This document shows positions 1 through 39,164 of a stretch of 39,164 nt of DNA, in pieces (position 1 is the first letter of the stretch; every line of letters starts with the position of its first letter). Made by a program: the position numbers and the translations under genes. This DNA is from Gallionellaceae bacterium (GTDB lineage: Bacteria; Pseudomonadota; Gammaproteobacteria; Burkholderiales; Thiobacillaceae), in assembly GCA_028695325.1 (NCBI GenBank), contig JAQVJE010000007.1, positions 1 to 39,164 of the forward strand. Direction: 5' to 3'. The notes under the pieces are model-generated. The model did not search any database, was not told where the DNA came from, and saw only the letters and a list, made by a program, of their open reading frames with translations.

Positions 1-551
1 GCCGGGTAGACGCGGTCCAGTCCGGTGCCCACTACGGCGACGCCGCGGCCGTTGCCGGCCAGGCCGCCCTCGTGGGCGGCACTATCGATGCCCTCGGCCA
101 GCCCGCTGACGATGGTCAGGCCCGCTTCCGCCAATGCTTGGGCGAAGGCGTGCGCGTCACGGCGGCCCTGGGCGGTGGCGTTGCGGCTACCGACGATGGC
201 GAACAAGGGTTGCGACAATGCCGCCGGGTCGCCCTTGAGGTACAGCCACATGGGCGGGTCGGGCAGACTGCGCAGGGTCTCAGGATAGGCCGGGTCGAGC
301 CAGGTGACGAGGTGGGCGTCCGCGGCGGCCAGCCAGTCGAGGGCGGCGCGATGGGTCTCGGGGACGACGGGTTCCTTGAGGGCGGCGGCGATGCGCGCCC
401 CGACCAGCGGTGTCAACTGGCTGGCCGGGGCGGCGAAGATGGCGCCGGGGTCGGAAAAGGCCTCCAGCAGGCGGCGCGCGCCGTCCGGACCCAACCCCGG
501 CACCGCCTCCAGGGCGAGCCAGGGCAGGGGGTCGGGGCGGACGGTATTCAA
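1..551 (-). CDS. dprA: DNA processing protein DprA (Smf family), 3' part cut by window edge
   Basis: Reverse-strand translation runs open to the window edge (LNTVRPDPLPWLALEAVPGLGPDGARRLLEAF...LTIVSGLAEGIDSAAHEGGLAGNGRGVAVVGTGLDRVYP); the SGxAxGID...H...GxTVAVxGTGLDxxYP pattern is typical of DprA. Probable TTG start overlaps the stop of the LysM gene. Confidence 0.85.
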   Translation of the reverse strand, partial: MNTVRPDPLPWLALEAVPGLGPDGARRLLEAFSDPGAIFAAPASQLTPLVGARIAAALKEPVVPETHRAALDWLAAADAHLVTWLDPAYPETLRSLPDPPMWLYLKGDPAALSQPLFAIVGSRNATAQGRRDAHAFAQALAEAGLTIVSGLAEGIDSAAHEGGLAGNGRGVAVVGTGLDRVYP

Positions 552-1675
552 GGGTTGCCGACGCGGTCGTGTAGATAGATGGGACGGTAGGAATCCATCA
601 CCAGGGCATAGGCCACGCGGTCGAACACCTGATAGACCATGATCAGGCCGGTACGCGTGTCGGGCAGCCGGGTGGCTTCGGCTGGCGTCCCGGTGACTTC
701 GGCCTGGTTGAAGCCCAGGTAGGGTTCGTTGTGGCCGCGTTCCCTGCTGCCGTCGACATGGCCGCTCTGTGGGCTGAATGAAGCCAGTCGGCTCTCTCCC
801 GCGGCGCGGCCCACGGTCTTGCCGGCATGACTGACTGCCAGGACATGGCCGCGCTCGATACCGTCGGCACGGCCTTTGTTGACGACCACGGTGGCGTGAC
901 GGCCGGTCACCTGGTCGCCGCCAATGGCGGCTATGACCCGGCCGTCGACGGTCTTGCCGGGCGCATGCGGCACGAAGTCGATCTGCTCCACGGTGGTGCT
1001 CGGCAGCAGGCGGTCGCCGGCCTGTATTTCGCGTGCGGACTGGATGATCGCCAGGGTGGCGGGGCTGCCCGCGTCCACGGTGCCGGCCTCGCCCAGGTAG
1101 GCGACCTCATGCGCCAGGGTCTCGCCGCTGTCCGGGTCCTTGAGCGGCTTGCCCAGGCGGACGATGTGCCAGCGCGGGGTGTCGCCGGCGAGGCCGCTGG
1201 CATGGACCCGGTCGCCCAGGCTGAGCAGGCCGCGGCCGTCCTCGCTGCCGAGCAGCCTGGGTGCCTGGGCGAGGGCGTTGGCATCGGCCAGCCGCGGGTG
1301 CTCCAGGAAGGCCTTCACCGCCGCGTAGGGGATGGGCGGGATGGCCTCGTCCAGCGGCTCGGCGCGTACCGTCGGCGACAGCCTCACCGTCTCCACCCTG
1401 GCCAGGCGCGGGCCGTCCGGGGTCATCACCAGGTAGATCACGTCGCCCGGGTAGATCAGGTGTGGGTTCTTGATGCGGTCGTCGTTGGTGTACCACAACT
1501 CGGGCCAGCGCCAGGGCGAATTGAGGAAGCGGGCCGAGATGTCCCACAGGGTATCGCCCTTCACCACCACGTGGCGGTCGGGGTGGTCCTCGCGTAGCGC
1601 CACCGTGTCGGCTGCGACGGGCAGCGCCAGGGAGAACGCCAGGCCGAGCGAGACGATCGAAGCCGGTATGCGCAT
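548..1675 (-). CDS. LysM peptidoglycan-binding domain protein (exported)
   Basis: ORF 548..1762; start placed at MRIPASIVSLGLAFSLALPVAA (signal peptide), followed by HVVVKGDTLWDISARFLNSPWRWPELW LysM motif; divergent from def and next to dprA. Confidence 0.85.
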   Translation of the reverse strand: MRIPASIVSLGLAFSLALPVAADTVALREDHPDRHVVVKGDTLWDISARFLNSPWRWPELWYTNDDRIKNPHLIYPGDVIYLVMTPDGPRLARVETVRLSPTVRAEPLDEAIPPIPYAAVKAFLEHPRLADANALAQAPRLLGSEDGRGLLSLGDRVHASGLAGDTPRWHIVRLGKPLKDPDSGETLAHEVAYLGEAGTVDAGSPATLAIIQSAREIQAGDRLLPSTTVEQIDFVPHAPGKTVDGRVIAAIGGDQVTGRHATVVVNKGRADGIERGHVLAVSHAGKTVGRAAGESRLASFSPQSGHVDGSRERGHNEPYLGFNQAEVTGTPAEATRLPDTRTGLIMVYQVFDRVAYALVMDSYRPIYLHDRVGNP

Positions 1676-1766
1676 GATCACTACCCCTGAGTGAGGGGGT
1701 CCCTGGGAACCCGGATATAATTGGATCGACGTTAAGTTAAACCAATACATGGAACTTTGCATCTAA

Positions 1767-2270
1767 ATGGCCCTGCTGAAGATCCTGCAATACCCGGACA
1801 AGCGGCTGCACACGGTCGCCAAGCCGATCGAGACGGTGGACGACACGATACGCCGCCTGGCCGCCGACATGGCGGAGACCATGTACGCCGCGCCCGGCGT
1901 CGGCCTGGCCGCCACCCAGGTCGACCACCACCTGCGCCTGATCGTGATCGACGTCAGCGAGGAAAAGAACCGCCTGCTGACCCTGGTCAACCCGGTCATC
2001 CTGGCCAAGGACGGCGAGTCGGTGCACGAGGAGGGCTGCCTGTCGGTGCCCGGCATCTATGAGAAGGTCACCCGTGCCGAGCATATCCAGGTGCGTGCCC
2101 AGGGCCTCGACGGCCAGCACTTCGAATTCGAGGCCGAGGGCCTGCTGGCGGTCTGCGTCCAGCACGAGATCGACCACCTCAACGGCAAGGTGTTCGTGGA
2201 ATACCTGTCGCGCCTCAAGCAGGACCGCATCCGCACCAAGCTGGTCAAGCAGCAGCGGGAAACGATGTAA
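1767..2270 (+). CDS. def: Peptide deformylase
   Basis: Motifs [18 protein letters not shown] and [12 protein letters not shown] present. Confidence 0.97.
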
Positions 2271-2275
2271 CAACA

Positions 2276-2373
2276 GTGACAGGAAAGGCGTGACATGAAA
2301 GGCGTGACGAGTGACAGAACATCGTATTCGTCATGCCTTTGCGTCACGCCTTTGCGTCACGCCCTTGGGTCAC
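2276..2373. repeat. Tandem and inverted repeat between def and fmt
   Basis: Left half has tandem 14-mers GTGACAGGAAAGGC/GTGACATGAAAGGC/GTGACGAGTGACAG (2276-2317); right half has three 13-mers GCCTTTGCGTCAC x2 + GCCCTTGGGTCAC (2335-2373); the halves are near reverse complements. Confidence 0.8.
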
Positions 2374-2380
2374 ACATCTG

Positions 2381-3298
2381 ATGAGAATTGTTTTCGCCGG
2401 CACCCCCGAGTTCGCCGCCTGCGCCCTGGAGGCCCTGATCGCCGCCGGGCACGAGATCTCTCTGGTGCTGACCCAGCCCGATCGCCCGGCCGGGCGCGGC
2501 ATGAAGCTCAGGATGAGTCCGGTCAAGGAAGTGGCCCTGCGGCATGGCATCGCCGTCGCCCAGCCCGACAACTTGAAGACGGAGGAGTCCCGCCGGCCCA
2601 TCGCCGCGGCCGCCCCCGAGGTCATGGTGGTGGCCGCCTACGGCCTCATCCTGCCCGAGGCTGTGCTGGCCATTCCGCCGCTTGGCTGCGTCAACATCCA
2701 CGCCTCCCTGCTGCCACGCTGGCGCGGCGCGGCGCCGATCCAGCGCGCCATCGAGGCGGGCGACGCCGAGACCGGCATCACCCTGATGCAGATGGATCGC
2801 GGCCTCGACACCGGTGCCATGCTGAGCCGGCATCCGCTGGCGATCGTCCCCGACGACGATGCCGGCAGCCTGCACGACAAGCTCGCCGCCCTGGGCGCAG
2901 AGGCCATCGTGGCCCTGCTGCCGGTCCTGGCGGATATCCGCCCAGTGGCGCAGGACGACGCCCAGGCCTGCTATGCCGCCAAGATCGCCAAGGACGAGGC
3001 GCGCCTGGACTGGCGCCTGCCGGCGGCCGTGCTGGACCGCCGCATCCGCGCCTTCAATCCCTTTCCCGGCGCTGCTGCCCAGCTGGATGGCCAGCCCATC
3101 AAGGTCTGGCGGGCGCGACCGGCCGCTGGCAGCGGCCGGTCGGGGGAGATACTGGCGGTGGGCCCGCAGGCCATCCGGGTGGCCTGCGGCGAGGGTGCGT
3201 TGGACCTCCTGGAACTGCAGAAGGCCGGCGGCCGGCGCCTGCCGCCGGCCGCCTTCCTGGCTGGCCACCCCCTGGCCGTCGGTCAGCGCCTGGATTGA
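2381..3298 (+). CDS. fmt: Methionyl-tRNA formyltransferase
   Basis: [26 protein letters not shown]..., [25 protein letters not shown]; start at 2381 preferred over 2333, which lies in the repeat. Confidence 0.96.
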
Positions 3299-3379
3299 GG
3301 CGGCAGGCCGTGGCCCCCGGGTTGAACTTTTCCGGCCGCCACCCTCCCAAGTGCGATGCCCCCACACCAGACCGATAGC

Positions 3380-4690
3380 ATGCCAGCCGATCACCTGCCG
3401 CCCCCGGCCGGGGGCGGCGACCGCCGCCCGGGGAGCGCGCGTGCGCTGGCCGCCGACCTGGTCAACCAGGTCCTCCTCGACGGCCGCAGCCTGACCACCG
3501 CCCTCGACGCGGTGCGGCACGGCGCCGATCCGCGCCGCCTGGCCGACGCCCAGGACCTCGCCTACGGTGTCATGCGCCGCCTGGGCCGCCTGCGCTTCTA
3601 CCTGCGCCGCCTGGCCGGCCGGCCGCTCAGCCCGGCCGAGCTGGCCGGGCCGCTGCTGGTCGCCCTCTACGAGCTGGCCGAGCGCGACACCCCGGCCTAT
3701 GCCGCGGTCAACGAGGCGGTCGATCTGGTCGGCCGCCGCCATCCGCGCGCACGCGGCTTCGCCAACGGCGTCCTGCGCGGCTTCACCCGCCGGCGCGCCG
3801 AGTTGGAGAACGCCGCGGCCGGGCATCCGGAGGCACGCTGGAACTTCCCCGCCTGGTGGATCGATCGCCTGCGCGGGCTTTACCCGGACACCTGGCAGGC
3901 CCAGCTGACCGCCATGAACGGCCATCCGCCCATGACCCTGCGGGTGAACCGGCGCCGACTGGCGGCGGAGGACTACGGCGCCAGACTGACGGCGGCAGGC
4001 TTGGCCTGGCGACGCAGCGGCGCGGATGCACTGACCCTGGTGCGACCGGTCGCCGTGGCCGATCTGCCGGGCTTCGGCGACGGCCTCGTCTCGGTGCAGG
4101 ACCTCGGTGCCCAGCTCGCCGCTCCGCTGCTCGACTGCGCCGATGGCATGCGGGTACTGGACGCCTGTGCCGCACCGGGCGGCAAGGCCGCCCACCTGCT
4201 GGAGCACCACGACCTCGACCTCGTTGCAATCGACCAGGATCCGGTGCGCCTGGCGCGCGTGACCGACACCCTGGAGCGCCTCGGCCTGAGCGCCGAGGTC
4301 AGGGCGGCCGACGCCGGCGACCCGGCGGCCTGGTGGGACGGCCGGCCGTTCGACCGCATCCTGCTCGACGCCCCCTGCACCGCTTCCGGGGTGGCGCGCC
4401 GCCACCCGGATGGCCGCTGGCTCAAACGTTGTACGGATGCAGACGGCCTAGCAGGTCAGCAGGCCCGCATGCTGGATGCCGTTTGGCCGCTGCTCCGGCA
4501 CGGTGGTAAATTGCTTTACGCGACCTGCAGCGTGTTCCCGGAGGAAAACACCGCCCAGGTCGGGGCCTTCCTGGCCAGGCACGCCGATGCCGGGCTGGAT
4601 CCGATCAGCCTGCCCGGTGCGCACGACGGGCAACTACTCGCGGACGACGACCACGACGGTTTCTTCTATGCCCGCCTTGTCAAGACGTGA
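3380..4690 (+). CDS. rsmB: 16S rRNA (cytosine967-C5)-methyltransferase RsmB
   Basis: NusB-like N-terminus plus DACAAPGGKAAHLLE, DAPCTASGVARRHPD and LLYATCSVFPEEN motifs; downstream of fmt as usual. Confidence 0.95.
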   Translation: MPADHLPPPAGGGDRRPGSARALAADLVNQVLLDGRSLTTALDAVRHGADPRRLADAQDLAYGVMRRLGRLRFYLRRLAGRPLSPAELAGPLLVALYELAERDTPAYAAVNEAVDLVGRRHPRARGFANGVLRGFTRRRAELENAAAGHPEARWNFPAWWIDRLRGLYPDTWQAQLTAMNGHPPMTLRVNRRRLAAEDYGARLTAAGLAWRRSGADALTLVRPVAVADLPGFGDGLVSVQDLGAQLAAPLLDCADGMRVLDACAAPGGKAAHLLEHHDLDLVAIDQDPVRLARVTDTLERLGLSAEVRAADAGDPAAWWDGRPFDRILLDAPCTASGVARRHPDGRWLKRCTDADGLAGQQARMLDAVWPLLRHGGKLLYATCSVFPEENTAQVGAFLARHADAGLDPISLPGAHDGQLLADDDHDGFFYARLVKT

Positions 4691-5234
4691 TTTCCTCAAG
4701 CTGGCCTGCGCGGCGGCCCTGGCCGCCGGCGTCGGGCCGGCGCGCGCGGACGAACAGCTGTCCCTGCGCCACGTCGAGCTGGTCGAGCGCGGCGAGAGCT
4801 ATGTCCTGGCCGGCGGCTACGCCATCCAGCTTGGCGCGACCCTGGAAGAGGCTCTGCGCAAGGGCATCACGATGACCTTCGTGCAGTTGTTCGAGGCGGA
4901 GCGGCCGCGCGACTACTGGTTCGCCCAGGACATCGCCGTGCAACGGCGCAGCCTGCGCCTGACCTACAATGCACTCCTGCGCCAGTACCAGTTGCAGGGC
5001 GGCAGCGGCTACCAGAGCTTCGACAACCTGGCCCAGGCCATCGACGCCCTCGGTGACTTCGCCGACTGGCCGGTGCTGGAGGCGCGCCAGCTCAACAAGA
5101 AGCACATCTACCGGGCCAGGGTGCGCATGCACCTGGACACCAGCCAGCTGCCCAAGCCGCTGCAGATGAATGCCTTTGCCTCCAGTCGTTGGGACATGGA
5201 TTCCGGCTGGCGGGAGTGGTCGTTCAAGCCCTAG
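4668..5234 (+). CDS. DUF4390-type exported protein
   Basis: MPALSRRDFLKLACAAALAAGVGPARA signal sequence; length and position between rsmB and ntrY match the DUF4390 family. Confidence 0.8.
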   Translation: MPALSRRDFLKLACAAALAAGVGPARADEQLSLRHVELVERGESYVLAGGYAIQLGATLEEALRKGITMTFVQLFEAERPRDYWFAQDIAVQRRSLRLTYNALLRQYQLQGGSGYQSFDNLAQAIDALGDFADWPVLEARQLNKKHIYRARVRMHLDTSQLPKPLQMNAFASSRWDMDSGWREWSFKP

Positions 5235-5240
5235 TCCGGC

Positions 5241-7370
5241 ATGCTCCCACTTACCCTCGGCAGTCTGCTGCTTGGCGCCTCGCTGATCGCCCTGCTGTCC
5301 TTCTCGGCCGACAACACCGGCTTCCTCGCCGAGCATTTCCAGATCCTGGTCGCCGTCGCCGCCGTCAGCGCCCTCGCTCTGGCCGGCCTGTTCGGCTACC
5401 AGGGCTGGTCGCTCTGGCGCCGGGTGCGCGCCGGGGTGTTCGGCGCCCGCCTGACCGCTCGCATGTTCTGGATCTTCGGCCTCATGGCTCTGATGCCCGG
5501 ACTGGCGGTCTACCTGCTGTCGGTGCAGTTCCTCGTCAAGTCGATCGAGTCCTGGTTCGACGTGCGCATGGAACACGCCCTGGAGAGTGGGTTGTCGCTC
5601 GGCCAGTCGGCGCTCGGCCACTTCGAGAACGAGCTGATCAAGAAGGCCGAGGGCATGGCGCTGCAGCTGACCGAACTGCCGCCCGCCCGCCAGGCAGCCC
5701 AGCTCAACGCATTGCGCGAGGCCTACGGGGTTCAGGAGGCCGACCTGTTCGACGAGATCGGCAACCTGATCGGCTTCGCCGCGGCAGACAAGATGATGCT
5801 GGCGCCGCGGCCGCCGGAGAGCGCCGCCCTCTGGCAGGCCAGGCTGCAGCAACCCTGGTCGCGCACCGAACAGGACGGCGATGGCCGTAACCTGGTGGTG
5901 CGCGCCGCGGTGCCGGTCAATCTGATCAGCATGACCGAGAGCCTGCGCGTGCTGCAGGTGGCCCAGCCGGTCTCGGCCAAGCTGTCGGCGGATGCCCAGA
6001 GCGTCGAGTCGGCGCACCGCAACTACCAGGAGCTGGCCGTCTCCCGCCTGGGCCTCAAGCGGCTCTATGCCGTCTCGCTGACCCTGGCCCTGGCCCTGTC
6101 GCTGTTCTCCGCACTGTCGCTCGCATTCATCCTGTCCGAGCGCCTGGCCGCACCGCTTAGGGTGCTGGCACGCGGAACCCGCGCGGTGGCGCGCGGCGAC
6201 TACTCGCAGGTCAACCCGGTCAACTCCGGCGATGAGCTTGGCATGCTGACACACTCGTTCAACCGCATGACCCTGCAGCTCTCGGAGGCGCGCGCCGTGG
6301 TGCAGGAAAACCAGGACAAGCTGGAGGAGGCCAAGGCCTATCTGGAGAGCGTGCTGGGCAGCGTCAGTACCGGGGTGGTGACCCTGGACGGCGAACTCAG
6401 GGCCAAGCTGGTCAACGCGGCGGCAGCCAGCCTGCTGGGGCGTGCGCGCGACGACCTGGTCGGGCGGCCGCTGGCGGAGTGGGGCGAGGCGGGCGATGCC
6501 CTCAACCAGTTCGCCGCCACCATGGCCGGGCACTTCCGCGAGGCCGGCCGACATCCCTGGCGTGAGCAGGTCGAGCTGGCCACGCCGGCAGGCGCGCGCG
6601 TCCTGCTCGCACGCGGCACCCCGCTGATCGCCGGCGTCGAGGCGGATTACGCTCTCGCCCTCGACGACGTCACCCAGCTGATCCAGGCCCAGCGCGACGC
6701 CGCCTGGGGCGAGGTGGCGCGCCGCCTGGCGCACGAAATCAAGAACCCGCTCACCCCCATCCAGCTCTCTGCCGAACGCCTGCAGCTCAAGCTTGCCAGC
6801 CAGCTGGACGATGCGGCCAGGGGCATACTGCAGCGCGCTACCGGCACCATCGTCGGTCAGGTGGCGGCGATGAAGTCGCTGGTCGACGCCTTCGCCCAGT
6901 ACGCCCGCACCCCGGCGCCCAGTGTCCAGGCCCTCGACGTCAATGCCTTCATCGTCGACGTCCTGGCCCTCTATGAACACCACGCCCCCATCCGCACCGG
7001 GCTGGCGCCCAGCCTGCCGCGGGTGGCCGGCGACCCCGCCCTGCTGCGCCAGGTGCTGGTCAACCTGATCAAGAACGCCGACGAGGCGATGGTGGATAAT
7101 GGCGCCCCCGAGATCCGGGTGTTGAGCCACAGGGTGCCGGACGGCGTGATGATATGCGTGGAGGACAACGGCCCGGGTTTCCCGGAATCGCTCGGCAACC
7201 GGCTGTTCGAGCCCTACGCCACCACCAAGCCGAAGGGCACCGGGCTCGGCCTGGCCATCGTCAAGAAGATCATCGAGGAGCATCATGGCGCCATCGAGGT
7301 GCGCAACCTGGAGCCGCATGGCGCCGCTGTATGCATCACGCTGCCGATAATGGAGGGGGAGCATGAGTGA
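5241..7370 (+). CDS. ntrY: NtrY-like sensor histidine kinase
   Basis: Multiple N-terminal TM segments, HAMP, PAS, RRLAHEIKNPLTPIQLSAERL H-box, NLIKNADEAM, GTGLGLAIVKKII. Confidence 0.9.
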   Translation: MLPLTLGSLLLGASLIALLSFSADNTGFLAEHFQILVAVAAVSALALAGLFGYQGWSLWRRVRAGVFGARLTARMFWIFGLMALMPGLAVYLLSVQFLVKSIESWFDVRMEHALESGLSLGQSALGHFENELIKKAEGMALQLTELPPARQAAQLNALREAYGVQEADLFDEIGNLIGFAAADKMMLAPRPPESAALWQARLQQPWSRTEQDGDGRNLVVRAAVPVNLISMTESLRVLQVAQPVSAKLSADAQSVESAHRNYQELAVSRLGLKRLYAVSLTLALALSLFSALSLAFILSERLAAPLRVLARGTRAVARGDYSQVNPVNSGDELGMLTHSFNRMTLQLSEARAVVQENQDKLEEAKAYLESVLGSVSTGVVTLDGELRAKLVNAAAASLLGRARDDLVGRPLAEWGEAGDALNQFAATMAGHFREAGRHPWREQVELATPAGARVLLARGTPLIAGVEADYALALDDVTQLIQAQRDAAWGEVARRLAHEIKNPLTPIQLSAERLQLKLASQLDDAARGILQRATGTIVGQVAAMKSLVDAFAQYARTPAPSVQALDVNAFIVDVLALYEHHAPIRTGLAPSLPRVAGDPALLRQVLVNLIKNADEAMVDNGAPEIRVLSHRVPDGVMICVEDNGPGFPESLGNRLFEPYATTKPKGTGLGLAIVKKIIEEHHGAIEVRNLEPHGAAVCITLPIMEGEHE

Positions 7371-8628
7371 AATCCTGGTAGTGGATGACGAACCCGGCAT
7401 CCGCGACCTTTTGCGCGAGATCCTGGAGGATGAGGGGCACGAGGTGCGCCTGGCCGAGAACGGCGAGCGGGCGCGTGCCGCACGCCTGGAGAAGGCGCCC
7501 GATTTGGTTCTGCTGGATATCTGGATGCCCGATGTCGACGGCCTGTCGCTGCTCAAGGAATGGGCGGCTGGCGGACAGCTCACCATGCCGGTGGTGATGA
7601 TGTCCGGCCACGGCACCATCCACACCGCGGTGGAGGCCACCCGCCTGGGTGCCTTCGACTTCCTGGAGAAGCCGGTCCCCTACAAGCAGCTGCTGCAGAC
7701 CGTCGAGCGTGCGCTCAACAGCCGGCCCGGCCGGGTCAGCGCGCCGGCCAGCCTGGACGCACTCGGCGGCGGCGAGGCGGTCCGCCTCCTGGCACAGCGC
7801 CTCCGGCAGGCCGCCGGCGCCGGCACCACACTGCTGTTGACCGGCGAGCCGGGCGCCGGCATGGCGGTATGCGCCCGCTTCCTGCACGACCCGGACACCC
7901 CATGGGTGGCACCGGACGACATGGCGGTGCTGGCCGAGCGGCCGCTCGACTGGCTGGTTCAGGCCAAGGGCGGCGCGCTGTTCCTGGCCGAGGTGGCGCA
8001 GCTGACGCCCCTGCAACAGAAGGGCCTGCAGCTCGTCATCGGCCGCCATAAGGAGTATGGCGTCACCCTGATCTGCGCCAGCAGCGAGAACCTGGCCAGC
8101 AAGGCCACCGCCGGCGCCTATTCGCGCGATCTCTATAACGCGCTGGCCCAGGTGGCGGTGCGGGTGCCGTCCCTGCGCGAGCGCCGCGAGGACATCCCGC
8201 ACCTGGCCGTGGCCATGCTGCGCGACAGCCTGGCGCAGACCGGTATCGGCGAGCGCCGCCTGTCCGACGCTGCCCTCGATCGCCTGGCGCGGCACGACTG
8301 GCCGGGCAACCTGGACGAGCTCAGGAGCGTGGTGCATAGCCTGGCCGCCAACGCCCTCGATAGCGTCATCGACCTTGCCGACGTCGAGGCGGTGCTGGGC
8401 CGCGACGGCGGGGTGGACGGTGGCGCCCTCGCCGAGCTGTTTGCCTTGCCGCTCAAGGAGGCGCGCGACGCCTTCGAGCGCGCCTACCTGGAGTCGGTGC
8501 TGAAGGAGTGCGGCAGCATGTCGAGGGCAGCCGAGCGTTCCGGGCTGGAGCGCACCCACCTGTACCGCAAGCTCAAGCAGTTGGGGGTAAAATCCGGCTC
8601 CCGCAGCGAATCCGGCGAACAAGCGTGA
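7363..8628 (+). CDS. ntrX: NtrX-like response regulator with degenerate AAA+ domain and Fis-type HTH
   Basis: REC domain (VVDDEPGIRDLL, LLDIWMPDVDGL), degenerate AAA+ (GEPGAGMA, ALFLAEVAQL, SLRERREDIPHL), C-terminal SMSRAAERSGLERTHLYRKLKQLG. Confidence 0.88.
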   Translation: MSEILVVDDEPGIRDLLREILEDEGHEVRLAENGERARAARLEKAPDLVLLDIWMPDVDGLSLLKEWAAGGQLTMPVVMMSGHGTIHTAVEATRLGAFDFLEKPVPYKQLLQTVERALNSRPGRVSAPASLDALGGGEAVRLLAQRLRQAAGAGTTLLLTGEPGAGMAVCARFLHDPDTPWVAPDDMAVLAERPLDWLVQAKGGALFLAEVAQLTPLQQKGLQLVIGRHKEYGVTLICASSENLASKATAGAYSRDLYNALAQVAVRVPSLRERREDIPHLAVAMLRDSLAQTGIGERRLSDAALDRLARHDWPGNLDELRSVVHSLAANALDSVIDLADVEAVLGRDGGVDGGALAELFALPLKEARDAFERAYLESVLKECGSMSRAAERSGLERTHLYRKLKQLGVKSGSRSESGEQA

Positions 8629-10031
8629 AGATCATCATCCTCGGGGCTGGCCAGGTTGGTTCCAACCTGGCCGCCAGCCTGGTCTCCGAGGCCAACGACA
8701 TCACCATGGTGGACGTCGACGCCGCCAAGCTGGTCGCGCTGCAGGAACGCTATGACCTGCGCACCGTGTGTGGCCAGGCTTCGCACCCTTCGGTGCTGCG
8801 CCAGGCTGGCGCCGAGGACGCCGACATGCTGGTGGCGGTGACCCAGAACGACGAGACCAACATGGTGGCCTGCAAGCTGGCCGCCACCCTGTTCAACATC
8901 CCCACCAAGATCGCCCGCATTCGCGCCCAGGATTACATGCGCCACGTCGAGCTGTTCTCGGCCGACAACATGGCGGTCGACTACGTGATCAGCCCGGAGC
9001 GCGAGGTCACCGACTACATCAAGCGCCTGATCGACTACCCGGAAGCGCTGCAGGTGGTCGACTTCGCCGAGGGCCGCGTCCGCCTGGTGGCGGTGCGCGC
9101 GCAGGGCGGCTTCCTGGTTGGCCACGAGTTGAAGGAGATGCGCGACCACCTGCGCCTGCACCTGCGCGAGCCCAGGGACGAGCACCTGCACGCCCTGGAC
9201 GCCCGCGTGGCGGCCATCTTCCGGCGCGACCGCGCGGTGGTGCCGGAGGGCAGCACCATCGTGGAGGATGGCGACGAGGTGTTCTTCATCGCCGCCACCG
9301 CGCACATCCGGGCGGTGATGAAGGAGATGAGGCGGGTCGACCGCACCGTGCGCCGGGTGATGATCGCCGGCGGCGGCAACATCGGCAGCCGCCTGGCCGC
9401 CATCCTGGAGAATGACTACGCGGTCAAGCTGATCGACCACAACAAGAAGCACGCCCAGTTCCTCGCCGAACAGCTGAAGAGCACCCTGGTGCTGGTCGGC
9501 GACGCCACCGACGAGGAGCTCCTGCAGCAGGAGAACATCGAGGACATGGACGTGTTCTGCGCCCTCACCAACGACGACGAGGACAACATCATGTCCGCCC
9601 TGCTCGCCAAGCGCATGGGCGCCGGCAAGGTGGTGGCCCTGATCAACCGGGGCAGCTACGTCGATCTTCTGCAGGGCGGCGAGATCGACGTCGCCCTGTC
9701 GCCGGCGCATGCCACCATCGGCCCCCTGCTCACCCACATCCGGCACGGCGACATGGCGGTGGTGCACAGCCTGCGCCGGGGCGCCGCCGAGGCCATGGAG
9801 GTGGTGGTGCACGGCGACGCCCGGACCTCCAGGCTGATCGGCCGCCGCATCGAGGAGATCGACCTGCCCGAGGGGGTGGCCATCGGCGCCATCGCACGCG
9901 GCGAGAAGGTCATCATCGCCCACCACGACACCCTGATCGAGCCGGAGGACCACCTCATCATCTTCGTGCCCAGCAAGCGCATGGTGCCCAAGGTGGAGAA
10001 GCTGCTCCAGGTCGGCTTCGGCTTCTTCTGA
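8625..10031 (+). CDS. trkA: Trk system potassium transporter subunit TrkA
   Basis: GTG start overlapping the ntrX stop; MKIIILGAGQVGSNLAASL, two RCK-N repeats (second RVMIAGGGNIGSRLA). Confidence 0.95.
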   Translation: MKIIILGAGQVGSNLAASLVSEANDITMVDVDAAKLVALQERYDLRTVCGQASHPSVLRQAGAEDADMLVAVTQNDETNMVACKLAATLFNIPTKIARIRAQDYMRHVELFSADNMAVDYVISPEREVTDYIKRLIDYPEALQVVDFAEGRVRLVAVRAQGGFLVGHELKEMRDHLRLHLREPRDEHLHALDARVAAIFRRDRAVVPEGSTIVEDGDEVFFIAATAHIRAVMKEMRRVDRTVRRVMIAGGGNIGSRLAAILENDYAVKLIDHNKKHAQFLAEQLKSTLVLVGDATDEELLQQENIEDMDVFCALTNDDEDNIMSALLAKRMGAGKVVALINRGSYVDLLQGGEIDVALSPAHATIGPLLTHIRHGDMAVVHSLRRGAAEAMEVVVHGDARTSRLIGRRIEEIDLPEGVAIGAIARGEKVIIAHHDTLIEPEDHLIIFVPSKRMVPKVEKLLQVGFGFF

Positions 10032-10032
10032 G

Positions 10033-11508
10033 ATGGCCCTGCAAGCCGCGCACCGCCGCGTCCTGCCCATCCTGCACCTGCTCGGGCTGGTCATCGCCAT
10101 GTTTGGCCTGTCCATGCTGTTGCCCCTGCTGGTCTCGCTCTACATCGGCGACGACGCCCAGCTGGCCTTCGACAAGGTATTCCTGCTGACCCTGTGCAGC
10201 GGACTGGCGCTCTGGCTGATCGGTCGCATGCACCGGCGCGAGTTGAAGGCGCGCGACGGCTTCCTGCTGGTGGTGATGATCTGGCTCGTGCTGCCGCTGT
10301 TCGGCGCCCAGCCGCTCATGTTCCAGATGCCGGAGCTGTCCTTCACCGACGCTTATTTCGAGGCCATGTCCGGGCTGACCGCCACCGGTGCCACGGTGCT
10401 TTCCGGCCTCGACGGCCTGCCGCCGTCGATCAACCTGTGGCGCACCCAGATGCACTACATCGGCGGCATGGGGGTCATCGTCCTGGTGGTGGCGGTGCTG
10501 CCCATGCTGGGCGTCGGCGGCCGCCAGATGTTCAAGGCGGAGACGCCGACGCCGATGAAGGACACCAAGCTGACCCCGCGCATGGCCGAGACCGCCAAGG
10601 GGCTGTGGCTCGCCTACATGGTGCTGACGGTGGCCTGCGTGCTGTCCTTCTGGGGCGCCGGCATGGGTGGTCTCGATGCCCTCACCCATGCCTTCTCGGT
10701 GATGGGGTTGGGCGGCTTCTCCTCCCACGACGCCAGCCTTGGCCATTTCGATTCGCCCGCCATCGAGGCCGTCGCTGCTATCTTCGCCCTCGCCGCCGGG
10801 ATCAACTTCGCCACCCACTTCATGGCCATGCGCGGCCTTTCCCTGAAGCCTTACAGCTACGACGCCGAGATACGCTGGTTCCTGTCTGTGGTGTTGCTGT
10901 CCAGCCTTGGACTGGCCCTTTTCCTGTGGCTGCGCGACGTCTACATCGACTTCCCGAGCGCGTTGCGCTATGCCGCCTTCAACACCATCTCGGTCGCCAC
11001 CACCCTGGGCTTCTCCACCGACGACTACGCCACCTGGCCGCTGTTCGCCGGCATGTGGATGCTGTTCCTGGCCACCTTCTCGACCAGCGCGGGCTCCACC
11101 GGCGGCGGCATCAAGATGATGCGCGCCATCCTGCTCTACAAGCAGTTCTACCGCGAGCTGGTCAAGCTGCTGCATCCCAGCGCCGAGGTGCCGACCAAGC
11201 TGGGCGGCGCCGTGGTGCCGAACAAGATCATCTACGCGGTGCTGGCCTTCCTGTTCATCTATGTCGCCTCCACCGTGGTGCTGAGCTTCGTGCTGATCGC
11301 CTCCGGCCTCGACGTATTCACTTCCTTCTCGGCCATCGTCGCCACCCTCAACAACACCGGTCCCGGCCTCGGCCAGGTCGGCCCGAGCGCCACCTACGCC
11401 GTGCTGAGTGACTTCCAGACCTGGGTGTGCTCGTTCTCCATGCTGCTCGGCCGCCTGGAGTTGTTCACCCTGCTGGTGGTGCTGACCCCGGCGTTCTGGA
11501 AGAAATGA
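10033..11508 (+). CDS. trkH: Trk potassium uptake membrane protein TrkH
   Basis: Polytopic protein with FEAMSGLTATGATVL, TSAGSTGGGIKMMR and NNTGPGLGQVGP selectivity-filter type motifs. Confidence 0.95.
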   Translation: MALQAAHRRVLPILHLLGLVIAMFGLSMLLPLLVSLYIGDDAQLAFDKVFLLTLCSGLALWLIGRMHRRELKARDGFLLVVMIWLVLPLFGAQPLMFQMPELSFTDAYFEAMSGLTATGATVLSGLDGLPPSINLWRTQMHYIGGMGVIVLVVAVLPMLGVGGRQMFKAETPTPMKDTKLTPRMAETAKGLWLAYMVLTVACVLSFWGAGMGGLDALTHAFSVMGLGGFSSHDASLGHFDSPAIEAVAAIFALAAGINFATHFMAMRGLSLKPYSYDAEIRWFLSVVLLSSLGLALFLWLRDVYIDFPSALRYAAFNTISVATTLGFSTDDYATWPLFAGMWMLFLATFSTSAGSTGGGIKMMRAILLYKQFYRELVKLLHPSAEVPTKLGGAVVPNKIIYAVLAFLFIYVASTVVLSFVLIASGLDVFTSFSAIVATLNNTGPGLGQVGPSATYAVLSDFQTWVCSFSMLLGRLELFTLLVVLTPAFWKK

Positions 11509-11831
11509 CCACCCTGGACAACTTCGAGCGCATGCTGGCGCAGGGCCGCGACGGCGCCCTGCTGCGCTACTCGCTCGGCAACGAATACCTGAAGGCGGAC
11601 CGGCCCTGCGATGCCATCGTCCATCTGCGCGAGGCGGTGCGCCTGGAGCCGGGGCATTCCGCCTCATGGAAGCTGCTCGGCAGGGCGCTGGCCGAGACCG
11701 GCGCGCTCGACGACGCCCTGGCCGCCTACCGTCAGGGCATCGCCGTGGCCGAGGGCAAGGGCGACATCCAGGCCGCCAGGGAGATGACCGTGTTCATGCG
11801 CCGGATCGCCAAGCAGCAGGCCGGCGGGTGA
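11505..11831 (+). CDS. Tetratricopeptide repeat protein
   Basis: MTTLDNFERMLAQGRDGALLRYSLGNEYLKADRPCDAIVHLREAVRLEPGHSASWKLLGRALAETGALDDALAAYRQGI; TPR periodicity; overlaps trkH stop. Confidence 0.8.
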   Translation: MTTLDNFERMLAQGRDGALLRYSLGNEYLKADRPCDAIVHLREAVRLEPGHSASWKLLGRALAETGALDDALAAYRQGIAVAEGKGDIQAAREMTVFMRRIAKQQAGG

Positions 11832-11888
11832 CGCCGGCCGCCCCATGGGCTAAGATCAGCCATCCCTGATATACGAAGGAGTCTCCCT

Positions 11889-12155
11889 ATGGCACGCATG
11901 GTGCAATGCGTAAAGCTCGGCCGCGAGGCCGAGGGCATGGATTTCCCGCCCTACCCCGGCGACCTCGGCAAGCGCATCTTCGAGGGCGTCTCCAAGGAGG
12001 CATGGCAGGGCTGGATCCGCCTGCAGACCATGATCATCAACGAGAACCGCCTCAACCTGGCCGATGCGCAGCACCGCAAGTACCTGATGGAACAGTGCGA
12101 GAAATACTTCTTCGGCGAGGGCGTCGGTGCCCCCGAGGGCTTCAAGCCGCACTAA
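11889..12155 (+). CDS. yggX: Fe(2+)-trafficking / oxidative damage protection protein YggX
   Basis: [57 protein letters not shown]. Confidence 0.95.
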
Positions 12156-12158
12156 GCG

Positions 12159-12896
12159 ATGACTGACAAACAGACCCACTTCGGCTTCAAGACCGTCGCC
12201 GAGGCCGAGAAGGCCGCCAAGGTGGCGGAGGTGTTCCACTCCGTGGCCGATCGCTACGACGTCATGAACGACCTCATGTCGGCCGGCCTGCACCGGGTCT
12301 GGAAACGTTTCCTGCAGCTCAAGGCCAACGTGCGGCCGGGCATGCGCTGCCTCGACATCGCCGGCGGCACCGGCGACATCTCGCGCCTGCTCGCCAGCGA
12401 CGCCGGCCCGACCGGTGAGGTCTGGCTGACCGATATCAACGGCTCCATGCTCGGGGTCGGCCGCGACCGCCTGATCGACGAGGGCATGATGCTGCCGGTG
12501 GCCCAGTGCGATGCCGAGCGGCTGCCCTTCCCGGATGGATACTTCGACCTCGTCACGGTGGCCTTCGGCCTGCGCAACATGACCCACAAGGAGGTCGCCC
12601 TGGCCGAGATGCGGCGTGTGCTGAAGCCTGGCGGGCGCCTGATGGTGCTGGAATTCTCCAAGGTCTGGAAGCCGCTGGCGCCGCTCTACGACCTCTATTC
12701 CTTCCAGGTCCTGCCGCGCCTGGGCGAGGTCGTGGCCAAGGACTCGGAGAGCTACAAGTATCTGGCCGAGTCGATCCGTATGCACCCGGACCAGGACACC
12801 CTCAAGGCGATGATGGAGGAGGTCGGCTTCAAGCGGGTCGACTACCACAACCTGACGGTCGGCGTGGTCGCCCTGCACATCGGCTACAAGCCCTGA
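12159..12896 (+). CDS. ubiE: Demethylmenaquinone/ubiquinone biosynthesis C-methyltransferase UbiE
   Basis: [89 protein letters not shown]. Confidence 0.97.
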
Positions 12897-12914
12897 GGCC
12901 GGCGCCGCCGGCCG

Positions 12915-13472
12915 TCAGTCGAGCGCGACGTAGGCGACGTCGATGATCTCCAGCTCACGCAGGCCGCCCGGGGCCTGCAGGCGTACCGTCTCGCCGACCT
13001 CGGCCTTCAGCAGCGCGCGCGCCAGCGGCGAGATCCAGGAGATGCGGCCGCGCGCCGGGTCGGCCTCATCGATGCCGACGATGCTGTACACCAGTTCGCC
13101 GCCGTCCGCCTCGGCCACCGTCACGGTGGCGCCGAAGTAGACCCGGTCTGTCGCCTCGCGTGCCGCCGGGTCGACCACCACAGCGCTCTCCAGGCGTTTG
13201 CTCAGGAAGCGTATGCGGCGGTCGATTTCGCGCAGGCGTTTCTTGCCGTAGATGTAGTCGCCGTTTTCCGAACGGTCTCCGTTGCTCGCCGCCCAGGCGA
13301 CCACGTTGACCACCTCGGGCCGCTCCACCCGCACCAGGTGGTTGAGCTCTGCCAGCATGCGGGCGTGCCCGCCCGGGGTCATGTAGTTGCCGGCATCGGG
13401 CGGCAGAGTGGAGGGCTCGTCGAGTTCCTCGTCGGGCTCCTCGGCATCGTTGGCGACGAAGGCCTTGCTCAT
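12915..13472 (-). CDS. greB: Transcription elongation factor GreB
   Basis: NYMTPGGHARMLAELNHLVRVERPEVVNVVAWAASNGDRSENGDYIYGKKRLREIDRRIRFLSKRL and GRISWISPLARALLKAEVGE. Confidence 0.94.
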   Translation of the reverse strand: MSKAFVANDAEEPDEELDEPSTLPPDAGNYMTPGGHARMLAELNHLVRVERPEVVNVVAWAASNGDRSENGDYIYGKKRLREIDRRIRFLSKRLESAVVVDPAAREATDRVYFGATVTVAEADGGELVYSIVGIDEADPARGRISWISPLARALLKAEVGETVRLQAPGGLRELEIIDVAYVALD

Positions 13473-14167
13473 TCGTCCGGCTGCGGCCGGCCGTCTTCTA
13501 TCAGGGCCTCGCGGCGTGCCAGGTAGAAGTCGCGGGTGAACTCGTAATCGTCCAGCGCCGCCTCGCGGATCGCCTCCCTGGCCTCCAGTAGATCGGCGCG
13601 CCGGCTGACGGTGCGCACGCCCAGGGTCCAGTTACGGGTGGGGATGTCCTCGATCTGGTAGACCAGGTCGGTGGTGTAGCTGTCGACCGCCAGGCCGACG
13701 CCGTCGCGGAAGCTGCTCGGGCCGAAGAACGGCAGCACCACATAAGGGCCGCTGCCGACGCCCCAGTGGCCCAGGGTCTGGCCGAAGTCCTCATTGTGCT
13801 TCTTGAGGCCCATCGGGGTGGCGATGTCGATCAGACCGAAGAGGCCGAAGCTGCTATTGAACACTACGCGCAGGAAGTCCCTGCTGGCCTGCTCCAGCTT
13901 GCATTGCAGCAGGCTGTTGGCGAATACCGTGACGTCTTCGAGGTTGGAGTAGACGTTGCGCACGCCGCTTTGCAGCAGGCTGGGAGTGATGGCCTGGTAG
14001 CCTTGCGCCAGGGGCTTCATGGCGACGCGGTCAATGGTCTCGTTGAAGGAATGCATGCCGCGGTTGAACGGCTCGATGGGGTCGTGCGGGTCGCCGTTGC
14101 TGGCACAGCCGGCCAGGGTCAGGGCGGCGCTAAGGAGCAGGAGGGATTTGCCATTTGTGTTCATCAT
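13469..14167 (-). CDS. mlaA: MlaA/VacJ family outer-membrane lipoprotein
   Basis: Lipobox LTLAGCAS, DPIEPFNRGMHSFNETID, GPYVVLPFFGPSSFRDGVG; start at 14167 (MMNTNGKSLLLLSAA). Confidence 0.92.
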   Translation of the reverse strand: MMNTNGKSLLLLSAALTLAGCASNGDPHDPIEPFNRGMHSFNETIDRVAMKPLAQGYQAITPSLLQSGVRNVYSNLEDVTVFANSLLQCKLEQASRDFLRVVFNSSFGLFGLIDIATPMGLKKHNEDFGQTLGHWGVGSGPYVVLPFFGPSSFRDGVGLAVDSYTTDLVYQIEDIPTRNWTLGVRTVSRRADLLEAREAIREAALDDYEFTRDFYLARREALIEDGRPQPDE

Positions 14168-14254
14168 TGTGGTCGGGCACGGACGGTCATGGTTGGATTC
14201 TAGCAGTCTATCCGAAGCCATATCCTGGCGGCCGCGCCGGCATGAAAAATATGC

Positions 14255-14283
14255 TTTACAGCCCGCCGTGCTGTGGTTAGAAT
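14255..14283 (+). promoter_or_regulatory. Putative sigma70 promoter of the tRNA-Ala/tRNA-Glu unit
   Basis: TTTACA, 17-nt spacer, TAGAAT, followed by a GC-rich discriminator just upstream of tRNA-Ala. Confidence 0.65.
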
Positions 14284-14296
14284 GCGCGCCTCTTTT

Positions 14297-14372
<76 letters not shown>

Positions 14373-14415
14373 AAGACAAAAAGGGATACGCGCAAGCGGG
14401 TCCCGACTAGGTCAA

Positions 14416-14491
14416 GTCCCTATCGTCTAGAGGCCTAGGACATCGCCCTTTCACGGCGGTAACCGGGGTTCGAATCCCCGTGGGGACGCCA
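14416..14491 (+). tRNA. tRNA-Glu (anticodon TTC)
   Basis: GTCCCTATCGTCTAGAGGCCTAGGACATCGCCCTTTCACGGCGGTAACCGGGGTTCGAATCCCCGTGGGGACGCCA; CTTTCAC anticodon loop, encoded CCA. Confidence 0.96.
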
Positions 14492-14509
14492 GCACAAAAC
14501 TGGCCATCG

Positions 14510-14536
14510 AAGGGCCCGCAGCGATGCGGGCCCTTT

Positions 14537-14539
<3 letters not shown>
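14510..14539. terminator. Rho-independent terminator, possibly bidirectional
   Basis: AAGGGCCCGCA-GCGA-TGCGGGCCCTT perfect 11-bp stem followed by a T-run on +; sits between the tRNAs (+) and the convergent GGDEF/EAL gene (-). Confidence 0.9.
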
Positions 14540-16608
<2,069 letters not shown>

Positions 16609-16612
<4 letters not shown>

Positions 16613-19600
16613 GGGAGGGCGCCCGCGTCGAGGCGGGCGGCGATCAGTGCCAGGGTGGCGAGGGCGCCGTCGTGGTCGAACTCGTCGACCTGGTGCGCCA
16701 GGCGCGCGAAGGCGGGATCGGCGGCTTGGCCGTGGCCGAGGCTGGCCAGTTCGGTGGCGAGCTCGTCCGGCAGCAGTTCGCGTTCCTCCAGGTAGGGGCG
16801 CAGGGCGGCGAGCAGGCGGGCGCTCGCCACCGGGTCGGCCTGCGCGGCGGGGGTGGCCGGGTCGGCCTGGTTCACGATGGTTTCGCAGGTGGCGGCGAGG
16901 GCGGTGGCGAACTCGCCGTTGTCGCCCTCGCCGTTTGCGATGCGCGCCTCCAGGGCCTGCGCCGCTTCGGCCAGGCGACGGACGCCCAGGTTGGCGGCGC
17001 TGCCCTTCAGGGTGTGCAGGCGGTGCAGCGCCTCGGCACGCCGGCCGTCGGCCAGGCAGGCGTCGAAATCGTCCGGCCAGGCTGCCAGCTCCGCGGCGAA
17101 GCCGCGCAACAGGCGCATCAGCAGGGCGCGGTCGCCGTCCAGGCGCTTGATGGCGGCGGCCAGATCGAAGCCGGGCCAGTCGGGGGCATCGAGCATGGCA
17201 GGTGGTGGCGCCGCGACGCGGGTTGCATTCAGGTACCTGGCCAATACCCGGGACAGCTCGTCGGGGTCGATCGGCTTGGGCACGAAATCGTTCATCCCCG
17301 CTGCTGCGCAGCGGGCGCGGTCCTCGTCGAGCACGGCGGCTGTCATGGCGATGATCGGCACCTCACCACCGTCGGCGAGGGCGCGGATGCGCCGGGTCGC
17401 CTCGAAGCCGTCCAGCACCGGCATGTGCAGGTCCATCAGGATGGCGTCGAAACGCTGTACGGACGCCGCCGCCAGGGCCGCCTCGCCGTCTTCCGCCAGG
17501 CTGACCTCGATCCCCAGACGCTTGAGGAACTCCGCCGCCACCAAGCGGTTGGTGAGGTTGTCCTCGGCCAGCAGCACGTGCGCGCCGGGGAAGCGGCAGG
17601 TGGCCGCCGGCTGCTCCGGCGCCGCCGCGCCGGGCCGGTCGAGCAGCAGGTCGAGGAGTGCCGACGGGGTCACCGGCTTGGCCAGCAGGCCGTCGAGGCG
17701 GACGCCGGCGGCTTCGGCGAGCAGCTTGGTACGGTCATAGGCGGTGACCATGATCACCTTCATAGCGTCGCCGTAGCGCGCGCCATCGGCATCGATGCGG
17801 CGTGCCACCGCCAGCCCGTCGAGGTCGGGCATCTGCCAGTCGAGCAGGACGGCGCTGAAGCCCCTTCCCTTGGCGTGGGCCGCGGCGAGGCACGCCAGGG
17901 CCTCCTCGCCGGAGGTGGCGGCGACCGCGTCGACATGCCAGGCGGCGAGCAGCCGGACCAGGATGGCGCGAGCGGTCTCCTGGTCGTCCACCACCAGCAC
18001 GCGCCGCCCGGCCAGGTGTTGCAGGTCGCTGGCCGGCGGCGCGGGGGCGCGGCCGACGAGGATGTCAAAGGTGAAGGTGGCGCCCTTGCCGGGGGCGCCG
18101 CTGGCGGCGATGCTGCCGCCCATCAGGCCGACCAGGCGCTCGCAGATGGCGAGGCCGAGGCCGGTGCCGCCATAGCGGCGGGTGATGCTGTCGTCGGCCT
18201 GGGTGAAGGGCTGGAACAGCAGGCCGAGCTGCTCCTTGCTGAGGCCGATGCCGGTGTCGCGCACGGCGAAGCGCAGGTGCAGCGACTCGGCGTCGCCGCT
18301 GGCGACGTCCACCTTGATGTGGATCTCACCCCGGTCGGTGAACTTGACCGCGTTGCCGACCAGGTTGTTGAGCACCTGGGTGAGGCGCAGCGGGTCGCCC
18401 AGCACCGTCGTCGGCAGCTCGGGGTCGATGTCGAGGAACAGCTCCAGGCCCTTCTCCTCGATGCGGGCGGAGAACAGGTCGGCCACCTCGCGCAGCACCT
18501 GCTCGACCGAGCAGGGTCGCTGGTCGACGCCGAGGCGGTCGGCCTCGATCTTGGAATAATCGAGGATGTCGTTGAGTATGCCGAGCAGTGCGCGGCCGGA
18601 GCCGAGCGCCTTCCTGAGCAGGTCGGCCTGGCGGGGCGGCAGCGGGCCGTCGAGGACCAGCTGGGTGAGACCCAGTATGGCGTTCATCGGCGTGCGTATC
18701 TCGTGGCTCATGTTGGCGAGGAAGGCCGACTTCGCCCGGCTGGCCGCCTCGGCGGCCTGGCGGGCGCGGTTGAGTTCCTCCTCGGCCAGCTTGCGTTCGG
18801 TGAGGTCGGTGGAGATGCCGCACAGCCCCCAGATGACGGTGCGTTCCGGGTCGGCGTAGATCGGCGTCTTGATTTCCCAATAGACCCGCCGGCTACCGTC
18901 CGGGTAGCTGACGTCGATCTCCTCGGCGGTCTGTTCGCCCGCCAGCACGCGGTCGTCCACCGCGTGCAGCTGCGTCACCGTCGCGGGCGGGAAGAAGCGG
19001 CCGTCCTCGCTGCCGGGCAGCTCCGCGGCGCTGCAGCCGAACAGCTCCAGGGTGGGCCGGTTGGCATAGACGTAGCGGTGGGCGCGGTCCTTCATGTAGA
19101 TGTAGGAGGAGACGTGGTCGAGCGCCTCGCGGAAGCGCTCGGCCTCGGTCAGCGCCTCGCGCAGGCGCGCCTCGGCCGCCCGCCGCTCGCTGATGTCGAT
19201 GAGCACGGCGACGAAGTTGCGGATGCGCCCGTCGCCGTCGCGGATCACGGCGATGGCGGCATCCACCCACACCTCGCGGCCGTCGCCGGTGCGGTAGCGC
19301 TTCTCGATGCGGTAGTGCTGGCGCCGGCCGGCGACCACGTCCTCGATCAGGGCGGCTTCCTGGCCGATGTCGTCGGGGTGGCCGAGGTCGGCGAGGTTCA
19401 TGTTGGCCAGCTGTTCCTCCGGGTAATCCAGGAGGGTGGTGAAGGCCTCGTTGCACTTGAGCAGGCGGCCGGCGGCGTCGGCGAAGGCGATGCCAGTGTT
19501 GGTGCGCTCGAAGATGCTGCGGAAGCGTTCCTCAGAAGCGCGCCGCGCCTCCTCGGCCAGGGTCTGCCGGGTGATGTCCTGCACGGTGCCGTCGCCGCTC

Positions 19601-21498
19601 AGCAGGCGGCCGTCGGGGGCAAAGGCGAGGTCGGCCAGCTCGTGCACCCACCTCACCTCGCCATCGACTACGATGCGGTGGCGTATGTCGTAATGCGCGC
19701 CCTTCAGGGCGGCCTGCCAGGCGGCGTCGACGCGAGCGCGGTCGTCCGGGTGGACGCGGGCGAGGAAGTCGGCGTAGCCGATGGGCGTGCCGGGGGCGAT
19801 GCCGAACAGGCGGAAGGTCTCGTCCGACCAGTCCAGGCCCAGGTCGTCGAGGTGCCAGCTGCCCACCCGGGCCACCGCCTGGGCGCGCCGCAGCCTGGCC
19901 TCGCTGTCGTGCAGGGCATGTTGCGCCCGGGTGCGCGCGGTGATGTCGCTGACCACCCCGTTCCACAGTGTGTCACTGCCGGCGCGCATGCTCGGGGTGG
20001 CCTCGATGCGCAACCAGCGCGTTTCGCCACGCACGCCGATGCGGCCCTCCCACTGCAATGGCAACAGGCTGTGCGCAACCTCCTCGCTGAGCGCCAGGAG
20101 GCCGTGGCGGTCGTCCGCGTGCACCCGTTCGAAGAAGCGCCCGGGGTCGGCCAGGACGTCCGCGGCGGCGACGTCCAGGATGGCGCAGAAGCGCGGGCTG
20201 ACATAGTCGAAGTGCATGCTGCTGGCGCCGCGCGCCTGGTAGACACCGACCGGGATGCGCTCGACCAGCTCGTCGTAGCGCGCCGTGCTGAGGGCCAGCT
20301 CGCGGGTGCGCTCCGCCACCCTGGCCTCCAGACCGGCCTGGTCGTCGGCCAGGCGGTCGGCCATACGGTTGAAGCTCGCCGCCAGCTCGCGGAACTCGCG
20401 GCAGCCGGCCATCTCGGCGCGTTCGCGCAGGTCGCCCTGGGCCAGGCGGCGCGTGGCGGCGGTCAGCCGGCGGACCGGCCGCACCAGGGTACCGCCCAGC
20501 CATAGCGCGCTGAAGGTAGCGAGCAGCAGCAGGGCGGCCAGCGCCTCCAGGCTGAAGCGGCGTAGCTGGGTAGCGGGGGCGAGGGCCTCGGCGGCGTCGA
20601 CCTTGACCACCATGCCCCAGTCGAGCGCCGGCAGGTGGCGCCAGGCGGCGACCACCTCGATGCCGGCATAGTCGCGCGTCAGGCCGCGGCCATGATCGCC
20701 CTTGAGGGCCGCCAGCATGGGCGGCGGCGCCTCGGCGAGCGCGATACGGCGCTGGAAGGCGGCGTCCGGCACATGGCGCAGCGGCCCGACATAGCGGGCC
20801 GTGCCGCCCTCGTCCTGCGCCAGCACGGTCTCGCCGCTCTGTCCCAGGCCGGTGACGTCGGCGCTGACGGTGGTGAGGCGTTCGAGGTCGAGTTGCAGGG
20901 CCACGCTGCCGATCGGTCGGCCGTGCTCGACCACCGGGGTGACCAGGAAGATGGCCGGTTTGTCTCCCGACGGGGCATAGGGGGCGGCGGGCGTGGTCTG
21001 GCTGTCGAGCAGGGCCATGGCCTCGCGGTGGGCCACGGCGAGCTGGCTGTCGCGATAGGGGCCGTCGACCAGGTTGCTGCCCAGGTCGGCCTCGTGCCGT
21101 AGCGAATACACGACGTTGCCGGCGGCGTCGACGAGCAGCAGGTCGTAATAGCCGCTGCCGTCCAGCACGGTCTGGAAGTAGGCGCGGTGGCGCTCGGCCG
21201 TGGTGGGATCGAGCAGCTCCCCGTTTCGGCCCGGCTGGGGGTGGAGGATCGCCCGCACGACGGCGCTCTTCGCCAGCATGCGACCGTCGGACAGGCGTTC
21301 GTCCAGGTAGCGGTTGATCTGGTCGGACTTCTTGTTGGCCAGGGAGGAAAGGTTGGTGAGCTGGGTCTCCAGCAGGGCGCGCTCGAAGGCACCAATATGC
21401 AGCCAGGCCAGCCCTGCCAGGGGCAGCGGCGACAGAAGCAGGAAGCCCAGCAGCAGCCTGGGCATGATGCGGTCGGCCAGGTGGAGGGCGGCGATCAT
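16609..21498 (-). CDS. Hybrid sensor histidine kinase (Cache-like sensor, HAMP, four PAS, HisKA/HATPase, two REC, Hpt)
   Basis: 1629 aa; two N-terminal TM segments flanking an extracytoplasmic region, MSHEIRTPMNAILGL H-box, GTGLGLAICERLVGLMGG, two REC domains (VLVVDDQETARAI, VLLAEDNLTNRLVA), Hpt LHRLHTLKGSAANLG. Confidence 0.95.
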
Positions 21499-22706
21499 GG
21501 CGGCCCCGCGGTCATGGCCTGCCAGGTGGCGTGGTCGCGATAGGTCGGCCAGGGAGCGGGGCGCAGGTGGCTGGCGTAGGCCAGCACCTCGCGGTACTGG
21601 CCGTCACGTTGGACGTGGCCGATGCGCACCCGCTTCCACATGTGGCGAGTAGCGGCGTCGATGGCGGCGACACCGCCCGGTCCCTCGATGCTCTGGCGCA
21701 GTAGCACGCCGGTGTTGACCCGTGTTGGCTCGGCCGCGCCCACTTCACGCACCGCGTTGGCCCACAGCCGGACGCCGACGTAGGTGGCCTCGATGGGGTC
21801 GCTGGTACAGGGGGTATCGCGCTGGCTGGCCAGGTAGGCGGCGACGAAGGCGCGGTTGCGCGCGCCCGGCGTGCTCTGGAAATAGTTCCAGACGCCGTAA
21901 TGGCGGTGCAGGCGGCCACCGCCCCAGGCCGCCAGCTCCGGCTCGGCGACGCTGAATGAGAGCAGCGGGCGGTCGGCCTGGCCGGCGGCCAGCAGGGCGT
22001 CGAAGTAGGCGGCGTTGCTGTCGCCGTTGAGGGTGCTGAGGACCACGTCGGGGTCGAGGCGGACGATCTCGGCGACCGCCGCGGCAAGCGCCTGGCTGCC
22101 CAGGGGTAGGTAGTACTCGCCCACCACGCTGCCGCCAGCGGCAGCGACCAGGTCGCGGATGATCAGGTTGGCAGTGTGCGGGAAGACGTAGTCGGAGCCG
22201 AGCAGGTAGACGCGGCGGCCGAACTCGGCCATCGCCCAGCGGGCGCCCGGGACGATCTGCTGGTTGGGCGCCGCGCCAGTGTAGATGATGTTGGGCGACT
22301 GCTCGAGGCCCTCGTACTGGATCGGGTAGAACAGCAGGTGGCCGTGCCGTTCCACCACCGGCCGCACCGCCTTGCGGCAGGCCGAGGTCCAGCAGCCGAA
22401 CAGCACCGCGACGCCCTCGCGGGTGATCAGGCGCTCCGCCTCGCGCGCCGCCAGGGCAGGGTCGGAACGGGTGTCGGCCAGCACTATTTCGAGGCGGCGG
22501 CCGAGCAGGCCGCCGCCCCCGTTGATCTCATCCACCGCCAGGCGGACCGCCGCCGCCAGCGGCCGTTCGCTAACTGCCATGGTGCCGGTGAGCGAATGCA
22601 GCACGCCGACCCGGATCGGCGCCCTGGCCTGCTCCGGCCGCCACAGCAGCAGCGCGAGGCCGAGCAGTAGGGCGACGGCCAGGCTCAGGCGGAGGGCGGT
22701 CTTCAT
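21495..22706 (-). CDS. Periplasmic solute-binding protein, urea/amide/branched-chain amino-acid type (UrtA/AmiC-like)
   Basis: Signal peptide, IRVGVLHSLTGTMAVSERPLAAAVRLAVDEINGGGGLLGRRLEIVLADTRSDP, FGCWTSACRKAVRPVVERHGHLLFYPIQYEGLEQSPNIIYTGAAPNQQI; 4-nt overlap with the downstream kinase gene. Confidence 0.9.
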   Translation of the reverse strand: MKTALRLSLAVALLLGLALLLWRPEQARAPIRVGVLHSLTGTMAVSERPLAAAVRLAVDEINGGGGLLGRRLEIVLADTRSDPALAAREAERLITREGVAVLFGCWTSACRKAVRPVVERHGHLLFYPIQYEGLEQSPNIIYTGAAPNQQIVPGARWAMAEFGRRVYLLGSDYVFPHTANLIIRDLVAAAGGSVVGEYYLPLGSQALAAAVAEIVRLDPDVVLSTLNGDSNAAYFDALLAAGQADRPLLSFSVAEPELAAWGGGRLHRHYGVWNYFQSTPGARNRAFVAAYLASQRDTPCTSDPIEATYVGVRLWANAVREVGAAEPTRVNTGVLLRQSIEGPGGVAAIDAATRHMWKRVRIGHVQRDGQYREVLAYASHLRPAPWPTYRDHATWQAMTAGPP

Positions 22707-22854
22707 CGCATCACCGGATGGAGAGTGTCATGGAGTAAGTTTACCTAAACGTGGTCGGAACGGTGGCGGCGCTACGCCATCGCAGCGGCGGGGTTTCTCC
22801 ATTAAAGACGCCTGCCGGCCGCCCGTCCACCCGCATCTACGCGGTCCTTTGCGG

Positions 22855-22896
22855 CGGCCGGGCGCCCGCCTATCCTGAGGGTCGGGCGCCCGGCCG
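22855..22896. promoter_or_regulatory. Perfect 14-bp inverted repeat upstream of the EF-hand membrane protein gene
   Basis: CGGCCGGGCGCCCG - 14 nt - CGGGCGCCCGGCCG, about 18 nt before AGGAGG and 33 nt before the ATG. Confidence 0.7.
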
Positions 22897-22929
22897 GGCG
22901 TGTCGCACGTGACAGGAGGCAAGGCCACC

Positions 22930-24756
22930 ATGAACAGCACCCCGCACACCTGGCGTTTTTTCCGCGCCGGCGGTTTCGATCAGGCTCGCCTGGACACGGC
23001 AGACGACCTACTCGCCATCGGTGAACTCGACCAGAAGCTCTGGGTCGCCCTGTCCTGCCCGGTGCACGGCATCGAGTTCGACGCCCGCACCCTGGCCCTG
23101 GTCGACGGCGACGGCGACGGCCACGTGCGGGCGCCTGAGCTGATCGCCGCGGTGCGCTGGGCGGGCGAGCGCCTCGCCCGGCCGGCGGTGCTGGCCGAGG
23201 AACTGCCCGGCGTGCCACTGGCGGCGATCCGCGACGACGACGATGAAGGCGCCGCCATCGCGACGGCGGCGCGCGAGTTGCTTGCCGATCTCGGTCGCGA
23301 CGACGGCATGATCGATGTCGCGGCGACCAGCGCCGCCCAGGCCCGCCAGGCCGAGCGTGCCCTGGTGGACTGGCAGGCGGCGGGCGCGGTGGCGAGTCCG
23401 CTCGGTGATGCCACCGCGGCCGCCCATGACGCCTTGCAGGCGGTGGCGGACAAGATTGACGACTGGTTCGTGCGCGGCCGTCTGGCCGCCTTCGACGAGC
23501 GCGCCGCGGCGGCGCTCAACCCGGCCGAGGCGACCCTGGCCGCCCTCGCCGGCGCCACCCTGAAGGTGGATGCCGACGATATCGCCGCCCTGCCCCTGGC
23601 GCGGGTCGAGGCGGGTGCTGCCCTACCCCTGGCGGCCGGCCTAAACCCGGCCTGGGCGGCACGCATGGAGGCCTTCCGCGACCAGGTGGCGATCCCCCTG
23701 CTGGGCGCCCGCGACGCCCTCTCGGCGGCCGACTGGCAGGCGGTGCGCGAGCGCATGGCGCCCTATGCCGCCTGGCTGGCCGGGCGGCCCGACCCGGCGG
23801 CGGCCGGCGCCGGCGTGCTCGAACTGGAGCGCCTGGCCCGATACGTGCGCGACCTTCTGCGGCTGGCCAACAACTACGTCGCCTTCCGCGACTTCTATGC
23901 CCGCCAGGGCAAGGCCACCTTCCAGGTCGGCACCCTGTACCTGGACGGCCGCGCCTGCGAGCTGTGCGTCGCCGTCAGCGATGCCGCCCGCCATGCCGCC
24001 CTGGCCGGCCTGGCGCGCCTCTACCTGGCCTATTGCGACTGCCGGCGCGGCGACGCGCGGATGACCGTGGCGGCGGCCTTTACCGCCGGCGACGCCGACC
24101 AGCTCATGGTTGGCCGCAACGGCGTCTTCTACGACCGCCAGGGACGCGACTGGGATGCCACCATCGTCCGCCTGGTCGACCACCCGATCAGCCTGCGCCA
24201 GGCCTTCTGGTCGCCCTACCGGCGCCTGGGCCGCTTCATCGGCGAGCAGGTGCAGAAGTTCGCCACCCGCAAGGATGCCGAGGCCGGCGACCGCCTGGCG
24301 GCCGGCGCCGTCACGGCAGGCACGCCGCCGCCCTTCGACGTCGGCAAGTTCGCCGGCATCTTCGCCGCCATCGGCCTGGCCCTGGGCGCCCTCGGCACCG
24401 CCCTGGCCAGCGCCCTCGGCGGCCTCGTCGCCCTCGCATGGTGGCAGCTGCCACTGGTTCTGCTCGGGGTGATGCTGCTGGTCTCCGGCCCGGCCGTCCT
24501 GCTGGCCTGGCTCAAGTTGCGCAGCCGCAACCTGGGCCCGCTGCTGGACGCCAACGGTTGGGCGGTCAACGCCCGCGCCCGCATCAACATACCGTTCGGC
24601 CGCACCCTGACCCAGGCGGCCGTCCTGCCGGCCGACGCCGAGCGCAGCCTGGTCGACCCCTACGCCGACCGCTCAATGACCTGGCTGTGGTTCGCCCTGT
24701 TGGCCGGCCTGGTTATCGGTGCGGTGGCCTGGCTGGTCTGGGGTGGCGGGGCCTGA
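22930..24756 (+). CDS. Uncharacterised membrane protein with EF-hand-like loop
   Basis: AGGAGG upstream of ATG 22930; MNSTPHTWRFFRAGGFDQARLDTADDLLAIGELDQKLWVALSCPVHGIEF; DGDGDGHVRAPE loop; hydrophobic segments near the C-terminus (FAGIFAAIGLALGALGTAL..., LPLVLLGVMLLVSGPAVLLAWL, WLWFALLAGLVIGAVAWLVW). Confidence 0.85.
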   Translation: MNSTPHTWRFFRAGGFDQARLDTADDLLAIGELDQKLWVALSCPVHGIEFDARTLALVDGDGDGHVRAPELIAAVRWAGERLARPAVLAEELPGVPLAAIRDDDDEGAAIATAARELLADLGRDDGMIDVAATSAAQARQAERALVDWQAAGAVASPLGDATAAAHDALQAVADKIDDWFVRGRLAAFDERAAAALNPAEATLAALAGATLKVDADDIAALPLARVEAGAALPLAAGLNPAWAARMEAFRDQVAIPLLGARDALSAADWQAVRERMAPYAAWLAGRPDPAAAGAGVLELERLARYVRDLLRLANNYVAFRDFYARQGKATFQVGTLYLDGRACELCVAVSDAARHAALAGLARLYLAYCDCRRGDARMTVAAAFTAGDADQLMVGRNGVFYDRQGRDWDATIVRLVDHPISLRQAFWSPYRRLGRFIGEQVQKFATRKDAEAGDRLAAGAVTAGTPPPFDVGKFAGIFAAIGLALGALGTALASALGGLVALAWWQLPLVLLGVMLLVSGPAVLLAWLKLRSRNLGPLLDANGWAVNARARINIPFGRTLTQAAVLPADAERSLVDPYADRSMTWLWFALLAGLVIGAVAWLVWGGGA

Positions 24757-24768
24757 TCTCGGCCCCCT

Positions 24769-27700
24769 TCACCCCGGTAGCCTGCGCCCGCGCCACAGCA
24801 GGTAGGCCACCGGGATCACGAACATCGACAGCAGCGGCGCCGTGATCATGCCGCCCAGCATCGGCGCGGCGATGCGCTGCATGACCTCGCTGCCGGCGCC
24901 ACCGCCGACCATGATGGGGAACAGGCCGGCCAGGATCACCGCCACCGTCATCGCCTTCGGGCGTACGCGCAGGACGGCGCCGTCCATGATCGCCGCCATG
25001 AGGTCGGCGCGGCTGTCGAGGCGGCCCTCGGCCTGGCGCCTGGCCACAGCCTGGTCGAGGTAGATCAGCATCACGACGCCGAACTCCGCCGCCACCCCGG
25101 CCAGGGCGATGAAGCCCACCGCTACCGCCACCGACATGTTGAAGCTGAGCAGGTAGAGCAGCCAGTAGCCACCGATCAGGGCGAAGGGCAGGGTGGCCAT
25201 GATCAGGACCGGTTGCCAGAAATTGCGGAAGGTGAGGTACAGGAGCACGAAGATCGCCGTCAGGGTGAGCGGCACCACCAGCTTGAGGCGCTGTACCGCA
25301 CGCTCCATGAACTCATACTGGCCCGACCAGGCGATCGAGTAGCCCGCCGGTAGCGTGACCTTCGCCGCCACCTCCAGCTTGGCCTGGGCGACGTAGCCGC
25401 CCAGGTCGCCGCCCCGGATGTCGACGAATATCCAGCCGTTCGGACGTGCGTTCTCGCTTTTCAGCATGGGCGGGCCGTCGGCGACCCCGATCCGGGCCAC
25501 CGAGGCGAGGTGCACCGTGGCACCCGTGCGGGTGACGATGGGCAACCGGCCGATGGCCTCGACGCTGTCGCGCGTCTCGCGCGGGAAACGGATCTGCACC
25601 GGGTAGCGCTCCAGTCCTTCCACCGTCTCGGTCACCGTGGCGCCGCCCACGGCGATACCGACCAGTTCCTGGACGTCGGCGATGTTGAGGCCGTAGCGGG
25701 CGGCCGCCGCGCGGTCGATGTCGACGTTCAGGTAGCGCCCGGCGGCTACCCGCTCGGAGAAGGCGCTGGCCGTCTCCGGCATGGCCTTTAGCACCGCCTC
25801 GATGTCGGCGCCGATGCGTTCGATCACGGCCAGGTCCGGCCCGGCGATCTTTACCCCGATGGGGCTCTTGATGCCGGTGGACAGCATGTCGAGGCGGGTG
25901 CGGATGGGCTGGATCCACAGGTTGGCGAGGCCGGGTATCTGCACGTTGCGGTCAAGTTCCGCGATGATGCTCGCCAGGGTCTGGCCGGGCCGCCAAGCGG
26001 ACGGGTCCTTGAGCTGGATGGTGGTCTCGATCATGGTCAGGGGCGCCGGGTCGGTGGCGGTGTCGGCGCGGCCGATCTTGCCGAACACCGACTTCACCTC
26101 AGGTACGGTCTTGATCATGCGGTCGGAGATCTGTAGCAGCTCGGCCGCCTTGCCGGGCGACAGGCCGGGCAGGGTGGTCGGCATGTAGAGCAGGTCGCCC
26201 TCGTCGAGGGGCGGGATGAACTCGCTGCCCAGCTTCGCGGCCGGGTAGGCCGTTGCCGCCAGGGCCAGGAAGCCGACCACCAGGCCGCTCCTGGGGTGCC
26301 GGAGGGCGAACTGGATCAGGGGGCGGTAGAGGGCGATCAGGCCCCGGCTCAACGGGTTGCTGTGCTCGTCCCGGATGCGGCCGCGGATGAACAGGCCCAT
26401 CAGGACCGGGATCAAGGTCACCGACAGGCCGGCCGCTGCCGCCATGGCGTAGGTCTTGGTGAAGGCCAGGGGCGCGAACAGGCGGCCCTCCTGGGCCTCC
26501 AGGGTGAACACCGGCAGGAAGCTGACGGTGATGATGAGCAGCGAGAAGAACAGGGCCGGCCCCACCTCGACGGCGGCATCCCGCGCCAGCTCGAAGTAGT
26601 CCGCCCCGCCCGGCTCCTGGCCCGGGCGCGCTTGACGCCACGCCTCCAGGTGTTTGTGCATGTTCTCGATCATGACCACGGCGGCGTCCACCATGGCGCC
26701 GATGGCGATGGCGATGCCGCCGAGGGACATGATGTTGGCGTTGATGCCCTGCTGGCGCATGACCATGAATGCGATCAGGATGCCCAGGGGCAGGGAGATG
26801 ATGGCCACGAGGGACGAGCGCAGGTGGAACAGGAAGGCTACGCAGACCAGGGCGACGACGACGAACTCTTCCGCCAGGCGGTGGGTCAGGGTCGCCACCG
26901 AGCGCTGGATCAGGCCGGAGCGGTCATAGGTGGACAGGATCTCGACGCCTTCGGGCAGGCTGTTCTGCAATTCCGCCAGCTTGGCCTTGACCGCGGCGAT
27001 GGTGCGCATGGCGTTGGCGCCATAGCGCATGACGATGACGCCCCCCACCACCTCTCCCTCACCGTCCAGCTCGGCGATGCCGCGGCGCATCTGGGGTCCG
27101 ACCTGGACCCGCGCGAGGTCGCGCAGCAGCACCGGTGTGCCGGCCTGGCCGAGCCCCACCGGGACGGCCTCGATGTCGGCCACCGACCGCAGGTAGCCGG
27201 TGGCGCGCACCATGTACTCCGCCTCGGCCATCTCCAGCACCGAGCCGCCGGCCTCCTGGTTGGCTCGCTTCACCGCTGTCACCACCTGGGCGAGCGGGAT
27301 GCCGAGGGCGCGCATGCGTGCGGGGTCGATGACGACCTGGTATTGCTTCACCATGCCGCCGATGGTGGCCACCTCGGCGACGTTCGGGATGGCCTGCAGC
27401 TCATATTTCAGGAACCAGTCCTGCAGGCCGCGCAGCTGGCCGGGGTCGTGCCGGCCGCTCCTGTCCACCAGGGCGTACTCGTAGATCCAGCCCACTCCGG
27501 TGGCGTCGGGCCCGATGCTCGGCTTCACGCCAGCCGGCAGCTTGCCGGCCGCGCTGTTCAGGTACTCCAGGACGCGCGAGCGCGCCCAGTACAGGTCGGT
27601 GCCGTCCTCGAACAGGACGTAGACGTAGGAGTCACCGAACATGGAGTAGCCGCGCACCACCTTGGCGCCGGGCACCGACATCATGGTGGTGGCCAGCGGG

Positions 27701-27900
27701 TAGGTGACCTGGTCCTCCACCACCCGTGGTGCCTGGCCCGGGAAGGAGGTGCGGACGATGACCTGGACGTCGGACAGGTCGGGCAGAGCGTCCACCGGCG
27801 TGTTGACCACCGCCACCGTGCCCGCCGCCGTGGCGATCAGAGTGGCGAGCAGGACCAGGAAGCGGTTGTGGATGGACCAGCCAATCAGCTTGGCGATCAT
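24769..27900 (-). CDS. cusA: CusA-type heavy-metal efflux RND permease
   Basis: 1043 aa; [37 protein letters not shown]; retains [26 protein letters not shown] and [11 protein letters not shown] segments that carry the CusA substrate methionines. Confidence 0.95.
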
Positions 27901-27910
27901 GGCGGCCTCC

Positions 27911-29362
27911 TCAGGGTCTGCGCCGGATGGCGGTGACGACGAAGCCGCCGTCCTGCCCGACCATCTCGAACTCCACTGCCGTGCCCGGCTTCAGGCCCTG
28001 CAGGATGGTCTTGTCCCGCACTGCGAAATCCATGGTCATGGCTGGCCAATCGAGGGCCGGGATGGGGTCGTGCTGCATGGTCAGCGCGCCGCTGCCGGCG
28101 TCCGCCGCGACGATGCGGGCGGTGCCGGTATGGACGTCGCCGCCGGGCGGCTTCAGCCTGTCCAGGGCGCCCTTGAGGTTCGCTTCCGACTCGATCAGGA
28201 ACTGGCCCGAGGTGACCACCCGCTCGCCGCCCGCCAGTCCCCTGTACACCAGGGTCTGGCCGTTGTTCTCCATGCCGGTCTCCACTTGGACAGGGGTGAA
28301 GCGGCCTTCGCCTTCGGCGACCAGCACCACGGCGCGCTTGCCGGTGTGGATGACCGCCTCGCTGGGCACGATGACGCCCTCCTCGCCCTTGCCGGCGTAG
28401 AGGGTGACGTTGGTGTACATGCCCGGCTTCAGCCTGAGGCCGGGGTTGTCTAGGACGATGCGCGCCTGCACCGTGCGGGTGGTGCTGTCCAACTTCGGGT
28501 AGATGTAGTCCACCCGGCCCTCGAAGGTCTCACCCGGCAGGGCGGCCAGGGTGATCTCGGCGCTCTTGCCCGGCACCACCCAGGTGGCCTGGTCCTCGAC
28601 GATCTCTGCCGTGACCCAGACCCGGTCAAGGTTGGTGATCTCCAGGATGGGCATGCCGGCAGTAACCTGGGCGCCAGGGTGGACGCGGATGTTGCTGACG
28701 ATGCCGCCTGCCGGGGCGTAATAGCTCACCCGCCGCTGCGCCTGGCCGCCCTTGGCCAGGGCGTCGATCTGGCGGGCCGGGAGGCCGAGGAAGGCCAGCT
28801 TCTGGCGCGCGGCGGCGCTCCAAGCGGCGTCATCCGGGTGCCGGAGCGCCAGGATGAACTCCTCCTGGGCGGCGTAGAGATCAGGGCTGTAAACCTCGGC
28901 GACGAGCTGGCCCCTGCGCACCGGGTCGTTGACCGCATGCACGTGTAGGGCCTCGATCCATCCGGCGGTGCGCGCCTGCAGGAACTCGACGCGGTTGTCG
29001 TCGGCGCGCACGTAGCCCACCGTGTCGATGCGTCGCCAGAGCTTGCCGACCGTCGCCTCGGCGGTGCGCACGCCGAGGTTCTGCAGCGTGCGGGGGTCGA
29101 TCCGGATGCCGGCGCCGCTGTTCTCGTCGGCGTACCTGGGCACCAGGTCCATGTCCATGAAGGGTGACTTGCCCGGCTGCTCGAAGTGCTGGTCCGGCAC
29201 CATGGGGTCGTACCAGTAGAGTACCTTCCGGTCGCCGGCCTGGGCGGCCGGCGTGGCGTCCGCGGGCGCCGCCTGGGGGTGGCCGAGGCCGTACCAGACG
29301 GCGCCGCCACCCAGGGCGGTGCCGGCGAGCAGGGCGGCGATGAGCTTGACCGTGGTGTTCAT
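27911..29362 (-). CDS. cusB: CusB-type periplasmic adaptor with C-terminal CusF-like domain
   Basis: [31 protein letters not shown] metal-binding N-terminus; HlyD/CusB core; C-terminal [42 protein letters not shown] resembles CusF. Confidence 0.93.
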
Positions 29363-30633
29363 GGCTGGATCTCCGTGGTCAGGTAGTCGATCTGCAGCTG
29401 GGCGCGCGCCAGGGCGGCGCGCTGGCCGAGCAGGCCGAGGCGAGCCTCAAGTTCGGCGCGCCGGGCCTCGGCGATGCGGCCGTAGCTGGCGCGGTCGCTG
29501 CCATAGGCGGCGAGCGTGCTGTCGATGCGCTGGCCGGCCAGGGGCAGGGTCTCCTTCTCGTAACGCGCGATCCGGGCGCGTGCCGCCTGCCATTCGGCAA
29601 GGGCCTCCTCCAACTCGGCGCGCAGGCTCAGGCGGCGGTCGACGAGCATCTGCTCGGCCTGGGTGACGCGTGCCTCGCTGGCGGCCAGGCGGCGGTCTTG
29701 GCGGTTGGCGCTGAACAGCGGCAGGTCCATGCCGATCCCGAAGGAGACGAAGTCGGGCCGGCCGTCACCGCGATGGCCGTAGCCGAGGTCGAAGGTCAGG
29801 TCGGGCCTGTAGGCGGCGCGGGCGATCTCTACCTCGGCGCGCGCCACGGCCACGGCGCCGGACAGGGTGGTCAGTTCCGGGTGCTGCTCCAGGCGGGTCG
29901 CCAGTTCCGCCAGGGGCGGCAGTTCGGCGGCCGCGGCGAGGTCGGCGAGGGGGCGGGCGGCGTCGCCGCCAAGCCAGCGCGCCAGGGCGGCACGGCCGCG
30001 CCGTCCCTGGCGTTCGAGGTCGTCCATCCGGTCAAGGGTGGCCTGTACCCGGTCGCGCAGGGCGGCCACCTCGTCGAGGGCCAGCTTGCCGGTCTTATAG
30101 GCCACCTCGGCCCATTCCAGCTGGCGATCCCACTCCTGGCCGAGGCGCCGGACCAGGCCGGCGGAGGCCTCTGGCAGCCAGGCCGACAGCCAGGCCAGGC
30201 CGGCGTCCCGCGCCACCCGCTTGCGGCCGGCCTGGTATTGCCGGCGGGCCTGGTCGGCCGCCAGTTCGCCGCGCCGGCTGGCCAGTCCGGCCCGCCCCCC
30301 GCCGGGTACGGTCTGGCTGACCCCGACGGTGAGCTGGGTCATGGGTTCCTGGACGAAGCTGAAGCTGTCAGTGGGCAGGCTGGCAAGGCCCAGCCTCAGC
30401 TTGGGGTCGGGCCACTGGGCAGCGGCCACGGCGGTCGCGTCGGCCGCCTCAACGGCGGCGGCCTGGGCCTCCAGGAACGGTTGTCGGGTGGTGGCCAGGC
30501 GAGCGGCGTCGCCCAGGCCGAGTGGGGCGGGGGCCCCGGCATGGGCCGCGCCGAGCAGAAGGATGATGACCAGGAGACCGAAGGGCAGCCACCAGCTGCG
30601 CCGGACGCGGCCTTGGCATTTGGGACAGGACAT
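29359..30633 (-). CDS. cusC: CusC/TolC-family outer-membrane efflux protein
   Basis: TolC-type repeats with 4-nt overlap to cusB; ATG at 30633 preceded by GGAGG; N-terminus MSCPKCQGRVRRSWWLPFGLLVIILLLGAAHAG. Confidence 0.9.
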   Translation of the reverse strand: MSCPKCQGRVRRSWWLPFGLLVIILLLGAAHAGAPAPLGLGDAARLATTRQPFLEAQAAAVEAADATAVAAAQWPDPKLRLGLASLPTDSFSFVQEPMTQLTVGVSQTVPGGGRAGLASRRGELAADQARRQYQAGRKRVARDAGLAWLSAWLPEASAGLVRRLGQEWDRQLEWAEVAYKTGKLALDEVAALRDRVQATLDRMDDLERQGRRGRAALARWLGGDAARPLADLAAAAELPPLAELATRLEQHPELTTLSGAVAVARAEVEIARAAYRPDLTFDLGYGHRGDGRPDFVSFGIGMDLPLFSANRQDRRLAASEARVTQAEQMLVDRRLSLRAELEEALAEWQAARARIARYEKETLPLAGQRIDSTLAAYGSDRASYGRIAEARRAELEARLGLLGQRAALARAQLQIDYLTTEIQP

Positions 30634-30637
30634 GGCG

Positions 30638-30717
30638 GAACCTCCACGCGTGAACGCGAACTGCCGTCCGGCCGGGCGGCCGACGGCACTTGCCCCGCAA
30701 CGGGGCGCGGGAGGTTC
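30638..30717 (-). promoter_or_regulatory. Putative SD-sequestering branched RNA structure between Cys-rich leader ORF and cusC
   Basis: Minus-strand RNA: 5' arm GAACCTCCCGCG (30717-30706, starts within the leader stop codon) pairs with 3' arm CGCGTGGAGGTTC (30650-30638, contains the cusC SD) with one bulge; encloses hairpins 30692-30706 and 30662-30688. Confidence 0.6.
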
Positions 30718-31081
30718 AGGATCTGGGTGGTGGCGGTTCCGGCGAGGGTAGGCTGGCCGCCACCAGCTGCGGCGCCGCGACCGGATGGTCGGAGGCCGGC
30801 GCGGCCAGGGCCAATGCGGCGGCGGTCGGTAAGGCGACGGTCATGGCGCAGTGGCAGGACGAGCCCTTCTTGCAGCAGCAACCGCCCGGCACGGCCTCGA
30901 TCGGCTCGGCCGCTGGCTGGGCCGCCTGGGCGTGGTGCGTACAACCGCCCGCCGCCGACTCCTGGGGTGGTGCCGCCAGGGCGGCCAAGGCCATGGGCTG
31001 GCCCAGGGGCGAGCAGGCCAGGGCGAACATCAGCGCCGCGTGCTGGGCGGCGGCGAGGGCGGCGTGCAGGCGGCGTCTCAC
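30716..31081 (-). CDS. Small Cys-rich exported protein / candidate copper-sensing leader peptide (CopL/DUF2946-like in character)
   Basis: GTG start overlapping the upstream RR stop (GTGA); hydrophobic N-terminus, GGCTHHAQ and GGCCCKKGSSCHCAM, C-terminus LPSPEPPPPRS. Confidence 0.75.
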   Translation of the reverse strand: MRRRLHAALAAAQHAALMFALACSPLGQPMALAALAAPPQESAAGGCTHHAQAAQPAAEPIEAVPGGCCCKKGSSCHCAMTVALPTAAALALAAPASDHPVAAPQLVAASLPSPEPPPPRS

Positions 31082-31713
31082 GCCCGGCGGGCCTTCTTGA
31101 GGTGCTGCAGGACCAGGGTGGCCACCTGTACGCGGTTGTGGAAGCCCAGCTTCTGCATGATGTTGGCCAGGTGGTTGCGCACCGTGTTGTCGGAGAGGTC
31201 GAGCTTGGCGCCAATGACCTTGTTGCTGTAGCCCTGGGCGACGTATTCGGCGATCTCCATCTCGCGCGCCGACAGGGCGGCCAGGGGGGCGTCCTGGGCG
31301 CCGGCGCGGTAGAGCTTCTGCAGTATGGCGGGCGGGAAGGCGCCAGCATCCTGCAGGACGATGCCGATGGCGTGGCTGATCTGCTCGGTGTCCGAGGTCT
31401 TCAGCAGGTAGCCGTCGACGCCGGCCTCGATGGCGGCGCGGATCTCCTGGTCGTCGTCCTCGACGGTGAGGATGATCACCTTCATGCCGGCGCCCTTGAG
31501 CAGGGGCACCAGTTCAAGGCCGTCGCCGTCCGGCAGGCTGCGGTCGAGCACCGCGACGTCGGCCTGGCCGCCACCAGCCAGCCAGTCGTGCACGCAGGCG
31601 AGGTCGGCGCATTCCTGGCTGACCGTCAGGCCGGCCAGGCTCTCCACTGAATGGCGCACGCCCAGGCGGATGAGCGGGTGGTCGTCGATGATGAGGATGC
31701 GGATGGGGTTCAT
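31078..31713 (-). CDS. NarL/LuxR-family response regulator
   Basis: REC (ILIIDDHPLIRLGV, VAVLDRSLPDGDGLELV) plus LuxR HTH (LSAREMEIAEYVAQGYSNKVIGAKLDLSDNTVRNHLANIMQKLG). Confidence 0.92.
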   Translation of the reverse strand: MNPIRILIIDDHPLIRLGVRHSVESLAGLTVSQECADLACVHDWLAGGGQADVAVLDRSLPDGDGLELVPLLKGAGMKVIILTVEDDDQEIRAAIEAGVDGYLLKTSDTEQISHAIGIVLQDAGAFPPAILQKLYRAGAQDAPLAALSAREMEIAEYVAQGYSNKVIGAKLDLSDNTVRNHLANIMQKLGFHNRVQVATLVLQHLKKARRA

Positions 31714-31771
31714 GTCGGCCTGTTTGTTATTGCTTTGCGGTTCATCTTAGCGCAAAGGCGGCCTGTGCGTG

Positions 31772-32389
31772 CTAGCGACGCCCCTCCTTGGCGATCAGTT
31801 CGCCCGCCACCGCCAGGGTGCGCGCGTTGCTGCCGGTCATCGACGAGCTGGTCAGGTACTTGCCATTCACCGCCAGGGCGGGCACACCGTTGACCTTGTA
31901 GGCACGCTGCAGTTGCTTGGCACGGGCGACCTTGGTGCCGGTGGCGAAGGACTCATAGGCGGCCTTCAGGCGGGCGCGGTCGAGGCCCTTTTTGGCGCCC
32001 CAGTTGAAGAAGTCCTCCGGGTGGGTGAGGTTCTTGTCCTCGATGTGGATGGCGTTGAACATCTCGGCGTGCAGGCGGTCGAGCGCCCCCATGGCATCGA
32101 GGGCGAAAAAGGCGCGCGCCATGGGTTCCCAGCTTTCGTTGAAGATGACCGGCTGGCGCTTGAGGACGACGTTCTTCGGCAGCTTCCTGGCCCAGGCGTT
32201 GAGGTCCGGTTCCAGCTCGAAGCAGTGCGGACAGGTGTAGGCGAAGAACTCGATCACCTCGATCTTGCCGCGGTTCTCGGTCTGTTGTGCGGGCGACAGC
32301 ACCGCGTAGTCCTTGCCAGCCTCGGCGGCGCTGGCGAGCGGTGCGCTCAGGGACAGGATCAGGGCGGCGGCGAGGTGGGCAAGGCGCAT
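31772..32389 (-). CDS. dsbA: Thiol:disulfide interchange protein DsbA
   Basis: Signal peptide MRLAHLAAALILSLSAPLASA, IEVIEFFAYTCPHCFELEP, NGVPALAVNGKYLTS. Confidence 0.93.
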   Translation of the reverse strand: MRLAHLAAALILSLSAPLASAAEAGKDYAVLSPAQQTENRGKIEVIEFFAYTCPHCFELEPDLNAWARKLPKNVVLKRQPVIFNESWEPMARAFFALDAMGALDRLHAEMFNAIHIEDKNLTHPEDFFNWGAKKGLDRARLKAAYESFATGTKVARAKQLQRAYKVNGVPALAVNGKYLTSSSMTGSNARTLAVAGELIAKEGRR

Positions 32390-32400
32390 GGCGGGGTCTC

Positions 32401-32919
32401 CTATGGGTTGACAGGCTCTTTGAGCAGTCGGGCCTCGAATTTGTTCAGTATCAGCGCCTCGCGCGCCGATTCGGCGACGTCCCGGCTGCGGTAGGGGCCG
32501 ACGCGCACGCGGTGCAGGGGCTTGGCGCCGTCGGTCGGCTGCACCACGGCATTGAGATTGAGCAGGGCCAGGCGGGCGCGCAGGGCGTCGGCGTCGGCGG
32601 CGCTCTTCAGGGCCGCCACCTGCAGCCACCACAGCTCCGCCGGCGCCGCCGACGCCGCCGGCTTGGGCGTCCGGTCGCCGGGCAGGATGTCGTAGAAGGT
32701 GTAGTCGGGCGGTGCCGGCGGGGGCGCCGCCCGACGGTCCTCCGGCACGCGTACCTCGGGGGCGGGCGCGACCCGCTTGAAGTCGCTCGCGCGCGGCAAC
32801 AGGAACCAGGCCATCAGGCCGGCCACGACGAGGCCGAGCAGGATGCCGGCGAACAGCATGAAGGCCGTGCCGCCGCGCCGGCCAGTCGCGCGCCCCCTGC
32901 GGTAGTCGCGGCGTGCCAT
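32401..32919 (-). CDS. SPOR domain membrane protein
   Basis: MARRDYRRGRATGRRGGTAFMLFAGILLGLVVAGLMAWFLLPRASDFKRV; C-terminal WWLQVAALKSAADADALRARLALLNLNAVVQ...HRVRVGPYRSRDVAESAREAL; next to argS. Confidence 0.88.
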   Translation of the reverse strand: MARRDYRRGRATGRRGGTAFMLFAGILLGLVVAGLMAWFLLPRASDFKRVAPAPEVRVPEDRRAAPPPAPPDYTFYDILPGDRTPKPAASAAPAELWWLQVAALKSAADADALRARLALLNLNAVVQPTDGAKPLHRVRVGPYRSRDVAESAREALILNKFEARLLKEPVNP

Positions 32920-34652
32920 TACATCTGGTCGGGCGCGCTCACCCCGAGCAGGGCGAGGCCGTTTGCGAGGGTCTGCCGGGTGGCGGCGACGAGGGCCAGG
33001 CGGGCCTGCTTCAGAGCCTCGTCGTCGACCAGAAACTGACAGGCGACGTAGAGGCCGTGCAGGTCGGCGGCCAGGTCCTTGAGGTAGTAGGCGACCAGGT
33101 GGGGCGCCATCTCGCGCGCCGCGGCGGCACACACCTCGGGGAATTCGGCGAGGCGGCCCAGGAGGGCCAACTCGCTGGTGTGCGCCAGCAGGGTCGGGTC
33201 GGCGTCATGGAGGTCGCGCACATCGCCGCCCCAAGCCGCCAGGACCCGGCTGATGCGGGCGTGGGCGTACTGGATGTAGTAGACCGGGTTCTCGTTGCTC
33301 TGCGATTTGGCGAGGTCGAGGTCGAAGTCCAGGTGCTGGTCCGACTTGCGCAGGACGTAGAAGAAGCGGCAGGCGTCGTTGCCCACCTCGCCGCGCAGCT
33401 CGCGCAGGGTGACGTACTGGCCGGCGCGGGTGGACATGGACTTCTTCTGGCCGCCTTCCCACAGCACGGCGAACTGCACCAGGGCGACGGTCAGACGCTC
33501 GGGGTCGGCGCCGGCGGCCTTGAGGGCGCCCTTCACGCGCGGGATGTAGCCGTGGTGGTCGGCGCCCCAGACGTCGATGACGCGGTCGAAGCCGCGCTCG
33601 AACTTGTTCAGGTGATAGGCGATGTCGGCGGCGAAGTAGGTGTAGATGCCGTTCTCCCGCTTCACCACGCGGTCCTTCTCGTCGCCGAAGGCGGTCGAGC
33701 GGAACCACAGGGCGCCGTCCTGTTCGTAGATGTGGCCGTGCTTCTGCAGGGTGGCGACGTGGCGGTCGATGAGGCCGGCGTCGTGCAGGGTGCGCTCGGA
33801 GAACCAGTGGTCGAAGGTGACGCCGAACTCGGTGAGGTCGTTGCGGCCGTCACCCAGCTGCTCCTCCAGGGCGTAGCCGTGGATATAGGCATAGTCGGGA
33901 CCGAGCAGGCGCTTGGCGCAGGCGATCAGGTGGTCGAGATGCTCCTCCGGCGCCTCGCCGCGGTCCGGCGCCCCGGCCAGCACGTCGGCGGCGGCGCGCT
34001 TGTAGCGGTCGCCGTGCAGGGCGTAGATGCCCTCGGCCATCCGCTTCACGTAGTCGCCCTGGTAGGCGTTGCCAGGGAACTCGACGAACTCGCCGTTCAG
34101 CTCCAGGTAGCGCAGCCAGGTCGACACCGCCAGGATGTCCATCTGGCGGCCGGCGTCATTGACGTAGTACTCGCGGTAGACGTCGTGGCCGGCAAAGGCC
34201 AGGCAGTTGGCCAGGCTCGCCCCGAAGGCTGCGCCGCGGCCGTGGCCGACGTGCAGCGGCCCGGTGGGGTTGGCGGAGACGAACTCCACCTGCACCTTTT
34301 CGCCCTTGCCGCCGTCGGTGCGGCCGTAGTCCCCGCCCTGGGCCAGCACGTGGCCGACCAGGCACTGCTTGGCGATGGGTTTCAGGAAGCAGTTGATGAA
34401 GCCCGGGCCGGCGATCTCAACCTTTTTCACCCGCTCGGAGGCGGGCAGGGCGGCGATGATCTCGGCCGCCACTTCGCGCGGGTTGCGCTTCAGGGCGCGC
34501 GCCAGCTGCATGGCGGCGTTGCAGGCGTAGTCGCCGTGGCTGGCCTGCTTGGGCCGGTCCAGTTCGATGGCGACGGTGCCGTCGGGGGCGACGGCGGCGA
34601 CGGCCTGGCGGAAAAGGTCTGCGAGATGGGCCTTGGGCTCGATGTAGTTCAT
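32919..34652 (-). CDS. argS: Arginyl-tRNA synthetase
   Basis: FVSANPTGPLHVGHGRGAAFGASLANCLAFAGHDVYREYYVNDAGRQMD; KKSMSTRAGQYVTL; C-terminal anticodon-binding domain. Confidence 0.97.
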   Translation of the reverse strand: MNYIEPKAHLADLFRQAVAAVAPDGTVAIELDRPKQASHGDYACNAAMQLARALKRNPREVAAEIIAALPASERVKKVEIAGPGFINCFLKPIAKQCLVGHVLAQGGDYGRTDGGKGEKVQVEFVSANPTGPLHVGHGRGAAFGASLANCLAFAGHDVYREYYVNDAGRQMDILAVSTWLRYLELNGEFVEFPGNAYQGDYVKRMAEGIYALHGDRYKRAAADVLAGAPDRGEAPEEHLDHLIACAKRLLGPDYAYIHGYALEEQLGDGRNDLTEFGVTFDHWFSERTLHDAGLIDRHVATLQKHGHIYEQDGALWFRSTAFGDEKDRVVKRENGIYTYFAADIAYHLNKFERGFDRVIDVWGADHHGYIPRVKGALKAAGADPERLTVALVQFAVLWEGGQKKSMSTRAGQYVTLRELRGEVGNDACRFFYVLRKSDQHLDFDLDLAKSQSNENPVYYIQYAHARISRVLAAWGGDVRDLHDADPTLLAHTSELALLGRLAEFPEVCAAAAREMAPHLVAYYLKDLAADLHGLYVACQFLVDDEALKQARLALVAATRQTLANGLALLGVSAPDQM

Positions 34653-34737
34653 GTCCGGGGGTGTCCTGCGAATCGGCGGATTATAGCCGAGTCCAGTCAT
34701 GGCGCTTTGATCGTGGCGATGCGGTGCAAATCGGTTC

Positions 34738-34832
34738 CGTCGTTCCCGCGCAGAGCCTGCCCCCGCGAAGGCGTGGGGCGGGAGCCCAGCCAAATTTAAC
34801 TGGATGCCCGCCTGCGCGGGCATGACGAATCA
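34738..34832. repeat. REP-like palindromic intergenic repeat
   Basis: CCTGCCCCCGCGAAGGCGTGGGGCGGGAG and TGGATGCCCGCCTGCGCGGGCATGACGA hairpins; matches the common proteobacterial 'CGTCATgCCCGCnnnnGCGGGcATCCA' pattern. Confidence 0.7.
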
Positions 34833-34846
34833 TCGGGCAGATCGAT

Positions 34847-37027
34847 TCACCAATCCAGCGGATCGATGTCGATCGACCAGCGCAGGCCGGTGGCGGTCCT
34901 GCGCTCGCGCAGGGCCGCCACCCAGGGCGTCAGGAACCGCTGCAGGCGCGCCCGGCCGGCCGCCTGCACCAGCAGTTGCGCCCGTTCCCGCTCCGATATC
35001 CTCGGCATCAGGGCCGGCACAGGGTCGTAGATCTGCACCCCGTCGGCCAGCCCCGCGCCCAGATCGCGTGCCGCGTCCAGGAAGGCCATGGCCTCGGCCA
35101 TCGAGCGGGCGTCGGCGCGTAGCAAGGCCTGGTAGCTCCAGGGCGGGAAGTCGGCCTGGCGGCGTTCGTCCAGGGTGCGCCCGGCGAAGGCCGGGTAGTC
35201 GTGCGTCACCAGGGCTGCGTAGAGGGGATGGTGCGGGTAGTCGGTCTGGATCAGCACCCGGCCGGCATGGGCGGCGCGGCCGGCGCGGCCGCCCACCTGC
35301 ATGAGCTGGGCGAACAGGCGTTCGGAGGCGCGGAAGTCGGTGGACATCAGTGCCTGGTCGGCGCCGATCACCCCCACCAGGGTGAGCATGGGGAAGTCGT
35401 GCCCCTTGGCGACGATCTGGGTGCCGACCAGTATGTCCACCTCGCGCCTGGCGATCGCCTCGCGCATGGTGGCGAAGGCGCCCCGGCGCGCCGCGCTGTC
35501 GCGGTCGACACGCAGGATGCGGGCGGCCGGGAACAGCTCGGCCAGATGGTCTTCCACCTTCTGGGTGCCCTGCCCGGCCGGCGCCAGGTCCAGACTGCCG
35601 CAGGCCGGGCATGCCTGCGGCGGACGCGCCGCCAGGCCGCAGTGGTGGCAGCGCAGCTGGTAGCCGTCCCGGTGTCGATGGACGACTTGGTGGGCGGCGC
35701 AGCGCGGACAGCTGCTGACGTGGCCGCAGGCGCGGCAGTAGAGCACCGGGGCGTAGCCGCGCCGGTTGATGAACACCAAGCTTTGTTCGCCGCAGGCTAG
35801 GTTCTCCGCCAGGGCTGTGCGCAGGGCCGCGGTGATGCCCTGTTTCGGCTTGTCGGTGCGGCTGTCGACCAGGCGTACCTGCGGCAACTCGGCTTCGGCG
35901 TGCGCCCGCTTGGGCAGGGCGAGCAGGCGGTAGCGGCCGCGCCTGGCGTTGGCCCACGACTCCAGCGCCGGGGTGGCGGAGCCGAGCAGGACCGGTACGC
36001 CGGCGGCGCGGGCGCGCCAAACGGCGACGTCGCGGGCGTGGTAGCGCAGGCCCTCCATCTGCTTGTAGGAGGCGTCGTGTTCCTCGTCGACGACGATCAG
36101 TGCCAGCCTGGGCAGGGGCGTGAACACCGCCAGGCGGGTGCCGAGGACGATGTCGGCACGGCCGTCGATGCAGTCCAGCCAGGCGGCCAGCCGTTCGCCG
36201 TCGCCGAGGCCGCTGTGCAGGGCGACCAGGCGGCGGCCGGGGAAACGGCGGCCGAAGCGCTCCACCATCTGCGGCGTCAGGTGGATCTCGGGCAGCAGGA
36301 CCAGCACCTGGCCGCCACGCGCCAGCACGTCCCCGATCAGGCGCAGGTAGACCTCGGTCTTGCCGCTGCCGGTGACGCCGAACAGCAGCCAGGCAGCGAA
36401 GCCGTGCGCCTCGCCCCGCAGGGCGGCGAGGGCGGCGGCCTGCTCAGCGGTGAGAGGCGGCGGTGCCTCGGACGGCTGGTCCGGCCCGGCCAGATCGGCC
36501 GCCGCCGCCCAGCCTTGCCGCAGCCATTCCGTCAGGACGGGGCGCAGGCCGGCCAGTTCGGTGGCGGCGACCGCGCTGCCGGCCAGGCGCTCGGCCAGGC
36601 GGCGCTGTGCCGTGGCGCGGGCCGGCAGGGTGGCGGCACGGGCGCGGCCGGCCTCGGTGAGGGCATAGGCGGCCGGGCCGGGGGTGCGGAAGCGCTGCCG
36701 CTTCAGGGCCGGCGGCAGCAGCGCCAGCAGGGTGGGCCCGAGTGGGTGCTGGTAGTAGTCGGCGGCGAACCGGGCCAGGCGCAGGATGTCGGCCGGCAGG
36801 GCTGGCAGCGTGCGGTCGATGGCGATGACCTCGCGTAGCTGCGCGGCCGCCACCCCGGCCTGTTCCGCCAGGCCGACGACGACGCCGACCTGGCGCCGGG
36901 GCCCGAATGGCACTCGCACCCGGCGGCCGATGTCGGCCGCCGTGGCATCGGCGGCCAGGTAGTCGAACAGGCGGTCGATAGGGGCATCGAGGGCGACCTG
37001 GAGGATGGCGGGGGTGGGAGGGGTCAA
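34847..37027 (-). CDS. priA: Primosomal protein N' (replication restart helicase PriA)
   Basis: LLFGVTGSGKTEVYLRLI, IVVDEEHDASYKQ, CRACGHVSSCPRC and CHHCG...CPACGS zinc clusters, VGTQIVAKGHDFPMLTLVGVI. Confidence 0.96.
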   Translation of the reverse strand: MTPPTPAILQVALDAPIDRLFDYLAADATAADIGRRVRVPFGPRRQVGVVVGLAEQAGVAAAQLREVIAIDRTLPALPADILRLARFAADYYQHPLGPTLLALLPPALKRQRFRTPGPAAYALTEAGRARAATLPARATAQRRLAERLAGSAVAATELAGLRPVLTEWLRQGWAAAADLAGPDQPSEAPPPLTAEQAAALAALRGEAHGFAAWLLFGVTGSGKTEVYLRLIGDVLARGGQVLVLLPEIHLTPQMVERFGRRFPGRRLVALHSGLGDGERLAAWLDCIDGRADIVLGTRLAVFTPLPRLALIVVDEEHDASYKQMEGLRYHARDVAVWRARAAGVPVLLGSATPALESWANARRGRYRLLALPKRAHAEAELPQVRLVDSRTDKPKQGITAALRTALAENLACGEQSLVFINRRGYAPVLYCRACGHVSSCPRCAAHQVVHRHRDGYQLRCHHCGLAARPPQACPACGSLDLAPAGQGTQKVEDHLAELFPAARILRVDRDSAARRGAFATMREAIARREVDILVGTQIVAKGHDFPMLTLVGVIGADQALMSTDFRASERLFAQLMQVGGRAGRAAHAGRVLIQTDYPHHPLYAALVTHDYPAFAGRTLDERRQADFPPWSYQALLRADARSMAEAMAFLDAARDLGAGLADGVQIYDPVPALMPRISERERAQLLVQAAGRARLQRFLTPWVAALRERRTATGLRWSIDIDPLDW

Positions 37028-37100
37028 GGTTGCGGGTCGAACTTAAAGTGAAATCTCGCAAGCGGCCGGAAACCAATGCGTGGCCGAGGGTTTTTAGGGG

Positions 37101-37135
37101 TTGTCCACTAAACCTGTGGATAACTTTGTGGACAA
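37101..37135. promoter_or_regulatory. Cluster of DnaA-box-like 9-mers upstream of priA
   Basis: TTGTCCACT (37101-37109), TGTGGATAA (37115-37123, reverse complement of TTATCCACA), TGTGGACAA (37127-37135); a further TGTGTATAA at 37294-37302. Confidence 0.55.
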
Positions 37136-37375
37136 GTTGTATTTAAACTGAAACAAACCCTTGCCGTAAGGCGCTTTATGTTAGCCAGCCCAAAAATTGG
37201 GCATCTAAATAATCCTTGTTAATCATTGACTTACAAATTCATTACTTTTGCTGCCGCAACCCGCTTGACAAGCCCGCAAGGCCCGCCGCTGCGTGTGTAT
37301 AAGTCTTTTATAAAATATTGACATTTTATCGGTCGCTGGAATCTGGATATCGCGTGAGCGAGGTGGAGTGGGCGC

Positions 37376-38830
37376 TCAGGGTGCCGTGGCTGCCATCGCC
37401 CGGCGCAGCGCGGCGGCCTGGAAGTCCTCGGCCTGGCTGGCGTTCGGGTGGTTGATGAACAGCACCACCGCCTTGCGCCGACCGGCGCCATCCAGCACGT
37501 AGCCGGCCAGGGTGCGCACTCCCTCCAGGGTGCCGCTCTTCAACCAGGCGCGGCCGGCCTCCGGGCTGCCGTTCATACGCCGCTTCTGGGTGCCTTCCAG
37601 GCCCAGGGCCGGCAGGGCGGCGGCGAACTCGTAGTAGTGCGGCTGGCCGGCCGCCCACACCAGCAGGCGGGCCATGGCGCCGGCCGAGATGCGCTCGCTG
37701 CGTGACAGGCCGCTGCCGTTCTCCAGCACCAGCTCGGGAATGTCCAGGCCCTTCTCGGCCAGCCAGTCGCGTATCGCCAGTTCGCCCTTGGCCCAGGTCG
37801 CCGGGCTGCCGCGGCGGACGGCACCCAGGTTGAGGAAGAGCATCTTGGCCATGACGTTGTTGCTGTGCTTGTTGACGTCGCGCACGATCTGCGCCAACGG
37901 TGGCGACTCGAACTCGAACAGCGGCAGTGCGTCCGCCGGCGTGCCGCCCACCCGCACTTGGCCGTCGTGCAGGCCGTCCATCTCGCGCCACAGCTGGCCG
38001 AAAAAGGTCGCGGCGGTGGCCGGCGGGCACATCAGGTTGAGCCAGGCCTGGCGCTCGCCGCAGGCGGCCGGGTAAGAGCCGGCGAGGCGCAGCAGGTCGC
38101 CGTCGCGCACCATGGCGAGGCGATCCTGCCAGCGCTCGCAGGCGGCCGCGCCGTCGACGACCGCCTGGTTGTCGATGGCCAGCGCCACCGGCTCCAGGCT
38201 CGCGGCGAGCCCGCCCGGGCCCGGCTGCAGGCGCAGCGCCACCACGTTGTAGTTGACCAGCAGGGCGGTGGGCGCGGCGTTGTAGGGCCTGAGCGGGGCG
38301 GCGTCGAAGGCGGCCGGGTCGCCGATGTCGACGTCGTAATGGCCGTTGTCGATCACCACGTCGCCGTGAATCACCCGGATGCCGCGTCCGCGCAGCTCGC
38401 GCAGCAGCAGCCAGAAGCGTTCCACGGTCAGCGACGGGTCGCCGCCGCCACGCAGTATCAGGTCGCCGTGCAGAACGCCGTTGCTCAACCTGCCGGTGGT
38501 CATCACGGCGGTCTTGAAGGTGTGCGCCGGGCCCAGGGTGTCGAGGGCCGCAAGGGTGGTGACCAGCTTCATCACCGAGGCCGGGTTGAAGGCGCGCCGC
38601 TCGCCGTGGACGAGTTCGGGCACCGGCGCGGCCAGGTCCTGCACCACCAGGCCGACCTGGCTGTCGGGCACCCCCACGCGGGCGAGCACGCGGGCCAGCT
38701 CGTCCGGCAGCGCGGCGGTCGCCGCATTGGCCGCCAGCAGTGCAAGGGCGGCCAGGGTGTACACGGCCAGGCCAGCATGCCACCGTGTCCGTGCAGGCAG
38801 GAGGCCATTGGCCCGGCGGCTGGATTCCGA
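37376..38830 (-). CDS. dacB: D-alanyl-D-alanine carboxypeptidase/endopeptidase (PBP4 family); N-terminus uncertain
   Basis: Catalytic motifs SVMK, HSNN and KSGT present; hydrophobic signal-like LAVYTLAALALLAANAATAALPDEL; ORF runs on to 39049 but upstream part looks like palindromic repeats. The 38830 limit is an approximate domain boundary, not a proposed start codon. Confidence 0.88.
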   Translation of the reverse strand, partial: SESSRRANGLLPARTRWHAGLAVYTLAALALLAANAATAALPDELARVLARVGVPDSQVGLVVQDLAAPVPELVHGERRAFNPASVMKLVTTLAALDTLGPAHTFKTAVMTTGRLSNGVLHGDLILRGGGDPSLTVERFWLLLRELRGRGIRVIHGDVVIDNGHYDVDIGDPAAFDAAPLRPYNAAPTALLVNYNVVALRLQPGPGGLAASLEPVALAIDNQAVVDGAAACERWQDRLAMVRDGDLLRLAGSYPAACGERQAWLNLMCPPATAATFFGQLWREMDGLHDGQVRVGGTPADALPLFEFESPPLAQIVRDVNKHSNNVMAKMLFLNLGAVRRGSPATWAKGELAIRDWLAEKGLDIPELVLENGSGLSRSERISAGAMARLLVWAAGQPHYYEFAAALPALGLEGTQKRRMNGSPEAGRAWLKSGTLEGVRTLAGYVLDGAGRRKAVVLFINHPNASQAEDFQAAALRRAMAATAP

Positions 38831-38841
38831 ATGGATTGGTC

Positions 38842-38964
38842 GCCCCCGCACAGGCGGGGGCCAAGGCCAGCCAGGCCATATCTCCACTGCAGCCTGCCCC
38901 CGAAGGATTTTGTCGGGGACGGTGGTGTCGACTGACACCGTGCCTGCCTCGCCCCGCGCGGGGC
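38842..38964. repeat. Cluster of four consecutive hairpins at the 5' side of dacB
   Basis: GCCCCCGC-ACAG-GCGGGGGC (38842-38861), CCCCGA...TCGGGG (38898-38918), GGTGTC-GACT-GACACC (38924-38939), GCCCCGCGCGGGGC (38951-38964). Confidence 0.65.
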
Positions 38965-39093
38965 AGGAGCGGTGCCCATGCGCGCGGACTGGCGAAACGA
39001 GGCGGATGAGTGGATGCATGCTTGGACGAAGACGCGGGCTGGTGAACACCCTACCGCAAGCGCGGCCGGGCGGACAAGGATTAACATGACACC

Positions 39094-39164
39094 ATGCCCG
39101 GCCCGGAACTCACCCTGACCCTTCAGCCCTCGCGCTGGCTGCGCCGTGCCACCGCCGTCCTTCA
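39094..39164 (+). CDS. N-terminal fragment of a small protein, cut by window edge (possibly YgfX-like)
   Basis: ATG 39094 opens MPGPELTLTLQPSRWLRRATAVL... to window end, with upstream AAGGA; identity not determinable. Confidence 0.35.
   Translation, partial: MPGPELTLTLQPSRWLRRATAVL

Follow-up and report, generated by a model that had tools for sequence, protein, structure and literature searches.

What does a short cysteine-rich reading frame do directly in front of a copper-efflux operon? The question is raised by a 39,164-nt stretch of a Gallionellaceae bacterium (contig JAQVJE010000007.1; hereafter the window), in which the minus strand reads, in order, a LuxR-type regulator, a small ORF, cusC, cusB and cusA (Table 1). 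A sequence-only reading of this DNA had pointed to a Cys-rich small ORF upstream of cusC ending in LPSPEPPPPRS-stop, and we confirmed it at 31081-30716 (121 codons). Its stop codon, at 30718-30716 (minus), is followed on the same strand by an 82-nt gap and then by cusC, whose ATG is at 30633-30631 (minus) and whose closest named relatives come from Parasulfuritortus cantonensis, a Gallionellaceae MAG and a Thiobacillus MAG. We consider it probable that the ORF encodes a CutF-like cis-acting peptide and that its junction with cusC acts as a switch on the translation of cusC and, through coupling, of cusBA.

Table 1. Features of the leader/cusC locus, in window coordinates.
Feature	Position	Strand	Basis
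LuxR-type response regulator, upstream of leader	31078..31713	(-)	
Leader ORF, CutF-like, 121 codons, GTG start, signal-peptide-like N-terminus	30716..31081	(-)	ORF list and alignments
PEPPPPRS codons, candidate ribosome-slowing tail	30719..30742	(-)	Peptide-level conservation, synonymous Pro and Arg codon changes
5' arm (anti-SD) of stem, starting at G of the TGA stop	30707..30717	(-)	Fold, post-stop 16-mers, alignment
Inner hairpin 1, GCCCCG-TTG-CGGGGC	30692..30706	(-)	Fold; kept in five-locus alignment, no double changes
Inner hairpin 2, TGCCGTC...GACGGCA	30662..30688	(-)	Fold; corresponding helix has double changes in five of eight pairs
3' arm of stem, holding the cusC Shine-Dalgarno	30638..30650	(-)	Fold, alignment
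cusC Shine-Dalgarno (SD) GGAGG, 7 nt from ATG	30641..30645	(-)	
cusC, outer membrane efflux protein (OEP), proposed gated gene	29359..30633	(-)	Pfam OEP
cusB, N-terminal heavy-metal-binding domain and fused C-terminal CusF domain	27911..29362	(-)	Pfam HlyD_D23
cusA, RND transporter	24769..27900	(-)	Pfam ACR_tran

The leader peptide carries a CTHH motif, a Cys cluster CCCKKGSSCHC (GGCCCKKGSSCHCAM; CCCKKGSSCHCAM) and the proline-rich tail LPSPEPPPPRS. Relatives were found in 14 of the 118 genomes of the family, one of the 14 by a weak match, and a search of plasmids for relatives found none. Cys, His and tail positions are common to seven aligned leaders, CxH, CxC and PxxPPP to twelve, and by eye the alignment also conserves a basic n-region and a hydrophobic stretch at the N-terminus. 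The tail reads PEPPPPR followed by S, A, T or L and the stop in most relatives, or else PxxPPP near the stop, with two residues between the last Pro and the stop in 10 of 12 leaders. The distance from CxC to PPP is 37–39 residues in all twelve, over total lengths that range from 108 to 122. Among the five close loci, dN was below dS in every pair (dN 0.26–0.54, dS 0.59–1.11), and synonymous differences occur at Pro and Arg codons of the tail, so that selection acts on the peptide tail. In one further member of the genus (G006; L023 and L029, C29:27698-28047) the leader is frameshifted, and the DNA past the stem region reads by eye as an RND transporter (cusA-like); this looks like either a decayed operon from which cusB and cusC are gone or a join made in assembly.

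The GTG start of the leader overlaps the stop of the regulator gene as GTGA, and since this overlap is conserved in L003, L004 and L005, the leader and the regulator gene are probably coupled in translation. The regulator was rejected as a fixed part of the switch, being near-universal in the family (99 of 118 genomes, versus 14 of 118 for the leader) and lying on a different contig from the leader in G003, G071 and G074. It probably supplies transcription and coupled translation for the leader. A consensus scan of 30500-32000, which says little in a GC-rich genome, returned no sigma-70-like promoter or intrinsic terminator. On the downstream side, the CusC N-terminus MSCPKCQG (window 30633-30610, minus) precedes the signal sequence and is identical in four loci (window, L003, L004/L013 and L005/L014), the CusC of L003 having kept it at just 50% identity overall. 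Its codons vary synonymously at two positions, and the motif is absent from L006 and L027; the Cys pair is possibly a cytosolic metal-binding n-region.

We compared the leader with the copper leaders already described, and it is very probably of the CutF-like kind. In R. capsulatus, CutO production is set by CutF, a nascent copper sensor that is exported, through its Cys motif and proline tail together with a stem over the cutO SD (PMC9973294), the Cys motif and the tail both being required (PMC8456105, PMC9973294). CutF, encoded in the cutFOG operon, has 118 aa against 121 here, and shares with the leader a signal-peptide-like start, a central Cys motif, a tail of the form PPPRx-stop, a Cys-to-PPP distance of about 40 and a stem over the SD of the next gene. 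Its motif is C69xxxC73 and its tail PEPEGPPPRL118 (PMC8456105), which by our own count on the published residues gives a spacing of 40 residues. It differs in preceding a multicopper oxidase gene and in having CxxxC rather than CCxKKGxxCxC. CutF-like genes were collected by an iterative profile search starting from CutF and by rules that ask for fewer than 150 aa, PP in the last 15 residues, an N-terminal signal peptide and a same-strand gene at most 1000 nt downstream (PMC9973294); the leader has 121 aa, PPPP at residues 116–119 and a same-strand cusC 82 nt downstream, and the stem over the next gene's SD is present as well, as computed and with covariation.

The gene arrangement is therefore one already known from the CutF survey, in which OEP genes (often annotated CusC, CzcC or SilC) are the most frequent downstream neighbours of CutF-like genes, with TonB-like and PCuAC genes ranking next (PMC9973294). 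The surveyed CutF-like genes before OEP/CusC, including the SilD and CusD nodes, have the same position and rule-based features as our leader; they were reported without a stem, covariation or function, and the survey looked at gap lengths (PMC9973294). The sequence-only reading had taken the whole design to be undescribed for an RND pump. As to gene arrangement this fails, although the stem mechanism was demonstrated there for cutO only (PMC9973294). A literature search on CusC with ribosome stalling gave the CutF paper alone as relevant. For both cutF and copL, a copy supplied in trans is reported not to complement deletion of the leader (PMC9973294). CusD of C. metallidurans is described as a TAT lipoprotein with other metal-binding motifs; without metal stress it is the only gene of cusDCBAF to be expressed, and it is proposed to sequester Cu(I) (PMC10304878).

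A DUF2946-type identity, also suggested from the sequence, was not borne out: none of seven leaders matched PF11162 at E<=1, and tail and spacing fit R. capsulatus CutF and not the RAPP of CruR. CruR (Bordetella pertussis, DUF2946) is likewise a copper-sensing nascent-peptide uORF with a Cys motif and a C-terminal Pro arrest motif (PMC9426467, PMC12992588), but it works through RAPP, CXXC, Rho-dependent termination, repression by copper and a long gap. The leader has CxC and PPPPR in place of CXXC and a C-terminal RAPP, and is thus not of the CruR type. The same genome holds a separate DUF2946 gene (L001; G000 C187:521-859, minus) with the tail SHAPPTLS; after it come a short ORF and an apparent SCO1/SenC-type gene. 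The CopL family (NF033807) also consists of cis-acting Cys-rich leaders of copper resistance genes, and its profile shows weak similarity to five of seven leaders (best E 0.0052); at 13.7 bits versus a cut-off of 40, the window leader falls outside it. SecM, VemP and MifM resemble the leader in that stalling of the ribosome uncovers an SD farther downstream (summary in PMC9973294); they sense protein export, whereas a metal ligand is proposed here.

We then turned to the junction itself. The sequence-only reading had drawn a stem of 8 bp, a 1-nt bulge and 4 bp with two hairpins inside. The minimum free energy (MFE) fold keeps 8 bp from the G of the stop codon, the 1-nt bulge and 3 bp, together with both inner hairpins; the fourth pair is lost, its G30706 folding into inner hairpin 1. 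The 101-nt junction has a folding energy of -51.4 kcal/mol (z = -2.9; 2 of 200 dinucleotide shuffles fold as well) and the 201-nt region a z of -1.55, so that stability by itself is moderate evidence. The unusual part is the position of the stem rather than its stability. The SD partner falls at the stop codon in 2 of 200 intergenic shuffles of the window, and pairing with the cusC SD region is as strong in just 1 of 256 post-stop 16-mers, a null set taken from the window and the loci, that one being probably the locus itself. Rfam gave no credible match over 30300-31300, the two listed being microRNA models far below their cut-offs.

Several lines of evidence indicate that this stem is under selection. 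All five loci of the genus that are intact have it, and so do two remote ones. RNAalifold on five junctions recovered the stem and the inner hairpins, with two-sided changes in 10 of 29 pairs. The observed percentage paired, double changes or covariation score was reached by 0 of 500 column shuffles, a count that is no probability because the loci are few and related, and in controls where partners were slid by 1–3 columns pairing dropped from 85.5% to 38–49%. Across the outer stem of the seven loci, with the register set by hand and one or two small bulges allowed, two-sided changes occur at five of nine positions, among them all of stop positions 4 to 8. The arms read, for example, GAACCTCC/GGAGGTTC in the window, GAACCCTC/GAGGGTTC in L004 and GAATCTTC/GGAGATTC in L006. 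When 5' arms were swapped among the seven loci, 4 of 5040 permutations, the unswapped one among them, scored at least as high in total as own pairing; with five non-redundant loci 1 of 120 did, the own arrangement only. These covariation counts rest on few events, closely related loci being few. The register is also shared, with stop+4..+8 holding the SD partner in the window, L003, L004, L005, L006 and L046 and +3..+8 doing so in L027; intergenic shuffles give a stop-anchored partner in 0.5–3.5% of cases (11.5% for L027). Stem covariation and a conserved polyproline tail in orthologues were what the sequence-only reading had staked itself on; both were found, and the reading was not refuted. 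Overall it is partly supported, and comparison of the aligned loci favours a translated leader, a Cys cluster, a polyproline at fixed distance and a compensating stem anchored at the stop.

How might such a junction work? As long as no ribosome pauses, the stem beginning in the leader stop would sequester the cusC SD by pairing. The leader would be exported co-translationally, copper (or silver) would bind the Cys/His cluster of the nascent chain, and elongation or release would be delayed with the PPPPR tail inside the ribosome. Held there, the ribosome would occupy the stop codon together with the 5' arm, which would free the SD and allow cusC to be translated. Export, metal binding, stalling and copper as the activating signal we infer from CutF; the conserved anatomy, the selection on the tail, the fixed Cys-to-Pro spacing, the covarying stem, the stem/stop register and the lower computed cost of SD opening once that region is covered are features of these loci themselves. 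Toeprints of CruR place both RAPP Pro codons in the P and A sites (PMC12992588), and a ribosome with the last Pro in its P site would here cover the stop and roughly six more bases, the stretch that the 5' arm occupies. With the RNA covered through stop+6, the computed SD opening cost in the window falls from 12.3 to 4.8 kcal/mol, most of the drop coming by stop+5; covering to stop+6 to +9 lowers it from 15.9 to 5.0 in L004, from 9.1 to 0.7 in L006 and from 12.2 to 5.7 in L027. Against the mechanism stand the 3–5 kcal/mol still left in the window when covered, the 10 of 17 leader/OEP junctions that have no stop-anchored stem, and a LepB fusion in which the CutF tail alone, without its Cu motif, gave no stall (PMC9973294).

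The same stem could be opened more simply. Under plain translational coupling, a ribosome ending at the leader stop would open it with no copper-dependent stall, and the leader, a periplasmic copper-binding peptide, would merely fix stoichiometry. Such coupling needs exactly the stem and stop-codon anchoring found here, and the conserved GTGA overlap probably couples the leader in turn to the regulator gene before it; yet it leaves unexplained both a terminal PPPPR maintained through synonymous codon drift and the fixed distance of 37–39 residues from CxC, and we regard it as unlikely. The extreme C-terminus and its spacing, which suit a nascent-chain sensor, also speak against a free-standing periplasmic copper chaperone or buffer with an incidental RNA fold, as do the covariation of the stem and its register to the stop. 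An exported-type Cys/His-rich peptide adjoining a copper pump would fit that role, which has been proposed for C. metallidurans CusD (PMC10304878), but of all the readings we give it the slightest chance.

Rho-dependent attenuation of the CruR or TnaC kind, in which a paused ribosome blocks Rho and sets transcription into cusC, draws on the excess of C over G (46–47% versus 27–33%) on the coding strand at the leader 3' end, and on CruR as a precedent for a copper-sensing uORF with Rho termination (PMC9426467) whose arrest was shown in vitro (PMC12992588). The CruR system, however, requires a rut region free of structure, its gap measures 162 nt and its tail is RAPP, whereas the leader has no DUF2946 match and is separated from cusC by a short, strongly folded gap in which a covarying stem masks the SD. 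We judge attenuation highly improbable and retain the translational switch as the preferred reading.

We also examined how far the stem extends beyond these loci. An SD partner at stop+4..+8 (L027: +3..+8) occurs in 7 of 17 leader/OEP junctions; in the other 10, including family members L008, L022 and L024-L026, a stop-anchored stem is absent or unconvincing, as it is in most of a second family. A stem universal across leaders is thus ruled out, and in these ten junctions either the leader acts differently or the stem is dispensable. In L008, L022, L026 and L041, which have no stop-anchored stem, the SD is predicted to pair with codons of the leader tail (stop -13 to +3), because Pro codons reading CCT CC form an anti-SD; such pairing may be a variant of this gate, or may simply reflect C-rich sequence. 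Among roughly two dozen evaluable DUF2946 junctions, with starts and SDs picked automatically, none pairs most of the SD at stop+4..+8, and several pair it with the Pro-codon tail, as CCN codons would predict. The DUF2946-matching loci have mostly RAPP tails and often stand upstream of TonB-dependent receptor-like genes. In other gammaproteobacterial families, remote relatives of the leader lie almost without exception ahead of an OEP-like gene, as judged from the protein start rather than a profile search, but in most of them a stop-anchored stem is missing. The pairing of leader and OEP thus reaches further than the stem does. Small Cys-rich leaders with RPP or PPP tails and very low sequence similarity stand before OEP-like genes in L038-L046 and L106-L118, which span several such families.

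The CutF survey placed many CutF-like genes before RND pump genes, with the stem mechanism demonstrated for one multicopper oxidase. To this the present locus adds an RND pump operon whose SD-masking stem is backed by covariation and register. It is conceivable, if somewhat doubtful, that stop-anchored SD-masking stems, each coupled to a metal-sensing polyproline leader, form a recurrent design of RND outer-membrane-factor genes, with the register set by the footprint of the paused ribosome, independently arisen or kept in several proteobacterial lineages, by which periplasmic copper would switch on pump assembly at translation. A compact, covarying, stop-anchored stem before cusC offers a clean, testable case of translational pump switching by a leader. 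If true, this would add a translational layer to the transcriptional (CusRS/CueR-type) picture of copper efflux.
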